Positions 1 to 64,000 of a stretch of DNA of 64,000 nucleotides are shown here, piece after piece (position 1 is the first letter of the stretch; every line of letters starts with the position of its first letter). The stretch is from assembly GCA_003666485.1 (NCBI GenBank), contig CP032931.1, forward strand, positions 682,001 to 746,000, written 5' to 3'. The notes beneath the pieces are model-generated. The model was not told the origin of the DNA, did no database searches, and saw only the letters and a program-made list of their open reading frames with translations. Position numbers and translations under genes: made by a program. The stretch comes from Levilactobacillus brevis (GTDB taxonomy: Bacteria; Bacillota; Bacilli; Lactobacillales; Lactobacillaceae).

Positions 1-105
1 CAGCACCAGGAGCGTGAACAGGCATCGTTGGTAGATGACCGAACAGTGCGCGGGTCAGCGGCTGATGAGGCCCCGCATCTTGACGAAAATGATGGGTGGG
101 CGTAA
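1..105 (+). CDS. C-terminal end of a probable antitoxin (truncated by window edge)
   Basis: Frame 1 is open from the window edge to a TAA at 103-105, giving the last 34 residues of a protein with a charged tail ending in ENDGWA. Its stop overlaps the ATG of the RelE/ParE-like gene that follows (TAATG), the usual arrangement of an antitoxin upstream of its toxin. The DNA-binding part lies outside the window, so the antitoxin class cannot be told. The antitoxin role is inferred from context only. Confidence 0.5.
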   Translation, partial: QHQEREQASLVDDRTVRGSAADEAPHLDENDGWA

Positions 106-428
106 TGGCTACTCAGGATAAGCCCTACCAACTCACGTATCTCCCTGCGGCTTGGCAAGATTATCAACATCTTGATGGGTCGCAAAAGGTCTTTGTCGAT
201 AAGGGACTGGCTCGTATTCGTATTTTAGGGATGCGCGCTGGACAACCATTAGCCGGCGAGCTCAGTCATTGCCATAAGTTGAAAAATAAGCGGCTAGGCT
301 TGCGGATTGTCTTTCGTCAAGTGGATCAACAGATTCAGGTGATCCAAATCGTGGCGATTGGTCAGCGTGCAGACAAGCGCGTGTATCATACCGCGGAACA
401 GCGGCTCTCTAAATTAAAGAAATTATAG
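105..428 (+). CDS. RelE/ParE-family toxin of a type II toxin-antitoxin pair
   Basis: A 107-residue basic protein. The start is taken as the ATG at 105, which overlaps the stop of the preceding ORF; an in-frame GTG at 96 lacks its own ribosome site. The length, the N-terminal block YLPAAWQDYQHLDG, the central GELSHCHKLKNKRLGLRIVF and the C-terminal IQVIQIVAIGQRADKRVYH follow the RelE/ParE fold, in which a basic segment precedes beta strands and a C-terminal Arg/Tyr. RelE proteins cut mRNA on the ribosome and ParE proteins poison gyrase; the sequence does not settle which applies. The family is fairly secure, the target is not known. Confidence 0.75.
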   Translation: MATQDKPYQLTYLPAAWQDYQHLDGSQKVFVDKGLARIRILGMRAGQPLAGELSHCHKLKNKRLGLRIVFRQVDQQIQVIQIVAIGQRADKRVYHTAEQRLSKLKKL

Positions 429-616
429 CGAAAGGGTTTGCCCCAGGCAAGCTCTTTTAGTTTGCGCTGGAAATGGTCAGATGTCGGAACAATTGGTGGC
501 AATATATCTCAGCTTGATGACAGTTTGCCAGTAGGGGGTTACAAAATGCCGTTTCATTTCGTTGGTAAAGGTATCGGGCGCTTAAATCATTTAGCACAAT
601 TATCGACTAGTTTTTC

Positions 617-666
617 TTTGACCTTTAGACAAAATAATTGACCTTACCGTTGGCGAGATTTACAAT
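617..666 (+). promoter_or_regulatory. hsp20 promoter with two CtsR-like half-sites
   Basis: TTGACC (638-643) and TACAAT (661-666) are separated by 17 bp and form a strong sigma-A promoter. TTTGACC at 617-623 and ATTGACC at 637-643 match the CtsR heptad (complement of GGTCAAA) and lie exactly 20 bp apart, twice the 10-bp period of a normal CtsR operator. The middle heptad does not match, so the CtsR call is tentative. Confidence 0.6.
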
Positions 667-709
667 GCATTTACATAAACACCGAAATATCAGTGTTTAT
701 CTCCGAAAA

Positions 710-736
710 TTAGCACTCTAGATAGTCGAGTGCTAA
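710..736 (+). promoter_or_regulatory. CIRCE element (HrcA operator)
   Basis: TTAGCACTC, a 9-bp spacer and GAGTGCTAA form a perfect match to the CIRCE inverted repeat. It lies downstream of the predicted -10 (661-666), inside the untranslated leader of hsp20. HrcA binding here would repress the gene until heat shock. Confidence 0.95.
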
Positions 737-809
737 TTACTTGCATTTCTGACCAATACTGACTATTATAGAAAATGTAAACAAGGAAGACAGAAAGGGG
801 TTATTGATT

Positions 810-1235
810 ATGACTAACGATGTTATGAACCGGAACTTTGATTTCTTTGATCCAATGAATTTCTTTAATGAAGTGGGCAACCTGGGGCGCGACATGTTTA
901 GCGGCGATGGCTCCATGAAGACTGATGTGGTTGAACACGATAAGGATTACGTGGTTACGGCTGATATGCCGGGCTTCAAGAAGGAAGACATCCACGTTGA
1001 TTATCGTGACGACACGCTGCGGATTTCTGGGAAGTCCGAAGTTAAGCAAGCCACGAAGGATGACGATGGCCGGGTTCTCCGTCAAGAACGTAGCAGTCAA
1101 AACGTTGCGCGTTCCTTCTACCTGCCAAGCATTGACTTGAAGAAGGTTGAAGCCAAGTACGATGATGGCGTCTTGACCTTGACGTTGCCAAAGCAAACTG
1201 AAGTTGAAGATAACCATCACATTAGTATCGACTAA
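810..1235 (+). CDS. hsp20: Small heat-shock protein, Hsp20/alpha-crystallin family
   Basis: A 141-residue ATP-independent holdase that keeps unfolding proteins soluble. The N-terminal arm is rich in Phe, Asp and Asn (residues 1-35). The alpha-crystallin domain follows, with VVTADMPGFKKEDIHVDY near the start, the conserved GVLTLTLPK motif near the end and an acidic tail. The ATG at 810 is preceded by GAAAGGGG; a TTG at 804 is closer to the ribosome site and less likely. Monocistronic, with its own promoter, a CIRCE element and a terminator. Family assignment is secure. Confidence 0.95.
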   Translation: MTNDVMNRNFDFFDPMNFFNEVGNLGRDMFSGDGSMKTDVVEHDKDYVVTADMPGFKKEDIHVDYRDDTLRISGKSEVKQATKDDDGRVLRQERSSQNVARSFYLPSIDLKKVEAKYDDGVLTLTLPKQTEVEDNHHISID

Positions 1236-1253
1236 TCGATTCGTAAATGAATG

Positions 1254-1289
1254 AAGCGTCCTCGCTGAAATTGGCGGGGACGCTTTTTT
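1254..1289 (+). terminator. Intrinsic terminator after hsp20
   Basis: AAGCGTCCTCGC pairs with GGCGGGGACGCTT around a short loop and runs into six T residues. Confidence 0.85.
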
Positions 1290-1301
1290 GAGACCGTGAG
1301 T

Positions 1302-1460
1302 TTATTTATTTAGTAGTTTCTCCAGCTCCTCGAGAGTAGAGGCGCTGGGAAGTGGACGTTTACCAGAGAGGTCGTCGGCTACCTCCTGTAAAGAAGCTAT
1401 GAGATCGGTATTGTTACGCGCGAAAATTGGGGCGTCATCACTTTTTTTAATATTGCTCAC
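1302..1460 (-). CDS. Small hypothetical protein (52 aa)
   Basis: Reading on the minus strand, GTG at 1460 follows AGAGG with an 8-nt gap and opens a 52-codon frame ending in TAA at 1302-1304. The product has a polar N-terminus and an acidic helical C-terminus (LEELEKLLNK). A second GTG at 1469 overlaps the TGA of the frame upstream (GTGA), so the two may be translationally coupled. It has the size and charge of an antitoxin or immunity-type protein, but no family is recognised. Real coding is plausible, not proven. Confidence 0.45.
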   Translation of the reverse strand: MSNIKKSDDAPIFARNNTDLIASLQEVADDLSGKRPLPSASTLEELEKLLNK

Positions 1461-1465
1461 TGCAC

Positions 1466-1696
1466 TCACCTCTGGATTGAACTGTACACTAAAGTGAAGA
1501 CAAATAGAAGTGAAAAGCTCTGCTGAAGGGGTCGTTTCATTTCTACGTTAGAAGTTAAGCCTATCGTAAAGTCAGTTGCCCGATAACCAAGCCGCCAGTC
1601 GTACTCACCCCACACCGCATTAGAAAACGCCCAGTTATCACACGAAAAATTTACCCAGCTATTATTGAAATGCCAGCGGATTGTATTGTCGCTCAT
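1466..1696 (-). CDS. Hypothetical ORF, possibly a gene fragment (76 aa)
   Basis: An ATG-started frame of 76 codons, rich in Trp and Asn in the first 50 residues (for example RWHFNNSWVNFS and VWGEYDWRLGYR), then a hydrophobic, less protein-like tail. There is no good ribosome site before the ATG at 1696. The composition suggests the remnant of a larger protein. It ends with a 4-bp overlap into the small ORF downstream. No family recognised. Confidence 0.3.
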   Translation of the reverse strand: MSDNTIRWHFNNSWVNFSCDNWAFSNAVWGEYDWRLGYRATDFTIGLTSNVEMKRPLQQSFSLLFVFTLVYSSIQR

Positions 1697-1752
1697 GTAA
1701 ACTGATAAAAGCGCCTACAATCGGGCAGTTTGAAAATATTGGAGAGAAAATA

Positions 1753-3246
1753 ATGGCTGATAACAATAACAATAAAATCACCTTAATGGCCTTGGTCATG
1801 ATGATCTTTACGACCGTCTTTGGCTTTGCCAACAGTACGGTGGCCTATTTCTTAATGGGGTACTCGTCGATTCTATTTTACTTAGCCGCCGCAGTCCTGT
1901 TCTTTATTCCGTTTGCGTTAATGATGGCGGAATACGGGGCCGCCATTAAATCCGACGAGGGGAGTGGGATGTATCAATGGCTGGACCGCAGTGTGGGCCC
2001 CCGGTTTGCGTTTATCGGGACCTTCATGTGGTTTGCCTCCTACATCATCTGGCTGGTTTCCACTTCCGCCAAGGTTTGGATTCCGTTTACCACGACCTTC
2101 TTTGGCCGCGACCAAACGCAAAACTTCGCCTTTGCTGGGATGAACGCCACGCAGGTCATTGGGATTCTGTCATGTTTGTGGATGATCTTGGTGACCTGGG
2201 TTTCCATCAAGGGGGTCAAGGGCATCGTGCGTATCACCAGTCTGGGTGGCTTAGCCGTTATGAGCTTAAACGCCATCCTGTTGGTCATTTCCGGCATCGT
2301 CTTGGCCTTACGTCACGGCGAATTTTCCCAACCCCTGAGTACCTTCTTGCATTCACCACATCCGAACTATCAGCAACCAATGGGAATCATGAGCTTTGCC
2401 GTGTTTGCCATCTTCGCTTACGGGGGCCTGGAAGTTCTTGGAGGAATGGTTGATAAGACTAAGAATCCGGAAAAAACGTTCCCCAAGGCCATTGTCATCT
2501 CGGCCATCGTCATCACGTTGGGCTATGCCATTGGGATTCTGTGCTGGGGGATCAGCACGAACTGGCAAAAGGTCTTGTCTGACCCGACGACCAACATGGG
2601 GAATATCAGTTACGTCATGATGCGTAATCTCGGGGACGTCTTGGGTGAATCGTTAGGTCTGAGCGCCGCGACGAGTACCACGATTGGGTTGTGGTTCGCT
2701 CGTTATACGGGGCTGGGGATGTTCCTGGCTTACTCTGGGGCCTTCTTCACGCTGACGTATTCGCCACTGAAGACGCTGATTATGGGGACGCCCAAATCCA
2801 TGTGGCCAAAGAAGTTCACCAAGCTCAACGCCAATGACATGCCAAGCTACGCCATGATGCTGCAGTGTGCGGTGGTCATCGTGATCATCCTGCTGGCGTC
2901 ATTTGCCTCAACCGATGCCTCGGCGTTCTACAACATCCTGACCTTGATGGCTAACGTTTCCATGACGTTGCCGTACCTGTTCTTGGTCTACGCCTTTCCA
3001 AAATTCAAGCACAACCGCGATATCATGAAGCCGTTTGAGGTCTACAAGTCCCCAACTTGGACGACCATCATCAGCTGGGTCGTGTTCATCGTGGTCCTGG
3101 GGGCCAACACCTTCACGCTGATCCAACCCATCTTGGAAAACGGCGACGTGCAAAGTACCATTTGGATGCTGGTCGGGCCAATCCTGTTCGGCGTCATGGG
3201 CATCATCTGGTACGACATTCGCCAACGCAAGCATGTGAATGATTAA
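1753..3246 (+). CDS. yjeM: APC-superfamily amino acid transporter, YjeM-like
   Basis: A 497-residue integral membrane protein with about 12 hydrophobic segments, starting at an ATG preceded by GGAGAG. The first helix segment MTALVMMIFTTVFGFAN-like and the EYGAAIKSDEGSGMYQWL loop are typical of the glutamate/GABA-type APC transporters to which YjeM belongs. It would move an amino acid or exchange amino acids across the cytoplasmic membrane; the substrate cannot be read from sequence. It stands alone, is divergent from two small minus-strand ORFs and ends at a terminator. Family assignment good, YjeM subgroup from recall. Confidence 0.8.
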   Translation: MADNNNNKITLMALVMMIFTTVFGFANSTVAYFLMGYSSILFYLAAAVLFFIPFALMMAEYGAAIKSDEGSGMYQWLDRSVGPRFAFIGTFMWFASYIIWLVSTSAKVWIPFTTTFFGRDQTQNFAFAGMNATQVIGILSCLWMILVTWVSIKGVKGIVRITSLGGLAVMSLNAILLVISGIVLALRHGEFSQPLSTFLHSPHPNYQQPMGIMSFAVFAIFAYGGLEVLGGMVDKTKNPEKTFPKAIVISAIVITLGYAIGILCWGISTNWQKVLSDPTTNMGNISYVMMRNLGDVLGESLGLSAATSTTIGLWFARYTGLGMFLAYSGAFFTLTYSPLKTLIMGTPKSMWPKKFTKLNANDMPSYAMMLQCAVVIVIILLASFASTDASAFYNILTLMANVSMTLPYLFLVYAFPKFKHNRDIMKPFEVYKSPTWTTIISWVVFIVVLGANTFTLIQPILENGDVQSTIWMLVGPILFGVMGIIWYDIRQRKHVND

Positions 3247-3262
3247 AAATGATTCGTAAAAA

Positions 3263-3305
3263 ATGCAACCGACCTGCTGAGATGGCAAGCTGGTTGCATT
3301 TTTGA
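3263..3305 (+). terminator. Terminator after the APC transporter; copy 1 of a duplicated hairpin
   Basis: ATGCAACC pairs with GGTTGCAT and is followed by a T run. A near-identical 40-bp copy lies at 3617-3657 with a few differences in the inner part. Confidence 0.8.
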
Positions 3306-3332
3306 TTACGCTTGGCAGAACTGGCAGCCTAC

Positions 3333-3504
3333 GCCAGCTAGGGATTCCGCCTGCTCTGGGGAACACCTCCAGACTGAGAAGCGGTCTTCCGGTTCGCTTG
3401 AAAGCCTGGCAAAATTCGCCAGTCTCTCAAGTCGTCCCACCCAGTAACCTGGCATAAGACGCCAGCTAACTGGGTCGACACAGCTAGCGCCATCCCTAGC
3501 TGGC
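3333..3504 (+). ncRNA. Structured intergenic RNA-like repeat, copy A1
   Basis: A 172-nt segment closed by a perfect 12-bp stem, GCCAGCTAGGGA (3333-3344) with TCCCTAGCTGGC (3493-3504). Just inside are GATTCCG and GGGGAAC, then a hairpin whose loop carries AAGCGGT, then TTCGCTTGAAAGCC. The same order of elements is seen in copy B1 (15620-15784) and, on the other strand, in copies A2 and B2. It lies between two copies of the same terminator hairpin. No long frame runs through it. The RNA nature is inferred from conserved pairing; the family is not recognised. Confidence 0.6.
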
Positions 3505-3616
3505 TCCGGCGGGTGAGGACTGATCAGTAACGTGACCGATAAAGCCAATTAGCGCGGAAAACTGAGGCGATAGTGTCAGATGATAAGTGATTTTCAACTT
3601 GCCAATGACTAAAAAA

Positions 3617-3658
3617 ATGCAACCGACCTATTGAGATGGCAAGTCAGTTGCATTTTTG
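3617..3658. repeat. Second copy of the terminator-like hairpin
   Basis: Repeats the hairpin at 3263-3305 (ATGCAACCGACCT, then GAGATGGCAAG, then GTTGCATTTTTGA). Together the two copies bracket structured repeat A1. Confidence 0.75.
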
Positions 3659-3737
3659 AGTGTTGATGATATTAGCGATGGTGACCAGTCGTAGCAGAAC
3701 GAATCGCTGCTGACAATCACAACCGTAGCCGGAGTTC

Positions 3738-3897
3738 GCCAAATATGGGTTCAGCCGTGGGAGTTACCTTAGCGGCACGGGTTATGCCGGTTAGGTAACT
3801 GGCGTCTTTGAGACGCGACCTTCGGCTCGAAGGCGAGGTGTCGAGACCGACTTTTGGCTCGACCCGTCCGCCCACCGCGTTCCGACCCATATTTGGC
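3738..3897 (-). ncRNA. Structured intergenic RNA-like repeat, copy A2
   Basis: Closed by a perfect 13-bp stem, GCCAAATATGGGT (3738-3750) with ACCCATATTTGGC (3885-3897). Inside, on the plus strand, are paired GTTACC/GGTAAC, a GCGTCT/AGACGC hairpin, a CCTTCG/CGAAGG hairpin and a GTCGAG/CTCGAC hairpin. Read on the minus strand it matches the order of elements in A1 and B1, including the loop CCAAAAGTCGGT, so the pair A1/A2 is convergent. It ends 46 bp from the 3' end of the aldo/keto reductase and could also act in its 3' region. Confidence 0.6.
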
Positions 3898-3943
3898 GGA
3901 CGGGAGGCGGCCATTTTCCACAATCTTGCCTAGTTCAGCAGAA

Positions 3944-4792
3944 CTAGTACTGCTTACCGGTTTCGTAAACGATTTCTGGCTCGTTACCCGTCCGCTCGTT
4001 GCGGTTGAGAATATCGATCATGGTCATTTCATCAACGTCCAAGTCGAAGTCAAAGATCTCGGCATTTTCCTTGATGCGGTCGGGATGCGTGGACTTGGGA
4101 ATTGTGACCAGCTCGTGTTGCAGCTCCCAGCGCAAGACGATTTGCGCGACTGATTTGTGGTGGTGCTTGGCCATCTTCATCAGCATGGGGTTGTCCAGCA
4201 CGGCGCGGCGGCCCAATGGACTCCAAGCTTCCGTCACGATATCTTTTTCCTTATCATAGTCGAACAGGGCTTGTTGGTTCAGGTAGGGGTGATATTCGAC
4301 CTGGTTGACGACTGGCATTTCCTTGGCCTGCGTGGCCAGTAATTCCAGGTGAGAAATGGTGTAGTTGGATACACCAATCGAGCGAACCTTGCCGTCAGCC
4401 TTGAGCTGTTCCATGGCCTTCCAGGTGTCAAAGAAGTATTCGCGCACGGGCCAGTGGACCAGCAGTAAGTCCAGGTAATCGGTCTGGAGACGTTTCAAAG
4501 AGCCTTCCACGGCCTTCATGGTCCGGTCATAACCCTGAACAACTTCGGCGACCTTGCTGGTCAAAAACAGGCCTTCACGGGGCAAGCCCAGTTGTTGTAG
4601 TGTTGGTCCCAAGATATCTTCGTTACGGTACAACATAGCGGTGTCAAACATCCGGTAACCCGCGTTCCAGGCCGCGTCGATAGCGGTGTTCATGGTTTCC
4701 TGGTCGCCGATTTTGTAAGTCCCAAAGCCCATTACTGGCATGCGATTGCCGTCAGCGAGCTTGATCGTATTGGTAATTTTGGTAGGTGCCAT
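3944..4792 (-). CDS. Aldo/keto reductase
   Basis: A 282-residue cytosolic NADPH-dependent oxidoreductase of the AKR superfamily, which reduces aldehydes and ketones to alcohols. The catalytic tetrad is visible as Asp50, Tyr55 (DTAMLYRNED), Lys80 (LTSKV) and His113 (LVHWPV). IGVSNYT and the C-terminal IPKSTHPDRIKEN cofactor-binding motif complete the family signature. Start chosen at 4792 because AGGAGG stands 8 nt upstream; a longer in-frame start adds 19 unconserved residues. Expressed alone, with a palindrome over its promoter. The physiological substrate is unknown. Confidence 0.93.
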   Translation of the reverse strand: MAPTKITNTIKLADGNRMPVMGFGTYKIGDQETMNTAIDAAWNAGYRMFDTAMLYRNEDILGPTLQQLGLPREGLFLTSKVAEVVQGYDRTMKAVEGSLKRLQTDYLDLLLVHWPVREYFFDTWKAMEQLKADGKVRSIGVSNYTISHLELLATQAKEMPVVNQVEYHPYLNQQALFDYDKEKDIVTEAWSPLGRRAVLDNPMLMKMAKHHHKSVAQIVLRWELQHELVTIPKSTHPDRIKENAEIFDFDLDVDEMTMIDILNRNERTGNEPEIVYETGKQY

Positions 4793-4832
4793 TAAAAATC
4801 CTCCTTGACGGCAGATACCGTCAGTCATTTCG

Positions 4833-4856
4833 TGTGTGGCGCGCCACACATAATAC
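4833..4856 (-). promoter_or_regulatory. Perfect 18-bp palindrome over the reductase promoter
   Basis: TGTGTGGCGCGCCACACA (4833-4850) is fully self-complementary. On the minus strand it immediately follows and slightly overlaps a -10-like TATTAT (4850-4855). This is where a repressor of the reductase would bind. The regulator is not in view. Confidence 0.5.
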
Positions 4857-4893
4857 TTCTAATCTTAAGCTAAAACCGCAGAAATGACAACGC

Positions 4894-5052
4894 TTACCGG
4901 CGTTTGAATTGGTCGTAGAGGTTAACACTGGCTTCAATCAGCATCCCAAAGGTCATCAGCCACATCGCCAACATATCTTGGTGGGCCAACATACACCCTA
5001 GCAAAATAACGTAGAGAATAAATAAAATAACCGCTGTAGATTTATGGTTCAA
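4894..5052 (-). CDS. Small membrane protein (52 aa)
   Basis: TTG at 5052 lies 6 nt after AGGGAGGG and opens a 52-codon frame ending at TAA (4894-4896). The product starts with NHKSTAVILFILYVILL and has a second hydrophobic stretch around MLAMWLMTFGMLIEA, then a basic tail ending FKRR, giving two short membrane spans with a cytoplasmic C-terminus. It is too short for most gene callers. Function unknown. It lies upstream of the reductase on the same strand but 100 bp away, with a separate promoter region between. Confidence 0.65.
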   Translation of the reverse strand: MNHKSTAVILFILYVILLGCMLAHQDMLAMWLMTFGMLIEASVNLYDQFKRR

Positions 5053-5234
5053 AATAAACCCTCCCTTTGACTAGTTTGCTACCAATTCCAGTATAGTCTT
5101 CTGGTACTAGACGCGTGGCAAATTTGGTTGCGATTCCTTAAAAGATTACCCGAATCTGAACGAAATAGGGGCGAGTCGGTGGGGTTTTCTAGTACAATGA
5201 AGGGGTAAACATGAATGAAGGAGGCTGCGGGGAA

Positions 5235-7580
5235 ATGACCACAACGAAACGTCACGAGACACCAATTGATTTGGGCTTAACGGCCGCTGAAGTTGCCCAG
5301 CGGGTGGCGGCGGGTCAACAGAACGATCCCTTACCCCCGCTGACCCGAAGCGTGCAACAAATCTTTCGGGATAATTTATTAACCCTCTTTAACTTAATCA
5401 ATGTGCTGCTGGGGGGACTAGTCCTGTTCACCGGCAGCTATAAAAATTTACTCTTCCTGGGCGTCGTCGTGGTCAACACGGGGATCGGTATCTTCCAGGA
5501 AATTCGTTCAAAACGGCAGGTCGATAAGCTGGCCCTATTGTCGGAAGGCAAGATCAAGGTGGTCCGCGACGGACAGGTGGCGGCGTACCACCAAGACGCC
5601 ATCGTGGCCGACGATATTCTGGCGCTGGGACGGGGAGATCAATTACCCGTCGATGGCGTCATCCGCGAGACTGCGGGCCTAGAAGTCGACGAATCCCAGA
5701 TCACCGGGGAGGCGACGCCCATCAGTAAGCAAACGGGCGATGATTTGGTCTCCGGTAGCGTCATTCTCGGCGGCCGGGCGGTAGTGCAAGCGACCACGGT
5801 CGGTCACGGGAGCTTCGTCAAACAGCTGGCACACTCGGCCAAGCAAAACCGCCGCAGTGCTAGCCAATTACTCACGATTATTAATCGGATTATTAAAGTG
5901 CTCACGTTTGCCATTATCCCGTTAGGTGCCGCGCTGTTCATTGCCGCCGTGCTACGGGGACAGAGCCAAAACCGCGCCATCTTAGGCACGGTGGCCTCCA
6001 TGGTCGGGATGATTCCCGAGGGCTTGGTGTTACTGACATCGGTGGCCTTGGCCGCGGGGGCGTTTACCCTGGGGCGCCATCACGTGCTGGTGCGAGAATT
6101 ACCTGCCATTGAGGCGTTGGCCCGCGTTGACGTGCTGTGTTTGGATAAGACCGGGACCATTACCAACGGTCAGCTCCAATTGGACCGGGTGGAACCTCTG
6201 GGGACTATGAGCCAGCAGACGGCCCAAAACCGGCTGGCGCAACTGGTCGCGGCAACCGGTGACGATAACGAAACGGCCCAGGCCATTCAGGCGGCCTTGG
6301 GTACGCCGTCAGTGACGTCTGGCCAGGTCCTCCCGTTTTCCTCCGGCCGCAAATGGAGTGGGGCCGTTTTAGATGGGCAAGCCACCATCATGGGTGCCCC
6401 CGAGTTTATCTTCGAAACGGTCCCAACTGCGGTCCAACAACGGATTCAAACGCTGGCGGCTGCGGGCTACCGGGTGCTGGTTTTAGCGACGGCCGCTGAT
6501 CTGGCGACGCCGCGGCCGACCACCCCGCAGGTCATTGGCTTGATCCTGATCACTGATGAACTCCGGCCGCGGGCCAAGGATACCTTTGGCTTCTTTGCGA
6601 ATCAAGACGTGGCCCTGAAGGTCATTTCTGGCGATAATCCGGTCACGGTCGCTAGCATTGCCGAGCGGGCTGGTATCGCCGGGGCCCAACAGTTGATCGA
6701 CATGAGCCAGGTGGGACCCAGCCCCGATTACGCCCAGTTGGTCGCGGACTACAACGTATTTGGCCGGGTGACCCCGCAACAAAAGGAGTCGCTGATCAAG
6801 GCGTATCAAGAAGCCGGGCACACGGTGGCCATGACCGGTGATGGGGTCAACGACCTGTTGGCCTTGCGCCAGGCCGACTGTAGTATTGCCATGGCCTCGG
6901 GAAGCGAAGCCACCAAGAGTCTGGCCGATTTCGTGCTGGTCAATTCCAACTTTGACGCGATGATCAATGTCTTAAACGAAGGCCGCCGGGTCATTAACAA
7001 CATCGAACGGGTGGCCTCGCTCTTCTTGATCAAGACTATGTATTCCGTGGCGTTGACGCTGATTTTCATTTTCATGAGCCGGAGCTATCCGTTTGAACCG
7101 ATACAGCTGACGCCGATTTCGTCATTGATGGTGGGAATCCCCACGTTCTTCCTGGCGCTGCAGCCCAACTATGCCCGAATCACGGGACGCTTCATGAAGC
7201 AAGTCATGGAGATTGCTGCACCGGCCGCCGTTTGCGTGGTCGGCTATATCCTGGTCATCATGGCCATCGGCACCCAATTCAATCTGAGTTTTGCGACGAC
7301 CTCGACGCTGAGCGTGCTAATGACCGGCCTGATCAGCCTTAACGCGCTGGTCATGGTCGCCCGGCCGTTGAACCGTTTCAAGGTCGGCCTGGTAGCGCTG
7401 ATGGCGGGGCTGTTTGCCATCATCTTCATCTTCTTTGGCCCCATTTTTTCGCTGGTGAGCCTATTGAACTGGAAATTAGCACTGCTCTACTTGCCGCTGA
7501 TGGCCAGCGTGGTGCCAGTCTTTATCCTGGTCCAAGACGTCTTGGGTCGCCGGATCTTAAGTAAGATTCGTTGGCGCTAG
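5235..7580 (+). CDS. Cation-transporting P-type ATPase (CtpE-like, probable Ca2+ transport)
   Basis: A 781-residue membrane pump that couples ATP hydrolysis to cation movement. The phosphorylated Asp is Asp304 in DKTGTITNG, the TGEA actuator motif is in DESQITGEATPISK, and the hinge motif GDGVND is at residues 535-540. The M4 motif is PEGL (VGMIPEGLVLL), as in the mycobacterial CtpE group linked to calcium uptake, and no heavy-metal-binding domain is present. Start: ATG 5235 lies 10 nt after AGGAGG; ATG 5211 is in frame after AAGGGG and would add eight residues, so either is possible. Monocistronic. The ion is inferred from the M4 motif only. Confidence 0.85.
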   Translation: MTTTKRHETPIDLGLTAAEVAQRVAAGQQNDPLPPLTRSVQQIFRDNLLTLFNLINVLLGGLVLFTGSYKNLLFLGVVVVNTGIGIFQEIRSKRQVDKLALLSEGKIKVVRDGQVAAYHQDAIVADDILALGRGDQLPVDGVIRETAGLEVDESQITGEATPISKQTGDDLVSGSVILGGRAVVQATTVGHGSFVKQLAHSAKQNRRSASQLLTIINRIIKVLTFAIIPLGAALFIAAVLRGQSQNRAILGTVASMVGMIPEGLVLLTSVALAAGAFTLGRHHVLVRELPAIEALARVDVLCLDKTGTITNGQLQLDRVEPLGTMSQQTAQNRLAQLVAATGDDNETAQAIQAALGTPSVTSGQVLPFSSGRKWSGAVLDGQATIMGAPEFIFETVPTAVQQRIQTLAAAGYRVLVLATAADLATPRPTTPQVIGLILITDELRPRAKDTFGFFANQDVALKVISGDNPVTVASIAERAGIAGAQQLIDMSQVGPSPDYAQLVADYNVFGRVTPQQKESLIKAYQEAGHTVAMTGDGVNDLLALRQADCSIAMASGSEATKSLADFVLVNSNFDAMINVLNEGRRVINNIERVASLFLIKTMYSVALTLIFIFMSRSYPFEPIQLTPISSLMVGIPTFFLALQPNYARITGRFMKQVMEIAAPAAVCVVGYILVIMAIGTQFNLSFATTSTLSVLMTGLISLNALVMVARPLNRFKVGLVALMAGLFAIIFIFFGPIFSLVSLLNWKLALLYLPLMASVVPVFILVQDVLGRRILSKIRWR

Positions 7581-7669
7581 ATGAATTGCCGAATTCGAGT
7601 TTTAGCTAGTCATTGGGACTAGATTATATGTTATAATTGGAACTAGAAACGGAAGGGTAGGGAAAAGAC

Positions 7670-8194
7670 ATGGCTGATTTTAATCAATACACCCGTTGGG
7701 AACACCAGATGCACGGCGTGAAATTACCGCGCTGGGATGATTTACCGAAGTTTGACCTGTACATGGACCAGGTGACCGCACTGATCAATGACGTGCTGGG
7801 ACCGCTGGGTGTTGATATGATCACGCCCGCTATGATCAACAATTACGTGAAGCATAACGTGATCTTGGCGCCGGTGAAGAAGAAATATCAGACCATGCAG
7901 CTGACCGATATTTTAATGATCAGCCTCCTCAAGCCCATGTTCCAAACGGATACGGTGCGCTCAGGAATTGACCAGATCACTGCGGGCGATTACCCCAAGC
8001 AGGCCTATGACAACTTCATTGACCGCTTGGAAGACCGGCTCCACCATTTAGGCGAGGACCAGGTTCAACCGGCAGCAAAGGACTTGAACGAAAAGCTCAT
8101 GCAAGTCGCTGTCGATGCTGTGGTGGCGCGTTTACAGTCAGAAAAGCTGTTGCACTTGATCAAACGGCCGTTGCGTAAGATTGAAAAGAAATAA
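7670..8194 (+). CDS. DUF1836 protein
   Basis: A 174-residue protein with the opening seen in DUF1836 members, LPRWDDLPKFDLYMDQV, followed by TPAMINNYVKHNVI, which resembles the helix of a MerR-like DNA-binding domain. Such proteins are common in Firmicutes and are suspected regulators, but no target is known. It has its own promoter region and a terminator. Confidence 0.75.
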   Translation: MADFNQYTRWEHQMHGVKLPRWDDLPKFDLYMDQVTALINDVLGPLGVDMITPAMINNYVKHNVILAPVKKKYQTMQLTDILMISLLKPMFQTDTVRSGIDQITAGDYPKQAYDNFIDRLEDRLHHLGEDQVQPAAKDLNEKLMQVAVDAVVARLQSEKLLHLIKRPLRKIEKK

Positions 8195-8199
8195 CGTGA

Positions 8200-8236
8200 A
8201 ATGCCATCTTCGAGTTCGTTGGGGATGGCATTTTTT
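8200..8236 (+). terminator. Terminator after the DUF1836 gene
   Basis: AATGCCATC pairs with GATGGCATT, followed by a T run. Confidence 0.85.
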
Positions 8237-8287
8237 AATGGCTTGTCAGAATTCGAGGTAGCAGGCATAATCATAGTGGAGGTGAAG

Positions 8288-8530
8288 ATGACTGTAAAAG
8301 TTCAAAAGCAAGGTGAGACGTTGATAGTGGCACTCCCAGCTAGCTTGCAGGTTGAAGCGAACGCAGAATTTGACGTGATTCAGGAAACGAATGGCATTAT
8401 TTCCTTCGTACCAGTTCAACAGAATATTTTTGCACAGCATCCGGATGATGATTTACGAGCGGATATTGCGGCGATGAACCTTGGTGACAACGGCCGTGCC
8501 GTGGGGAAAGAGAATGTTTGGAAGGTTTAA
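8288..8530 (+). CDS. Orphan MazE/PemI-like antitoxin
   Basis: An 80-residue protein starting at ATG 8288, seven nt after GGAGGTG. The N-terminal half (VKVQKQGETLIVALPASLQVEANAEFDVI split over residues 3-31) follows the AbrB/MazE swapped-hairpin DNA-binding fold. The C-terminal half is the acidic, extended toxin-neutralising type. In a working operon a MazF/PemK toxin would follow. Here a 23-codon frame starts at the overlapping TAATG and runs straight into a terminator, so no toxin is encoded. It may be a solitary remnant or an anti-addiction module. Confidence 0.7.
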   Translation: MTVKVQKQGETLIVALPASLQVEANAEFDVIQETNGIISFVPVQQNIFAQHPDDDLRADIAAMNLGDNGRAVGKENVWKV

Positions 8531-8567
8531 TGATCGTTACCATGTTTTATTTAGAAAATAAAAAATC

Positions 8568-8612
8568 AAAACGACTGCTGACTAGATGCAAACTAGTGTC
8601 AGCAGTCGTTTT
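8568..8612. terminator. Bidirectional terminator between two toxin-antitoxin genes
   Basis: AAAACGACTGCTGAC pairs with GTCAGCAGTCGTTTT; A and T runs on both sides let it serve the antitoxin on the plus strand and the toxin gene on the minus strand. The stem sequence ACGACTGC recurs in the terminator at 9341-9389. Confidence 0.85.
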
Positions 8613-8641
8613 AGTATGAGGTCAGTGAAAGCGTCTTTAGA

Positions 8642-8971
8642 CTAGAACGAAGATTTCTTTTTGATTCGCAACACGTCATGTGACCCTGTGGTGACAAGCG
8701 TCAACGTTAATATACTTTGGTCGATTTGGTAAATGACAATCCAGCCATCGTAATGGCCGTGATGTTTTTGCAAACGGGCGGGGTGAAATTCTCTAAATCC
8801 CTGCCATTGCCCTTGCAATGCGTGGTCGTGTATTCGGGCTTTTTTAGCATTGTCTTTGGTGACAATTGCTTGAATGCAGTCTGCAATTAGACTTACCGGA
8901 TAATGTTGTTTGCCAAGTGTTTTTAATTCACGCTTAAACGTCCGCGTTTGTCTAATCTTTATTTTCGTCAA
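8642..8971 (-). CDS. YafQ/RelE-type mRNA interferase toxin
   Basis: A 109-residue basic protein. RQTRTFKRELKTLGKQHYP at the N-terminus, ARIHDHALQGQWQGFREFH in the middle and the C-terminal GSHDVLRIK follow the YafQ subgroup of RelE toxins, whose catalytic His/Asp/Phe residues cut mRNA in the ribosomal A site. Its start overlaps the end of the RelB/DinJ-type antitoxin gene by 20 bp, so the two are co-translated. The pair is complete and probably active. Confidence 0.88.
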   Translation of the reverse strand: MTKIKIRQTRTFKRELKTLGKQHYPVSLIADCIQAIVTKDNAKKARIHDHALQGQWQGFREFHPARLQKHHGHYDGWIVIYQIDQSILTLTLVTTGSHDVLRIKKKSSF

Positions 8972-9233
8972 TGTTATTTAACCAATTTTCCAGGTCGTGA
9001 ATTGTACCAATATCTTCGGTGCGTCCCGATTCAGCCTCTTTTTTAGCGGCTAATGCTTCAGGTGAATCTAGAAAACTGATTAATTGAACTTCATTGTTGG
9101 CGGCTTTAACTAATGATAAACGAATATATTCCGAAAGTGTCAAACCTTGTTTTTCTAAGTTCTTTTTAGCACGGTCACTAATGTCAGCTGTGACACGTGC
9201 AGAAACTGTTTTATCACGAATCAGCGTGGTCAT
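8952..9233 (-). CDS. RelB/DinJ-family antitoxin
   Basis: A 93-residue protein with a ribbon-helix-helix N-terminus (KTVSARVTADISDRAKKN, then GLTLSEYIRLSLVKAA) and an acidic C-terminal tail (NNIDENKD) that would wrap the toxin. RelB/DinJ proteins neutralise YafQ/RelE and repress their own promoter. It is the first gene of the pair. Confidence 0.88.
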   Translation of the reverse strand: MTTLIRDKTVSARVTADISDRAKKNLEKQGLTLSEYIRLSLVKAANNEVQLISFLDSPEALAAKKEAESGRTEDIGTIHDLENWLNNIDENKD

Positions 9234-9340
9234 AAAAAAGTCGCTTCCTCTCTTTGCTCGTTTACGTCCGTATTACATTATGAGGATACGAAGATTTTGA
9301 CGATTTGTCAAAGGAATTGCTTGGAGCTAATGTTTCCCAC

Positions 9341-9389
9341 AAAAAACGACTGCCAACCAGGTTCAGGACCTGTGTCAGCAGTCGTTTTT
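9341..9389. terminator. Terminator of the glycerophosphodiesterase gene
   Basis: AAAACGACTG and CAGTCGTTTTT form the outer stem, with an inner CCAGGTTC/GGACCTG pairing. It shares its outer stem with the hairpin at 8568-8612, so the toxin-antitoxin pair is bracketed by similar terminators. Confidence 0.8.
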
Positions 9390-9399
9390 GCGTGTAAAA

Positions 9400-11193
9400 T
9401 TATTGCGTTTGGGTCTCCAAGGATAAGTCATTCATAAGTGTCAACAACAGGTTGGCGTAGCTAGGGTGATCCGTGTTGTCCTTGATTTCCTGTTGGATCA
9501 CCGACAAGTTGTTGGTGATGACCCCATTGGCGCCCATGAACATCATCTGGTCCAGGTTGGTGATGGTGTCGATGTCCCAGGCATAAACTTTTTTATGCTG
9601 GCGATTGGCCTGGTCGATGAAGGTGTCATTGAGCGTTGTAGATTCCATGGTGTAGGCATTGGCCTTAGTGTGAGGGAACGTCAGGTTATACGGCATGATG
9701 TAGCTGACAAATAGGTCGGGGTGTGCCGTCTTCAATTGATTCATAATCTTATAACTGAGCGTGTGAACCTGTTCGTGATTGGCGAGGATGCGTTTGCCAA
9801 ATTGCCGGTAGAAACGTTCGGCGAGATCGGGCGTATCGGCGCTACCCGTCTTGATCTCAATCAGGAGCTTTTGGTGGTGAGCAATGGCCGTGTTCAAATA
9901 GTGATTGAAGCTAGGAATCTTGGCTTGATAGCCGTTTTCCGTGACGGTCACTTTAGTCAGTTGCTTAAGTGTCATCTTGGACACGGACCGCTTCAATCCA
10001 GCCAGCGCCTTGAGGTTGCCATCGTGCATCACGACAAACTGGTGGTCCTTGGTCATGCGGATGTCCATTTCCACGAAGTCGGGCTTTTCCCGGCTAGTCT
10101 TGACCATGGCGGGAATGGTATTTTGCACGCCATTGCCGTTGTCGACGCCTCGGTGGGCAATCGTCAGGGGCTTAGTCATGGCCAGACCGTTGAGATAAAT
10201 CAGGTTGAAACCAACTAGCGCCGCACTGATGACGGTCAGACTGCTGATGATCAGGAGTCGGGTCCGCAGTTTGGTCTTGGCAGGTTCACGGAAGCTGAAG
10301 AGCGACAGTGGTGTTTGCCGATGGGTGTCGTGGCTGCTCAAGATAATCATCATGAAGATGATCGTGGCGTAGCACACCAAAAATTCCGTGAGTACTTCCA
10401 TCAAGAAGAGATTGGCGGTCGCCGCCACCAGCGCCACGCCGGTCTTGTCGAAGAGCACCTGACCAACGTACAGGACGGCGTAAATGACGAAGACGACCAC
10501 GCTGATCAAGACCAACGTCAAAATAATTTTGCTAAAGTAGTTCCAGAAATTATAGCGGGTGCGTTGCCAACTCAACCGGATGGCCTCGCGGCTGTGGTAG
10601 TGGTCGAGCATCATCAGCGGTAGGACGGCAATCAGGCGAATGCCAATGTAGGCCGCCACCACGTAGAGGATGGCTAGCAACGCGGCCCACAGCGGATTGT
10701 CCAAGAGATAACTCATAATGAAGGCGGGAATCTTTGCCTTGTTGAGCAAAGGCGTGGTGAACAGCTCGCTACCGAACGGAATGATGACGATAAAGTAGCC
10801 AATAAAGAAGAAAAAGGTGCTGGGTGAGGCCCCGGCAATGCTGCGGACCGTGTCACCCAGCAGGGCGCGGGTCGTTTCCGGGCGGCCGTTACGGATATTG
10901 ATGATTCCCAGTAACAGATAAGCGAATTGCCAGTAAATTAGGGTAACAACCACTAATAGGATTAAAAGTAGGCCAATGATGGCCAGGGGATGGTTCAGCG
11001 CAATGGCGCCAATATTGGTATAAGACACGTAGGGAACGTGTTGCCAGTCCATCAGTGCGGACGTCAGCCAGGTCAAGGCCGGCACCGCCAAATAACTGAT
11101 CGCCAGGTTGGTCACGAAGACCAGCGTGACGTAGCTCCCCCAGTGTTGGAAAAAGTGGTGGGTTGCTTCCCGCCAGAACCGCCAAGCTTGCAC
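9400..11193 (-). CDS. Membrane-fused glycerophosphodiester phosphodiesterase
   Basis: A 597-residue two-part protein. About 330 N-terminal residues hold some eight hydrophobic segments (glycerophosphoryl diester phosphodiesterase membrane domain). The remainder is a GDPD catalytic domain with IAHRGVDNGNGVQNT, VEMDIRMTKDHQFVVMHD and LLIEIKTG, which supply the catalytic His pair and the metal-binding Glu/Asp. It hydrolyses glycerophosphodiesters to glycerol-3-phosphate and an alcohol; in Gram-positives lipoteichoic acid or deacylated lipids are likely substrates. The GTG at 11193 is preferred because GAGAGGAG lies 9 nt upstream; GTG 11217 has no ribosome site. Confidence 0.88.
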   Translation of the reverse strand: MQAWRFWREATHHFFQHWGSYVTLVFVTNLAISYLAVPALTWLTSALMDWQHVPYVSYTNIGAIALNHPLAIIGLLLILLVVVTLIYWQFAYLLLGIINIRNGRPETTRALLGDTVRSIAGASPSTFFFFIGYFIVIIPFGSELFTTPLLNKAKIPAFIMSYLLDNPLWAALLAILYVVAAYIGIRLIAVLPLMMLDHYHSREAIRLSWQRTRYNFWNYFSKIILTLVLISVVVFVIYAVLYVGQVLFDKTGVALVAATANLFLMEVLTEFLVCYATIIFMMIILSSHDTHRQTPLSLFSFREPAKTKLRTRLLIISSLTVISAALVGFNLIYLNGLAMTKPLTIAHRGVDNGNGVQNTIPAMVKTSREKPDFVEMDIRMTKDHQFVVMHDGNLKALAGLKRSVSKMTLKQLTKVTVTENGYQAKIPSFNHYLNTAIAHHQKLLIEIKTGSADTPDLAERFYRQFGKRILANHEQVHTLSYKIMNQLKTAHPDLFVSYIMPYNLTFPHTKANAYTMESTTLNDTFIDQANRQHKKVYAWDIDTITNLDQMMFMGANGVITNNLSVIQQEIKDNTDHPSYANLLLTLMNDLSLETQTQ

Positions 11194-11441
11194 AGTTCTC
11201 AACTCCTCTCGATTCACGAAAAGTCCCAGTGGATGCCGGAACTTTAGGGTATGTGTTTACCTACTACTTTAGCACAATGGGTCGGTGGCTACCTGAGAAA
11301 ATAAGCGGGCCAGGAATAGCGGTCGCCATCACGAAGAATGGCCAGGTTTATGAAAAAGTTGATCGATAGTTATGAAAACGAAATGGTTAGGTAGTGATAT
11401 TATTCACAGAAAGAAAAACGACGAAATTATTTTAGCTATCG
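11194..11441. other. Intergenic region between the phosphodiesterase and adhE
   Basis: The divergent region runs from 11194 to 11613. The part up to 11441 shows no convincing gene. Regulatory sites for adhE occupy 11442-11562 and are listed separately. Confidence 0.6.
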
Positions 11442-11455
11442 TGTATGCGCTTACA
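11442..11455 (+). promoter_or_regulatory. Candidate cre site upstream of adhE
   Basis: TGTATGCGCTTACA matches the CcpA operator consensus TGWAANCGNTNWCA with one mismatch. It lies about 80 bp upstream of the predicted -35. Confidence 0.55.
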
Positions 11456-11509
11456 TTCAAAGCAGCTGTAAACACCGGCAAACAAGGCATAGTAAGCCAA
11501 GCGAATTAA

Positions 11510-11527
11510 TTGTGATTATTTTAACAA
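11510..11527 (+). promoter_or_regulatory. Rex-like operator of adhE
   Basis: TTGTGATTATTTTAACAA has the TTGTGA...TNACAA half-sites of the redox repressor Rex. It ends 7 bp before the -35 hexamer. High NADH would release Rex and switch on ethanol formation. Confidence 0.7.
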
Positions 11528-11534
11528 AAAAGGC

Positions 11535-11562
11535 TTGCGTAATTTTGAAATCATGATATGAT
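11535..11562 (+). promoter_or_regulatory. adhE promoter
   Basis: TTGCGT (11535-11540), 16-bp spacer, TATGAT (11557-11562). About 50 nt of leader precede the ATG. Confidence 0.7.
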
Positions 11563-11613
11563 ATATCTCGTGAAGAAATTAACAAAGATGTTTTCAAAGA
11601 TGGAGGCATAACC

Positions 11614-14232
11614 ATGTTAAAAGACGTGAAAGAGAAAACGACTACTAAAAAACAAGAAAACAATGAAACTGTTGATCAAATGATCGACCGCTTAACCGCC
11701 AAGGCCCACGACGCCCTGTGCGCTATGGATAATTTCGACCAAGCTAAGGTCGACCACATCGTTCATCAAATGGCCATCGCCGGGTTGGACCACCATATGG
11801 AACTGGCCAAGGCAGCCTTTGACGAAACGGGTCGGGGTGTGATGGAAGACAAAGCCATCAAGAACATGTACGCCACTGAAGAAATCTGGCACTCAATCAA
11901 GAAGGACAAAACGGTTGGTATCATTAAAGACGACCACGAACGGCAACTGATTACCGTGGCTGAACCACTGGGTATCTTGGCCGGGGTCACCCCCGTGACG
12001 AACCCAACGTCCACGACGCTGTTCAAGTCCCTGATTGCGGTGAAGACGCGGAACCCGATCATCTTCGCCTTCCACCCACAAGCACAGAAGTCTTCCGTGA
12101 TGGCTGCTAAAGTCGTTCGCGACGCTGCCATCGCAGCCGGGGCACCAGAGGGCGTGATCTCTTGGATTGAAACGCCAAGCATTGAAGCCACTACTGCTTT
12201 AATGAACCACCCGATGGTTGCCAGTGTCTTGGCTACCGGTGGTCCTGGCATGGTCAAGGCCGCTTACTCCACTGGGAAACCAGCCTTAGGGGTCGGTCCT
12301 GGTAATGGCCCAGCCTACATTGAAAAGACGGCTAACATCAAGCGGGCCGTGTACGACATTGTGTTGTCCAAGACGTTTGATAACGGGATGGTCTGCGCGT
12401 CTGAAAACAGTGCCATCATCGACCAAGAAATCTACGCAGAAGTTAAGAAGGAAATGCAAGACCGCGGCGTCTTCTTCATTAAGAAGAGCGACGAAAAGGC
12501 CTTGGCCGAAGCCATGTTTAAGCCTGAAGGTGGCGTGAAGGGCCCCGTTCCTGGGATGTCTGCCCAAAAGATCGCTGACATTGCGGGTATCAAGATTCCT
12601 GCCGGCACCAAGGTCTTAGCTGCCGAAATTACCGGTGTTGGGCCAAAGTTCCCACTGTCTCAAGAAAAACTGTGCCCAATGATTTCCGTTTACAAGGCTA
12701 CCAGTAAGGACAATGCGTTTGACCTCTGTGACCAACTGCTACACTTCGGTGGGCTGGGTCACACGGCAGCCATCCACACCATGGACGATGATTTGGCCAC
12801 TGAATTTGGTATCAAGATGAAGGCCAGCCGGGTCTTGGTCAACACGCCATCCGCCATTGGTGGAATCGGGAACCTCTACAACGAAATGGTGCCATCACTG
12901 ACCTTGGGGACTGGTTCATGGGGCAAGAACTCCGTGTCCCACAACGTTTCCTCATTTGACCTGTTGAACATCAAAACGATTGCAAAGCGGCGAAATAATA
13001 TGCAATGGATTAAATTACCTCGAGTTTACTTTGAAAAGACTTCTGTTCGTTACCTCGACGATATGCCGGGCATTAAGCGCGTCTTCTTGGTCACCGACCC
13101 AGCAATGGTTGAGTTGGGCTACGTGGACACGGTCTTGAACGAATTGAAACGCCAACCAAACGGCATCGAATACTCCCTGTTCTCCGACGTTGAACCGGAC
13201 CCAACGACTGACACGGTCAACCGTGGGGTCACGCAAATGCGGATGTTCAAGCCAGATACGATCGTGGCCTTAGGTGGGGGTTCTGCGATGGACGCTGCCA
13301 AGAACATGTGGTTGTTCTATGAAGACCCAGAAGCCAGCTTCTTTGGGGCTAAGCAAAAATTCCTGGACATTCGGAAGCGGGCTTACAAGTTTAACAAGCC
13401 ACACAAGGCCCAATTCGTGGCCATTCCAACGACCTCAGGGACTGGTTCTGAAGTAACTCCATTCTCCGTCATCACGGATTCCAAGACCCACGTGAAGTAC
13501 CCACTGGCCGATTACGCCTTGACGCCAGACGTTGCCATCGTGGATTCCCAATTCATCGAAACGGTGCCAAAGAAGACGGTCGCATACTCTGGACTGGACG
13601 TCTTGACCCACGCTATCGAATCCTACGTGTCCAACATGGCTTCCGATTACACTCGGCCATGGTCACTGCAGGCCATCAAGCTGGTCATGGACAACCTGAC
13701 TAACTCCTACAACGGCGATATCACGGCGCGTGAAGAAATGCATAACGCCTCGACCTTAGCCGGGATGGCCTTTGCCAACGCCTTCCTCGGGGTTGACCAC
13801 TCCATCGCCCACAAACTGGGTGGGGAATTCGGCTTACCGCATGGGTTGGCCATCGCCATCACCTTGCCACACGTGATCCGGTACAACTTCAAGGAACCTT
13901 CCAAGTTGACCATGTGGCCGAAGTACGAATACTTCCGGGCCGACGAAGACTACGCCCAAATTGCGCGGTACCTGGGCTTGCCAGGCACGACGAAGGAAGA
14001 ATTGAAGGAAGCTTTGGTCCACAAAATCATCGACCTGGCCCACTCAGTTGGCGTAACACTGAGCTTGAAGGCCAACGGTGTCGACAAGGCCCACTTCGAC
14101 AAGGCCGTCGACAAATTAGCCGAACTGGCCTTCGAAGACCAATGCACGACCGCTAACCCACGCGAACCACTGGTTTCTGAACTGAAACAAATTATGATTG
14201 ACGAATACGACGGGAAAAACGTTGAGAAATAA
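11614..14232 (+). CDS. adhE: Bifunctional acetaldehyde-CoA/alcohol dehydrogenase
   Basis: An 872-residue cytosolic enzyme that reduces acetyl-CoA to acetaldehyde and then to ethanol, oxidising two NADH. The N-terminal aldehyde dehydrogenase half holds catalytic Cys261 in NGMVCASENS. The C-terminal iron-dependent alcohol dehydrogenase half carries GGGSAMDAAKNM from residue 554 and the metal-binding GLDVLTHAIESYVS and DHSIAHKLGGEFGLPHG. The length is normal for the family and both active sites look intact. ATG 11614 is preceded by GGAGG. In a phosphoketolase fermenter this is the main route for reoxidising NADH, matching the Rex-like site upstream. Confidence 0.97.
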   Translation: MLKDVKEKTTTKKQENNETVDQMIDRLTAKAHDALCAMDNFDQAKVDHIVHQMAIAGLDHHMELAKAAFDETGRGVMEDKAIKNMYATEEIWHSIKKDKTVGIIKDDHERQLITVAEPLGILAGVTPVTNPTSTTLFKSLIAVKTRNPIIFAFHPQAQKSSVMAAKVVRDAAIAAGAPEGVISWIETPSIEATTALMNHPMVASVLATGGPGMVKAAYSTGKPALGVGPGNGPAYIEKTANIKRAVYDIVLSKTFDNGMVCASENSAIIDQEIYAEVKKEMQDRGVFFIKKSDEKALAEAMFKPEGGVKGPVPGMSAQKIADIAGIKIPAGTKVLAAEITGVGPKFPLSQEKLCPMISVYKATSKDNAFDLCDQLLHFGGLGHTAAIHTMDDDLATEFGIKMKASRVLVNTPSAIGGIGNLYNEMVPSLTLGTGSWGKNSVSHNVSSFDLLNIKTIAKRRNNMQWIKLPRVYFEKTSVRYLDDMPGIKRVFLVTDPAMVELGYVDTVLNELKRQPNGIEYSLFSDVEPDPTTDTVNRGVTQMRMFKPDTIVALGGGSAMDAAKNMWLFYEDPEASFFGAKQKFLDIRKRAYKFNKPHKAQFVAIPTTSGTGSEVTPFSVITDSKTHVKYPLADYALTPDVAIVDSQFIETVPKKTVAYSGLDVLTHAIESYVSNMASDYTRPWSLQAIKLVMDNLTNSYNGDITAREEMHNASTLAGMAFANAFLGVDHSIAHKLGGEFGLPHGLAIAITLPHVIRYNFKEPSKLTMWPKYEYFRADEDYAQIARYLGLPGTTKEELKEALVHKIIDLAHSVGVTLSLKANGVDKAHFDKAVDKLAELAFEDQCTTANPREPLVSELKQIMIDEYDGKNVEK

Positions 14233-14271
14233 CGGTTTTCACCAGTATTCAAGGCACAACTCTCGTTAAAG

Positions 14272-14316
14272 CTAGGTCAGTTTCCCTTTACCCGGGGAGG
14301 CTGGCCTAGTTTTTTT
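14272..14316 (+). terminator. Terminator after adhE
   Basis: CTAGGTCAG pairs with CTGGCCTAG over a G/C-rich loop, followed by seven T residues. Confidence 0.85.
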
Positions 14317-14719
14317 AGGGTTGGCGTGACGCGTGATCCCGCTACTGACGACGGATTGACGGTTATCGGGTAGATAAAAAGTGCGTGTTTCTACTATATT
14401 ATACTGGGAGTTAAGCGTAAATGGTGGTGGGTGATGAACATTAGTAGTGGGTGGTCATTAGGGCCCTTAGGCAAAATTGATGGAAAAGTTGGTCGATTTC
14501 GCTTAATTATTAACGACTGCAATCATAAAAATCCGAGTAAAATTGGCCAGTTTTCATCAAATTTTCATGAAATCGGCCATTTTTTTTGCGTTTTTTGGTG
14601 CAAAAGGCACGGAAAAACACGGCCCGTTTTCACTAAAATGGGTAAAAATGGGCCCAAAAAAGCGTTTTATATAACAGCAGTGTTACAAATATTACAGATT
14701 GTCATACTGTAATATTTTT
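14317..14719. other. AT-rich intergenic region upstream of the first LysM gene
   Basis: No convincing gene. A second terminator-like hairpin lies at 14543-14587 (TTGGCC...GGCCA then eight T residues), so a short transcript could start near the TATATTATACT at about 14395. A perfect 10-bp inverted repeat, AATATTACAG/CTGTAATATT, lies at 14688-14716. Confidence 0.5.
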
Positions 14720-14774
14720 CTTAACGCGGGCGTAACGTAACCCCAATCTAACTGACACAACCATCGGTTATTCT
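14720..14774 (+). promoter_or_regulatory. WalR-like boxes and promoter of the first LysM gene
   Basis: CTTAAC (14720) and CGTAAC (14731) are half-sites 11 bp apart; TGACAC at 14753 is a weaker one, 22 bp on. The -10 TATTCT starts at 14769, 16 bp after that last half-site, and there is no good -35. The same geometry is seen before three other exported proteins in the window. Confidence 0.55.
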
Positions 14775-14813
14775 AATACCCGTTAAGCAAACAAAGGAGG
14801 ACATTCATTTATC

Positions 14814-15437
14814 ATGAATATCAAAAAAGCTTTAGTTAATACTTTGGGTACGGTTGCCGTTGTCGGTGCCGGCCTGTTCGCCACCAACGTCACGGCCAAC
14901 GCCGACACTAATGTTACGGTCAAGCAGGGGGATTCTGTTTGGTCATTAGCTAACCAATACGGTTCATCCGTTAGTGCCATCGAAAGTGCCAACAGTTTGA
15001 GCAACAGCAACTTGATCTACGTGGGCCAAACGTTGAACGTGCCAAGCAGCACGAAGACGGCTACCACTAACAGTTCTAGCGTTGCTAGCCAAAACTACAC
15101 GTCTACGAACAACCAAGCTAGCCAATCCACGACTAGTCAAACAACGACTAACCAAGCAACGACGACCAACAACACTCAAGCAAGCAGCACGACTGCTTCA
15201 ACTGGTGTGTCTGGTTCCGAAGCCAGCGCCAAAGCTTGGATCGCTAACAAGGAATCTGGCGGTTCATACTCAGCCACTAACGGCCAATACATTGGGAAAT
15301 ACCAACTGAGTTCTTCTTACCTGAACGGTGACTACTCAGCTGCCAACCAAGAAAAGGTTGCGAACTCATACGTCGCTTCCCGTTACGGCTCATGGTCTGC
15401 GGCCCAAGCTTTCTGGCAAGCAAACGGCTGGTACTAA
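14814..15437 (+). CDS. Secreted LysM protein with lysozyme-like (transglycosylase-type) C-terminal domain
   Basis: A 207-residue exported cell-wall protein. A signal peptide (residues 1-30, ending near TANA) precedes one LysM domain (about 31-76; QGDSVWSLANQYGSS, IYVGQTLNVP), which binds peptidoglycan. A Thr/Ser/Gln-rich linker follows, then a C-terminal domain of about 70 residues beginning AKAWIANKESGGSY. The Glu in KESGG and the IGKYQLS motif resemble the catalytic region of Rpf/IsaA-type transglycosylases. Probably trims peptidoglycan in growth or division. The Shine-Dalgarno region and first codons are nearly identical to those of the paralogue at 16603, a sign of duplication. Confidence 0.88.
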   Translation: MNIKKALVNTLGTVAVVGAGLFATNVTANADTNVTVKQGDSVWSLANQYGSSVSAIESANSLSNSNLIYVGQTLNVPSSTKTATTNSSSVASQNYTSTNNQASQSTTSQTTTNQATTTNNTQASSTTASTGVSGSEASAKAWIANKESGGSYSATNGQYIGKYQLSSSYLNGDYSAANQEKVANSYVASRYGSWSAAQAFWQANGWY

Positions 15438-15485
15438 ACTGACCAGCGCTTAGAAAAGCTAACTAATTTACGTTTAAAATCAAGT

Positions 15486-15520
15486 AACGCCCCCGGATGC
15501 AGGTCCGCGGGCGTTTTTTG
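15486..15520 (+). terminator. Terminator after the first LysM gene
   Basis: AACGCCCCCGGA pairs with TCCGCGGGCGTT and is followed by a T run. Confidence 0.85.
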
Positions 15521-15619
15521 TCGGTTAAGTGTCTGAAGGTTGCAAGTACAACACACCTGATAATGCCCAGCTGACAAGGATTATGAACATTAAATTAGTC
15601 CACACCATCACCTGCGGCC
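15521..15619. repeat. Left flank of the structured-repeat locus B
   Basis: CCCAGCTGACAAGG at 15566, a TTAT, then AAATTAGTC to 15600 and CACCTGCG at 15609. The same string of words recurs at 62147-62199, next to a fragment of repeat B2. Together they mark a mobile or recombining unit larger than the RNA-like core. Confidence 0.6.
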
Positions 15620-15784
15620 GTCAGAGATTCCGGTAGCTATGGGGAACGCCGGTGGCCTAAGGAGCGGTCCACCGACTCGGCTTGAAGCTTGACGAACCCC
15701 GTCAATCTCCAAACACGTCCCACGCTGTAAGCTGAGGAAAAGCGCTCAGCTAACACCGTTGCCACAGCAACCTACATCTCTGAC
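15620..15784 (+). ncRNA. Structured intergenic RNA-like repeat, copy B1
   Basis: A 165-nt segment closed by GTCAGAGAT (15620-15628) and ATCTCTGAC (15776-15784). Inside are GATTCCG, GGGGAAC, a CGGTGG/CCACCG hairpin with loop CCTAAGGAGCGGT, and GGCTTGAAGC. Compared with A1 the closing stem has different bases but still pairs, and CTCCGG follows the stem in both. Same strand as A1. No long frame. Confidence 0.6.
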
Positions 15785-15888
15785 TGCCTCCGGTTACGTC
15801 AGTGGCAACCATAAAGTTGGCAGGAACATCGCTGAAAAAGCGATATACATCTACATTAATGGGTAATCTACTACGTAGCCGTGAGTGA

Positions 15889-16036
15889 GCTAAATTTGGA
15901 CTCAGCCGTGGGAGTTTTCAAGTGATTTGCTTGGAAACTGGCGTCTTCGAGACGTGTTTTTCGGCTCGAAGCGAGGTTGAAGACCGCCCTTTGGCTTCGA
16001 CCGGTCCTTCCCGCAGCGTCACGGTCCGAATTTGGC
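15889..16036 (-). ncRNA. Structured intergenic RNA-like repeat, copy B2
   Basis: Closed by GCTAAATTTGGAC (15889-15901) and GTCCGAATTTGGC (16024-16036). All 13 positions pair, two as G-U. Against copy A2, three positions change on both strands so that pairing is kept. The internal hairpins GTTTTCAAG/CTTGGAAAC, CGTCT/AGACG, TTCG/CGAA and GTTGAAG/CTTCGAC are in the same order as in A2. The conserved loop, read on the minus strand, is CCAAAGGGCGGT. Convergent with B1. Confidence 0.65.
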
Positions 16037-16488
16037 GAACGGTAAGGCGGTCAGCACGGACTACCTTATGTTCAAAGACTAGTTTTGCTGCCATAAACTC
16101 AGATGTCACCATGAATCTGGCTACTGTCATGTGGGTTAGGATGATTAGCTAGTGCGCTTCCCAATCCGTGGAAATTACCTTAGGCGTGTTAAGCGAAACA
16201 GGCTGCCCAGCAGAACCGGTTGTAGAAGCTGCCGAAAGTAGTATATCTTGGGGAAAAGTCCCAGCAACTTTCCGTGGCATGCGCCTAGCCAGCGGTCGGT
16301 AGCACAATTATTTTTGTAGTTTTCGGTGAAATTTACTCTAAAAGACCTGATTGACAGCCAGATCTTTGGCGACTGCCACCCAGAGACACTGACTTTCCCG
16401 TCACACCCACGCAACGTAAGAACCGAAAACCCGGTTAATGTTGCAACCGGATTAACCACATTACGCTTTGTCATTTAAGCCGGTATTT
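16037..16488. other. Intergenic region after repeat B2
   Basis: A 99-codon minus-strand frame (16175-16474) has no ribosome site and protein-unlike composition. Several short inverted repeats are present, but none is clearly a site of known type. Confidence 0.5.
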
Positions 16489-16543
16489 CTTAACGTGGGC
16501 GTAACTCAGGAACAATCACGGTGTAACCTCCGCGGGTTATGAT
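16489..16543 (+). promoter_or_regulatory. WalR-like boxes and promoter of the second LysM gene
   Basis: CTTAAC (16489), CGTAAC (16500) and TGTAAC (16522) are in phase on an 11-bp period. The -10 TATGAT starts at 16538, 16 bp after the start of the last box; no good -35 is visible. Confidence 0.65.
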
Positions 16544-16602
16544 AGGTCTCGTTAAGTAATTGATAGACAGAGTCACTAATCAAAAGGAGGACATTCATTT
16601 AT

Positions 16603-17244
16603 ATGAATATCAAAAAAGCTTTTATCACTACTTTAGGAACTGCAGCCATCTTAGGTGCCGGTATCTTCGCCGGAACTACTTCCGCTAACGCCGACGTCCG
16701 GGTAACGGTGAAGTCGGGAGACACGGTTGCTAAAATCGCTAACCAATACAACTCCAGCGTTTCTGCTATCGAAAAAGCCAACAGCTTAAAAAATGTTAAC
16801 TTGATTTATGTGGGCGAATCCTTGGAGATTCCTAACGCCACGAGCGCTTCAACGACCACTACGACTAGTGCGGCAACCACGCCTAGCCAATCCACAACGA
16901 CGACCAACACAACAAATAACGCTAAAACAAACTACAGCCACACTTACAGCAACCAAGCCAGCACGAGCGCCTCAACGGGGACGACTAGCAGCGCTTCTAC
17001 GGCGTCTACGTCCACGACGGGCTCTGACTCTTCAGCCAAGGCTTGGATCGCTAACAAGGAATCTGGTGGCTCTTACACCGCTACCAATGGTAACTACTAC
17101 GGTAAGTACCAATTGAGCAAGTCTTACCTGAATGGGGACTACTCTGCCGCTAACCAAGAAAAGGTTGCGAACGCATACGTGACGTCCCGTTACGGGTCAT
17201 GGGCCGCTGCCAAGTCATTCTGGCAAGCAAACGGCTGGTACTAA
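16603..17244 (+). CDS. Secreted LysM protein with lysozyme-like C-terminal domain (paralogue)
   Basis: A 213-residue paralogue of the 14814 product with the same build: signal peptide (1-30, cut near SANA), one LysM domain (SGDTVAKIANQYNSS, LIYVGESLEIP), a Ser/Thr linker of about 75 residues, and a C-terminal domain opening AKAWIANKESGGSY. The two C-terminal domains are close to identical while the linkers differ. ATG 16603 follows AAAGGAGG with the same leader as its paralogue. Predicted peptidoglycan-binding and -trimming enzyme of the wall. Confidence 0.88.
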   Translation: MNIKKAFITTLGTAAILGAGIFAGTTSANADVRVTVKSGDTVAKIANQYNSSVSAIEKANSLKNVNLIYVGESLEIPNATSASTTTTTSAATTPSQSTTTTNTTNNAKTNYSHTYSNQASTSASTGTTSSASTASTSTTGSDSSAKAWIANKESGGSYTATNGNYYGKYQLSKSYLNGDYSAANQEKVANAYVTSRYGSWAAAKSFWQANGWY

Positions 17245-17270
17245 ACCAGATTAAGCAAATAAATCCCTGA

Positions 17271-17312
17271 AAAAAGGACGGTCCAGTGAAAGAATACTGG
17301 CCGTTCTTTTTC
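17271..17312 (+). terminator. Terminator after the second LysM gene
   Basis: GGACGGTCCAGT pairs with ACTGGCCGTTC and is followed by five T residues. Confidence 0.8.
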
Positions 17313-17383
17313 GTGTCTAGACCGGCGTTTAACGACATATTGTTACACCAAGTTACCCGAAATGGTGAATCCCGTTACAAGTT

Positions 17384-17427
17384 TGTAACATACGGAAAAC
17401 CTGGCTGTAACTTAAGAACGTTATGAT
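17384..17427 (+). promoter_or_regulatory. WalR-like boxes and promoter of the LysM-less paralogue
   Basis: TGTAAC at 17384 and 17406 are 22 bp apart (two helical turns). The -10 TATGAT starts at 17422, again 16 bp after the second box. More GTTAC words on the other strand lie just upstream (17342-17380). Confidence 0.65.
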
Positions 17428-17460
17428 ATTCTTAATTAATTCATTAGGAGGGGCCCACAG

Positions 17461-17811
17461 TTGAAATTAAAAACCGTTTTCATGTTAATCGTCATGGTCG
17501 TGTCATTGGCCCTTCCTAGTGTCTCGTCAGTGGTCAAGCCTGCTACGACGGCCGAAGCCAGTGTGACTTACACTTGCAAGCTGTCCAAGAAGGAACAACG
17601 GGCTAAAGCCTGGATCGCCGTTAAGGAATCTGGTGGCAATTACCGCGCCCGAAACGGCCGGTACTACGGCAAGTACCAACTCACCATTTCCATGTTGAAA
17701 GGTGACTACAGTAAAGCCAACCAAGAAAAGACCGCGGATCGTTACGCACACAACCGGTACGGTTCCTGGACCAAGGCCAAGCGTCATTGGTTGGGCTACG
17801 GCTGGTTCTAA
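17461..17811 (+). CDS. Secreted lysozyme-like domain protein without LysM
   Basis: A 116-residue protein starting at TTG, preceded by GGAGG. It has a signal peptide (1-33) and then only the C-terminal domain of the two LysM neighbours, AKAWIAVKESGGNY through GKYQLT to the closing GYGWF, with the Glu of KESGG kept. It is more basic than its paralogues and lacks linker and LysM, so its wall binding must come from the domain or charge. The three genes form a duplicated family, each with its own promoter. Confidence 0.82.
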   Translation: MKLKTVFMLIVMVVSLALPSVSSVVKPATTAEASVTYTCKLSKKEQRAKAWIAVKESGGNYRARNGRYYGKYQLTISMLKGDYSKANQEKTADRYAHNRYGSWTKAKRHWLGYGWF

Positions 17812-17830
17812 CAAATTAACGTAAATGATA

Positions 17831-17858
17831 GGGTCACGGCTGCGGTCGTGGCTTTTTT
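17831..17858 (+). terminator. Terminator
   Basis: GTCACGGC pairs with GTCGTGGC, followed by six T residues. Confidence 0.75.
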
Positions 17859-17913
17859 GCTGTCACTAACTGGAAGCCGACCCTAAAAATTCTCACAGAA
17901 AGCCAATCTTTTC

Positions 17914-17942
17914 TTGAAAGCGGTTACAAAATCATTTAAACT
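17914..17942 (+). promoter_or_regulatory. ackA promoter with overlapping cre
   Basis: TTGAAA (17914-17919), 17-bp spacer, TAAACT (17937-17942). TGAAAGCGGTTACA at 17915-17928 is a perfect cre match and covers the -35, so CcpA would repress here rather than activate. Confidence 0.75.
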
Positions 17943-17981
17943 GGGAAGTAACCGAGAAAATGATTGGGAGGAAGCAGTACT

Positions 17982-19169
17982 ATGGCAAAGACATTAGCAA
18001 TTAACGCAGGTAGCTCGACATTGAAGTGGAAGTTGTTTTCCATGCCAGAGGAGACGGTGATTGCCTCAGGGATGGTCGACCGGTTGAATCTACCGGGGTC
18101 CATTTTCAAGGTCAAGTTACCCGATGGCAAGAAGATTACGGATACGCAGGACAATATCACCAATAAGCTGGCGGCGGCCATGGTACTGACGCGGCTGAAA
18201 TCCTACGGGATCGTTAAGCATCTGAGCGAGATTACGGGTGTCGGCCACCGGGTCGTGGCTGGCGGGGAAGTCTTCAAGGACTCCGCGGTCATCACGCCCA
18301 TCGTGTTGAAGCAGATCAAGGAACTCAAGGATTACGCGCCGTTGCATAACCCGGTGCAGGCCTACTACATCGAGGTCTTCCAGCAATTATTGCCAGAAGC
18401 CAAGCAGGTCGCGGTCTTTGACACGTCGCTATACACGGAAATGCCCGCCGTCAATTATATGTACAGCATTCCCTATGAATATTATGATAAATTTGGTGCC
18501 CGGAAGTACGGCGCCCACGGTACGAGTCACCGTTACGTGGCCCACCGGACGGCAGAAATCTTGGGCAAACCGTTGTCCGATTTGAAGCTGATCACGTTGC
18601 ATCTGGGTTCTGGCTCATCCATCACAGCGTTTGACCACGGCCATGCCCTAGACACGTCCATGGGCTTCACGCCGCTGGCCGGGGTCATGATGGGGACGCG
18701 TTCTGGGGACATTGACGTGTCACTGGTTGCTTTTTTGGCCGAGAAGCTCCACAAGACCATGCCGGAAATGATCGATATTTTGAACCATAAGTCCGGTCTG
18801 CTGGGAATCTCCGAGCTATCGCCTGATCAACGGGACTTGGAAAAGACCCAAGACGAACGGCCAAAGTCAAAATTGGCGCTGCAAATGTTTGTCGACCGGG
18901 TCGTCAGCTACGTCGGCAGTTACATCGCTGAACTGGGTGGCGTTGATGCCATTGTCTTCACGGCCGGTTCCGGTGAGAACGGCGTGGACATGCGCCAAGC
19001 CGTTGCGGACAAGCTGAATTACTTTGGCATTGCGATCGACCCCGCTAAGAATGATTTCCGTGGTGAGGAACACATCGTTAGCCCTGACGGCAGCAAGGTG
19101 CAGGTACTGGTTGTGCCAACGAATGAAGAATTGATGATTGTGCGCGATGTGGCGCGGTTAACTGAATAG
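17982..19169 (+). CDS. ackA: Acetate kinase
   Basis: A 395-residue cytosolic kinase that turns acetyl phosphate and ADP into acetate and ATP. The N-terminal LAINAGSSTLKWKLF, the central ITLHLGSGSSITA and TSMGFTPLAGVMMGTRSGDID, and the C-terminal FTAGSGENG are the ASKHA acetokinase signatures. ATG 17982 is preceded by GGGAGG. In this organism it draws ATP from the acetyl phosphate made by the phosphoketolase encoded at 35168. Monocistronic, with a cre over its promoter. Confidence 0.96.
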   Translation: MAKTLAINAGSSTLKWKLFSMPEETVIASGMVDRLNLPGSIFKVKLPDGKKITDTQDNITNKLAAAMVLTRLKSYGIVKHLSEITGVGHRVVAGGEVFKDSAVITPIVLKQIKELKDYAPLHNPVQAYYIEVFQQLLPEAKQVAVFDTSLYTEMPAVNYMYSIPYEYYDKFGARKYGAHGTSHRYVAHRTAEILGKPLSDLKLITLHLGSGSSITAFDHGHALDTSMGFTPLAGVMMGTRSGDIDVSLVAFLAEKLHKTMPEMIDILNHKSGLLGISELSPDQRDLEKTQDERPKSKLALQMFVDRVVSYVGSYIAELGGVDAIVFTAGSGENGVDMRQAVADKLNYFGIAIDPAKNDFRGEEHIVSPDGSKVQVLVVPTNEELMIVRDVARLTE

Positions 19170-19176
19170 TCAATGA

Positions 19177-19208
19177 AAGCGTCGCTCCGGTATGGGGCGG
19201 CGTTTTTT
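19177..19208 (+). terminator. Terminator after ackA
   Basis: AAGCGTCGCTCC pairs with GGGGCGGCGTT, followed by a T run; the stop codon of the convergent hydrolase gene lies in the T run. Confidence 0.8.
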
Positions 19209-20004
19209 AGTCAAACGACGCGAGAAAATGCTGGAAGTAGGTGGCCATCATTTGGTATTGGTCGATGGGCAGGTTGTGGCCGGCATCTGCGAAGAGTCCC
19301 AGGGAGCCGTTGGGTTGGCGAGCCATGAAGGCCAAGTGGTCGGTATAGCCGATGGTCACATCATGTCGGCCGGACAGCAGGGTGATGGGTTGCGTGAAAC
19401 GAGTAGCCTTGAGATCCGTTTCGAAGGTCAAGCGGTAGTGCTGGCCGTGGTCGCGATGTAGCTGATGTAAGGCGTCGAGGTCGGTTCGGCGGATGCCGGG
19501 GATGACCTGCGTTTGAAAGGCTTGCCAGGTCTCGGGGGTCTGCACGACCGTGACCTTTTGGTAGTTGGCAAAATAATCCGCATTTTCCGTGACCTGAATT
19601 GGCGTGGTCGTGAGGACTTGGCGGTCGGCAACGTGGCGCTCGCCTTTGATGCCAGTGAGTGTCGGGCAGACCAAAAAGAGGCGTTGTACACGTTCGGGTT
19701 GCTGAAAGGCCAAGCCTAACGCCAGGTAGCCGCCGTAGGAGTAACCAACCACGGTGTAGGGTTGATTGCCCAAGACCGCGTGAATGGTTTCTTGAATGGC
19801 TGCTAAGACGTGGTTACTGTCTGTTTGGTCAGGTGGTAAGGCCGGCGTGGCGCCCATGCCGGGTAGGTCGAGGTAAAGTCGCGTGTGGGGCTGGTCGGCC
19901 ATGAGCGGCTCAAACCATTGTTCCATTGCATCATGGTCGATAGCAGCGCCGTGAATAAACACGATGGGGCTGCCGTGGCCGCGTAAATCATAATGTAAGT
20001 GCAT
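19207..20004 (-). CDS. Alpha/beta-hydrolase
   Basis: A 265-residue serine hydrolase. The oxyanion-hole segment VFIHGAAIDH, the nucleophile elbow GYSYGG (Ser89), the acid in LLSGRHDVTIG and the base in ADAGHNLP are all present. No signal peptide, so it acts in the cytosol on a small ester or related substrate that cannot be named. The ATG is preceded by TAGGAGGG. Convergent with ackA. Confidence 0.88.
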   Translation of the reverse strand: MHLHYDLRGHGSPIVFIHGAAIDHDAMEQWFEPLMADQPHTRLYLDLPGMGATPALPPDQTDSNHVLAAIQETIHAVLGNQPYTVVGYSYGGYLALGLAFQQPERVQRLFLVCPTLTGIKGERHVADRQVLTTTPIQVTENADYFANYQKVTVVQTPETWQAFQTQVIPGIRRTDLDALHQLHRDHGQHYRLTFETDLKATRFTQPITLLSGRHDVTIGYTDHLAFMARQPNGSLGLFADAGHNLPIDQYQMMATYFQHFLASFD

Positions 20005-20166
20005 CGTTGGTCCCTCCTAAAAATACCGATAACATACCTTCATTATACCCTAGCATCACCATGTTAACGGGGCCTTAAGTAGGGGCTTAACCCTTTCTTG
20101 ACCACTATGTCAGTTAGGTAAAGACCGTGACAAATTGTCATGAAGACCGGCATTCTTTAATTGAGT

Positions 20167-20199
20167 AGTAACTTGTTCCTAACGGCGTTGAGATATCCT
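20167..20199 (+). promoter_or_regulatory. WalR-like boxes and promoter of the 3D-domain gene
   Basis: AGTAAC (20167) and CCTAAC (20178) are 11 bp apart. A -10-like TATCCT starts at 20194, 16 bp after the second box, as at the three other exported-protein promoters. Confidence 0.55.
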
Positions 20200-20239
20200 G
20201 GCGGTAAGCTAGGGTCAATCAAAAGGGAGGAACCACTTG

Positions 20240-20722
20240 ATGATTAGAAAAGTTCTACTTACCACCTTTAGCGCCGTTGCGGTTTTCGCCGCCGGCATCG
20301 GTTTTTCCGGCGTCACTGCCAGTGCCCACGCCTTACAGGGAGCGGCGAACACCCAATACCAACAATCGCAAGCTAGCACTTACACCGCTTCAGCCGTGAG
20401 CCTCCGCGGGCAAGCGGCTAGTCAAACCAGTACCACGAGTACCAGCAACAACGCCACCGGGGCAACGATTACCGCTGCACAGTTTGAGCAGCAGGGGGTC
20501 GTCTACCTCAATGGCAATAAATGGACGTATTATTCTGGTAGCCTGACCGCTGACGGCACGCAAATCAGCGCCAACGGCCTGGACCCTAATGGCTATCGGG
20601 TCGTCGCGGCCCCAGCCAGCGTGCCATTTGGCACTAAGATCATGACACCACTGGGCATGGGCGTCGTGCATGACCGCGGAACCGCCATCACGGGCAATCA
20701 CTATGACGTGGTGTTGCAGTAA
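20240..20722 (+). CDS. Secreted 3D-domain (double-psi barrel) cell-wall protein
   Basis: A 160-residue exported protein. The signal peptide spans residues 1-31 (cut after ASAHA), followed by a Gln/Ser/Thr-rich stretch to about residue 75. The C-terminal domain YRVVAAPASVPFGTKI, then GVVHDRG and HYDVVL carries the spaced Asp residues of the 3D domain, which resembles the MltA/Sps active site. Such proteins are taken to be peptidoglycan lytic enzymes or their relatives. ATG 20240 is 9 nt after GGGAGG. Monocistronic with a terminator. Confidence 0.82.
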   Translation: MIRKVLLTTFSAVAVFAAGIGFSGVTASAHALQGAANTQYQQSQASTYTASAVSLRGQAASQTSTTSTSNNATGATITAAQFEQQGVVYLNGNKWTYYSGSLTADGTQISANGLDPNGYRVVAAPASVPFGTKIMTPLGMGVVHDRGTAITGNHYDVVLQ

Positions 20723-20738
20723 ACTAGTGGGTAAACGT

Positions 20739-20778
20739 AACCGCACCTCATCGGTTGAGCCGAGGGGGTGCGGTTTTG
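20739..20778 (+). terminator. Terminator after the 3D-domain gene
   Basis: AACCGCACC pairs with GGGTGCGGTT across a loop, followed by a T-rich end. Confidence 0.75.
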
Positions 20779-21134
20779 TTTACGTCTAAATGGCTGGGGG
20801 AGCCAACGTATCTATAGCATACCTGATGTTTAGCCGAATTGCGAGTGATATCTAACTAATTTAGTTGGTTACTTAGGGGTTAACCAATTGAACTAAAAAA
20901 GGTGGTGCTCAGACAGTTGTTTTATAAATAAATCGTTAATAAAATATAGATAATATTGTGGATAATTAACACTTGATACTTGGCGAAAAATCAGGTAAGC
21001 TTTAGAAACAGTAGCGACTTACGCGTGTTGCGGTTCTCTAGCTAGGGGAGGACAAATGATGCTGGCGTTAAGTTTGACTGGGGATGCTGTCTTGGCCGTC
21101 ACGCCCGTTCGCGCTACACGGACCAATTCAGCGC
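20779..21134. other. Intergenic region, possibly a decayed exported-protein gene
   Basis: AT-rich. At 21049 GGGGAGGACAA precedes ATGATG (21056), opening with MLALSLTGDAVLAVTPVRA, which looks like the end of a signal peptide, but the frame then runs through a terminator and against the ABC permease gene. A remnant at most. Confidence 0.4.
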
Positions 21135-21168
21135 AAAAAACGAGACTAGCGCAATCGTCTAGTCTCGT
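21135..21168 (-). terminator. Terminator of the ABC exporter operon
   Basis: ACGAGACTAG pairs with CTAGTCTCGT; read on the minus strand a run of T residues follows. Confidence 0.85.
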
Positions 21169-21191
21169 CAGGATAGTCAAATTTGTCAGGT

Positions 21192-22814
21192 TCAGCTCAT
21201 CTGTAAATCACGCCGACGATACCCAATCCAGCCAATGAGCACGAGCACAACGGCAAGACCAACCATCCAACTGAAAGTCGTCCAGTCCATGGCGTGGAGG
21301 GGAACGCGCGGCATCCAGCCGGTAGGGGTGACATTTTTAACCCAATCGGGCAACTTCAGGAGGCTCCCCATGTAAACGCTGATGAAACCCAGGGCCAGGT
21401 ATAACCAGCTGATGGCTTTTAGTCGTGGCCAGCAGCCAACCAGTAAGACGCTCAATGCCAGAAATACCCAGATTTCAGGCAGCTGGGCAGCAACCCCGTG
21501 CCAAAACTCGGTTGCGCTGATGCCATCCTTGACGTGGGTCAGGCTGGCGTCACCCATAACGACGATACCGGCCAGCCCCCCAATGAAGGCCAGTGTGCTG
21601 GTCACAAAGGCGGTTCCCACGTAACTGAAGAGCACGTGGGTCCGACTGACTGGTCGCGCATAGAGGGCTTCCAGCCAGCCACGCGTCTCATCGGTATGGA
21701 GTTTCAAAATCAACTGCATGCCCGGGATGATAGCCACCGCGGCCATGACGATGGCTAATAGTGACGTGAAACTCAATAAGATCTTATGATTGGCTTCGTG
21801 AACCATGGCAGCCCCGAAGACCTGTTGCATCGTGGGATTCGTTTTGAGAATGTCGCCAATCGTGTTAAAGACCGTGCCATAAGCGACGCCGAAGATAATG
21901 ACCGCGATGATCCAAGCGATGATCACGTTGCGTTGCCGCCGCCAAACCAGCGTGGCGGGTCCACGCAAGAAGCTAGAGGCTTGGGCACGGCCAGGTCGCG
22001 TCGTGATAGCACCCGCGCCGATGTCTCGGTGGTCGTTGGCCAGCAAGGCCAGTTGCAGGAAGACGAAAGCCGATAAGAGACTTAACCCCACGGGGAGCCA
22101 GCGGGGATCGTTGTAGGGCGCGAGCTTTTCGACCCAGCCCAACGGCGACCACCAGGTTAAGCGGGGATGCTGGACGTCCGTGATCATCCGACCCAGGTAG
22201 CTAATGCCAAAGACGGCATAGGCCAGACCGGTCGCGCTCGAAGCGTGGTCAGCGACCTGAGCGGTGAGTAGCCCCAGCATCCCGAATAAAAGACCGGTCG
22301 CGGCTAACCCCAGGCCGATGAGCCAATTGCCCTCGGTGGTGGCTCCTGGCATGTTGGCGGCGCTTAGTCCGACGCTGTAGAGGATACCCAGTAGACCGTT
22401 GACCAGAATCAACTCAATGGTGGCGGCCAGCAGTGGTGCGGTGGTCCCCACAGCGTGTGCGCGGACCAGTTCGGTGATGCCGAGATCCTCCTCGGCCCGG
22501 GTCGCGTGAACGCTTAACGCCAAGTTCATGACAACTTGAATCAGGGCCATGAAGAGCAACATTTCGTTGGCGAAGATTTCAGCCGTGGTCACCTGTCCCT
22601 TAAAGGAAAAGGTGCCAAACATAGCCACGATGCCCGGACTCGCGAGGGTACCCTTGATGGCATTGATTTCACTAGGTGTGCCGTAAATCCCCTCAAACTT
22701 CCAGGCCACACTGGCCATGAGGGCTGCCAGAATCAGGATCCACATGAGAATACGGAAGCGGTCGCGGCGGAGAGCCAAACGCACCAACTGTCCTGTACGT
22801 CCATAACGTGTCAT
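21192..22814 (-). CDS. ABC exporter permease
   Basis: A 540-residue membrane protein with about 12 hydrophobic segments in two similar halves, typical of antibiotic-type exporter permeases in which one long chain replaces two six-helix subunits. ATG 22814 is chosen because AAGGAG lies 8 nt upstream; GTG 22823 overlaps the stop of the ATPase gene. It follows the ATPase gene directly and is controlled with it by the divergent TetR gene. It probably exports a toxic lipophilic compound or a peptide; the substrate is unknown. Confidence 0.82.
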   Translation of the reverse strand: MTRYGRTGQLVRLALRRDRFRILMWILILAALMASVAWKFEGIYGTPSEINAIKGTLASPGIVAMFGTFSFKGQVTTAEIFANEMLLFMALIQVVMNLALSVHATRAEEDLGITELVRAHAVGTTAPLLAATIELILVNGLLGILYSVGLSAANMPGATTEGNWLIGLGLAATGLLFGMLGLLTAQVADHASSATGLAYAVFGISYLGRMITDVQHPRLTWWSPLGWVEKLAPYNDPRWLPVGLSLLSAFVFLQLALLANDHRDIGAGAITTRPGRAQASSFLRGPATLVWRRQRNVIIAWIIAVIIFGVAYGTVFNTIGDILKTNPTMQQVFGAAMVHEANHKILLSFTSLLAIVMAAVAIIPGMQLILKLHTDETRGWLEALYARPVSRTHVLFSYVGTAFVTSTLAFIGGLAGIVVMGDASLTHVKDGISATEFWHGVAAQLPEIWVFLALSVLLVGCWPRLKAISWLYLALGFISVYMGSLLKLPDWVKNVTPTGWMPRVPLHAMDWTTFSWMVGLAVVLVLIGWIGYRRRDLQMS

Positions 22815-22819
22815 GATGC

Positions 22820-23713
22820 TCACTCCTTCCCCGTGTAGTAGTGCATGAAGAGGTCTTCCAGTGTGGGTGGCGTGCTTTGTAGCGCTGCGATTTGGTGTTG
22901 GGCCAACGTGGCCATCACGGTGCTGAGGTGTTCGGCCTCAACGGAGAATTGCCATTCATGTGGGGCGTGGCCAGCTTCGACCCCGTGAACACCGGGGAGA
23001 GTGGTGACATCAAAATCATCGCCTAAGGTCACGGTCACCATCGTTCGTGTCAGGTGGCGCATGTCGGCTAGGCTCCCGGTCTCGATGAGTTGGCCTTCGC
23101 GAATGATACCGATTCGGTCACACATGCGCTCAACTTCAGATAGGATGTGGCTAGAGAGCAAGACGGCCTTGCCCTGTTGTTTTAGTGCCATGACGGCATC
23201 TTGGAAAATACGTTCGTTTAACGGGTCCAGGCCAGAGGTGGGTTCGTCAAAAATGTAGAAATCGGCGTTCTGGGAAAATGCCGCAATCAACGCGACCTTT
23301 TGCCGGTTCCCCTTCGAATAGGTCCGGGCCTTCTTGGTTGGGTCCAGCCCAAATTGCTTGATCAGCTCATCGGTCTTAGCGGAGTGGGCCGTGCCGTTCA
23401 TCTTGAGGAGGAGGTCAATGATTTCGCCACCTGTCAGATTTGGCCAGAGATAAACGTCGCCGGGAACGTAAGCTAGACGTTGATGAATGGCGACGCTGTC
23501 GGTCCAGACGTTTTGACCGAAGATGCTGGCTGTCCCGCCGGTCGCACGGATGAGTCCCAGTAACACCCGAATCGTTGTGGATTTACCCGCGCCGTTGGGG
23601 CCGATGAAACCAAAGACCTCGCCTGGTCGTACGTCAAACGTGATGTCTTTGAGTGCTTGGAAATGCCCAAATTTCTTTTGTAGATGATTAATTTGCAGTA
23701 CAGGATTTGTCAT
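22820..23713 (-). CDS. ABC exporter ATP-binding protein
   Basis: A 297-residue ATPase with Walker A GPNGAGKST, signature YSKGNRQKVALI, Walker B FYIFDEPTSGLDP and the switch His in LLSSHILSE. The last 80 residues form the regulatory tail common in CcmA/DrrA-type exporters. ATG 23713 is preceded by GAGGAGGGG. First gene of a two-gene exporter operon facing a TetR regulator. Confidence 0.93.
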   Translation of the reverse strand: MTNPVLQINHLQKKFGHFQALKDITFDVRPGEVFGFIGPNGAGKSTTIRVLLGLIRATGGTASIFGQNVWTDSVAIHQRLAYVPGDVYLWPNLTGGEIIDLLLKMNGTAHSAKTDELIKQFGLDPTKKARTYSKGNRQKVALIAAFSQNADFYIFDEPTSGLDPLNERIFQDAVMALKQQGKAVLLSSHILSEVERMCDRIGIIREGQLIETGSLADMRHLTRTMVTVTLGDDFDVTTLPGVHGVEAGHAPHEWQFSVEAEHLSTVMATLAQHQIAALQSTPPTLEDLFMHYYTGKE

Positions 23714-23784
23714 AGAGAATCCCCTCCTCACAGTTTTAAAATCGATTACATCGTAAGCCCCTGGTCACCGAAAGTCAACGAAAA

Positions 23785-23813
23785 AGTGAACTATTTTTAT
23801 AAAATAGTTCACT
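23785..23813. promoter_or_regulatory. TetR-type operator (13-bp inverted repeat)
   Basis: AGTGAACTATTTT, TAT, AAAATAGTTCACT: perfect 13-bp arms around 3 bp, centred between the divergent exporter and tetR genes. By position it should be the autoregulatory operator of the TetR protein. Confidence 0.8.
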
Positions 23814-23889
23814 AAAATGTCGGTGAAGAGGAACTTGCGGTATGATAGACTATAGACCAGTAAGGAATCTGTGAGGAAGGTGACGGTAA

Positions 23890-24525
23890 ATGGCAACCAA
23901 TCAAGAACGCAAGGCCCAGCAGCGGCAGGGAATTTTGGCGGCAGCAATCGAGCTGTTTAACACACAGGGGTTTAAGCCCACGCACGTTAAGACCGTGGCC
24001 CAGGCAGCGGGCGTGTCGCAGGTGACGCTATACAAATATTTTGATAGTAAGCTGGAATTGGGGCACCAGGTTGTCATTGAGATGATCAATCAGGGCTATG
24101 CCAGTTTTCAAAAGCTGATCGACGATGATCAGGTCCCGTTTCCCGATATCGTCAAGGCCATGATGGCCAACAAGGTCAAGCTCAGCGACAAGATTCACCC
24201 GGATTTCTACCAGTTTGTCATTGATGAGATGAGTGGTAAGAACGGCAGTAATGTGGTGAAGGAAGCCTACGTTGCTGGTGAAAAAAAGTTCTGGGACGCC
24301 GTGGTCGCGCGCGGACGAGCAGCGGGGATGATCAATCCCAATGTTTCGGATGAGGCATTACTGTTATACTTGGAAATGTACGTGTCGTACTTTACCACGG
24401 CTAATATTGCGCCGGAAAAGTACCAGCGACTCGTTGACCAACTAATGCATTTATTTTTCTACGGGTTTGCGGGCGTTCCCGCGACGGTGGACCATCCGCA
24501 ACCGACCAAGGAGGAGAAATCTTGA
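23890..24525 (+). CDS. TetR-family regulator
   Basis: A 211-residue repressor. The N-terminal DNA-binding domain (RQGILAAAIELFNTQGF, then VSQVTLYKYFDSK) is canonical. The C-terminal 150 residues form the variable ligand-binding domain. Divergent from the ABC exporter with a large palindrome between, so it most likely represses exporter and itself until an inducer binds. Its stop overlaps the start of the HD hydrolase gene. Confidence 0.9.
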   Translation: MATNQERKAQQRQGILAAAIELFNTQGFKPTHVKTVAQAAGVSQVTLYKYFDSKLELGHQVVIEMINQGYASFQKLIDDDQVPFPDIVKAMMANKVKLSDKIHPDFYQFVIDEMSGKNGSNVVKEAYVAGEKKFWDAVVARGRAAGMINPNVSDEALLLYLEMYVSYFTTANIAPEKYQRLVDQLMHLFFYGFAGVPATVDHPQPTKEEKS

Positions 24526-25181
24526 CAGAGACCACAGTTTTAGCAGCAGTGCGCCAATTTTCCCAAGATAAAATGGGGGATGATGAGACGGGCCACGGCT
24601 TCGATCACATTCAGCGCGTCGTCGGCCTGGCTGATCGCATCAGTCGATCATACCCAGAAGTCGACCACTTAGAGACGCTCACGGCGGCGTATTTACACGA
24701 CGTCATTGATGAAAAATTGGTGACAGATACCGCCGCAGCCAGTGCGGAGGTTCGTCAATTTTTGGTGACGCAAGGATTGACGACGGCGCAGATCGACACG
24801 GTATTCTTGATTATGGACAACATGTCTTATCATAAGACACTCGATGGGACTGCGAGGCCCTTGCCGCTAGAGGGACAAATCGTCCAAGACGCCGACCGCC
24901 TTGATGCCATTGGTGCGATTGGGATTGCCCGGGCCATTTATTTCGGTGGCCATTTTGGTGAAAAGATCTATGATCCAGCTGTAAAGCCGCGTACGGCAAT
25001 GACCCACGCCGAATATCGAAATCTCAATAACGAAACAATCATCAATCATTTTTACGAAAAACTCTTAACCTTGAAGGATTTGATGAATACCACGGCCGCG
25101 AAACAAATCGCAGAACACCGGCAACAGGTGATGTTGGATTACCTGGCCGAGTACAAGGCCGAATGGAACGCGGAAGCTTAG
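24522..25181 (+). CDS. HD-domain phosphohydrolase
   Basis: A 219-residue cytosolic protein of the HD superfamily. GHGFDHIQRVV supplies the first metal-binding His, TAAYLHDVIDEKL the HD pair, and IVQDADRLDAIGAIGIARA the last Asp, as in YedJ-type phosphohydrolases. Starts at TTG 24522 after AAGGAGG, with the TTG overlapping the TGA of tetR, so it is translated with the regulator. It likely cleaves a phosphate ester, perhaps a nucleotide; the substrate is unknown. Confidence 0.88.
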   Translation: MTETTVLAAVRQFSQDKMGDDETGHGFDHIQRVVGLADRISRSYPEVDHLETLTAAYLHDVIDEKLVTDTAAASAEVRQFLVTQGLTTAQIDTVFLIMDNMSYHKTLDGTARPLPLEGQIVQDADRLDAIGAIGIARAIYFGGHFGEKIYDPAVKPRTAMTHAEYRNLNNETIINHFYEKLLTLKDLMNTTAAKQIAEHRQQVMLDYLAEYKAEWNAEA

Positions 25182-25199
25182 GCTGACCGCGTTTTTTTC
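25167..25199 (+). terminator. Terminator after the HD hydrolase gene
   Basis: AACGCGG pairs with CCGCGTT over a 13-nt loop, followed by seven T residues; it begins inside the last codons of the gene. Confidence 0.75.
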
Positions 25200-25297
25200 T
25201 GCAATTGGAATCGCTTTAGTCTAAATTACCTGGTGCATTTCCCGGCGAAAATGCGTATCATGGATAGTAATGCTAAATTTAGAGAGAAGCGAATAAG

Positions 25298-26701
25298 ATG
25301 CAAACGACTGTCCAACCCGAGAAGGTGCCCCGCGGCAACCTGATCGCTATTTTTGCGATTGCCCTCATGGCTTTCTTGGGAATTTTAGTGGAAACGTCCA
25401 TGAACGTGGCGTTCCCGACCCTGATGACGCAAATGCACGTGTCCTTGAACACGGTGCAGTGGATCACGACGGGCTACCTGTTGACGGTGGCGCTGTTGAT
25501 GATCACGTCAGCGTTTTTGAAACAGCGCTTCACCAACCGCCAGTTGTTTGTCGCAGCGGCAACGGCCTTTATTTTAGGTGATTTAATCTGTGCGCTCGCA
25601 ACTAACTTTCCGATTTTATTGATTGGTCGACTGATTCAGGCTGGTTGTGCCGGGTTGGCGATTCCGTTGATGTTTAACATTGTTGTGGAAAGTGTCCCGC
25701 GGTCGCGGTTAGGCTTTTATATGGGGATGGCTGGGCTGATCTTGATGATTGCCCCAGCTAGTGGCCCGACATTTGGCGGTATCATGGTCTATCTGGCTGA
25801 TTGGCGGATGATTTTCTGGTCTACGTTGCCCGTTGAAGCGCTGATTCTAGCGCTGGGATTCGGGGCCATCAAGCAATTCTCACCGGTCCGTAAAGTTAAA
25901 TTCAACTGGGGGCAATTTCTGTTGTTGGCGGTGGCCTTCATCAGCTTTACCCTGGGGCTCAATAGTGTATCCACGGCTGGCGCTGTCAGTTGGCAGTTCC
26001 TTGGTGGCCTCGCGTTGGCCGTTGTGGCAGTGGTCGGCTACATTTGGTTGGCCAAGCACAGCGACCAGCAATTATTGAAGCTGGAGATTTTTAAAAATCC
26101 CGTATTCACCTACAGCTTCTTTGCCTACTTTATCCTGCAGTTCTGTAATATCGGCATCAACTTTGCCCTGCCCAACTATGCCCAAATCGTGGTTGGCGCG
26201 ACGTCCCTGTTTGGGGGACTGATGCTACTGCCCGGGAGCTTGATCACAGCGGTCTTACAGCCGTGGTTCGGCCACCTGTTAGATGAGCACGGTGCCCGGT
26301 TGCCCATTTTACTGGGGAGCAGTCTGTTTCTGTTCTCCGCACTGATTTTTACCGTGTTCGGCCAACACCTCAGTATCGTCTTGATTGCAGTGATGTACAT
26401 TATTTTCAGTATTGGGCGGTCGATGGCCTTCAGTAACACGCTGACCAACGGACTCAAGGAAGTCGACATGAGCCAGCGGGCCGATGCCAACGCCATTTAC
26501 AATACCGGTCAGCAGTTTGCCGGGTCGGTCGGCACGACGATTTTGGCCGCACTGATGTCATCGGTGAAGGTGAGTGGCATGTCCTACGCCCATGAAACGG
26601 CGATTGGGAGCCAATTGGCGTTTGGCCTGATCTTCGTGTTAAGTATCATTAATTTTGGCTTTTACTTTGTGGTGTTCCGGTATCAAAAAAATGATAAATA
26701 G
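25298..26701 (+). CDS. MFS multidrug-type transporter (DHA2, EmrB/QacA)
   Basis: A 467-residue membrane protein with about 14 hydrophobic segments. MNVAFPTLMTQMHVSLNTVQWITTGYLL-like helix 1-2 region (VQWITTGYLL) and GRLIQAGCAGLAIPL are DHA2 motifs of proton-driven drug exporters. Starts at ATG 25298 after GAGAGAAG. Monocistronic with a terminator. The substrate is unknown. Confidence 0.88.
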   Translation: MQTTVQPEKVPRGNLIAIFAIALMAFLGILVETSMNVAFPTLMTQMHVSLNTVQWITTGYLLTVALLMITSAFLKQRFTNRQLFVAAATAFILGDLICALATNFPILLIGRLIQAGCAGLAIPLMFNIVVESVPRSRLGFYMGMAGLILMIAPASGPTFGGIMVYLADWRMIFWSTLPVEALILALGFGAIKQFSPVRKVKFNWGQFLLLAVAFISFTLGLNSVSTAGAVSWQFLGGLALAVVAVVGYIWLAKHSDQQLLKLEIFKNPVFTYSFFAYFILQFCNIGINFALPNYAQIVVGATSLFGGLMLLPGSLITAVLQPWFGHLLDEHGARLPILLGSSLFLFSALIFTVFGQHLSIVLIAVMYIIFSIGRSMAFSNTLTNGLKEVDMSQRADANAIYNTGQQFAGSVGTTILAALMSSVKVSGMSYAHETAIGSQLAFGLIFVLSIINFGFYFVVFRYQKNDK

Positions 26702-26707
26702 TGATGA

Positions 26708-26737
26708 GGCGAGGGCTGGGGGGTCCTCGCCTTTTTG
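26708..26737 (+). terminator. Terminator after the MFS gene
   Basis: GGCGAGG pairs with CCTCGCC, followed by five T residues. Confidence 0.8.
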
Positions 26738-26740
26738 TAT

Positions 26741-26790
26741 AAAAATACCCCCAATCTCTCTCAGCAAATCGAGCAGGATTGGGGGTAAAA
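26741..26790. terminator. Hairpin ending the minus-strand phosphatase/ABC operon
   Basis: TACCCCCAATC pairs with GATTGGGGGTA (11 bp). On the minus strand T residues follow, so it closes the operon that starts at 32286. Confidence 0.8.
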
Positions 26791-26791
26791 A

Positions 26792-27643
26792 TTAGAAGAA
26801 AATGATTTCTGTGTCATACCCAGTTGGTGTCAACGTAATGCGTCGCGCACCGCGGGGCAGTGAGCCATAGGTGTTGTAGCCCGAGACATTACCGTAATTA
26901 AGACCGATACCCTGGTAGTTGGCGGTGAAATTGTTGTCGTGATCATGACCAGCAAACAGTGCTTTGACATTTTGGGCTTGCCGCAAAGTGTAGAACAGGC
27001 CGGAATTTGTGACGGGTGAGCAGACGGGTTCACCTTGTTGTCCGGTCAAGATCTGCTGAGCAGCCAAGTTATACTCCGGCAAGGGGATGTGCAAGAATCC
27101 CAGGTCTGTGCGTTCGGCTTGCCGCGCGTAGGGGAGTCGGGAGAACCAGTCAATTTGTGCGGGGTCAATGGCGGCGTACTGTTCGGACTCTGGCCATTGC
27201 GAGTAGGCGCCACTGTCCCAGACGTAAAGAACGTGGGCAAGCCTACCGTCGCGGGAAATCTCCAGGGTGTAGCTTTCCCGATTGGCAATGACATTGGCGT
27301 GGTGCTTGTCCGCACGATGAGTCAGCCCATTCTCCAGCTCGCGTAAGGCGGCACGATTCGCGGCCCCCTCCGTGTCATGATTGCCATAGGTGACGGCGAC
27401 TGGGATTTCCGCATGATTTAAGACCATATACAAGGCGGCCAGAGTTTCGGCCGGATTGGGGACGTCTTTGCCCCAGAGCAAATCCCCTGTGAGCAGGATT
27501 AAATCAAATTTATGTGTCTGCAGTAGCTGATCAATCGCTGTGAGCGTTTGTTGACTAGCGGTATTTAAGGGGACTGGCCCTAAGTGGATATCCGTCAGTT
27601 GACAGATTCTAAAGGGCGTTTGCCCAGTTGTGGCAAGTTGCAT
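26792..27643 (-). CDS. Metallophosphoesterase
   Basis: A 283-residue calcineurin-type phosphoesterase with all metal-binding motifs: Asp18/His20 (LTDIHLG), Asp54 (LTGDLLWG), GNHD at 87-90, and His233/His235 (AGHDHDN). No signal peptide; cytosolic. Last gene of an operon with an ABC importer and a PHP phosphatase, which suggests it handles a phosphomonoester or phosphodiester brought in by that importer. The actual substrate is not known. Confidence 0.88.
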   Translation of the reverse strand: MQLATTGQTPFRICQLTDIHLGPVPLNTASQQTLTAIDQLLQTHKFDLILLTGDLLWGKDVPNPAETLAALYMVLNHAEIPVAVTYGNHDTEGAANRAALRELENGLTHRADKHHANVIANRESYTLEISRDGRLAHVLYVWDSGAYSQWPESEQYAAIDPAQIDWFSRLPYARQAERTDLGFLHIPLPEYNLAAQQILTGQQGEPVCSPVTNSGLFYTLRQAQNVKALFAGHDHDNNFTANYQGIGLNYGNVSGYNTYGSLPRGARRITLTPTGYDTEIIFF

Positions 27644-27660
27644 GGCACATCACGCCTTTC

Positions 27661-28533
27661 TTAATTGGCAAAGTGATTTTCAAGATAGGTGTTGAACCCT
27701 TGGCCAACAGCGCTGACGGCATGGGCATCCGCACCGAAGACTAACGGAATGCTTCGCGCCTTTGCTTCTTGAATCCAGGGTAGCGTCGGGGTGAACTCCG
27801 TTTGGGCCGGTCGGAAAAGTCCCGCCATATTGCAGTCCAACAGGTCGTTTTTTTCGGCGATGGTATCCAGCAGGTGGCGTAGCAAAGCATCTGTCGCGGC
27901 ATCAGCCCAAACCGTGGTTGCCGGGAAGGTGTTACGCCACTTGCGGTATAACATGATATGACCGTATCGCGTGGGCTTATTGTCAACTGACCAGTCTACG
28001 GCTGCTTGCAGGCGCTTCAGATAGGCGTTAGCCACGGCTAGCGGGGAACCGTATGCTGCGACGACCCCCGATTTGAAATCAGCTGCGTTATCGTCGATCG
28101 CCCGAAAGCCTTGGGCTGTGGGTAAGAAGTGGACAGATAGAATCGCGTCGTCAATCTGATTGCCAAATTTGGCCAGTTGGGCCGTGGTCCAGTCTGCGAA
28201 TTCCGGGAAGAAATCAAATTCAAAGCCAACTAGAATGGTCATTTGCTGGCGATATTTTTCCTTTAAACGGGTCATCTTTTCCAGATAAGCGGGTAGCTCA
28301 GTAAAAGCACAAGCGGCGGTGTAGACGGCATGCCGCGAACCAACCGGGTGGGCATAAAATGTTGGCGGCAACGGAAAGTGTTCCGTGATACTGTAGGTCT
28401 TGAATCCCTGGGCAATAGCTGCTTGAATGAATGCTTCAACGTCCTCGCCGGATCCGTGGGGACAAAATTCCGTGTGGTTGTGGCCGCTCCAGGTCTGGCG
28501 GTCGATGGTCCGGAGAGCTGAGTTACTTAACAT
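27661..28533 (-). CDS. PHP-domain phosphatase (histidinol-phosphatase-like)
   Basis: A 290-residue protein of the PHP family. The metal-binding His18/His20 (GHNHTEFCPHG), STEHFPLP-like SITEHFPLPP, the Glu in VGFEFDFFPE, LSVHFLP and the terminal FGADAH are in place. The HisK/HisJ subgroup dephosphorylates histidinol phosphate, but no his genes are near. Its ATG overlaps the ABC ATPase gene by 11 bp, so a role with the importer is more likely than histidine synthesis. Confidence 0.85.
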   Translation of the reverse strand: MLSNSALRTIDRQTWSGHNHTEFCPHGSGEDVEAFIQAAIAQGFKTYSITEHFPLPPTFYAHPVGSRHAVYTAACAFTELPAYLEKMTRLKEKYRQQMTILVGFEFDFFPEFADWTTAQLAKFGNQIDDAILSVHFLPTAQGFRAIDDNAADFKSGVVAAYGSPLAVANAYLKRLQAAVDWSVDNKPTRYGHIMLYRKWRNTFPATTVWADAATDALLRHLLDTIAEKNDLLDCNMAGLFRPAQTEFTPTLPWIQEAKARSIPLVFGADAHAVSAVGQGFNTYLENHFAN

Positions 28534-29560
28534 GAGCAGCCCCCACCAGATGGATCATTGCGGGGTCCAGGTAAAGCGTCATCGTCGCATCGACAGCTAG
28601 AGGCGTGTTATGGTTCAGCAACTCGACTTTGAGGGGCAGATCAGCATCACTTAAGAACTGATAGCGGACACGATCCCCCAGCATAGTGACCGCAGTTATT
28701 TTTCCAGGAATCGCCACGGCGCCGGGTTGCGGTTCAGGTGAAAGTAGTTCTGGACGCACGACGTAGTGCTCAGTGGATGCTAAGGCGTGATGCGTTGTGG
28801 GGGCCACGCCCAGTTGCTGTAGTTGTTGGCCCGTTAACAGATTATGATTGCCGATGAATTGCGCCATGAAATCATTAGTCGGTTGCGTGTAAATGGTCAT
28901 AGGAGAGCCTTGTTGTTGCACGCAACCCGCGTTCATGACAACGATGTCATCGGAAATCGCCATGGCTTCTCCCTGGTCATGGGTGACAAATAGCATGGTG
29001 ATTCCCAACTTTTGTTGGTACTCCCGAATCTGTTCACGAAGACTCACGCGAATCTTGGCGTCTAGAGCGCTGAGCGGTTCATCCAAAAGTAAGAGCTTAG
29101 GTCGGAGAACCATTGCTCGAGCGATGGCAACACGTTGTTTTTGGCCACCCGACAATTGGTCGGGGTAGGCATCACGCTTGGCGGTTAACCCAACAGTTTG
29201 GAGCATCGCGGTGACTTCTTGTTGAATGACAGCCGCTGACTTCTTTTGCACACGTAACCCGTAAGCAACGTTGTCAAAGATCGTCATGTTTGGAAACAGC
29301 GCGTAGGATTGAAAGACCATGCCAATGTGTCTTTGGTTGGCGGATTGGCTTTGAATCTCTTGCCCATCCAACAGAATTTGGCCACTGACTGACGTATTGA
29401 GACCAGCAATCGCTCGCAGGACGGTAGTCTTACCGCTCCCGCTGGGCCCCAGAAACGTGGTCAGGGTATTGCGGCGAACGTTGAACGACATGTCCTTGAT
29501 GACCTGATTGCCAGAGAGGGTGATGCTGAGGTTTTGTATCTGTAGAAAGTCTGACTGCAT
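28523..29560 (-). CDS. ABC importer ATP-binding protein (iron/polyamine/sugar-phosphate class)
   Basis: A 345-residue ATPase with Walker A GPSGSGKTT, signature LSGGQKQRVA, Walker B LLLLDEPLSALD and switch FVTHDQGEA. The C-terminal 100 residues form the TOBE-type regulatory domain of the PotA/FbpC group. The gene touches the upstream permease gene (shared base at 29560) and overlaps the PHP gene. It powers the importer encoded at 29560-32286. Confidence 0.9.
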   Translation of the reverse strand: MQSDFLQIQNLSITLSGNQVIKDMSFNVRRNTLTTFLGPSGSGKTTVLRAIAGLNTSVSGQILLDGQEIQSQSANQRHIGMVFQSYALFPNMTIFDNVAYGLRVQKKSAAVIQQEVTAMLQTVGLTAKRDAYPDQLSGGQKQRVAIARAMVLRPKLLLLDEPLSALDAKIRVSLREQIREYQQKLGITMLFVTHDQGEAMAISDDIVVMNAGCVQQQGSPMTIYTQPTNDFMAQFIGNHNLLTGQQLQQLGVAPTTHHALASTEHYVVRPELLSPEPQPGAVAIPGKITAVTMLGDRVRYQFLSDADLPLKVELLNHNTPLAVDATMTLYLDPAMIHLVGAAHVK

Positions 29561-30374
29561 TAGCGCTTTGTATCCTCCTGTTTAGAGTGGTGTGGTGCGG
29601 CGTATCGTTGCATGATGACGATTAGAATTAATGAGACCAGCGCCAAGAAAACAAAGTAGATGGTGGTCAACACGCTACTTGCCTGGCCGTTGCTCTGCAT
29701 CAGCCGGTACATGTAGATCTTGAGCGTTTCAAAATTACCGCCCAGCAAAATGTTGGTCAGGACGTATTCGCCAAAGGCACTGGTAAAGGTCAATAGCATG
29801 GCTACTAAAATCCCCGCGCGGATATTTGGCATGATGACCTTGAGAAATGCCTTGAAGGGGGAATCACCCAGGACTAGTGCCTGTTCAAACATGGCCCGGA
29901 AATCGCGACCGATGAAGGCGTTGTCCAATGCCTGGTAGGTTAACGGCAGACTGAGCAAGGAAATCGCCAATACCAAAATCAGTAGCTTGGGAATTGGCAA
30001 GTCCGCGTAGAGTTGAATCAGTCCGGTCACCAGAATGATGCCGGGAATAGTGAAGGGGAGAACGGTAATAAAACGTAGTCGTGACTTGACTTGCGGGTTA
30101 TACACGTTGGCGTAAAACACAACGGGTAAAAAGCAAATCAACGCAATCACGGTGGTTAAGAACCCCAGACCAAACGAGCGAACCAGTGCGGAAGTGAAAT
30201 CGGCATTAGTGATCAGCTGGCTGTACCACTTTAGCGTTAAACCACTCGGCAGGAGCGTCTTGATCCATGACGTAGCGAACGAGTAAATCATCGTGACGAG
30301 AATGGTGTGGCTAGATAAACAAATAAGACGGTGATGATTCCGCGAGCGAGATAGGTGCTTGCTTTACTGTGCAT
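29560..30374 (-). pseudogene. ABC importer permease 2, frameshifted near its start
   Basis: The downstream frame from ATG 30291 (MIYSFATSW) to 29560 encodes most of a binding-protein-dependent permease. The natural start is ATG 30374, which overlaps the TAA of the upstream permease and follows GGAGG. From there the frame reads MHSKASTYLARG, IITVLFVYLATPF and then hits TGA. One extra base near 30298-30306 would join the two into a normal first helix. The gene either lacks helix 1 or is inactive, unless this is a sequencing error. The downstream EAA-type loop (QALVLGDSPFKAFLKVIMP) is intact. Confidence 0.8.
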
Positions 30375-31198
30375 TAAGCCTTGACCCTCCGTTTCGTGTG
30401 GGTGACCCGATTGCCTAGCCAGACAATGAGCGTCATGACTAAGGCAAATAAGGTGGCGAAGGTACAAGCTAAAGGAACATTGGCGGTCAGCCCACCATCG
30501 ATCAGAGTCCCAATCAAAGTGGGGATGGTCACGATACTATTACCGGTTAGGGCAAAGGTAGTTTCGTAAGTCCCCATGGCATTCGCAAATAACAGCGTAA
30601 AAACCTCGACAATGTTGGGGAAAATGACTGGTAGAATGACCCGTTTAAAGAAAAAGAAGGGTGAGGCCCCGAGGACCGCTGAAATCTCATGCCATTCTGG
30701 ATTGAGCTCTTCAAAGACTGGAAACAAAAACATGATGCCCAAAGGAACTTCAAAAAACGTGTAGGCCAAAGTGGTGCCAGTCAAGGAGTAGATCTCAAAG
30801 AAACGGGGAAGGTGCAGCGCTGTGGTGAGCGCTTGCCAGATGCCGGCGTTACCGAAGAGAATGATCAATGAAAACGCCAGGGGGACCCCTGCAAAGCTGG
30901 CGGACATATTAAACAAAGACAACAGCACATTCTTCGTTTTAGGTGCCAGCCGGGTTAGGGCCCACGCCCCGATGATGGCCATCACCAGGGAGACTGTCGT
31001 CGTAATCAGTGAGATTCCCAGACTATTGCGAATCGCTTCGCTATAGTAGTGGTTGCTGATCACCTGATGATAGTTGTCCAGGCTAAAGCCACCGTCGAGG
31101 TTCTGAAAACTAGCGATGACCATGACGATAATCGGCAGCAAGAGAACCAGGACGACCAATAGGCTCAGTGGTAAAAATATTTTTAGTCGAGTTGTCAT
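30374..31198 (-). CDS. ABC importer permease 1
   Basis: A 274-residue inner-membrane permease with six hydrophobic segments and the EAA-type loop EISAVLGASPFFFFKRVILP that contacts the ATPase. It lies between the binding-protein gene (5-bp gap) and the second permease (TAATG overlap), all in one operon. Confidence 0.9.
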   Translation of the reverse strand: MTTRLKIFLPLSLLVVLVLLLPIIVMVIASFQNLDGGFSLDNYHQVISNHYYSEAIRNSLGISLITTTVSLVMAIIGAWALTRLAPKTKNVLLSLFNMSASFAGVPLAFSLIILFGNAGIWQALTTALHLPRFFEIYSLTGTTLAYTFFEVPLGIMFLFPVFEELNPEWHEISAVLGASPFFFFKRVILPVIFPNIVEVFTLLFANAMGTYETTFALTGNSIVTIPTLIGTLIDGGLTANVPLACTFATLFALVMTLIVWLGNRVTHTKRRVKA

Positions 31199-31203
31199 TG
31201 CAT

Positions 31204-32286
31204 TTATTTCGCTCCGAGAACTTCATTTTGCCATTGCTGACCTAATTTCACCGTCGCCTTGTTCCAGACATCGTTGCTCTTCACGTGGAAGACCTTCTTG
31301 TAGTCGCTTTGAGGCAGGAGCTTTTTCTTCACATCTGCTGGGAGCTTGACACTAGACCGAATTGGCCGTGCATAGCCCTTTGCTAAGTTGATTTGACCCT
31401 GATCAGAGAGGATAAAGTCGCGGGCTAACTTGGCTGCGTTCGGGTGGGCCGCGTTCTTGTTAATGATTTCTGTGTACCCACTCGTCACAGTCCCATCGGT
31501 AGGTACCGTGATCTTGAAGCGTTTGGCGTCGATCTGGTGGGCATAGTTGAGGGCGTTGAAGTCCCACATGACTGATACCTGAATCTCGCCTTTTTGTAGG
31601 TTTTGCACGGTAGCATCGACGGTGGAAAGGCGCTTTTTGGCGTGCATCTTTGCAAAGTATTTCAGACCAGGTTCCACGTTATCTTCGCTCCCACCATTGG
31701 CGTAGGCAGCGGTTAAGACAGCATATTGTGCTTGGGCTGCGGTGGCCACGTCACCTAAGGACACCTTGTATTTACCGCTGGCTAAATCTGCCCAGGACTT
31801 AGGTGCGTCGCTGGCTTTCACGTTTTTGGTATCCGTGATGAAGACCATTGATCCAGAGTATCCGGCTGAGTAATAGCCCTTTTTATCCTTGGCCCAGCTC
31901 GGAATCTCCTTCCAGTACTTCGTCTTATAAGGTGTTACTAATTTTTGTTGGACAGCCGTTGGGGCAACGTTTAGACCGATATCCCCAATGTCAGGAGAGT
32001 CACTGGACTTGGCGCGCTTGAATTTCTGAAGTTCTTGCGTACTGGACATGTCCGTGTCGGTATGTGCGATACCATACTTGGATTTAATATCTTGCCAAGT
32101 GCCGATCCAGTTGGCCCAGGTATCGGGCATGCCGACGGAAGCAATCTTGCCTTCCTTCTTCGCTTGTTTTTCGATCGTTTTCCAGTCGTCAGAGGTGCCC
32201 TCAGCGCTCTTGGTCGAGCATCCGGCTAATGTAGCAGTCAGCGTCAGTGCCGCTGCGGCGATTGCAAAATTTCGTTTGTTAAACAT
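31204..32286 (-). CDS. Extracellular solute-binding lipoprotein of the ABC importer
   Basis: A 360-residue lipoprotein. The signal peptide ends in the lipobox TLAGC (Cys23), so it is anchored on the outer face of the membrane. The mature part is a type 2 periplasmic-binding fold of the Fe3+/polyamine/sugar-phosphate cluster (AfuA-like proteins bind hexose phosphates). Paired with two phosphatase genes downstream, a phosphorylated organic compound is the best guess for the ligand. First gene of the operon. Confidence 0.88.
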   Translation of the reverse strand: MFNKRNFAIAAAALTLTATLAGCSTKSAEGTSDDWKTIEKQAKKEGKIASVGMPDTWANWIGTWQDIKSKYGIAHTDTDMSSTQELQKFKRAKSSDSPDIGDIGLNVAPTAVQQKLVTPYKTKYWKEIPSWAKDKKGYYSAGYSGSMVFITDTKNVKASDAPKSWADLASGKYKVSLGDVATAAQAQYAVLTAAYANGGSEDNVEPGLKYFAKMHAKKRLSTVDATVQNLQKGEIQVSVMWDFNALNYAHQIDAKRFKITVPTDGTVTSGYTEIINKNAAHPNAAKLARDFILSDQGQINLAKGYARPIRSSVKLPADVKKKLLPQSDYKKVFHVKSNDVWNKATVKLGQQWQNEVLGAK

Positions 32287-32328
32287 GAAAGTAACACGTC
32301 CTTCTCTCAGATTAGGTACGAGAAGTAT

Positions 32329-32358
32329 GTTATCGAACCCATGTAAAGTACTTGCAAA
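32329..32358 (-). promoter_or_regulatory. Promoter of the ABC/phosphatase operon
   Basis: On the minus strand, TTGCAA (32353-32358), 18-bp spacer and GATAAC (32329-32334). A two-mismatch cre-like word, CGTAACCGTTTGCA, lies upstream at about 32400. Confidence 0.5.
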
Positions 32359-32467
32359 AGTGAGATATTATTTTTGTAAAGGATATATTTATTTAATCAT
32401 GCAAACGGTTACGACTGGTGATGGACAGGTAATCGATGATGCCAAAAAATTATCGACGTGGCAGCAA

Positions 32468-32496
32468 AAAAGCGTTTGGAAAATATATCCAAACGC
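32468..32496 (-). terminator. Terminator of the ybaK / membrane-peptidase operon
   Basis: GCGTTTGGA pairs with TCCAAACGC; read on the minus strand six T residues follow. Confidence 0.85.
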
Positions 32497-32507
32497 CTCG
32501 AGTAAGA

Positions 32508-33311
32508 CTAATGTTCTTTAATTTGTAAGGCCAAGCGCACCAGCAAGTTCGTCAGCAGGGAAATCAGCAGCGCGTACCCTAATACTACGGCTAGCAAAAT
32601 GATGGCCGCCGTGAGCAAGCGGAGAAAACCGCTGGCCGCATTGAACAGCGTCAGGCCAACCGTTAAGACGACCACGATGGTGATGAAACCAATCAGGCCG
32701 ATCCGCGAATTGGCGAAGTCGGCGGCGCTTAGGTCGAAGCCCCCAATGCTAAGGTTGAGTGACAGTAAAATCATGATGGGCCAACGGACCCACGGATGGG
32801 AATCACCGCCCAGCGCACCGAAGAAACCGGTCCAATCCAAGGCAAAAGGATTGGCAATCAGCGTCAACATGCCTTGAAACCAACTGGGAATCAACAGGGC
32901 CGTCAATCCCAGCAGAACCGCGGCACAGCCGAAGATGGGGGCCACGCCGATGAATAAATTGCCGGTCGTTTGGTACCAATTGTGCTGATTCCAGGTGTGA
33001 TTGACGTAGCCCAGCGCCAGGTCCGGTTGACCGTCACGGCCGCGTTGGTGGGGATGGGGCCGTTTCAGCAGTCGGACCTGTTCAATGCGGTGGCCAAACG
33101 CGAGAGCCGCCAGCAGGTGACTGAGTTCGTGGAAAAAGATGCCGATGAAGCCCAAGTATAGCTCGCTGTTCACGCCAAAGCCGTTGGCCAAAAACCGCTT
33201 GGTGTCGCGGTTCAAATAGGTCAGTAGCGCCACGAACACGAACGGGATCACGATCAGATCCAGCCCCACGATGCCCAAGTTCTTGAAGATTATCCCCAGG
33301 TCGGTGTTCAT
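32508..33311 (-). CDS. Polytopic membrane protein with a zinc-peptidase motif
   Basis: A 267-residue membrane protein with about six hydrophobic segments and HELSH at 61-65, set in a membrane helix after GIFF, as in site-2-protease/M50-like proteins that cut within the membrane. The second metal-binding motif (NPDG-like) of classical M50 enzymes is not obvious, so it may be a distant relative or inactive. It lies 4 bp after the ybaK stop and is co-transcribed with it. Confidence 0.65.
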   Translation of the reverse strand: MNTDLGIIFKNLGIVGLDLIVIPFVFVALLTYLNRDTKRFLANGFGVNSELYLGFIGIFFHELSHLLAALAFGHRIEQVRLLKRPHPHQRGRDGQPDLALGYVNHTWNQHNWYQTTGNLFIGVAPIFGCAAVLLGLTALLIPSWFQGMLTLIANPFALDWTGFFGALGGDSHPWVRWPIMILLSLNLSIGGFDLSAADFANSRIGLIGFITIVVVLTVGLTLFNAASGFLRLLTAAIILLAVVLGYALLISLLTNLLVRLALQIKEH

Positions 33312-33315
33312 CCGC

Positions 33316-33819
33316 CTACTCCAGCAGGTCGGTGAAGGTGCCGTGGACTAGGGTTGCCAGGTCCGCAGCGTTCACTTCTACCGACCGGCCGATTTGTCCG
33401 GAAGAAACCAGAATGTCGCCTTGTTCTTGCGCAGTGTTGTCAAAGTAAATGGGGAAGTGGTTCTTTTCCCAAATGCCGACGGGCGTGTTGGCGCCATGCT
33501 CATAGCCGGTCGTTTTGACCAAGTCCTTGAGCGGAACCATGTCGACCTTCTTGTTGCCAGAGGCCTTGGCTAGTTTCTTTTCGTCCAGGTGTTCGTCGAT
33601 GGGCAGCACGCCCACAACGGGACCGGTCGTCGGACCACTGAGGACCAGCGTCTTATAGATATGGTGTTCGTCCACACTTTGGTGGTCGACTTCTAATTGG
33701 GCAACGTCGCCCTTGGTATGGGTGGCAAATTCAAATTGTTTGTATGCAATCTTATTTTTATCTAAAATCTGTTCCACAAGTGTTTTGTGGAGTCGTTTCC
33801 CTTTTTTCTTTTTGGACAT
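33316..33819 (-). CDS. ybaK: YbaK/EbsC-type Cys-tRNA(Pro) deacylase
   Basis: A 167-residue editing enzyme that removes cysteine wrongly attached to tRNA-Pro. IYKTLVLSG, VVGVLPIDEHLDEKKLAKASGNKK (split over residues 70-95) and VGIWEKNHFPIYFDNTA are family motifs. ATG 33819 follows AAAGGTG; a GTG nine bases upstream is less well placed. First gene of a two-gene operon. Confidence 0.88.
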   Translation of the reverse strand: MSKKKKGKRLHKTLVEQILDKNKIAYKQFEFATHTKGDVAQLEVDHQSVDEHHIYKTLVLSGPTTGPVVGVLPIDEHLDEKKLAKASGNKKVDMVPLKDLVKTTGYEHGANTPVGIWEKNHFPIYFDNTAQEQGDILVSSGQIGRSVEVNAADLATLVHGTFTDLLE

Positions 33820-33942
33820 GAGAGTCACCTTTCAATTATTAATAAATTGGACCGCACTTTAAAACCAACTGGTCCGGTTGTTTTTCGATAAAAGAAGACA
33901 CCGCCGGTAAAACCTGTTATACTCTAACACAGAGAAGTTATG

Positions 33943-33965
33943 TTGGGTAGGGATACCACCCAACA
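33943..33965 (+). promoter_or_regulatory. Inverted repeat in the gntR leader
   Basis: GTTGGGT and ACCCAAC form 7-bp arms around 9 bp, about 20 bp downstream of a -10-like TATACT. A possible autoregulatory site or leader hairpin. Confidence 0.45.
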
Positions 33966-34004
33966 CGTGGCGCAAGTTTATTTGCAGAGTTATGAGGAGA
34001 TATC

Positions 34005-34730
34005 ATGGCAGATTTAGTCTATCGACAAGTGATGCGGGACTTAAAAAAACGAATCCATCAAAATGAATTTCCCAACAAGCGGCTACCAGACGAGCGGAGC
34101 CTCAGCGAAGCTTACGGTGTTAGCCGTAGCTCGGTGAAACGGGCCCTCAGCATCTTAGCCAATCAGGGATTGATTTTTAAGAAGCGCGGTTCCGGTACGT
34201 TCATTAACCCATTATATATGAAAAACCAGACAATTTTTCAATATGAGGGTTCTAATTTAGGAATTACTGACAGCATGAAGTCGGCGGGCAACACCCCCGG
34301 CATTCGGCTATTAAACTTTAACGTGGTTCCCGCCAGCAAGGAAATCCAGCAGGATCTCTTCTTAGATGACGGTGATTTTGTCTACGAAATCAAGCGGTTG
34401 CGGCTGTTTGACGATAAGCCCTTTATGATTGAGACCGGCTACATTCCGATTAAAATCGCGCCGAACCTGACGCAGACGACGGTGTCTGATTCCATTTTTA
34501 ATTATCTGGAAAGCCAAGACAAGGTCGTTACCAAATCCTTCATGTCGATTCAGGCCCAGCCCTCGACGGCGGAGGATCAAGAATTGCTGCACTTGAAGCC
34601 GGTCGAACCGGTGGGCATCATGGAAGGTATTTTCTTCTTAGATGATGGCACGCCATTTGAGGTCTCCAACATGCGACTGCACTATCAGTATTTGAACTAT
34701 AACACCTTTGTCTCCCTAGATGAAGAGTAG
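34005..34730 (+). CDS. GntR-family regulator (HutC subfamily, UTRA domain)
   Basis: A 241-residue regulator. The N-terminal winged helix (residues 5-70) has LPDERSLSEAYGVSRSSVKRAL and GLIFKKRGSGTFI. The UTRA ligand-binding domain follows, with FVYEIKRLRLFDDKPFMIETGYIP and GTPFEVSNMR. HutC-type proteins sense sugar derivatives or amino acid breakdown products. It stands upstream of xpk but 430 bp away and separated by a terminator, so control of xpk is only a possibility. Confidence 0.9.
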   Translation: MADLVYRQVMRDLKKRIHQNEFPNKRLPDERSLSEAYGVSRSSVKRALSILANQGLIFKKRGSGTFINPLYMKNQTIFQYEGSNLGITDSMKSAGNTPGIRLLNFNVVPASKEIQQDLFLDDGDFVYEIKRLRLFDDKPFMIETGYIPIKIAPNLTQTTVSDSIFNYLESQDKVVTKSFMSIQAQPSTAEDQELLHLKPVEPVGIMEGIFFLDDGTPFEVSNMRLHYQYLNYNTFVSLDEE

Positions 34731-34745
34731 AAGCGCAACAACCAC

Positions 34746-34777
34746 GAGCCTGGGATAAATTTCCCGGGCTTTTTTGT
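34746..34777 (+). terminator. Terminator after the gntR gene
   Basis: GAGCCTGGG pairs with CCCGGGCTT, followed by a T run. Confidence 0.85.
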
Positions 34778-35035
34778 TTTATCAGAGGGTGTTAGATGGC
34801 AGGTGTCCGCTCTGTTAAGCCGGTAGGTTCAGTCGCTGACGTGGCCAACGGTAATTGCTGGTCAACGGCTAGGGCCCCTGATACAGTAGAGATAGTCCGA
34901 TTTGGGCTGGCGCCAAACTGTGAGAATACCTGTTGGCGCAAGGTCTATGGTAGGGTGGTTGATGCAACAAGCGCACGTAGTTAGACAGCTGGTTCGCTAA
35001 CTCGTTAAATTGATACGGTCCAATTGTCAAAAAGG
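34778..35035. other. Intergenic region upstream of xpk
   Basis: No convincing gene. A 7-bp hairpin GCGCCAA/TTGGCGC lies at 34910-34939. The 62-codon frame beginning at 34796 has no ribosome site. Confidence 0.5.
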
Positions 35036-35063
35036 TTGACTTTTATTTCAAACAGACTATCAT
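35036..35063 (+). promoter_or_regulatory. xpk promoter
   Basis: TTGACT (35036-35041), 16-bp spacer, TATCAT (35058-35063). The leader of about 95 nt contains an ATCCC/GGGAT hairpin. Confidence 0.75.
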
Positions 35064-35167
35064 AGGACTTGTAAAAAGCATCCCGGTAAAAATATGGGAT
35101 AAATTTTACTAAGTTATCTAGCAGTTAGGTAATGTCGTTACGAATTCAAAGAAGGAGTGTTATTTAC

Positions 35168-37546
35168 ATGGCAAATGCAGACTTCGACTCCAAGGCATAC
35201 TTGGAAGGCGTTGACAAGTATTGGCGTGCAGCAAACTACTTGTCAGTTGGTCAATTATTTTTGCGTGACAACCCGTTATTGAAGCGTGACTTAACCTCTG
35301 ACGATGTAAAGATTAAGCCAATTGGTCACTGGGGGACAATTGTTTCTCAAAACTTTATTTACGCTCACTTAAACCGGGCAATCTTAAAGTATAATCTGAA
35401 CATGTTTTATATTGAAGGCTCCGGTCACGGTGGCCAAGTCATGGTTTCTAACTCGTATCTGGATGGTAGCTACAGTGAAATTTATCCAAACATTTCCCAA
35501 GACGAAGCTGGTTTGAAGCGCTTATTCAAGCAATTCTCCTTCCCAGGTGGTGTGGCTTCTCACGCTGCCCCCGAAACACCAGGTTCTATCCACGAAGGTG
35601 GGGAATTAGGTTACAGTCTGTCTCACGGGACTGGTGCTATCTTAGATAACCCAGACGTCATTGCCGCTGTTGAAATCGGTGATGGGGAATCTGAAACTGG
35701 CCCATTGGCCGCTTCATGGTTCTCAGACAAGTTCATCAACCCAATCAAAGATGGTGCGGTTCTGCCAATCATCAACATGAACGGGTTCAAGATTTCTAAC
35801 CCAACGATTCTGTCTCGGATGTCTGACGAAGACTTGACTAAGTACTTCCAAGGCATGGGCTGGGATCCACACTTCGTTGAAACCGATGGCGCTGACCATA
35901 TGAAGGCTCACGAAGACATGGCCAAGACCATGGACGAAGTTATCCCTGAAATCAAGGCTATTCAAAAGAATGCCCGTGACAACAACGATGACTCCTTACC
36001 TGTATGGCCAATGATCATCGTGCGTTCACCTAAGGGCTGGACTGGTCCTAAGGAAGACTTAGATGGCAATCCTATCGAAGGTTCCTTCCGTGCCCACCAA
36101 GTCCCAATTCCTGTTGCCGCTGGTGACATGGAACACGCCGACATGCTGGTCAACTGGTTGAAGTCTTACAAGCCAGAAGAACTCTTTAACGAAGACGGCT
36201 CAATCAAGCAAGAAGTCCGTGATATGGCGCCTAAGGGTGACCAACGGATGGCTATGAACCCAATCACTAATGGTGGGATCAAGCCAGAACCATTGAAGCT
36301 GCCTGACTACAAGAAGTATGCGGTCGACACGACTGAACACGGCAAGACGATTGCCCAAGACATGATCGTTTGGGGCAAGTACCTGGCCGATGTTATGAAA
36401 TTAAATCCAAACAACTTCCGGGGCTTTGGTCCTGATGAAACCAAGTCTAACCGGCTTTACGCAGCGTTGGACTACGGCAAACGTCAATGGATGGAAAATA
36501 TTCATGAACCAAATGATGAAAACATGGCCCACGAAGGCCGGATCATCGATTCACAATTGTCCGAACACCAAGCTGAAGGCTGGTTGGAAGGTTACGTTTT
36601 GACTGGTCGTCACGGCTTCTTCGCCACTTATGAATCCTTTGGCCGGGTCGTTGACTCCATGTTGACACAACACATGAAGTGGTTGCGTAAAGCTTCCGAA
36701 CAAGAATGGCGTCATGATTACCCATCCTTGAACTTTGTGGACACCTCGACTGTCTTCCAGCAAGACCACAACGGGTACACCCACCAAGATCCAGGTATGC
36801 TGACGCACTTGGCTGAAAAGAAGCCTGAATTCATCCGTGAATACCTGCCAGCCGATGCCAACACCTTGTTAGCTGTCGGTGATGTGGCTTTCCGGAGTCG
36901 CGAAAAGATCAACTTGATCGTGACGTCCAAGCATCCACGTCCACAATGGTTCTCCATTGATGAAGCCACTAACCTGGTTCACAATGGGTTGGGCTACATT
37001 GACTGGGCTTCTACGGACCAAGGTCAAGACCCAGATATCGTCTTCGCATCTGCTGGGACGGAACCAACTTGGGAATCATTAGCCGCAATTTCCTTATTGC
37101 ATGACGAATTCCCTGAAATGAAGATTCGCTTCATTAACGTGGTTGATCTTTTGAAGTTGCGTTCACCTAAGCTGGACCCACGAGGGATTTCCGATGAAGA
37201 ATTTGACCGGTTATTCACGACTGACAAGCCAGTGATCTTCGCCTTCCACGGCTTTGAAGGCCTAATCAAGGATCTCTTCTTCGATCGTCACAACCACAAC
37301 GTTCACGTTCATGGTTACCGTGAAAACGGGGACATCACCACGCCATTTGATATGCGGGTCCTTAACCAATTGGATCGCTTCGATCTGGCTAAGGAAGCTG
37401 TTAGTGATATTCCAGCTTACGCAGTCAAGGGTGCTTACTTCATTCAACGGATGGACGACATGGTGGCTAAGCACACTGCTTACATTCGTGAAGTCGGGAC
37501 TGATTTGCCAGAAGTTAACAACTGGCAATGGAAGCCGTTGAAGTAA
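35168..37546 (+). CDS. xpk: Xylulose-5-phosphate/fructose-6-phosphate phosphoketolase
   Basis: A 792-residue thiamine-diphosphate enzyme that splits xylulose 5-phosphate with phosphate into acetyl phosphate and glyceraldehyde 3-phosphate, the key step of heterolactic fermentation. Family motifs are [62 protein letters not shown] and [14 protein letters not shown] 35168 follows AAGGAG. Its codon use is strongly biased toward preferred codons, as expected of a highly expressed gene. Its acetyl phosphate feeds AckA, and AdhE disposes of acetyl-CoA and NADH. Confidence 0.97.
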
Positions 37547-37573
37547 CATTAAACCGAATAACAATTAACGTCT

Positions 37574-37620
37574 AAAAGGTGTTCAACCGGTCTTAAGTGG
37601 CTGGTTGAACACCTTTTTTT
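37574..37620 (+). terminator. Terminator after xpk
   Basis: AAAGGTGTTCAACC pairs with GGTTGAACACCTTT over a 14-nt loop, followed by seven T residues. Confidence 0.92.
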
Positions 37621-38212
37621 GTGGCCGGCGACGGCTATCGATCAGGCCAAGATACGGGTGACGACGCTACTGAGTGGTGATCGGCCCGTGATGACTCAGA
37701 CCCATTCGCTGAAGGTGCCGAAAAATGCGACGCCCATTGTCTCCATCGTTCAAGGCGTGGGCCTGTCCAAAACGTATTACTATCATTTCAGTAAAGACCT
37801 ACCAGCCGAGGGCAAGCAGGTCTTTGCGGATGCTGTGAAGGTGTACAACCAGACGGGTATCGTGCACCTGGTACCGAATTCGGGGTGGCATGGTGCGGGC
37901 CATAACCGCATCACTTTTTCCGTTTACCATAAGGAAATGGGCAAGCGGGCCGCAACGGTCGAGCTGGGTCACGGCGGACCGGAGATTGAGCAGACCAGTG
38001 ATACCTGGGAAACAGACAGTGAAAATCACGCGGTCGCCAGCCTTAATGGCGATTACAACGCAGCCTTCAGCGATGCCGTGGCTATTCACGAGTTGGGGCA
38101 CGCGCTGGGACTCGCGCACAGCAAGTCGTGCCACTCCGTCATGTATCCCATTGCCCACGGCCAAACGCGGCTATCGCGCGGGGATCTGACCAGTTTGAAA
38201 TTGATTTACTGA
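37619..38212 (+). pseudogene. Matrixin-like zinc metalloprotease, 5'-truncated
   Basis: The frame encodes the C-terminal part of an M10-type protease. The active site HELGHALGLAH (zinc-binding His157, His161, His167) and the Met-turn SVMYP are intact. The frame opens at a GTG sitting in the T run of the xpk terminator, with no ribosome site, no promoter and no signal peptide, although such lactobacillus proteins are normally exported. The 5' end has therefore probably been lost. An internal ATG at about 37690 also lacks a good ribosome site. Confidence 0.65.
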
Positions 38213-38225
38213 CTCATTTAAAAAG

Positions 38226-39605
38226 TTAGTGTGTAGACCGATGACTCAAGAACCAAGCGGGGATGGCTGTGACGGCGATGAAGCCGACTGACCATAAGAA
38301 GGCCGTTTGGTAAGCTGCGGTCTGACCAACGTGAGGAAGTTCGTGTTGGATGATCGTTGCTAAGACGGCCGTTCCTAGTGCGCCACCGATATTTTGGAGC
38401 ATCCGGGTTGCCGTAGTCGCTTCCGCAATCAGAGGTTGGGGAACGCCCGTGTAGCTGTCAGCCATGACGGGAATGGTCAATCCCCCCTGGCCGATGCCGC
38501 GGATGAAGAGGGCCAGAAGAATCCACCAGGTGCTGGTGTGTGCGGTGAAGTAGGCAAATGGCAGTGTTCCCGCGATAGCAATCACGATGGCGCCCAAGAC
38601 GACCCAGCGGGCGCCGATTTGGTCGGTCAGCTTGCCGATTTGGCTTCGTGAGACCAGCAGCCCCACGCCTTGGGCAATCAGGTAGGTGCCGGACCAGATA
38701 ACACTTAAGCCACGGCTATTTTGCAGATACAGGGGGAGTAGGAACATTGCCCCGTTAACGGCGATTCCCGACAGCATCAAAATAATGATGGCAGCGTCAA
38801 ACGTGGGTGTCTGAAACAGGTTGAGGCTGACCAGGGCGTGTTGTGGGCGCCAGTAAGCATAACCCACGTAGCCTAATAGTAGCGCAACGGCGATGAGCAA
38901 AGGGATGAGCACGCGGGCAGACGTGAATCCCGCACCAGTGCTGAACCGTGTGATACCAATGATGGCGGCTGTGAAAAGACCAGCTAACAAGCCAAGACTG
39001 GGCAGGTCCAGGTGCTTGCCGTGCTTGGGTGCGGGAAAGTGTGGCATCTTCCAACCCAGCAGAATCAAAGAAAGTAAAACCAACGGGATGTTGATTAGGA
39101 AAATCCAGTGCCAGTTACCCGCTTCAATCAAGTAGCCGCCGACTGTTGGCCCGAGAATCGGAATCAGGACAGCGGGCATGCCGACGACGGCCATCAGTTT
39201 GCCGAGGCCTTGGCTACCAGCAACCTGGACGATCAATGTCGTAATCAGTGGGATAACGATTCCCGCTGCGGCGCCCTGGATGACGCGGCCAACGACCAAG
39301 AGCGGCAAAGTCGTGGCCCAGCTCGACATGACGGATCCCAGTAAGAAAATGACCAGGGCGCCCAGGTACAAGTGCTTGCCGTCAAACCAATTGGTGGCCC
39401 AGCCAGCAACGGGGACGGCGATGCCTAAAGCCAAGACGTAACTGGTGGTCACCCACTGCACGGCGTTGACGGATACGTGTAGAGACTGCATAATGGTGTC
39501 TAAGGCGACGTTAGTCATGGTCGTGTCTAGCAATGGTGCAATAGCGCCGACGACTAAAAACAGGGCAATCTGAATGAGTGTTTTCGTTGATGTTTGTGAA
39601 GACAT
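38226..39605 (-). CDS. MFS multidrug-type transporter (DHA2)
   Basis: A 459-residue membrane protein with about 13-14 hydrophobic segments and the DHA2 motifs LLDTTMTNVALDTI, VQWVTTSYVLALG and GRVIQGAAAGIVIPL. A proton-coupled drug exporter. ATG 39605 follows CAGGTGA. It is divergent from the TetR gene at 39701 with a palindrome between, so expression is probably induced by a substrate sensed by that repressor. Confidence 0.9.
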   Translation of the reverse strand: MSSQTSTKTLIQIALFLVVGAIAPLLDTTMTNVALDTIMQSLHVSVNAVQWVTTSYVLALGIAVPVAGWATNWFDGKHLYLGALVIFLLGSVMSSWATTLPLLVVGRVIQGAAAGIVIPLITTLIVQVAGSQGLGKLMAVVGMPAVLIPILGPTVGGYLIEAGNWHWIFLINIPLVLLSLILLGWKMPHFPAPKHGKHLDLPSLGLLAGLFTAAIIGITRFSTGAGFTSARVLIPLLIAVALLLGYVGYAYWRPQHALVSLNLFQTPTFDAAIIILMLSGIAVNGAMFLLPLYLQNSRGLSVIWSGTYLIAQGVGLLVSRSQIGKLTDQIGARWVVLGAIVIAIAGTLPFAYFTAHTSTWWILLALFIRGIGQGGLTIPVMADSYTGVPQPLIAEATTATRMLQNIGGALGTAVLATIIQHELPHVGQTAAYQTAFLWSVGFIAVTAIPAWFLSHRSTH

Positions 39606-39628
39606 AAGAATCACCTGACTTTTAAATT

Positions 39629-39644
39629 AGGTACGGCCGTATCT
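39629..39644. promoter_or_regulatory. TetR-type operator between MFS and tetR genes
   Basis: AGGTACGGCCGTATCT: a perfect 10-bp core palindrome TACGGCCGTA with near-symmetric flanks (one mismatch in 16 bp). Confidence 0.65.
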
Positions 39645-39700
39645 TATATTTAAAAATAGTACCCCTTAAATCATAAAAATACAAGGGAGGCGATAACTTG

Positions 39701-40291
39701 ATGGCGAAAAAAAAGCGCCGGCGTGGCGCAGAATTGGTGGATGCCATTTTAGAGGCCGCCTGGGAACAGCTCCAAGCCAAGGGCTATCAAGACGTGACGA
39801 TTGAAGGGATTGCGGCTGCGGCGGCGACCACCAAGACCGTGTTATATCGGCGGTGGCCGGACAAGGCGCACCTGATTATTGCAGCGTTAAGTAAGTTTGG
39901 TAATCTACCGGATTATCAAGTGCCCGATACCGGGAGTCTGCGGGGAGACCTGCTGAATTTATTTGGGCAGATGGCCACCTTGCTGGACCGCTTGCAAGAA
40001 GATACGTTGCGCGGCTTGTTAGCAGATCGCCTGCAACACCTGGAGTTTGGCGAAATCTTCAGCCATTTGACGACGGGCGAACAGCTCAAAGGCCTCATCC
40101 AACCGCTATTGGACCGGGCGGCTGCTCGTGGTGAGATCAGCCATGCCGACTGGCCCGACCGCGTCGTGACCTTACCCGGTATACTCTTATTGAACGAAAT
40201 CTTGGGTCGACAAACGTTAACGCTGGCGGCCCAGACAGAAATAGTGGATGAGATCCTACTGCCGATTTTTGCGGCGGGGTCTGCGCAGTGA
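39701..40291 (+). CDS. TetR-family regulator
   Basis: A 196-residue repressor. The N-terminal domain has LVDAILEAAWEQLQAKGYQDV and TTKTVLYRRWPDKAHL as helix-turn-helix. The ligand-binding part resembles the TetR_C group of regulators of drug exporters. ATG 39701 follows GGGAGG; a TTG three bases upstream is closer to it. Divergent from the MFS exporter gene it probably represses. Confidence 0.9.
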   Translation: MAKKKRRRGAELVDAILEAAWEQLQAKGYQDVTIEGIAAAAATTKTVLYRRWPDKAHLIIAALSKFGNLPDYQVPDTGSLRGDLLNLFGQMATLLDRLQEDTLRGLLADRLQHLEFGEIFSHLTTGEQLKGLIQPLLDRAAARGEISHADWPDRVVTLPGILLLNEILGRQTLTLAAQTEIVDEILLPIFAAGSAQ

Positions 40292-40310
40292 TGAGGTGGC
40301 ATGGTACACA

Positions 40311-40344
40311 AAAAGGCGCGGGGAAAAACACCCCAACGCCTTAG
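40311..40344. terminator. Bidirectional terminator between tetR and greA
   Basis: AAGGCGCGGGG pairs with CCCCAACGCCTT around AAAAACA; A and T tracts flank both sides. Confidence 0.75.
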
Positions 40345-40374
40345 TATTTTGAACTGATATTGACGCAATAGGAG

Positions 40375-40869
40375 TCAGTTTGGCTGGTCAGGTTCCTGGA
40401 GACTGACCGCCACCACCCGCACGTCATAGCTGGCGTTGGGGGCGTGAATCGTCACGGTATCGCCTGGGTGGTGGCCCAACAAGGCCTTGCCCAGCGGCGA
40501 CACGCGGGTAATCTTACCGGCATCGAGATCGGCTTCTTGGGTTCCGACCAGCTGGTAACTGACTTGATCGGCGTCGTCCATGAATTGGACCGTGACCCAT
40601 TTGCCCAGCTCGACCGTGTCATTGGCGGCCGGATTGACCACCTTGGCGTATTGCAGCTGCTTATTGAAGAAACGCAATTGGCTTTCCAGATGGCGTAGGT
40701 CGCGTTTGGCGGCCGAATACTCGGCGTTTTCCGAGAGGTCACCGTGCGCTCTAGCCTCCGCCAGAATTGCAATTTTTTCCGGTCGGTCGGCTTCTAACGC
40801 CGCAATCTTATCTTGCAGCTCTTGGTAGCCGGCCGCCGTGATCGGGTTAAAATCCCGTGAATTTGCCAT
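40375..40869 (-). CDS. greA: Transcription elongation factor GreA
   Basis: A 164-residue protein. The N-terminal coiled coil carries ILAEARAHGDLSENAEY, the tip that enters the polymerase secondary channel and helps cut back-tracked RNA. The C-terminal FKBP-like domain ends with SPLGKALLGHHPGDTVTI. Lactobacilli often carry a second greA elsewhere; this could be either copy. Monocistronic. Confidence 0.92.
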   Translation of the reverse strand: MANSRDFNPITAAGYQELQDKIAALEADRPEKIAILAEARAHGDLSENAEYSAAKRDLRHLESQLRFFNKQLQYAKVVNPAANDTVELGKWVTVQFMDDADQVSYQLVGTQEADLDAGKITRVSPLGKALLGHHPGDTVTIHAPNASYDVRVVAVSLQEPDQPN

Positions 40870-40940
40870 CGAATCACCTCAACCTCTTCTGATACGTCCC
40901 ATTCTAACGAAGGTTGCGGGAAAAGGAAAGGAGTTTTCCC

Positions 40941-41369
40941 ATGAAATTATCACTGACATATTGGCTTAAACAAACTGGTATCGGGTTGGTCTTCACCTTG
41001 GTGTTCATGCTCCTGGGCCACCTGAATTATGCGCAGTGGCGCTTGATGCCAGGCATTACCATTGCTGACTGGTACTTTTTGCTGTGTCTGCTGTGCTTTG
41101 CGCTGGCCAAATGGGTCATCCTAGAAGATAGCCGCGACGTGAAGGCGCCTACGATTCGTCGGCGTAAGAAGCGGGGCCAACGCAAAGCCGCGGCACAGAC
41201 GGCTTCCGTTTACGAAAAAATGGCGCAACCAGCCCGAGAACCGCGCTTGCAAGCGGCACCTAAGACGGCACTGAAATGGTATTGGCGGGTCCTCTTAGAT
41301 ATTGTATTAGCCTTCACGAGCCCCTTAATTTTAGGCGGATTTTTAACCTATTCCTTACGGCACAATTAA
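40941..41369 (+). CDS. Membrane protein of unknown function (142 aa)
   Basis: ATG 40941 follows GGAAAGGAG. The product has two N-terminal membrane segments (about residues 13-31 and 46-64), a very basic cytoplasmic stretch (RRRKKRGQRK) and a final segment near the C-terminus. No family recognised. Divergent from greA. Confidence 0.75.
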   Translation: MKLSLTYWLKQTGIGLVFTLVFMLLGHLNYAQWRLMPGITIADWYFLLCLLCFALAKWVILEDSRDVKAPTIRRRKKRGQRKAAAQTASVYEKMAQPAREPRLQAAPKTALKWYWRVLLDIVLAFTSPLILGGFLTYSLRHN

Positions 41370-41579
41370 ATTGTGCTCGGCAACTCCACTTTATCGTGCA
41401 TTAAATGACGTTTGCGCGGGTTCCCCGTGAGTTATGGCATTTAATGGTAAAGTAGTAACAGTTGGAAGGGGTCAGTTTTACGGCAACTGATTTTGCCGGT
41501 CAATCGGTTAAAGTGTACGTGAATCATCACACGAATCATGGCCGGGTAAACCCAATGATTATCTAATCAAATAGTCGGC

Positions 41580-41771
41580 TTGACAGTGTTTTAGTGAAAG
41601 TTATGGCTTAGGTTTGTTAAGAAATGGGTGTCACCAATGTGCTAAAGAGTAAGTTGTGGTTATTGGAGGCCTAGGGTGTGACTGGTTAGAACTTGGGGGA
41701 GTGCTAATTGCCGACGCAGGAATTAAATAATCCACTTAGAAAGGAGCTACCAACGTGGGTAGTTCTTTTTT
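41580..41771 (+). ncRNA. Candidate small transcript upstream of the response regulator gene
   Basis: TTGACA (41580-41585) and TATGGC (41602-41607), 16 bp apart, form a promoter. An intrinsic terminator follows at 41743-41771 (GAGCTACC pairing with GGGTAGTTC, then T residues). The RNA would be about 155 nt. It has only very short frames (a 16-codon one starting ATGGGTGTC) and none with a proper ribosome site. It could be a small RNA or encode an unrecognised signal peptide for the kinase locus. Confidence 0.45.
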
Positions 41772-41972
41772 ATGCGGTCAGCGCGCGGACAAATGGCCGG
41801 TATATCAAGAACGGTCAGGTGATAATTAGCGGTACTAACGATTTGCCGTGAAGTGAGTGATGGCACACCAAGTAAACGGCGTGCAACCGAAACGATTGCA
41901 AATCCCGCAAATTCAAGGTACATTAGTGGGTAATAGGTACGGTGATAGTTTAGTTAAAAGGGTGTGGTATTA
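41772..41972. other. Upstream region of the response regulator gene
   Basis: The gap before the regulator gene starts at 41370. After the small transcript, this part has AACGATT twice (41837 and 41891), 54 bp apart, which may be binding words for a LytTR regulator. No gene seen. Confidence 0.4.
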
Positions 41973-42731
41973 ATGCTAGCCGTTTATCTTTGTGAGGATA
42001 ATCCTGAACAGTTAAAACATTATACGGATGTGGTGCAACGCTACATCATGATTAATGATTATGATATGCAGATTCGACTAGCAACGCCCAGTCCGGCAGA
42101 CTTGCTGGCGAGCTTGCGGGCGGATCCACCAGAGTATGCGTTGTTTTTTTTGGACATTGAGTTCCCGGCTGAGAAGACAACGGGGTTGGAAACGGCCATC
42201 ACGATTCGCCAGGACCTGGCCTTTGCGGAAATCGTGTTCGTCACGACGCATTCGGAGATGGCCCTGTTGACATTTGAGCGTAAGGTCGAGCCTATGGACT
42301 TCATCGTCAAGGATCTGGGGCGTGAGCAGATCGACCAGAAGCTCCGGGAAAATATTGACTACGGGTATCAGCGGTACACCAGCTACTTAGGAAATACTGA
42401 AAATTTATTTACTTATACGATTGGTGGGCGGGCCTTTAACCTGCCAATGGGGGATGTCTATTTTGTGGCGACCGCAGATACCCCGCACAAGGTCACGGTT
42501 CACGCGGCGACCCAGCTGATTGAATACCCGGGCTTCTTAAAAGACATTGCCGATCGGTATCCGGAGCTCTATCGGACGGACAAGAGTTTTTTAGTCAATC
42601 TCGACAATGTCAGTGGCATTGATGAGACCAACCGCCGTCTGATCTTCCCCAACGGCGATCAGACCGACGTGGCCACGCGGCGCTTCCATGAGGTCAAAAC
42701 GCTGGTTCAGAAACATATCAACCGCCCCTGA
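41973..42731 (+). CDS. LytTR response regulator (AgrA/PlnC type)
   Basis: A 252-residue regulator. The receiver domain (1-125) holds the acidic pair in CEDN and the phosphorylated Asp61 in LFFLDIEFP. The LytTR DNA-binding domain (about 150-250) has LYRTDKSFLVNLDNVSGID. Such proteins respond to HPK10 kinases and usually control peptide-based quorum sensing or bacteriocin genes. ATG 41973 is 10 nt after AAAGGG. The stop codon TGA lies within the left-end hairpin of the IS element, so the element may have replaced the original last residues. Confidence 0.9.
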   Translation: MLAVYLCEDNPEQLKHYTDVVQRYIMINDYDMQIRLATPSPADLLASLRADPPEYALFFLDIEFPAEKTTGLETAITIRQDLAFAEIVFVTTHSEMALLTFERKVEPMDFIVKDLGREQIDQKLRENIDYGYQRYTSYLGNTENLFTYTIGGRAFNLPMGDVYFVATADTPHKVTVHAATQLIEYPGFLKDIADRYPELYRTDKSFLVNLDNVSGIDETNRRLIFPNGDQTDVATRRFHEVKTLVQKHINRP

Positions 42732-42734
42732 CTA

Positions 42735-42880
42735 AAAGTCAGAGGTTTGTGGGAACAACATCCTAAAATGTTACGACCACAATTTGCTTAGATACAGCGA
42801 TTGCCTGCATGCAGGTCTTACGTGCTAATTACCAAAGCCTTTAACGTCCGCAGGTTGCCAGACGGACAATGTCTTTTACT
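42735..42880 (-). ncRNA. Predicted omega RNA (TnpB guide scaffold)
   Basis: TnpB guide RNAs derive from the 3' part of tnpB and the adjacent element end. Here that is the 145 nt between the tnpB stop and the left end. It holds GTCCG/CGGAC and CCTGCATGCAGG hairpins. The guide would begin at the element boundary and read into the 3' end of the response regulator gene. Prediction from the family rule only. Confidence 0.5.
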
Positions 42881-44147
42881 GATCTGTTAGTGTAACTAAT
42901 CCTTTAGCTAAAATATTCTTAGCCGCGTTATGGTCACGAATGTGGTAAGCGGTACATCGCGGACAGGTCCATTGTCGATCGGCCAGAGTCAACTTCTGAG
43001 TTGGTTCAGTGCCCATAATAAAACCACAATCACTACACGTTTGCGTGGTATTTCGTGGGTCCACAGTTACGAATTGGCGTTTGTACAAATCGGCCTTATA
43101 CGCAAGCATACCTAAGAGCATTCGCCACCCAACATCGGCAATATTCATTGCGAGTGCGTGGTTGCGTAACAGATTTTTGCTTCTTAACTCTTCGGCGACA
43201 ACCAAATCGTGGTTCTTGATCAGTGCTGTCGAAACAAGATGTAAGAAATTTTTTCGTCGATTAGCTACCTTGCGTTGGATAGTGGCTACCCGTTGCCGTT
43301 GTTTCTGATAGTTTTTAGATTCACGCAAGGAACGATGGGCTTTCTTAGCGCGCGTTGCCCGTCGAGACAGTGTCCGCTGAGCCTTAGCCAACTTACCCTT
43401 GATTGACCGGTAGAATCTGGGGTTAGCAATCACATTGGCGCTGGAATCCGTCAGAAAATTATCCGTGTTTAAATCAATGCCAATGGCTGAATCTGACTGG
43501 GACGTTTCCGAGTTAACAAACGGTTGGTCAGATGCCAACTGGAGGGAAACGTAGTAGCGGCCAGTCGCGTCCATGGAAATAGTCGTTGTGCCAATACGGA
43601 TTTCGGCCTTACGTGCAATTAACTTAGCTGGCATGCCTTTAAATCGTAACCTTCCTAGCTTCGATAGCTGGATATGCTTGTCATCTAGCAGGCGAACACT
43701 GCCGTTAAACATGTTGGGGATCTCAATCTTACTGGCATAGTGATTGGAAGTCTGATATTTTTGTTCGGTTCGTTTCTTGTGAAACACGGGCGTCCCTGCT
43801 CGATGAACTTTCCGAAAATTCTTCCAGGCGGTGCGATAATTCTTGATGGCATTGGCCTTCATATCGCTATCAAGCGCTCGATCATTCAACCAACCGTGAA
43901 TATTGGAAATGTTAATAGCCGGGTGTTTTAATCGTTGCTTCAATGTTTCAATCCGTGTTTGAACTAGCTTAATGGGCGTTTTAACTTGGTGCAACGCGAA
44001 TAACTCCCGGTTCATGCCGTTCATCTCGTTGTAAATGTACCGACTGGCATCGCTATTCAGCTTGATTAAGCGTTTCTGCTCATTAGACGGAAAGACTCTT
44101 AACTTTACGCCGTAATGATACGGTAACTGAGCCATCGTTTTACGCAA
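42876..44147 (-). CDS. tnpB: TnpB RNA-guided nuclease of IS200/IS605 element
   Basis: A 423-residue protein. The split RuvC site is complete: Asp225 (AIGIDLNTDN), Glu in VVAEELRSKN (about 319) and Asp405 (RDHNAAKNIL). The zinc-ribbon cysteines CSDCG and CPRC (371, 374, 395, 398) are present. TnpB uses an omega RNA to cut the donor site left empty by TnpA and so helps keep the element. TTG 44147 is chosen since AAAGGAGG lies 7 nt upstream; GTG 44165 precedes that site. Confidence 0.9.
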   Translation of the reverse strand: MRKTMAQLPYHYGVKLRVFPSNEQKRLIKLNSDASRYIYNEMNGMNRELFALHQVKTPIKLVQTRIETLKQRLKHPAINISNIHGWLNDRALDSDMKANAIKNYRTAWKNFRKVHRAGTPVFHKKRTEQKYQTSNHYASKIEIPNMFNGSVRLLDDKHIQLSKLGRLRFKGMPAKLIARKAEIRIGTTTISMDATGRYYVSLQLASDQPFVNSETSQSDSAIGIDLNTDNFLTDSSANVIANPRFYRSIKGKLAKAQRTLSRRATRAKKAHRSLRESKNYQKQRQRVATIQRKVANRRKNFLHLVSTALIKNHDLVVAEELRSKNLLRNHALAMNIADVGWRMLLGMLAYKADLYKRQFVTVDPRNTTQTCSDCGFIMGTEPTQKLTLADRQWTCPRCTAYHIRDHNAAKNILAKGLVTLTDQ

Positions 44148-44241
44148 ATCACTTCCTCCTTTCACTATGAAATTATGATATCATATAAGGTGATCAGAGC
44201 ATACTGAATACGCTTATAAATAAATTCATAGGAGAGTGCAG

Positions 44242-44706
44242 ATGAGTAAAGAAAATGATCGGATACCAGATGCGATTTATGGACGAGGTTATGTTTATAA
44301 TTTTCATTTTCACCTAATTTGGGTCACAAAGTACCGAAAGCCTATTTTTACGACACCAACGTTGGTGTCTGACATGAAGAAAATTTTGACACGAATCGCC
44401 CAACTAAATGAGGTCACCGTGGAAATAATGGCAATCATGCCAGATCATATTCACCTATTAATCAATTTCAAGCCTAAATACGCACCTACAAATATTGTCA
44501 AGGCCTTTAAGGGGGCCTCTGCACGACTATTTTTCGAGAAATATCCTGAAATCAAACAACAACTCTGGGGCGGTCATCTCTGGTCAAATAGCTATTACAT
44601 GAGTACCCTGGGTAACATGAGTAAAGAAATCGTCGAAAAATATATCAAGAACCAACCTACCAAGAACATTCGAAAAAACAGTGACTGGCATTCCTCTCCT
44701 GATTGA
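44242..44706 (+). CDS. tnpA: TnpA, Y1 HUH transposase of IS200/IS605 element
   Basis: A 154-residue single-strand transposase. The HUH motif is His69-Ile-His71 in MPDHIHLLINF, and the catalytic Tyr134 is in EKYIKNQ. It cuts and joins single-stranded ends at terminal hairpins. ATG 44242 is 7 nt after GGAG. The TGA stop lies inside the right-end hairpin. Divergent from tnpB. Confidence 0.93.
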   Translation: MSKENDRIPDAIYGRGYVYNFHFHLIWVTKYRKPIFTTPTLVSDMKKILTRIAQLNEVTVEIMAIMPDHIHLLINFKPKYAPTNIVKAFKGASARLFFEKYPEIKQQLWGGHLWSNSYYMSTLGNMSKEIVEKYIKNQPTKNIRKNSDWHSSPD

Positions 44707-44758
44707 AATCAGAAGATTCCTGCCTTAGCTATAATTGAAATCATAAGAGGGTGAGTCG

Positions 44759-46090
44759 ATGGCATTACAGCTGTTTAATACCCATTTTTGGATAAACTTT
44801 GTGTTGGCCATCACGATGCAGTGGTTTATCACGCTGTGGATTGGGGTCATTCGACCGCAGAACTGGAAATTGCCACTGAAGTGGATGGGCTGGGCCTTGA
44901 TTCCGGCTTTTATCGGCGAGTCCTGGGCACTAATGCTACCGCCAATCAGTGCGCTGGTCTACCTGATTCATCACCGACCGAAAATGGCGCTGATCTTTGT
45001 CAACGCGACGATTGTGATCTACTTAGTCGTGGTGCTGGTCAATGACGTGGTCAGAGCCGTGTCGATTGAGATCTTTGGCATGGCGACCAGTCAAACCGCA
45101 CTGGTCATTACGGGACGGCTGATTTTTCAACTCTTCATTTACACGCTGTTCTCGCTGGCCGTGTCGGGGATGCGCATCCAGCCGGGGAACTTGGAACGGT
45201 TGGCCTTTAGTCACAAGGAACAGTGGACCGTGATGGCGCTGCTGACCAGTCTGGCCATGCTCGCTCAGCTGTCGTCGTTGATCATTCACCGCATGGCCAT
45301 CACCCACGCGATGATGACCTTCGCGCTGAGCATCGAGCTATTGATGATTCTGGTCATTAGCACCAGCTTATTTTTCTTTCTCCAAAGCTTCTTTCACCGG
45401 CAACGCGTCCAGGCAGAATACCAGGCCACGCTGATCCGGTCGCGCTATGACCGGCGTATTTCCAATCAAGTCCAGGCTATTCGTCAATTCAAGCAGACCT
45501 ACCAAAAGCAGATGCTACGACTGGGCGACTACCTGGATGCCAACGACTATGCCGGTTTGACCCAGTATTATCAAACGCTGAATTCGCGGTGGCAAGCCAC
45601 CAGTCGCATGGTTGGTCTAGAAGAGGTCGGCCTCCAAAAGTTGCAGGACCCACCACTAAAGAGCTTGTTGTTTCAAAAAATCTTGGCGGCGCAAAATCAA
45701 GGCTTGGTGCTCCAATTGGAGATTCCGACCGCAATCAAGACGATTCCGCTGGCCAACGTGAAACTGCAACGCATCGTCGGCATCCTGCTCGATAATGCCA
45801 TTGAAGCGGGCACCGTTGACCAGCGCAATACGATTCACTGCGCCGTGTTAGACTATCCCGACGCCGTTGAAATCGCCGTGGCCAATCCGGTTTCGACTAC
45901 GCAGCCGCCTAAGATCAATCAGTTCATGAATGCGGGCTACACCACGAAGGGCAGTGGCCACGGACAGGGCCTGAGTACGGTACGAGAAATTGTGACGGCC
46001 ACACCGAATGCGGCCTTGCAGATTGAAATCAAGCAGGCACGGCTGTACTTTACGCTGATTTTGACTAAGCCAAAGGGGGTGAGTCAATGA
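44759..46090 (+). CDS. HPK10-like kinase with ATP-binding domain but no phospho-accepting His
   Basis: A 443-residue membrane protein. Six or seven N-terminal membrane segments (about 1-205) form the sensor, as in AgrC/PlnB. The dimerisation region reads FKQTYQKQMLRLGDYL, where family members have F-(R/K)-H-D-Y-x-N: Gln246 replaces His, and the conserved Asp and Asn are also lost. The ATPase domain is intact, with LLDNAIEAG (N box, Asn346) and TTKGSGHGQGLS (G box, 395-406). It can thus bind ATP but cannot accept phosphate itself. Its stop overlaps the start of the next gene by 4 bp (ATGA). Confidence 0.85.
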   Translation: MALQLFNTHFWINFVLAITMQWFITLWIGVIRPQNWKLPLKWMGWALIPAFIGESWALMLPPISALVYLIHHRPKMALIFVNATIVIYLVVVLVNDVVRAVSIEIFGMATSQTALVITGRLIFQLFIYTLFSLAVSGMRIQPGNLERLAFSHKEQWTVMALLTSLAMLAQLSSLIIHRMAITHAMMTFALSIELLMILVISTSLFFFLQSFFHRQRVQAEYQATLIRSRYDRRISNQVQAIRQFKQTYQKQMLRLGDYLDANDYAGLTQYYQTLNSRWQATSRMVGLEEVGLQKLQDPPLKSLLFQKILAAQNQGLVLQLEIPTAIKTIPLANVKLQRIVGILLDNAIEAGTVDQRNTIHCAVLDYPDAVEIAVANPVSTTQPPKINQFMNAGYTTKGSGHGQGLSTVREIVTATPNAALQIEIKQARLYFTLILTKPKGVSQ

Positions 46091-47421
46091 TTACAGTCGG
46101 CCCATTAAGTTTTTCGATAGCGGATTATTCCATCGTGTATTGGTTTGTTTTTTTTCAGTACTATTGGTTCTCGCAATTGGTCATGATGAGACACGTTTCG
46201 CTGTTCTGCGCCATTGTGGCCGGGGCCTATGTGGCTGTTGATCTACTCAATCCCTTTACGGCCGATAGTCGACTGCTGGGAGCCTTACCCGTGATCTTGC
46301 TGCTGGGCTTCGAGTGGGGTGTCTTGGCCCTGCGCCACCAGCTACAATTTTTACCGGCCTTCATTGACGTGACGATTCTGGCGTATTTGATGATCGAATT
46401 CATTGATATGATGGTGATTGCCGCCACGATTCACCTGACCAGTCTGTCCTTTGCCACCAGCTTGTGGGGAACACTCAGCGAACTGGTCATTGACAACATG
46501 ATCTTTGCACTAGTCGCGTCGGGGCTATGGTTTACCAGAGCACCGATGGAAAACATGATTCACGACATGCTGGGCCGGTCGATGGAGTACCTATTTTTGA
46601 CCTTCATGACGATTCTGGCGTTAGTTTATATTTTATTCGAATATTCCTTGCAGTCACTGCAAGAATCCGCGCAATACCTGATTTTCCTCGGTGGGATTGC
46701 AGGGACCCTGGTCGTTGGGTTGTCACTGAGCACGTACATGCTGATGCAGACGCACCTGCAAGCCACCCACAGCCACCTGCAAGCCCAGGGACAGGAGTTT
46801 CGCGAGCAATACACCACCGAATTGAACCGGCAAATGGCCGCCGTGAAGAAATTCAATCACGACTATCAAAACATGTTGTTGGGGCTGGGTGGTTACCTGG
46901 CAGATCACGATTACGCGGGCTTCCGCCAGTTCTACATCGACATTCGTTCCGGTTGGGAGACCAGTAACGCCGCCGAATTGACGATTGAGGACCTGGCTAA
47001 CGTGCCCAATACCGAGTTGCGGTTTCGGCTGTACCACAATTATTTGTTGGCGCGGCAACAGGAGGTCCAGCTCTTCGTCCAGATACCCGCGCCCCTGACA
47101 GCCACGGTGGCGGTGCTCAAGCAAATGGGGAAGATCGTTGACAAGACGTTGCCGCGTAATTTGCCAACGCTCGGTAAGGCCCAACCGGCCACCGTGACCT
47201 TCGCCTTGCAGGAGACGCCGCAAGAGCTGCACTGGTTACTGACGTTTCCGGTGCCCAACAATGCGCAGCTAGATGGTCACAGTCGGGTGCTCACTGATGT
47301 GGGTGTATTAGATTTTTCTAATATACATGGCATGTTACCCGCCAAAGCCACCAGTACTTTACAGATAAAATTCCATTGGGGCCAATTAATCGTGGCGCTA
47401 CCGAAGTCATCGACGGGATAG
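46087..47421 (+). CDS. HPK10-like kinase with phospho-accepting His but degenerate ATP-binding domain
   Basis: A 444-residue membrane protein with six or seven N-terminal segments. The His box VKKFNHDYQNMLLGLGGYL is canonical (His258, Asp259, Asn262). The ATP-binding part is decayed: the N-box position reads KIVDKTLPRN (349 onward) instead of LDNAIEA, and no GxGxG G box is found near the C-terminus (LTDVGVLDFSNIHGM). It can accept phosphate but should not bind ATP. Translationally coupled to the preceding protein, with the complementary defect. The two likely work as a hetero-pair. Confidence 0.85.
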   Translation: MITVGPLSFSIADYSIVYWFVFFQYYWFSQLVMMRHVSLFCAIVAGAYVAVDLLNPFTADSRLLGALPVILLLGFEWGVLALRHQLQFLPAFIDVTILAYLMIEFIDMMVIAATIHLTSLSFATSLWGTLSELVIDNMIFALVASGLWFTRAPMENMIHDMLGRSMEYLFLTFMTILALVYILFEYSLQSLQESAQYLIFLGGIAGTLVVGLSLSTYMLMQTHLQATHSHLQAQGQEFREQYTTELNRQMAAVKKFNHDYQNMLLGLGGYLADHDYAGFRQFYIDIRSGWETSNAAELTIEDLANVPNTELRFRLYHNYLLARQQEVQLFVQIPAPLTATVAVLKQMGKIVDKTLPRNLPTLGKAQPATVTFALQETPQELHWLLTFPVPNNAQLDGHSRVLTDVGVLDFSNIHGMLPAKATSTLQIKFHWGQLIVALPKSSTG

Positions 47422-47498
47422 CCCGCCCCTTGGAGCTTTCACAAAGTCAGTAGGGCAAACCGTTTACTGAATACTAACGTCCGAATAAACTAATTCAC

Positions 47499-47535
47499 TG
47501 AAAACGCTTGCATTTCTACGGCCATCTGATATACT
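47499..47535 (+). promoter_or_regulatory. Promoter with overlapping cre site
   Basis: TTGCAT (47508-47513), 16-bp spacer, TATACT (47530-47535). TGAAAACGCTTGCA at 47499-47512 is a good cre and overlaps the -35. It drives the transcript below. Confidence 0.7.
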
Positions 47536-47541
47536 AGGTCT

Positions 47542-47815
47542 TGTAATACCAATCAATCTTTCAGGGAGCCTGGAAAATAAAGTGATTTTGCAGGTTCTTG
47601 ACATTGTGAAGTTTCTCTCAATCGGTGTGATTAGGAAAAACTTCATGGCACAATTAGTTTTAACTAACTAAAAGTGATTTGAATTGCTCAATACTACATA
47701 TTGAGATTATGGCTGATTTGAGTGACAGCGTTTTCCTGACTACAAACTGTGATTATGTTGAATGCTCTAATGATGCTAGTGGGAGTCGGAGAGTGGTTAC
47801 TCCGGCTTTTTTTTG
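47542..47815 (+). ncRNA. Candidate CcpA-controlled small RNA or small-peptide mRNA
   Basis: Between the cre-bearing promoter and a strong terminator (47784-47814: GTCGGAG pairing with CTCCGGC, then eight T residues) lies about 270 nt with no normal gene. A hairpin GAAGTTT/AAACTTC lies in the middle. A 29-codon GTG frame (product starting MILQVLDIVKFL) follows a weak GGGAG at a long 13-nt distance. An RNA of this size under glucose control is the simplest reading. Confidence 0.55.
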
Positions 47816-47821
47816 TGCACT

Positions 47822-47861
47822 AAAAAGGGTCCGTGGCTATTCGTAGCCGCGGGCCCTTTTC
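47822..47861. terminator. Bidirectional terminator
   Basis: AAAAGGGTCCGTGGCT pairs with AGCCGCGGGCCCTTTT around ATTCGT. On the minus strand it closes the 28-aa peptide gene. Confidence 0.85.
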
Positions 47862-47893
47862 TAAGTGAAATGCCGCATGTCATTTTGGAAACT

Positions 47894-47980
47894 TCAGGAT
47901 AAATTTAAGATTCCCCAAATCAATAAGATAGCGAGTAGCAGCAGTAAAAGAATGAGAGAAACCCGCGATTGCCAACGCAT
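47894..47980 (-). CDS. Very small hydrophobic peptide (28 aa)
   Basis: ATG 47980 follows AGGGGGGA by 4 nt. The product, starting MRWQSRVSLILLLLL and ending WGILNLS, is a basic N-terminus plus one membrane helix. It has its own terminator. Small single-helix peptides of this kind occur as membrane-protein partners or type I toxins; no antisense RNA is evident. Function unknown. Confidence 0.6.
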   Translation of the reverse strand: MRWQSRVSLILLLLLLAILLIWGILNLS

Positions 47981-48077
47981 CAAATCCCCCCTAAGCCGAC
48001 TTACTAAATTTAGTGTATCAGGTGAAAATGGTTAACGGTTGTAATCGTCTAAATCGACATTTATTTGACGATAATGC

Positions 48078-48968
48078 TCAATCCAATCGAAAATTGGCGA
48101 AATCAAGGGGTAGCGGCGCCGTCACGGTCGTTTCCGGTGAATCGAGGGTAAACGGTTGTGGAAAGCGTAATTGCCAGCAGTGGAGCCGTAAACGGCTGTG
48201 GCTGGGGGCAGCGTAAAGCGGATCGCCAATCAGGGGATGGCCGGCGTGCGCCAAGTGAACGCGCAATTGATGGGTCCGACCGGTCTCTAGCCACAGCTTG
48301 ACTAGTGTGGCCTGGGGCTGATGATCGAGGACTTCATAATGCGTGATTGCCGACTGGGCGTGGGGGCCGTTGACCAGTCGTTTTCGTTTGTCATGCGGGT
48401 CACGGCCAATGGGGTCGCTGAAGGTGCCTTGACCCGTGAGTGTGCCTTGGACCCACGCCAGGTAAGTGCGCTGGACCTGCTTTTGGGCAATGTAGCGGAC
48501 CATGATGGGGACCACAGCGGGGGTCTTGGTCATCAGTAAGGCGCCGGTCGTTTCCTGATCTAAGCGGCTCAAAATATAAGGCCCAGGTTGATCCGGTCCC
48601 AGGTAAGCAGCCACGTGATTCAGGGTCGTGCCGCGTTCCCAGGGCAGGTTGGGATGCGTCTTACTGCCACGGGTCTTGTTGATGACGAGGAGGTCGGCCG
48701 TTTCGTAGAGTACGCTGACGGTGGCGGCACTGTCGGGTTCAACGGCGGGGAAGGGCTCCTTGAAGTCGCTGGGCACAAATCGCAACTGAACGGTCTCGCC
48801 GCCGCTGACCAGTTGGTTCATGGACCGGTATTGGCCGTCAACTAAGACCCGCCGGTTGATTCGCAGGTCGTGAATGAGGTGGCTGGGTAAGACCCACGCG
48901 GACAACAGGGCGCGCAGAGGCATGGCGGGTTGGGTGTCGGGAAGGGGAATCGTGTAAGACCACTGCAT
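48078..48968 (-). CDS. RluA/RluD-family pseudouridine synthase
   Basis: A 296-residue RNA-modifying enzyme. The catalytic Asp137 is in ILSRLDQETTGALLM (the usual HRLD reads SRLD), and LETGRTHQLRVHLAHAGHPLIGD is the second family motif. A shortened S4-like N-terminal domain (about 1-65) precedes it. It converts specific uridines in rRNA or tRNA to pseudouridine; which ones is unknown. ATG 48968 follows AAGGAG. Confidence 0.9.
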   Translation of the reverse strand: MQWSYTIPLPDTQPAMPLRALLSAWVLPSHLIHDLRINRRVLVDGQYRSMNQLVSGGETVQLRFVPSDFKEPFPAVEPDSAATVSVLYETADLLVINKTRGSKTHPNLPWERGTTLNHVAAYLGPDQPGPYILSRLDQETTGALLMTKTPAVVPIMVRYIAQKQVQRTYLAWVQGTLTGQGTFSDPIGRDPHDKRKRLVNGPHAQSAITHYEVLDHQPQATLVKLWLETGRTHQLRVHLAHAGHPLIGDPLYAAPSHSRLRLHCWQLRFPQPFTLDSPETTVTAPLPLDFANFRLD

Positions 48969-48990
48969 GGCAAAGCTCCTTTTTAAGCCT

Positions 48991-49025
48991 AAAAATAAGG
49001 CCGGGACAAGTTGCGTCCTGGCCTC
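48991..49025 (-). terminator. Terminator after the universal stress protein gene
   Basis: On the minus strand GGCCAGGAC pairs with GTCCCGGCC, followed by a T-rich tract. Confidence 0.8.
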
Positions 49026-49045
49026 GTTTGATTTCTAAACGGGTG

Positions 49046-49501
49046 TTACTTCGTTGGTTCTGGCTTGACAATCAAGACATCGCAGATTGCCGAACGGCTG
49101 ACGTAGTTGGTAACGGAGCCGACCATTAAACGTTCAACGGCAGTCAGACCAGTCGAACCGATCACAATCAGTTCGGACTTGTGGTCTGCTGGGAATTCCC
49201 GCGCAATGACAGGCTTGGGATTCCCAAACCGCACGTGAATGCTGACGTCAGGCACACCAGCATCGATGGCCTGTTGCTTCAAGGCGTCGAGTCGGTCTTG
49301 CACGTCTTGGGAAAGTTTGTAGATGACGTCGCCACTAACGGCACCACCATAGGTATCGCTGAACTGGTTGACTTCGAGCACGTTTAAAATATCCAGGTGC
49401 GTCTTGTTGCGCTTAGCGACTTCGATTGCTTTTTCTAAGACTGGTTGGGTTGCCTTGGAACCGTCAACGGGAACCAGAATGTTCTTGTATTGTTGTAACA
49501 T
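49046..49501 (-). CDS. Universal stress protein (UspA family)
   Basis: A 151-residue cytosolic protein. NILVPVDGSK at the N-terminus and the C-terminal ATP-binding motif IVIGSTGLTAVERLMVGSVTNYVSRSA (split: GSTG, then GSVTNYV) mark an ATP-binding Usp, induced in stress and stationary phase. ATG 49501 is chosen for GGGGTGG at 8 nt; an in-frame ATG at 49528 has no good ribosome site and lies very close to the predicted start of transcription. Confidence 0.9.
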   Translation of the reverse strand: MLQQYKNILVPVDGSKATQPVLEKAIEVAKRNKTHLDILNVLEVNQFSDTYGGAVSGDVIYKLSQDVQDRLDALKQQAIDAGVPDVSIHVRFGNPKPVIAREFPADHKSELIVIGSTGLTAVERLMVGSVTNYVSRSAICDVLIVKPEPTK

Positions 49502-49545
49502 ATGGAATGCCACCCCTTCACGAGTCATGTTAAAACTTTACCTTT

Positions 49546-49574
49546 ACTATATCATTTATTGCCCGGGGTGTAAG
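49546..49574 (-). promoter_or_regulatory. Promoter of the universal stress protein gene
   Basis: On the minus strand CTTACA (49569-49574), 17-bp spacer, TATAGT (49546-49551), leaving a leader of about 35 nt. Confidence 0.7.
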
Positions 49575-49897
49575 CACTTTATTCCGAAAAGTCGGGATGA
49601 AAAACCCTGAAAATGCCGTAAAGTTGGGGATTGCAAGAAAGAAAAAAGTTCTCCTTTCACGGTTGCTGGTTGCGTGAGTACTAGGGCTGACTGTCAGCGC
49701 TATGGGACGGTAACGTGAGCTGACAAGTATGCTGTAGCATTGGCTGTCAGCAATAATGAACGTCACCGAATTGTTTTACAAAATTAAAAATTTTCGATTG
49801 GATTTGAGAGGTAAAAAAACGTCGCTGGTTGACCAACTAGCGGGGAGAATCCAGTATAAAAATCATTATAAACGCTGTTACGACGGCACTTTGGGGC
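49575..49897. other. Intergenic region with repeated GCTGACA hairpins
   Basis: GCTGACTGTCAGC (49686-49698) is a near-palindrome. GCTGACA (49719) pairs with TGTCAGC (49745), with an inner ATGCT/AGCAT stem. Another hairpin with a T tract on the minus strand lies at 49813-49843. No gene seen. It may be a structured RNA or a protein-binding region. Confidence 0.5.
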
Positions 49898-49926
49898 TTG
49901 GCACTGGTATCTGATTCCGGTATAGT
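49898..49926 (+). promoter_or_regulatory. Promoter of the two-gene membrane protein operon
   Basis: TTGGCA (49898-49903), 17-bp spacer, TATAGT (49921-49926). Confidence 0.75.
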
Positions 49927-49965
49927 AGCGGGTACAGAAACGAATCGAATCTGGGGAGGAAGAAA

Positions 49966-50085
49966 ATGTCAGATGGCGCTGGCCTGGAATGGGTCGATGT
50001 AATTTGGGTGCTCGTTAAGGTGGGGGTGGTGCTGATCTTCGTTAGTGGATTCTGGTGGCAGTGGCGGCATCGTGGGCGTAAGTGA
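49966..50085 (+). CDS. Small membrane protein (39 aa)
   Basis: ATG 49966 follows GGGGAGGA. The product, MSDGAGLEWVDVIWVLV onward, has one membrane helix and a basic end (WRHRGRK). It is 12 bp upstream of the 222-aa membrane protein gene and shares its promoter, so the two may form a complex. No family recognised. Confidence 0.65.
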   Translation: MSDGAGLEWVDVIWVLVKVGVVLIFVSGFWWQWRHRGRK

Positions 50086-50097
50086 GGGGATTGAAAA

Positions 50098-50766
50098 ATG
50101 ATGAGACAACTACGAGATTTTTGGGTACAGCATAATCAACGACTGTGGCTACTGCTAACCTTAATGTTGCTGATACTCGTAATCACAGGCTTTCAGCTGA
50201 AAGGGCAGTTAGACACCCAGGGGACACTAGACCTGGTGACGATTATGCTGCCCAGCTTGGTGTTAGGCGGTGCCTTAGGGCAGACCGCCCAGACACCGAC
50301 CCAGCGACTGGCGGTGTTGGGAGTGACCAGTCTACTTTACTTGGTCGTCTTGAGTAGTGGCCTCTTTTTGCTGACACAGTCCACTTTCCAAGGCCCGTTA
50401 CAGGTGGATACCGTCTTGTTATCAGGACTGGTCTATGGCGGGCTGGCCAGTGCGCAGGTCATTCTTGAGTGGTGGTTACTCTTAATGCTATTGGGGACCT
50501 TGCAACTGATTGGCGAGCTGTATCACCATCGCTGGTCGCTTCTGGCTCCGTGGCTAGTGCCGCTTGGCTGGTTAGGCTATCGGGGGTTGTTGTTCCTAAC
50601 AGCCACCCCATGGAGCTATCCCGGCGTCTTTGCAGCGGAAACGCTGGCGCTCCTGCCAGTCGTCGTGCCGGTGGCTACCGGCGTTAGCGTCGCGGAGTAT
50701 TTGTATCTGACAGCACACAAAAACCGCCGCATCCCGAAAGATACGACGGTTCATCTGAGCGATTAA
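50098..50766 (+). CDS. Polytopic membrane protein of unknown function (222 aa)
   Basis: A protein with about six hydrophobic segments and short loops, starting at ATG 50098 after AGGGG; the next codon is also ATG. No motif of a known transporter or enzyme is seen. It is co-transcribed with the 39-aa membrane protein and converges on oppA. Confidence 0.75.
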   Translation: MMRQLRDFWVQHNQRLWLLLTLMLLILVITGFQLKGQLDTQGTLDLVTIMLPSLVLGGALGQTAQTPTQRLAVLGVTSLLYLVVLSSGLFLLTQSTFQGPLQVDTVLLSGLVYGGLASAQVILEWWLLLMLLGTLQLIGELYHHRWSLLAPWLVPLGWLGYRGLLFLTATPWSYPGVFAAETLALLPVVVPVATGVSVAEYLYLTAHKNRRIPKDTTVHLSD

Positions 50767-50780
50767 CACAACGATTTAGA

Positions 50781-52589
50781 TTATTCCAAGCTTGAAGAAG
50801 TCAAACTCAAACTGCTCCAGAATTCGTTGTTGTCAGGACCAATATCAAAGCCCTTGACCCGCTTGTTGACTGGACCCCAAGTGTAACTGAAGGAACCAGG
50901 AGCAACGGCGGCTTGATCGTTCATGTATTCTTGCCATTCCTTGAAGGCCTTGGTCCGGTATGATTCGTTCCAAGCCTTGCTGTTGTTCATGTTGTTGATC
51001 AATTGCGTGTTCTTCTTAGAAACAAAGTGACCCATGTTGTAGGTAGCGTCTTCACCGTAGAGTTGCGTAGGGGTTGGTTCTGAAGATAAGCCCCAGGCAG
51101 CGGCGTAAACGTCAATCTTGCTTTGCTTTGGTTGTTGTAACGTGGAGTAGAAGCTGTTCATTTCCATCGTCTTACCACCAGTGAATTGCACGTTCAACCC
51201 AATCTTGTGCCATTGTTGCAGGTAGTCTTGGTATTCAGCAGCTTGTGCAGAGGTCCCAGTCATGGCACCGAAGTAGATGGTTAACTTCTTGCCATTAGGA
51301 TCAGAACGCCACTTGCTACCGTTACGCTTCTTGTACCCGGCATCAGTCAGCAACTTGTTAGCCTTCTTGATGTTCAGTGGGAAGCCCTTGGCACTTGAAT
51401 CGTAGTACTTTTCAAAGATTGGTGGAATCAAGGTGTTTGCCCGCCAAGTGATCCCGTTACCAAACTTCTTGGTAACAGCGTCCAGGTTCAAGGCGTACAT
51501 CATGGCTTGACGTAAGTTCTTGTTAGCCATCTTGCTGTTCTTATCCATGACGTTCTTTTGGGTCTTAGTGTCGTAGTGACCAACGTTAAAGCCAAAGTAG
51601 TCGTAGGAAAGGGCAGGTTGACCGACCATCTTGTAATCCTTCAGACCCTTCAATTGCTTGTAGTCAGTCCCGTGCATAACACTGGCTGGAACCGTAAAGT
51701 CATACTTCTTGGATTGGATGGCCTTGTCGATGTTGTTTGAAGAAACAACGTTGATAGAGATGTGCTTGATTTGGGCTTTCTTGCCGTAGTAGTACTTGTT
51801 TGGTGACCAAGTTGTTGATTCACCTTCAACGACCTTGTCGAGCTTGTAAGGACCAGTGAAGATAGGGTTCTTCCGAACTTGACTTGAGGAAGCTAACTTG
51901 GCGATTGGGACATTCTTGATGTATTCGTAAGGTTCAACGGTACTCCAGATGAAGGAGTTCCCGGAGTATTGCATCGCAGGCGTCACTTTATCTAAGTGAA
52001 GTACAGCTGTCCGGCCCTTTTCACCATCAGGGAAGGTGATCCCAGAAATGGTCTTTGCCTTACCAGTGTGGTAAGCGGCCATCCCTTTGATGTTGTTGAA
52101 GTCAGCAGAGTACTGTTGTGACGTGGTCTTCGGGTTGGCGATAACTTCGTAAGGGTATTCGATATCCTTGGCAGTTACCTTGTCACCGTTAGACCACTTA
52201 GCATCACTACGTAAAGTAATCGTGACGGTCTTGGCCTTCCGATTGATCTTTTGGTTAGCTAAGCCACCATCAATGATCTTGTAGTTCTTGTCGACTTTCC
52301 AGAGGCCATCTGAACCACCGGGAGAGAAGACGTCGGCATCTTCTGAATTGGTTGATAAGACAGGATCAGAAATGCCTTGGAATGGTGAGTCGTTAGGTTC
52401 AGCGACCTTTAATGTACTCTTGTTCGTGGCAGTCTTGTCAGTAGCCTTCGTGTTGTTGTAAGCAGATGCTAACTTCACGGAAGCGTTAGTGCCACTGCTG
52501 CTGGATGAACTCTTGTTGCTGGAACATGCTGCGAGGCTGACAGTTGCTAAGACTGCCATCGCAGACAATGCGAGTTTTTTCTTATCCAT
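50781..52589 (-). CDS. oppA: Oligopeptide-binding lipoprotein OppA
   Basis: A 602-residue lipoprotein. The signal peptide ends in LAAC (Cys22), followed by a Ser-rich spacer. The mature part is a family 5 solute-binding protein (SBP_bac_5) with WSNGDKVTAKDIEYPYEV near residue 133 and NLRQAMMYALNLDAV in the second lobe. It captures peptides for the OppBCDF transporter. Last gene of the opp operon, in the usual highly expressed codon style, with a 139-bp gap from oppC that may hold its own control (a GAATCG/CGATTC hairpin). Confidence 0.94.
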   Translation of the reverse strand: MDKKKLALSAMAVLATVSLAACSSNKSSSSSSGTNASVKLASAYNNTKATDKTATNKSTLKVAEPNDSPFQGISDPVLSTNSEDADVFSPGGSDGLWKVDKNYKIIDGGLANQKINRKAKTVTITLRSDAKWSNGDKVTAKDIEYPYEVIANPKTTSQQYSADFNNIKGMAAYHTGKAKTISGITFPDGEKGRTAVLHLDKVTPAMQYSGNSFIWSTVEPYEYIKNVPIAKLASSSQVRKNPIFTGPYKLDKVVEGESTTWSPNKYYYGKKAQIKHISINVVSSNNIDKAIQSKKYDFTVPASVMHGTDYKQLKGLKDYKMVGQPALSYDYFGFNVGHYDTKTQKNVMDKNSKMANKNLRQAMMYALNLDAVTKKFGNGITWRANTLIPPIFEKYYDSSAKGFPLNIKKANKLLTDAGYKKRNGSKWRSDPNGKKLTIYFGAMTGTSAQAAEYQDYLQQWHKIGLNVQFTGGKTMEMNSFYSTLQQPKQSKIDVYAAAWGLSSEPTPTQLYGEDATYNMGHFVSKKNTQLINNMNNSKAWNESYRTKAFKEWQEYMNDQAAVAPGSFSYTWGPVNKRVKGFDIGPDNNEFWSSLSLTSSSLE

Positions 52590-52728
52590 GCTATGTTTCC
52601 CCCTTGTTTTTTGGAATCCTCATGATCAACGCGAATCGGTTCCCCTCAGAATCGATTGGTAAAGCGGTAACGCAGCTAACAAATACGGACGTTGAGTGGC
52701 ACCATCTCCTCAAATGGATTCAAGCGAG

Positions 52729-53679
52729 TTAATCAGCAGCACCTTGCCGTTGCGAAGCATCAGCTGCCCGCCGGAGAACTTGCCCGATATAACTAATGGA
52801 TAAACACAAAATGATGATTTCTAATGCGGCCGGTAACCAAGTCCACCAGTATTGTGTGATGTTGTTGGGGTCGTTGGCGTTGGCAATCATGGTCCCTAAC
52901 GAAGGCGTCTGGGTAGGTAACCCGAAGCCCAGGTAGGAAAGCCCGGTTTCAACCCCAATGTTTTCCGCAAAAGATAAGGTACAGTCGACGATGATCAGAG
53001 AAGAAATGTTAGGCATGATTTCGCGGAAGATGATTTTCCAATTGCTAGTTCCGGAAGTCCTAGAAGCGGCCACATAATCCTTTTCTGATTCGGCTAAGGT
53101 CCGCGAACGAATCAGTCGTGACGTTCCTTCCCAGTAAAAGATCGAGAAGATTAAGGTCAAGGTCACTGAGTTGTAGTGCGGAATGATCGTGACTAAAACA
53201 ATGATCATCATGGTCATTGGCAGCATCATCATGAAGTCGTAGACCCGTTGCATGCCCCAGTCGATGTAGCCGTTGTAGTAACCAGAAACCAGCCCCCAGC
53301 AAATCCCGAAGGTGGAAGAGATAATGGTCAACCCAATGGCAATCCCGATAGAATTACGGGAGCCCACAATCAACTGCTTGGCAACGGAACGACCACCGGA
53401 ATCGGCACCTAACCAAAAGTCAGCGGTAAACGGCTGATTGAAGTAAGCCATGATGTCCGTTTCCATCATCTTGGGGGTGTTGATGAACAGGGCCCCGATC
53501 ATGACGAAGAGGATAAAGCCGACGATGATGAAGAGGGCAACCATGGCTGGTTTGTCAGCCTTGAATTCGCTCCAAATAATCTTAGCCGTTGAAGGCGTAG
53601 CTTCTGCCTGCGCCTCTTGCGTCAGACGGGCCAAATCAGCTGCGGAAACGTCTGAGTGTTGTTCAAAATTTTCTGCCAT
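52729..53679 (-). CDS. oppC: Oligopeptide ABC transporter permease OppC
   Basis: A 316-residue permease. An N-terminal cytoplasmic region precedes six membrane segments; the EAA loop DYVAASRTSGTSNWKIIFREIMPN contacts the ATPases. It pairs with OppB to form the peptide channel. 14 bp after oppB. Confidence 0.93.
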   Translation of the reverse strand: MAENFEQHSDVSAADLARLTQEAQAEATPSTAKIIWSEFKADKPAMVALFIIVGFILFVMIGALFINTPKMMETDIMAYFNQPFTADFWLGADSGGRSVAKQLIVGSRNSIGIAIGLTIISSTFGICWGLVSGYYNGYIDWGMQRVYDFMMMLPMTMMIIVLVTIIPHYNSVTLTLIFSIFYWEGTSRLIRSRTLAESEKDYVAASRTSGTSNWKIIFREIMPNISSLIIVDCTLSFAENIGVETGLSYLGFGLPTQTPSLGTMIANANDPNNITQYWWTWLPAALEIIILCLSISYIGQVLRRAADASQRQGAAD

Positions 53680-53693
53680 TCTGTTTAGCCTCC

Positions 53694-54653
53694 TTATTCG
53701 ATTCGAATTCGTGGATCAACGATACTCAAGATAATGTCAGATAATAACGTCCCAAGTAAGTTCAGAATCCCGTAAATCAGCACCAGTGCGGTGATGACCG
53801 TGTAGTCCCGGTAGCTAATGGAGTTCACGAAGAGTAGGCCCATCCCGGGGTAAGAGAAGACGGTTTCGGTAAAGATCGACCCGTTCAGTAACCCGGTGAT
53901 GGAGTACCCGGCGAACGCTGCAATTGGCAGCAGGGAATTTCTGAAGATATGGTGGCGGTAAATGTCCTTGCTAGGAACCCCTTTAGACCGCGCCGTCCGG
54001 ACGTAGTCAGAACTCTTAGCATCAATAACTTCGGAACGGAGATACTGGACGATGTTGACGGTCCCGAACAAGGCGCCGAGGATACCTGGTAAGAGAATGT
54101 GGTAGAAGCGACTGCCGATAGTATGTAGCCAACCGGTAGCCGACGAGGATATTGACCCGGTCGTTGGGAACCACCCGAGAACGTAACCGAAGATCCAGAT
54201 GCCTAAGACTAAGATAACGAAGAAGGGGATGCAGTAGGTTACGTAGGTGTAGACCCGGATGATGGTGTCGGGTAATTTACCTTCGTGCCGGCCGGCGTAA
54301 ACGCCCATTGGTAAGGCGAATGCGTAGGTCAGAATCATGGTAAAGAGTGCCAGCCATAAGGTGTTGGCTGCCCGGCCACTGATCAAGCGCGTAACGGGTT
54401 CTTGGTACTGGTAACTGTTCCCCAGGTTGCCGTGGAACAAGTGGACGACCCAGTGCCAGTATTGCTGGTACCACGGGTCATACAGACCGTTGATCTTCAT
54501 CAAATGGTGAATCTGTTGTGGGTCAGCCTTGGGGTTGATTGAGCCGGTAAAGGGATCACCGGGCATCGCTTTAGCCAAGAGGAAGACCAAAATACTGAGA
54601 ATAATAACTTCGGGAATCATAATTAAGATACGACGGAGAATCGTTTTCCACAT
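53694..54653 (-). CDS. oppB: Oligopeptide ABC transporter permease OppB
   Basis: A 319-residue permease with six membrane segments, the typical AMPGDPFTG periplasmic start and the EAA loop DYVRTARSKGVPSKDIYRHHIFRN. Its ATG shares a base with the oppF stop. Confidence 0.93.
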   Translation of the reverse strand: MWKTILRRILIMIPEVIILSILVFLLAKAMPGDPFTGSINPKADPQQIHHLMKINGLYDPWYQQYWHWVVHLFHGNLGNSYQYQEPVTRLISGRAANTLWLALFTMILTYAFALPMGVYAGRHEGKLPDTIIRVYTYVTYCIPFFVILVLGIWIFGYVLGWFPTTGSISSSATGWLHTIGSRFYHILLPGILGALFGTVNIVQYLRSEVIDAKSSDYVRTARSKGVPSKDIYRHHIFRNSLLPIAAFAGYSITGLLNGSIFTETVFSYPGMGLLFVNSISYRDYTVITALVLIYGILNLLGTLLSDIILSIVDPRIRIE

Positions 54654-55627
54654 TAGGCCTGCACCTCCCCTTCCTGGCTGGCAAGTTGTTTGGCAATCGT
54701 TTCAGGGAGGGCCACCGAGTGGGTGGGGCTGACCTGAATCAACGGAAATGCCTCGCCGTTTTCATCGTAGTATTTACTCTGTTGTTCCTGGTAAATCTTT
54801 TCGACGGCCAGCCGCGAAGCCCGGTGCGCCATCCGTTGGTTCACGTTGGTTTCGGGAATAGCGGCCAGCAGGCGCTTCGTATAGATGTGTAGCGGGTGAT
54901 TGTAGATGTCATCTCGCGTACCAATCTCAACCAAGCGGCCCCGGTTCATGATGGCAATGTTATTACACATGTGCCGTACTACCCCTAAGTCATGGGAAAT
55001 AAAGAGGTATGAAATCCCAAATTCCCGTTGAATCTTCTTCATGAAGTTCAGCACTTGGGCTTGAACGGACAGGTCCAACGCAGAAACGGGTTCATCGGCG
55101 ATGATGAGCTTGGGGTTGGTAGCCACCGCCCGGGCGACCCCAATCCGTTGCCGTTGCCCACCAGAGAATTGGTGGGGGTATTTGTAAAGCGCATCAGCAT
55201 CTAGTCCAACGATATCGAGGAGCTGTAAGACCCGCAGCTTTTCGTCGTCTTTACTGAGATGTTCGAAGTTACGAAGTGGTTCGGCGATGATGTCTTCGAT
55301 TCGCTTACGGGGATTCAAACTCGATAGGGAATCTTGGAAGATCATCTGGACGTCACGGTTGTAGTCGATCCGCGAACGGTTGGCCTTCTTGGTAATATCG
55401 ACGCCTTGGTAGAGGATTTCACCGCTAGTGACTTTTTCCAAACCCACCACAGATTTACCGGTGGTTGACTTCCCCGATCCAGATTCACCCACCAAGCCGT
55501 AAGTTTCGCCAGCCTCAATATTGAAGGTAATGCCATCTACGGCCCGAACGGAATCAGTGATGCGGTTCCAGAAACCCGTCCGAATGGGGTAGTGGACTTT
55601 TAGGTCTTTGATTTCAACTAAACTCAT
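54653..55627 (-). CDS. oppF: Oligopeptide ABC transporter ATPase OppF
   Basis: A 324-residue ATPase with Walker A GESGSGKST, signature FSGGQRQRIGVARA, Walker B LIIADEPVSALD and the OppD/F-type C-terminal extension (HPLHIYTKRLLAAIPE). Four-bp overlap with oppD. With OppD it powers peptide uptake. Confidence 0.93.
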   Translation of the reverse strand: MSLVEIKDLKVHYPIRTGFWNRITDSVRAVDGITFNIEAGETYGLVGESGSGKSTTGKSVVGLEKVTSGEILYQGVDITKKANRSRIDYNRDVQMIFQDSLSSLNPRKRIEDIIAEPLRNFEHLSKDDEKLRVLQLLDIVGLDADALYKYPHQFSGGQRQRIGVARAVATNPKLIIADEPVSALDLSVQAQVLNFMKKIQREFGISYLFISHDLGVVRHMCNNIAIMNRGRLVEIGTRDDIYNHPLHIYTKRLLAAIPETNVNQRMAHRASRLAVEKIYQEQQSKYYDENGEAFPLIQVSPTHSVALPETIAKQLASQEGEVQA

Positions 55628-56637
55628 TCAGTCACGCTCCCCTTCTCATCTGGAAATTTGAAGTTTTTGTAGCAGGTGCAACGGACTTCGTGTCCGGGTG
55701 TTACTTCATGCATGGTTGGATTGGCTTCGTGCGCGTCGGCAGGGACCCAAGGAATTCGTGGGGCGAACCGATCGCCCGTGCTTGGCATCTTCTGTAAGGA
55801 AGGCACATTTCCTTTGATGACGTAGAGGTCATCGTTTTCGTTGTCTCGTTGGGGCATGGACCGGAGTAATGACCGCGTGTAAGGATGTTCCGGCGTGTTG
55901 AAGATTTGTTCGGCTGTTCCCTGTTCCACGATTTGCCCCGCGTACATGACGGCAACTCTGTCGGCAGTCTCGGCGACAACACCCAAGTCATGGGTGATCA
56001 GGATGATGCCGGCGTGATTTTCTTTTTGAATGGCCCGTAAGACATCAAGGATTTGGGCTTGAATCGTGACATCCAGCGCTGTGGTCGGTTCATCGGCAAT
56101 GATGAGGTCCGGCTTGCAGGCGATGGCGATGGCGATGATGACCCGTTGGCGCATCCCCCCGGACAGCTCATGAGGAAATTGATGTGCGGTCCGCTTGGGA
56201 TTCACGATGCCAACCTCATCCAATAGTTGTAAGACGCGGTCGTGTTTTTCTTCCTTACTGAGGTCGGTATGGTAATCCATGACCTCGCTGATCTGGTCTT
56301 CCACCCGCTTTAAGGGGTTCAGCGCAGACAGCGGATCTTGGAAGATCATGCCAATCTTGGCACCACGGAATTGATTGTAGCCGGTGTCATCTAGCTTTAA
56401 GAGGTCGGTGCCTTCAAAATCAATTTCACCAGAAATTTTCGTTTCATGGGGGTCATGTAGACCCATAATCGTAGTAGCTAAGGTACTCTTACCACAACCT
56501 GATTCACCAACGATGGCAAGAATTTCGTCGCGCTGGACTTGGAGGTTGATGTGGGAAATGGCGTCGTAGAATTGGCCATTGATCTTGAAAGCCGTACTGA
56601 CGTCTTTAATGCTTAAAAAGTTTGATGCGGTTTCCAC
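55624..56637 (-). CDS. oppD: Oligopeptide ABC transporter ATPase OppD
   Basis: A 337-residue ATPase with Walker [10 protein letters not shown], signature [12 protein letters not shown], Walker [15 protein letters not shown] and the C-terminal extension [12 protein letters not shown] followed by CTCYKNF. GTG 56637 follows GGGAGGGA. First gene of oppDFBCA, behind a strong promoter. Confidence 0.93.
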
Positions 56638-56746
56638 GGAAATCCCTCCCCAATGTTAGTTCTAATATATCTCTCATTTTTGCATAAACCCCGGTGAATA
56701 AACATCTTCGCGTATTCAGTGCAGTGCTTAACAATAATTGTGTTTG

Positions 56747-56775
56747 ATTATAGTTAATCAAATTCTCATTTACAA
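56747..56775 (-). promoter_or_regulatory. opp operon promoter
   Basis: On the minus strand TTGTAA (56770-56775), 17-bp spacer, TATAAT (56747-56752): a near-consensus promoter with about 100 nt of leader. Confidence 0.8.
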
Positions 56776-57075
56776 CCCCAAATTTGAATTATTTTGCCAT
56801 TAAGTCTTCACAAATTCTTCATGAACTTTGATATACCAATCATCGCAGACAATTGCCAAAATGATAAAAAATTTAACTTGAAAGTAAATAGTTGGACAAT
56901 CAGGTTATCAAACTAGTAATTTATAGGGTTAATCTATACATTTCGTTGAAACAATATGCATGTATATTCTGAATGAGAAAATGCTTAGCTAGCGATTGAT
57001 TGCATCGTCTGAATTCACAAGATGTGGTATGATACCAGTATTAACTACAGAATTTTTGAAAGCGATGGCTGAACG
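56776..57075. other. AT-rich divergent region between oppD and the Rrf2 gene
   Basis: The gap between genes runs from 56638 to 57075; the opp promoter is listed separately. A -10-like TATGAT at about 57028 may belong to the Rrf2 gene. No coding region seen. A CodY-like site could be expected for opp, but none was recognised with confidence. Confidence 0.45.
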
Positions 57076-57540
57076 ATGAGATTAGACTTTTCTGTTGCGG
57101 TCCACAGCTTGCTCTACCTGGACGAGAATCGTCCCCGCAAGATTGCGAGCCGGGAGTTGGCAACATCCTTACAACTGAATGCGGTCATGATTCGCAACAT
57201 TCTCTCCGTCCTACACAAGCAGGGCTACATTGAAGGCACTGTCGGCAAGAACGGGGGGTATCAGCTGGTCCGCGACCTGACTGATATTAACGTGGGTGAA
57301 TTATATGACCTGACCATCCCGCCGACCATCAGTTATGCGCGGTTTATTACCGGGGACTCTAAAGGGACCAAGGCAAGTGACAACACGGATATCTCTGCCA
57401 ACATCTCGCAGACGCTGACGGATCTCTTTACCTTAGCCGATGAAGATTATCGTAAATTCTATCATCAGTTCACGATGACGGACCTAAAAAAGGATCTCCA
57501 TCAACACGGATTCTTTCGCCGCTTAATTAACCATGATTAA
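57076..57540 (+). CDS. Rrf2-family transcriptional regulator
   Basis: A 154-residue regulator with the Rrf2 winged helix: DFSVAVHSLLYL, IASRELATSLQLNAVMIRNIL and GTVGKNGGYQLVRD. The cysteines that bind an Fe-S cluster in IscR/NsrR-type members are absent, so it likely senses something else or works as the YwnA-type subgroup. The ribosome site before ATG 57076 is weak. It is divergent from opp. Confidence 0.85.
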   Translation: MRLDFSVAVHSLLYLDENRPRKIASRELATSLQLNAVMIRNILSVLHKQGYIEGTVGKNGGYQLVRDLTDINVGELYDLTIPPTISYARFITGDSKGTKASDNTDISANISQTLTDLFTLADEDYRKFYHQFTMTDLKKDLHQHGFFRRLINHD

Positions 57541-57778
57541 CTGGGCTGGTTGTGAGCAACTTACTGCCTTTTCGTCAACGAAGCGGGTATACTAAAGGTG
57601 TAGATAAGGGATGGCGGTTACGGCCACCATTAATGTCGTTGGAAATCGCCCGGGGTGAACCTGGACGATTTTTTTCGGTTTTGTACTTGAAAACAACCGC
57701 AAATTGCCGGCGATCGGGCGGTCATTTTCCGCGGGAGACCGATTTTTTTCACCCAGGCAAACCAGTTTGTAAGCTAAA
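57541..57778. other. Intergenic region upstream of lplA
   Basis: An 84-codon frame (57552-57806) covers it but has no ribosome site, poor composition, and runs into the lplA promoter. Otherwise nothing seen before the promoter. Confidence 0.5.
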
Positions 57779-57807
57779 TTGTAATCGATTACAACTCGTG
57801 CTATGAT
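57779..57807 (+). promoter_or_regulatory. lplA promoter overlapped by a perfect palindromic cre
   Basis: TTGTAA (57779-57784), 17-bp spacer, TATGAT (57802-57807). TTGTAATCGATTACAA (57779-57794) is a perfect 16-bp palindrome whose core TGTAATCGATTACA fits the cre consensus fully. CcpA, or another dimeric repressor, would block the -35. Confidence 0.75.
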
Positions 57808-57877
57808 TTAAAGTAACCGGGAAAGTTACCGTATGGGACGGCCCCGGGTTGGTTAATTTGAAAGGGGTTTTTGGGTT

Positions 57878-58891
57878 ATGTATTGGTATGCCATGAAATC
57901 ACACGATATTCGCCACAATTTAGCAACGGAACAATACTTAATGAACAACAAGAAGTTCGATGAACCATTAGTTTTGTTCTACTATGAAGGGCCTTGCATC
58001 ATTGTTGGTCGTAACCAAAATACATTGGAAGAGATCAACCAGAAATATGTTGAGGAGAACAACATCACGGTTACCCGTCGGTTATCGGGTGGCGGTGCTG
58101 TTTATCAAGACCTCGGGAATCTTTGCTTTAGCTTCGTGGTTGATAGCGATAGCGAAGAATTTGGGGACTTCAAGTCCTTCGTTCAACCCGTTGTCGATGC
58201 CTTACATCAAATGGGAGCAACGACTGCCGAAGTTTCTGGCCGAAACGATATCTTAGTCGACGGCAAGAAATTCTCTGGTAACGCCATGTACTCGCACAGC
58301 GGCAAGACCTTCTCTCACGGGACCTTGATGTTGGACGTGGATCAAGACGTGATTGCCCACGCCTTGAACGTGCCAGAAGATAAGATGAAGTCCAAGGGTA
58401 TCAAATCGGTCCGTTCACGGGTTACCAACTTGAAGCCTTACCTGGCGCCTGAATATCAAAACTTAACGGTGCCAGAATTCCGCGACACCCTGTTGAAGGA
58501 ATTGTTCCACGTGGACAACTTGGACGCCATCAAGGATAAGGAAGTCGTCATCGAAGACAGCGAAAAGGCTGCTATCGACAAGATCTACAACGACTACTAC
58601 AGCAATTGGGATTGGGTCTACGGCAACTCACCTGAATTTACGGTCAAGAAGCGGCAACACTTTACGGCCGGGACCATCGATGCCCGTTTGTTAGTAGAAA
58701 ATGGTAAGATCAAGAACATCAAGTTCTACGGTGACTTCTTTGGGCCATCAGACGCGACTGAACTGGCTGACAAGCTGGCCGGTGTACGGTATGACCGCGA
58801 AAATGTCGGCAAGGTCTTGGACAGCGTGAACACCCAGCTGTACTTCAACGGCATTGAAACCAAAGATATTTTGGACTTGTTAGTTGATTAG
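57878..58891 (+). CDS. lplA: Lipoate-protein ligase A
   Basis: A 337-residue enzyme that attaches lipoate to E2/GcvH proteins using ATP. VTRRLSGGGAVYQDLGN and the lysine-bearing ILVDGKKFSGNAMYS are the active-site motifs, and SKGIKSVRSRVTNLK is also conserved. A C-terminal accessory domain of about 90 residues is present, so it is the self-sufficient form. It starts at ATG 57878 after AAAGGGG. Monocistronic, codon-biased and probably catabolite-repressed. Confidence 0.93.
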   Translation: MYWYAMKSHDIRHNLATEQYLMNNKKFDEPLVLFYYEGPCIIVGRNQNTLEEINQKYVEENNITVTRRLSGGGAVYQDLGNLCFSFVVDSDSEEFGDFKSFVQPVVDALHQMGATTAEVSGRNDILVDGKKFSGNAMYSHSGKTFSHGTLMLDVDQDVIAHALNVPEDKMKSKGIKSVRSRVTNLKPYLAPEYQNLTVPEFRDTLLKELFHVDNLDAIKDKEVVIEDSEKAAIDKIYNDYYSNWDWVYGNSPEFTVKKRQHFTAGTIDARLLVENGKIKNIKFYGDFFGPSDATELADKLAGVRYDRENVGKVLDSVNTQLYFNGIETKDILDLLVD

Positions 58892-58960
58892 ATTCCCGTT
58901 AGTTTTCGGTGATTAGCTGATTTTCTAGCAGGAATAAGTTAGAATAGAATGGAATTGACT

Positions 58961-58991
58961 AAGACGTGGTCGGTTTGACTGCGTCTTTTAT
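58961..58991 (+). terminator. Probable terminator after lplA
   Basis: AAGACG pairs with CGTCTT, with inner GGTC/GACT contacts, followed by TTTATTTTA. A weak hairpin. Confidence 0.5.
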
Positions 58992-59022
58992 TTTATGAAT
59001 TTATTGAGGAGTTTATTTTAAA

Positions 59023-59445
59023 ATGAAAGATCGTAACGTGATTGCCTGGGCCATCATTTCCATGGTTGGCTTTGTGGTACTGAATTTTCTGATGTCTCGG
59101 CCCTTCGTAGACTCGACCAACGTGCAAATGACCATGAGCGAGTTTTGGCGGACCACGCTGATTGCCCTGGTACTGTACGTGATTCCCATCGTGTTGGCGG
59201 CGTTGGATTGGCGGCCCTCATTTTACCTAATGGGGTTGGTCATTGCGCTGTACACGTTGTCACCCATCAGTGTGCTGTTCAACATGTGGATGGACAGTGG
59301 CGCGAGCGTCATGATTAAATTATTAATGTCCGCGTACAGCCTAGCGCTGATCGTGGGCAATGCCTACTGGCTGGTCCTGGCATTACGGTTACGGCAACGG
59401 CAACAAAAAATCGCTGACCGCAAGCGATTCGCTGCTAAAAAATGA
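59023..59445 (+). CDS. Membrane protein of unknown function (140 aa)
   Basis: Four hydrophobic segments (about 8-24, 44-62, 67-88, 100-122) and a very basic tail (RLRQRQQKIADRKRF). The ATG at 59023 follows GAGGAG. It lies 10 bp before the 205-aa gene and likely shares its transcript. No family recognised. Confidence 0.75.
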   Translation: MKDRNVIAWAIISMVGFVVLNFLMSRPFVDSTNVQMTMSEFWRTTLIALVLYVIPIVLAALDWRPSFYLMGLVIALYTLSPISVLFNMWMDSGASVMIKLLMSAYSLALIVGNAYWLVLALRLRQRQQKIADRKRFAAKK

Positions 59446-59455
59446 GGTGTAAAGC

Positions 59456-60073
59456 ATGAAACGTGAAATTCAAACTTTTATTGATGCGGTCGAAGCCGAC
59501 GAAATTCAGCATTTCGCAGTGGACACCACGGAAAAGGCCTTTGAGAAGGATCCAGACGGGGCCATGGCGCCACTGGCTGCCTTCATTCGGGAACAAATTG
59601 GCAAGGACCAACTCGCCCAAGCCGAATTGAAGCTGACCGATACGGCGGTCTCAGTGCGCTTGGAAATGAGCGTCATCAATCTGCCGTTGCAGGACAGCAA
59701 GACGATTGGCAAGATCATGGAAACCAGTGATGAGGCGGACATCAACGTTTACGCGGTGATTGAAACGCCAGACATCAACGTTTCCGGTCTCCGCATCGAC
59801 GCGTTGGCGCCAGCAGAGACCTACGTGGACCAAGCGGCAGTGGCTGACGAAAGCCTACATGACTGGTTGAAGCTGCAAATTGAAAAGCTCCAGACCGCAG
59901 CCACGAATAAGGCGGAAACGGACGTCAAGGCACCTGCTGAAGAAGCCGCGACGTCGAAACCAGCCGCTAAAAAGGCGACGGCCAAGAAACCAACTGCTAA
60001 GAAAGCAGCAACCAAGAAGCCGGCTGCCAAGCGGACCACCACTAAACGGACGACGACTAAGAAAACCAAATAA
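59456..60073 (+). CDS. Protein with histone H1-like Lys/Ala tail (205 aa)
   Basis: Residues 1-145 are an acidic, folded-looking domain of unknown family (FIDAVEADEIQHFAVD, then EMSVINLPLQDSKTIGKIM). From about residue 158 the chain is a low-complexity basic tail with repeated KPAAKKATAKK and TTTKRTTTKK units, like eukaryotic H1 or bacterial HU tails. Such tails bind nucleic acids or anionic wall polymers. No signal peptide. Function unknown. Confidence 0.7.
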   Translation: MKREIQTFIDAVEADEIQHFAVDTTEKAFEKDPDGAMAPLAAFIREQIGKDQLAQAELKLTDTAVSVRLEMSVINLPLQDSKTIGKIMETSDEADINVYAVIETPDINVSGLRIDALAPAETYVDQAAVADESLHDWLKLQIEKLQTAATNKAETDVKAPAEEAATSKPAAKKATAKKPTAKKAATKKPAAKRTTTKRTTTKKTK

Positions 60074-60075
60074 GC

Positions 60076-60104
60076 TTGAACTCTGCCACAACGTGTGGTA
60101 CTAT
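60076..60104 (+). promoter_or_regulatory. Promoter of the non-coding RNA at 60.1 kb
   Basis: TTGAAC (60076-60081), 17-bp spacer, TACTAT (60099-60104), starting right after the stop codon of the preceding gene. Confidence 0.75.
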
Positions 60105-60110
60105 TGTCTC

Positions 60111-60324
60111 TATGCGATGAGTCGAGAAATCACGCGTCCCTTGCTTGCAAGGAGCGTCCGCGCAAGCGGCTAGGTGAATTTGTCAGCAGGGCACAGATGT
60201 CACCGGATTTGTGACGTGTCTGATCTTGAGGGAATGTGGATTCCGAGATAGATCCATTCGAGCAATCGAATGCTGTGTAAAAGCGTCCAATCAGTCTTTG
60301 GCTGGTTGGGCGTTTTTTTTCGGG
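60111..60324 (+). ncRNA. Free-standing structured non-coding RNA, about 210 nt
   Basis: Flanked by a 17-bp-spaced promoter and an intrinsic terminator (60284-60320, CGTCCAATCAG pairing with CTGGTTGGGCG, then eight T residues). It is dense in hairpins: CCTTG/CAAGG, CCGC-GCAA-GCGG with a GNRA-type tetraloop, a long AGATGTCAC/GTGACGTGTCT arm, GGAAT/ATTCC and CATTCG/CGAATG. No frame of note. The size is right for a 6S-like RNA, but the fold is not clearly 6S, RNase P, SRP, tmRNA or a T-box. The downstream gene seems to have its own promoter (extended -10 TGCTATTCT near 60370). Confidence 0.7.
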
Positions 60325-60407
60325 TAAATTTGGCAGTAGTCAGGGGCCTAATAGGGGAGCAACTGTGCTATTCTAGGTTTATCTGAAAAATATGAGGGGA
60401 CTTGACG

Positions 60408-60998
60408 ATGAACAAAGGACGGGTGGAGGCCTTCACTGATGCGGTAGTGGCAATTGTGTTAACGATTATGGTATTGGAGTTCAAAACACCAGACGAGCCA
60501 ACGTTTGCGGCGCTGGCAGCGGACTGGAGTTACCTGGTGGCCTATTTAATCAGTTTTCTGTTTATTGGCGTGGCCTGGTATAACCATCATTACATGTTTG
60601 CCCTGACCAAGCACGTCACTAAGAAAATCTACTGGGTCAACAACGTCTGGATTCTGGTAATGGCCATGTTGCCGGTTTCGACGGCCTGGGCTGGTAAATT
60701 TATTTTTGAAGTCCAGCCTGAAATTTTCTATTTTGTGATTTTCACGTTCTGGGCGTGGGCGTACGCCGCGTTGTCCTATACGGTGATGCGGGCCAACCGG
60801 GCGCGTGATCCGCAGATTGCCCAGAAGATTCGCAACATGTCTGTCTATCGGTTGCACGCGAACGTTTGGTTTTGGCTGGTGTGGCTCATCGTCTTTGGCC
60901 TGATCTTTGTCTGGCCACCGATTTCGCTGGTCTTTACCCTGATTGAGCTGGTAGCCATGGCCGTGTACACCCCGGCCGATAGTGACAAATTGTTTTAG
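60408..60998 (+). CDS. TMEM175-family (DUF1211) potassium channel-like protein
   Basis: A 196-residue membrane protein with six hydrophobic segments. The signature RVEAFTDAVVAIVLTIMVLE in helix 1 is the RxxxFSD motif of bacterial TMEM175 channels (FTD here). Members of this family conduct K+. ATG 60408 follows GAGGGGAC; a TTG six bases upstream is too close to it. It lies 15 bp before the YdcF-like gene and is likely co-transcribed. Confidence 0.85.
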   Translation: MNKGRVEAFTDAVVAIVLTIMVLEFKTPDEPTFAALAADWSYLVAYLISFLFIGVAWYNHHYMFALTKHVTKKIYWVNNVWILVMAMLPVSTAWAGKFIFEVQPEIFYFVIFTFWAWAYAALSYTVMRANRARDPQIAQKIRNMSVYRLHANVWFWLVWLIVFGLIFVWPPISLVFTLIELVAMAVYTPADSDKLF

Positions 60999-61013
60999 AG
61001 GAGTTTAGAAGCG

Positions 61014-62081
61014 ATGCAAAATGAATTATTTGATATTCCCGGGGTCGTGTACCTGGGCTGGCTGGTGCCATTGGGGTTCGGCCTGATATTTGCGATTAGT
61101 TATGGCATTGAGAAGCGCCGGCTAGGCAATGGTATTTGGTTTTCGTTATTTTTCTATTCGTTTTTAACCATGCTGGCCGTGAGCATCTTGGGCACCAATA
61201 ATAAGTGGCTGATCGTCATCAGCCTCCTGCTATTTGTCCTACTGCTGTTGCTGATTGGGGTGGCCTTTACGCTCCAAGCCTTCCTGTTGCTGTGGAATGC
61301 CTGGATTGTCTGGAAACGTGAGAGTCATACGCTGGCCAACATGTTAACGCTGATTTTAGGTGTCGCCATTTTACTGGCACCGTTCGTGACGCGGTTGACC
61401 ACCCTGTATTTGCCTGTGCCGGTGGCGACCGTGTTAAACCTGTTCCCAGCAATGGTCATCTTCTACGTGCTATTTTGGTTTTACAACTACCTGACCATGC
61501 TGTTCATTTATCAATTTAATCATCCCCGGTATAAGCAGGATTATTTAATCGTGTTAGGTGCAGGACTATTAAATGGTGACGAGGTTTCGCCGCTGTTAGG
61601 TCAACGAATCGACCGGGGGTTGAAATTTTATCGTAAACAGCTGGCCAAAACGGGACGAGCGCCGATGATGATTTTCTCTGGTGGCCAAGGCGGCGATGAG
61701 ACCGTGGCCGAAGGAGTGGCCATGCGTCAGTATGCATTGGCCGAGGGGCTACCGGCCGACCACGCGATTGCTGAGGACCAATCTAAGACGACCTACGAAA
61801 ACATGGTCTTTTCACAGCGAATCATTGAAAAACGTGGTCCAGCCAAGCCGCGGGTAACCTTCGTGACGAACGGCTACCACACGTTTCGGGCGGGGATGAT
61901 TGCCCGCAAGGCTGGACTAAAGGCCAACGGTATCGGTGCGCACACGGCGAAGTTCTTCTTGCCCAACGCCATTTTGCGCGAATACATCGCGATCTTTGTG
62001 GGCAACAAGCGTTGGCATGCCGTGGCAATCGTGTTGATGCTCCTGTTGACGCTGGTGCTGACCTGGGCGGAATACCAGTAA
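61014..62081 (+). CDS. YdcF/SanA-like membrane protein (DUF218)
   Basis: A 355-residue protein. About five N-terminal membrane segments (1-165) are followed by a DUF218 domain with DYLIVLGAGLLNGDEVSPLLGQRI, FSGGQGGDE, SKTTYENMVFS and VTNGYHTFRA, then a C-terminal membrane helix. DUF218 proteins (SanA, ElyC, YdcF) act at the envelope, where ElyC affects lipid carrier use in peptidoglycan synthesis; the chemistry is unsettled. Its TAA stop lies at the boundary of a repeat fragment. Confidence 0.88.
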   Translation: MQNELFDIPGVVYLGWLVPLGFGLIFAISYGIEKRRLGNGIWFSLFFYSFLTMLAVSILGTNNKWLIVISLLLFVLLLLLIGVAFTLQAFLLLWNAWIVWKRESHTLANMLTLILGVAILLAPFVTRLTTLYLPVPVATVLNLFPAMVIFYVLFWFYNYLTMLFIYQFNHPRYKQDYLIVLGAGLLNGDEVSPLLGQRIDRGLKFYRKQLAKTGRAPMMIFSGGQGGDETVAEGVAMRQYALAEGLPADHAIAEDQSKTTYENMVFSQRIIEKRGPAKPRVTFVTNGYHTFRAGMIARKAGLKANGIGAHTAKFFLPNAILREYIAIFVGNKRWHAVAIVLMLLLTLVLTWAEYQ

Positions 62082-62199
62082 CTGGCGTCTTCGAGACGTG
62101 GTTTTCGGCTCGAAGCGAGGTTGAAAGTTCATGAATACGCTCCAGTCCCCAGCTGACAAGGCTTATCGTCATAAAATTAGTCATCAACGACCACCTGCG
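62080..62199. repeat. Rearranged fragment of the structured-repeat locus (copy C)
   Basis: 62080-62125 matches 15932-15977 in copy B2 with about one mismatch (AACTGGCGTCTTCGAGACG, TCGGCTCGAAGCGAGG). 62147-62199 matches the left flank of B1 (CCCAGCTGACAAGG, AAATTAGTC, CACCTGCG). The order is reversed against locus B, as if two units had recombined or lost the part between. Confidence 0.75.
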
Positions 62200-62225
62200 T
62201 CAGCCGGCAGGTCCTAACCTCATTT

Positions 62226-62339
62226 TTAATTTTCTTCGTCATTGCGATGGGCTTGATAGCTGGCCACTGCCGCGTAACCCAACGCGAGCAGGAGCAAAGT
62301 CCCCAAGCCGTAGAACAAAATATTCCCCAGTGCGACCAT
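62226..62339 (-). CDS. Small membrane protein (37 aa)
   Basis: ATG 62339 follows GGGAGGAA. The product, MVALGNILFYGLGTLLLL onward, is a single membrane helix with an acidic tail (HRNDEEN). Terminator not clear. Family not recognised, but the strong ribosome site and clean hydrophobic helix favour a real gene. Confidence 0.65.
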   Translation of the reverse strand: MVALGNILFYGLGTLLLLALGYAAVASYQAHRNDEEN

Positions 62340-62439
62340 CAGTCGTTCCTCCCTGTATGCATGTTACTTGTCATATCATAGCAAAACTGCCCACAGGGGT
62401 AAATAGATAGCTGGCGAATGTAATATTACAGTTACTGCG

Positions 62440-63291
62440 TTACTTAACCAAATAAACGTGGTCGTGAATCAAATCAATTTGCGTATAGTGACGGTTCAAG
62501 TCGCGGGTTGCCTTATTTTCCAGCAAATCGGCGTGGTCCCAGAAATCTGCCGAGCCGGTGGCGCCGTGGGGTTCACCCAGCACCACGAAGTCGACGTCCT
62601 TACCGGATTGGCGAATCGCCTGGAGTAATTCCCAGTCCAGTGGCAAGCCGTCTGGTGACCAAGACATGACCACGACGCCCACCTGGTCTTGGTACTTGGC
62701 CCAAGCGTCCAGCGCGGCGAGGGGTTCGATGGTGGTCAGGGGATGTCGGCCAGTTTCATTTTCCACAGTCCACGCCTGACTGTCCGTGGCGAAGACCGTC
62801 TTGTGCTTGTCCCGCAAGCCCTTGGAAATGTAGCCGTTGCCCGCCATCACTTCCAGTACGGCGCGGTCATCCACGAAGGTGGCCAGGTCGCTGATAAATG
62901 GCGCTGGTGTGTAAGCCCACATGCCGTAGTGGTTCTCCAGATAATCCCGGAAGGAGCGCAGGTCGTGGTCCAACTGGGGCAACGCATCAGTTAGCTCATT
63001 CCACAACCGGTCGCCAGTAGCGTCCCCGGCTGGATAACGTTCGTTGAGCTTGCGGTAGACCTGATCTTGACTGTCGTCCGGCAGCTGGAGCAAGGGCAAT
63101 TGTTGCGGTAGGTCGCCCGCGGCTAGCATCCGGTCGGCTAACAGAACGTTACTGATTAAAATTTTAATTGACGGGTAGTCATTGAATTGGTGATAATAGG
63201 CCGTCATACGCTCAATGTAGGTCGTTTTACGTTGACTCAACGGGGCGTGGCGGACTTTTTTCTTGAGTTTTTGCAATTTTTTCGGATTCAC
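62440..63291 (-). CDS. SAM-dependent methyltransferase-like protein
   Basis: A 283-residue protein. A basic N-terminus (KKLQKLKKKVR) and a helical region of about 140 residues precede a Rossmann-type domain with VLEVMAGNGYISKGLRD (glycine-rich SAM loop) and VFATDSQAW (acidic residue after strand 2). VVVMSWSPDG takes the place of motif IV. Target unknown. Monocistronic. Confidence 0.7.
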   Translation of the reverse strand: MNPKKLQKLKKKVRHAPLSQRKTTYIERMTAYYHQFNDYPSIKILISNVLLADRMLAAGDLPQQLPLLQLPDDSQDQVYRKLNERYPAGDATGDRLWNELTDALPQLDHDLRSFRDYLENHYGMWAYTPAPFISDLATFVDDRAVLEVMAGNGYISKGLRDKHKTVFATDSQAWTVENETGRHPLTTIEPLAALDAWAKYQDQVGVVVMSWSPDGLPLDWELLQAIRQSGKDVDFVVLGEPHGATGSADFWDHADLLENKATRDLNRHYTQIDLIHDHVYLVK

Positions 63292-63393
63292 GGTAAAGGT
63301 CCTTTCTGAGGAGAATGCTAAGAAAAGCTTAAATCAACCGAAAAGGGGTCACCAATTCCGGTTGGATTTCGTTAGTAAGGGTAAGGGGCCACA

Positions 63394-63433
63394 AGAAAAG
63401 CCGGCTGATTAGCAGGTTCGCTGACCAGCCGAC
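63394..63433 (-). terminator. Terminator after the Xre regulator gene
   Basis: On the minus strand GTCGGCTGGTCAGC pairs with GCTAATCAGCCGGC, followed by TTTTCTT. Confidence 0.85.
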
Positions 63434-63439
63434 CCCTGA

Positions 63440-63859
63440 TTAATGGTCGTCTAAATGTAGATCCAGTTCCTCTTGTTGGTTCGGTGACGACGTGGTGGTC
63501 CGGTTTTCGCGACCATGCAAGTAGCCATCGATCAACTGGTAAATTTCGTAACGGTCTTGGCCGCTCAACAGTTCCCGGTTGAAGCTCAGTTGCTTGCCAG
63601 ACAGGAAGAGGCGACCCAAGTCGTATTCGTCGCGCTCAGTCTTCCCCGTGAGGTAGTCCATGGTGACGTCAAAGTATTCAGCGAGCTTACGCACTTCCAT
63701 GAAGGAGGGCGTCCGAATCCCACGTTCCCAGTTGCCGAGTTGCGAGGCGGTATTCTTACGCGTATGCGGTTCAGTTGGTTGCGCGTTCAACGCCGTAGCC
63801 AGCTCACCTAAAGTAATGTGTTGGCCCCGACGCAAGGCCCGAAGTCGTTCTGGAAACAT
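63440..63859 (-). CDS. Xre-family (Cro/CI helix-turn-helix) regulator
   Basis: A 139-residue regulator. The N-terminal HTH_3 domain has ERLRALRRGQHITLGELATAL, TASQLGNWERGIRTPSFMEV and LAEYFDVTMDYLTGK. The rest is a short helical part and a polar, acidic tail. ATG 63859 is used because GGGTGAG lies 4 nt upstream; a longer frame begins 36 bases before it without a ribosome site. It may regulate itself (see the repeats upstream). Confidence 0.88.
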   Translation of the reverse strand: MFPERLRALRRGQHITLGELATALNAQPTEPHTRKNTASQLGNWERGIRTPSFMEVRKLAEYFDVTMDYLTGKTERDEYDLGRLFLSGKQLSFNRELLSGQDRYEIYQLIDGYLHGRENRTTTSSPNQQEELDLHLDDH

Positions 63860-63889
63860 TGCACTCACCCGTTTCTTTCCTAGTTTTAA

Positions 63890-63921
63890 TACCACTATTA
63901 TACCACTCTCTGTGGTTTTTA
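63890..63921. promoter_or_regulatory. Repeated TACCACT words upstream of the Xre gene
   Basis: TACCACT occurs twice, 13 bp apart, followed by the inverted GTGG, over a -10-like TAATAGT on the minus strand. A likely autoregulatory site. Nothing else is seen up to the window end. Confidence 0.45.
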
Positions 63922-64000
63922 AGGGAAAGTTTACGTGTCAGGGAACTGGTTGTCGGTCTGTGGCGCCCTTGGTGGCGGGGGATGCTGCCAGAAAGTTACT

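Follow-up and report, generated by a model that had tools for sequence, protein, structure and literature searches.

Two adjacent genes, here termed HK1 and HK2, probably encode a natural obligate heteromeric kinase of the AgrC type, in which HK1 would phosphorylate His258 of HK2 and thereby feed the adjacent LytTR regulator. They lie in the window, the whole 64,000-nucleotide stretch of DNA analyzed here, which belongs to a 3.1-Mb genome of Levilactobacillus, a common group of food bacteria. Judged by the motifs of the two proteins, a sensor that is normally one self-sufficient membrane protein looks here as if it were divided between two neighbors, each of which should be useless alone. Split labor under selection, as proposed in a sequence-only reading of the window, finds support in comparative evidence, namely a genus-wide motif pattern, low dN/dS values and genes that always occur together. 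On this evidence we infer that HK1 and HK2 form a heterodimer, that His258 is phosphorylated in trans and that the phosphate goes on to the regulator.

HK1, the putative catalytic subunit (443 aa; positions 44759–46090, + strand; defined by its ORF, Pfam, motif reading, AgrC alignment and a structure model), consists of a membrane part (residues ∼1–215), a degenerate dimerization helix and an intact ATP-binding domain. A GHKL ATPase domain was detected by Pfam (E = 6.5e-10), with the N box LLDNAIEAG at residues 343–351 (45785–45811, +) and the G box GSGHGQGLS at residues 398–406 (45950–45976, +). The degenerate acceptor motif reads FKQTYQKQ (residues 244–251; 45488–45511, +), and when compared with HDYxN, Gln246 replaces the His, Thr247 the Asp and Lys250 the Asn. 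In the alignment to the solved AgrC kinase (6e52), Gln246 falls on the histidine of the HDY motif, and the N and G boxes of HK1 fall on AgrC's own. The ORF and this alignment bear out the initial description of HK1 as a kinase with intact N and G boxes but with Gln246 at the phospho-acceptor position.

HK2, the putative phospho-acceptor subunit (444 aa; 46087–47421, +; defined by its ORF, motifs, AgrC alignment and a structure model), consists of a membrane part, an intact acceptor helix and an ATPase-like fold from which both the N and the G box are missing. The acceptor motif NHDYQN (residues 257–262, with His258; 46855–46872, +) is kept, and its HDYQN aligns with HDYVN of AgrC. The sequence DKTLPRN (residues 352–358; 47140–47160, +) occupies the N-box position, and the profile match of HK2 to 6e52 ends before AgrC's G box. 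Motif reading and alignment agree here with what had been claimed for HK2, i.e., His258 kept, DKTLPRN at the N box and no G box. No Pfam family matched HK2 at E up to 1, and structure prediction modeled its C-terminus as the AgrC ATPase fold. The two genes, both on the + strand, share 4 bp (ATGA), as had also been reported. Taken together, HK1 and HK2 hold a complete AgrC-type motif set, and neither protein alone is complete.

Both proteins are related to the AgrC cytoplasmic kinase in fold and sequence. Profile matches to the solved AgrC kinase module 6e52 were 1.7e-34 for HK1 and 1.1e-10 for HK2, and the structure models, which are of modest confidence (mean pLDDT 69 and 62), match 6e52 and 4bxi, with AgrC as the best solved match of both. 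Scored against NF046015, the NCBIfam equivalog of AgrC, the two kinases reached 134.5 and 40.8 bits and remained far below its cut-off of 500 bits. AgrC itself belongs to the Grebe-Stock HPK10 group. A polytopic membrane part, the HDYxN helix, the N and G boxes (in HK1) and a LytTR partner are common to HK1/HK2 and AgrC of Staphylococcus aureus, but AgrC is the product of one gene with all motifs and forms a homodimer, whereas the motifs of HK1/HK2 are spread over two genes. AgrC acts as a dimer, with His239 as the predicted phosphorylation site and two G-box glycines that are critical for ATP binding (PMC6755735), and autophosphorylation takes place between the two monomers of the functional dimer (PMC6755735, PMC3841183).

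HK1 and HK2 were both found in 34 of the 35 genomes of the genus, the own genome included (the 35th genome is 72% complete), and neither gene occurred alone in any of these 34 genomes. The sequence-only reading had looked to related species to see whether the reciprocal pattern is conserved and whether either protein has a full set of motifs. The pattern is genus-wide (34/34), and no HK1 or HK2 orthologue in the 34 genomes has the full set: the ATP-binding and the phospho-acceptor motifs lie on different proteins in every genome, which by motif content is the mark of a split kinase. The gene order in the stretches read is regulator, HK1, HK2, except in G007, where the contig begins at HK1 and a LytTR domain sits at the end of another contig.

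The HK1 of the window, 92% identical to that of L. angrenensis, places the window in Levilactobacillus. HK1 measures 438–452 aa across the 34 genomes, and LLDNA of the N box and HG[QL]GL of the G box are kept in all of them. The acceptor position, in contrast to that of HK2, is occupied by Gln (24 genomes), Arg (5) or His (5). The residue that follows is Thr, Asn, Ile, Leu, Gln or Arg and is acidic in 0/34, and the +4 position is never Asn (0/34). In the five HK1 proteins with His, the neighbor is Asn or Thr every time, and never Asp or Glu. Such drift is what a site released from constraint would show.

HK2 measures 439–448 aa except in G024, whose frame of 377 aa lacks the first 53 residues because these are encoded in a different frame. 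In 7 of the 34 genomes (G003, G004, G012, G013, G021, G022 and G024), HK2 is immediately followed by a second gene of the HK2 type. When these second copies were added to the HK2s (n = 41), HDYQN was kept in 41/41 HK2-type proteins, the N box was present in 0/41 and GxG[LMF] was missing from 40. The one exception is the second such protein of G012, in which GEGF matches the loose G-box pattern; it, too, has no N box.

As a control, 46 related kinases were collected from 40 stretches of 37 genomes of other genera, which are part of the matches outside the genus. HD[YFI]xN and the "DNA" residues of the N box were present in 46/46 control kinases and the G box in 45/46, the exception being a truncated frame. 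These kinases were picked as good matches to the HK1 or HK2 profile, mostly that of HK1, so kinases without an ATPase domain are under-sampled among them; and because the HK1 profile includes the ATPase domain, the acceptor is tested more fairly by this control than the ATP site is. On this sequence comparison, the complementary motif loss in HK1/HK2 is not chance, because the pattern holds in 34 genomes when compared with the intact motifs of the control kinases. A search for similar pairs was performed with the profiles of both proteins against 397 family genomes. Among the matches listed, those inside the genus scored at least 749 bits (HK1) and at least 497 bits (HK2-type), the best ones outside it reached 180 bits (HK1) and 89 bits (HK2), both in G124, and no second such pair was found outside the genus.

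Selection was analyzed in 19 species pairs, of which the seven with dS < 1 were used. Whole-gene dN/dS was 0.014–0.049 for HK1 and 0.024–0.056 for HK2 in these seven pairs; the other 12, saturated or nearly so, gave values of 0.025–0.067 or undefined ones. A dN/dS near 1 had been named beforehand as evidence against split labor, and both genes are far below it (about 0.01–0.06). The most constrained part of the pair is the acceptor region of HK2 (mean column entropy 0.55). The ATPase-like part of HK2 is the least constrained (entropy 1.33), yet still under purifying selection, so this remnant should have some job.

Motif loss in single genes is common, and two kinases that lose function by ordinary decay after a duplication might leave a similar picture. 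The frames of three relatives could be read in this way, since that of the regulator is interrupted or split in G014 and G021, and that of HK2 is split in G024. However, HK1 is full-length in 34/34 genomes and HK2 in 33/34, dN/dS is far below 1, and the same complementary pattern recurs in every species. Simple decay, contradicted by low dN/dS and motif conservation, was rejected and is hardly credible. Given the broken frames of these relatives and the insertion element of the window (see below), some strains may do without the system or have it in altered form. A quick tree built from 119 proteins raised long-branch warnings; in it, HK1 formed one group and the HK2-type proteins another, each fully supported and with a long stem, and the union of HK1 and HK2 was moderately supported (SH-aLRT of only 87). 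Because both groups are fully supported with long stems, both losses would predate the genus. Duplication followed by complementary loss in the genus ancestor is the likely course on this evidence.

We propose that HK1 and HK2 are the two subunits of one AgrC-type receptor, whose ancestors would be complete kinases that underwent complementary loss. Both are membrane proteins and would pair via their dimerization helices. On receptor activation, the ATP-binding domain of HK1 would phosphorylate His258 of HK2 in trans, and HK2 would pass its phosphate on to the LytTR response regulator, whose gene lies just upstream. Since HK2 retains both the acidic residue and the Asn of HDYxN, it probably dephosphorylates the regulator as well. 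HK1 homodimers would lack canonical phosphate acceptance and HK2 homodimers the use of ATP, so that a signal would come only from the mixed complex. In 7/34 species, one HK1 would be common to two HK2-type subunits. We also infer the pairing, the direction of phosphotransfer, the phosphatase role and the signal, and any regulation of the neighboring non-coding elements is likewise putative. HK2 free of HK1 could act as a phosphatase, as the free acceptor protein does in the split-kinase model of PMC3591291, which predicts switch-like output. Since cis and trans kinases both exist (PMC5956149), the proposed phosphorylation of HK2 by HK1 requires trans geometry.

HK2 has no other obvious close partner in its own genome, because HK1 is the sole strong match to the GHKL ATPase family (42.7 bits; next match 24.9, cut-off 22) and just two LytTR matches were obtained, in the regulator and in a 172-aa frame. 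Three further GHKL matches were recorded, one over the cut-off (24.9 bits) and two under it (20.6 and 20.3 bits). They are weak and lie in larger frames (494–623 aa), and another AgrC-type kinase that charges HK2 is thus unlikely. A charge-pairing code in the linker was considered as well. The mean linker charge was +5.3 for HK1, +0.9 for HK2 and +0.4 for the comparison kinases, with HK2 not acidic; the signal is weak and one-sided, so there is no clear electrostatic pairing code.

Two further explanations keep both proteins functional without a shared active site. HK1 and HK2 might form mainly homodimers that are regulatory and share no kinase activity; the phosphate of HK2 would then come from an unrelated kinase or small phosphodonor, and HK1 would be an ATP-dependent inhibitor or scaffold. 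Sensor kinases that inhibit kinases exist, RetS being one that heterodimerizes with GacS and inhibits it (PMC12189002), and purifying selection on the ATPase-like remnant of HK2 would suit such an arrangement. We nevertheless consider it improbable, given that HK1 keeps its N and G boxes in 34/34 genomes, that its gene invariably comes together with that of a protein retaining precisely what HK1 lacks, and that no other AgrC-type ATPase stands out in the own genome. It is quite improbable that HK1 autophosphorylates at a non-canonical residue and signals alone, with HK2 as a decoy or as a phosphatase for the regulator. The acceptor position that varies among Gln, Arg and His, the neighbor that is never acidic and the +4 position that is never Asn argue against it, as does the strong constraint on the acceptor region of HK2, although His at that position in five HK1 proteins, and the Asn of HDYxN kept in HK2, speak in its favor. 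This Asn is linked to phosphatase activity in other families. The reading of HK1 and HK2 as subunits of one receptor is the one compared with known systems below.

Split kinases are already known in the CheA family; no published description of a split AgrC-type receptor was found in the open-access literature. In Mycobacterium tuberculosis, Rv0600c/Rv0601c reportedly constitute a split kinase. George Cisar et al. in 2009 reportedly co-expressed an acceptor-His mutant and a G-box mutant of AgrC and restored signaling, with asymmetric dimers. HK1/HK2 look like the natural equivalent of this pair, but the engineered mutants are laboratory changes in one gene, whereas HK1/HK2 are a conserved two-gene system. 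CheA3/CheA4 of Rhodobacter sphaeroides likewise has ATP binding on one protein and the phosphorylated His on the other. Neither CheA3 nor CheA4 autophosphorylates alone, and together they do (PMC3591291), which shows that such a division can work. Both belong to the CheA family, sit in a cytoplasmic cluster and lack whole domains. HK1 and HK2, in contrast, are both full-length membrane receptors of the dimerizing HDYxN type, with residue-level loss in HK1 and motif loss inside a surviving fold in HK2. Hik36-Hik43 of Synechocystis is called a split histidine kinase, with two-hybrid contacts between the halves and with the regulator (PMC7656254); unlike HK1/HK2, it is of the CheA/Pil type, its genes are far apart and an HPt domain is the acceptor. 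RetS-GacS of Pseudomonas aeruginosa is likewise a heterodimer of two sensor kinases (PMC12189002), but its purpose is regulatory cross-talk, and the partners do not complete a shared active site between them.

A receptor kinase that works in trans within a homodimer could in principle always divide its active site between duplicated genes, as laboratory mutants of AgrC reportedly did, and a natural case kept by an entire genus would show that evolution has made use of this possibility. If the proposal is true, the receptor needs two different proteins and possibly two inputs. HK1/HK2 would then be a clean system in which to test dimer specificity, phosphorylation in cis vs. in trans and how kinase and phosphatase activities can be separated. 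Models of split kinases predict switches that are ultrasensitive or bistable (PMC3591291), which would become testable in food-grade bacteria.

The LytTR response regulator, AgrA-like, is encoded at 41964–42731 (+; Pfam Response_reg and LytTR), with the ATG at 41973 as the likelier start, and adjoins HK1 in relatives. It has a receiver with the acceptor Asp and a LytTR domain (Pfam, alignment), as a LytTR partner requires, and all 34 alignment rows that include this Asp have LDIEFP around it. At 41890–41937 (+), the regulator operon has a conserved stretch that resembles a promoter (TTGCAA, 17 nt, TACATT), and its pattern has one match in the own genome. The neighboring genes encode a GreA-like factor, a 151-aa membrane protein without Pfam match, a pseudouridine synthase and a universal stress protein. 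The search for a pheromone gene covered conserved neighbors of at least 90 aa, short frames in the two non-coding stretches described below, and AgrB. The conserved short frames fall in these two conserved stretches, where the alignments are full of insertions and deletions, and were not called genes. No AgrB (PF04647) match was found in the own genome, and the same search gave no match over the cut-off in 14 control genomes either.

Two conserved non-coding elements flank the system. RNA-D (47541–47814, +; conservation, consensus fold), 3′ of HK2, is a candidate transcript, probably a structured RNA, and ends in a terminator hairpin. It was matched downstream of the kinases in 33/33 relatives and is 93–94% identical in G011, G020 and G026, where HK1 is 78% and HK2 72% identical. 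The consensus fold (27/34 sequences) comprises 40 pairs. Both sides change in 18 of these pairs, vs. 10.3 in shuffles (0/500 as high) and 7–9 in slid versions; fold and test share one alignment, and shuffle tests are inflated by relatedness. RNA-D is single copy in the own genome, and no Rfam match was found at E up to 1 over 41300–48150. At BLAST sensitivity, it was present in 25/25 of the genomes with the kinase pair (among the matches listed in the 397 family genomes) and in none of the other 372, save for one ∼35-base match. A site at 47499–47512 (+), over the putative RNA-D promoter, exactly matches the consensus for catabolite repression (cre). This match is the only one in the window (0.02 expected), and the site is exact in 23/34 genomes and near-exact in 10 more.

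RNA-U (41444–41775, +; boundaries approximate) is a candidate element, conserved and non-coding, that includes a terminator and lies between the gene of the upstream membrane protein and the promoter of the regulator. It was matched in 29/33 relatives, in four of these over just 20–27 bases at a time, and is single copy. Consensus scans of 41370–48080 gave no excess of promoters (6 vs. 10.2 in shuffles) or of terminators (8 vs. 7.6 in shuffles, the hairpin at 47781–47810 among them). Tentatively, the genus-wide receptor might work as an AND gate, with both sensors engaged per phosphate, and the regulator might control one or two structured RNAs by the operon. If true, this would be an agr-like circuit with a split receptor and with RNA-D in the place of RNAIII.

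In the window, genes of the IS200/IS605 type (42876–44706), which are not part of the system, separate the regulator from HK1. They are a TnpB-like gene (42876–44165, −) and a Y1 transposase gene (44236–44706, +). The gap between regulator and HK1 is 9 bases in L. angrenensis (L065), as opposed to the insertion in the window, and the kinases of the window's strain may be expressed differently. In the window copy, the ribosome-binding region of HK1 is kept, and the last residues of the regulator differ.

Immediately 3′ of HK2, the kinase subunit with the acceptor His258, lies a conserved non-coding element, RNA-D (47541–47814, forward strand), which is probably a structured RNA, as judged from sequence. 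RNA-D and the kinase pair occur together across genomes, and the putative RNA-D promoter is overlapped by a cre-consensus (catabolite-repression) site at 47499–47512. A second conserved non-coding element, RNA-U (approximately 41444–41775, forward strand, terminator included), is located after the upstream membrane-protein gene and before the regulator promoter. Neither element had an Rfam match in a scan of 41300–48150 (E up to 1). The membrane-protein gene itself (40914–41369, forward strand), which encodes a small product and precedes the regulator, was present at 28 of 34 loci and had no Pfam match.

In seven relatives (L087, L088, L095, L096, L104, L105 and L107) an extra HK2-type gene directly follows HK2, suggesting that one HK1, the subunit with the ATP-binding motifs, is common to two acceptor subunits. 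The HK2 frame of L107 is itself broken into parts.

An IS200/IS605-type element with Y1 transposase and TnpB-like genes (42732–44758) occupies the regulator/HK1 gap; the nearest relative read, L. angrenensis (L065), lacks it there. The response regulator is interrupted by ∼1.3 kb in G014 (L097, 9617–11750) and split over two overlapping frames in G021 (L104, 10575–11337). These two cases would reflect either operon disturbance more than once within the genus or errors in the assemblies.
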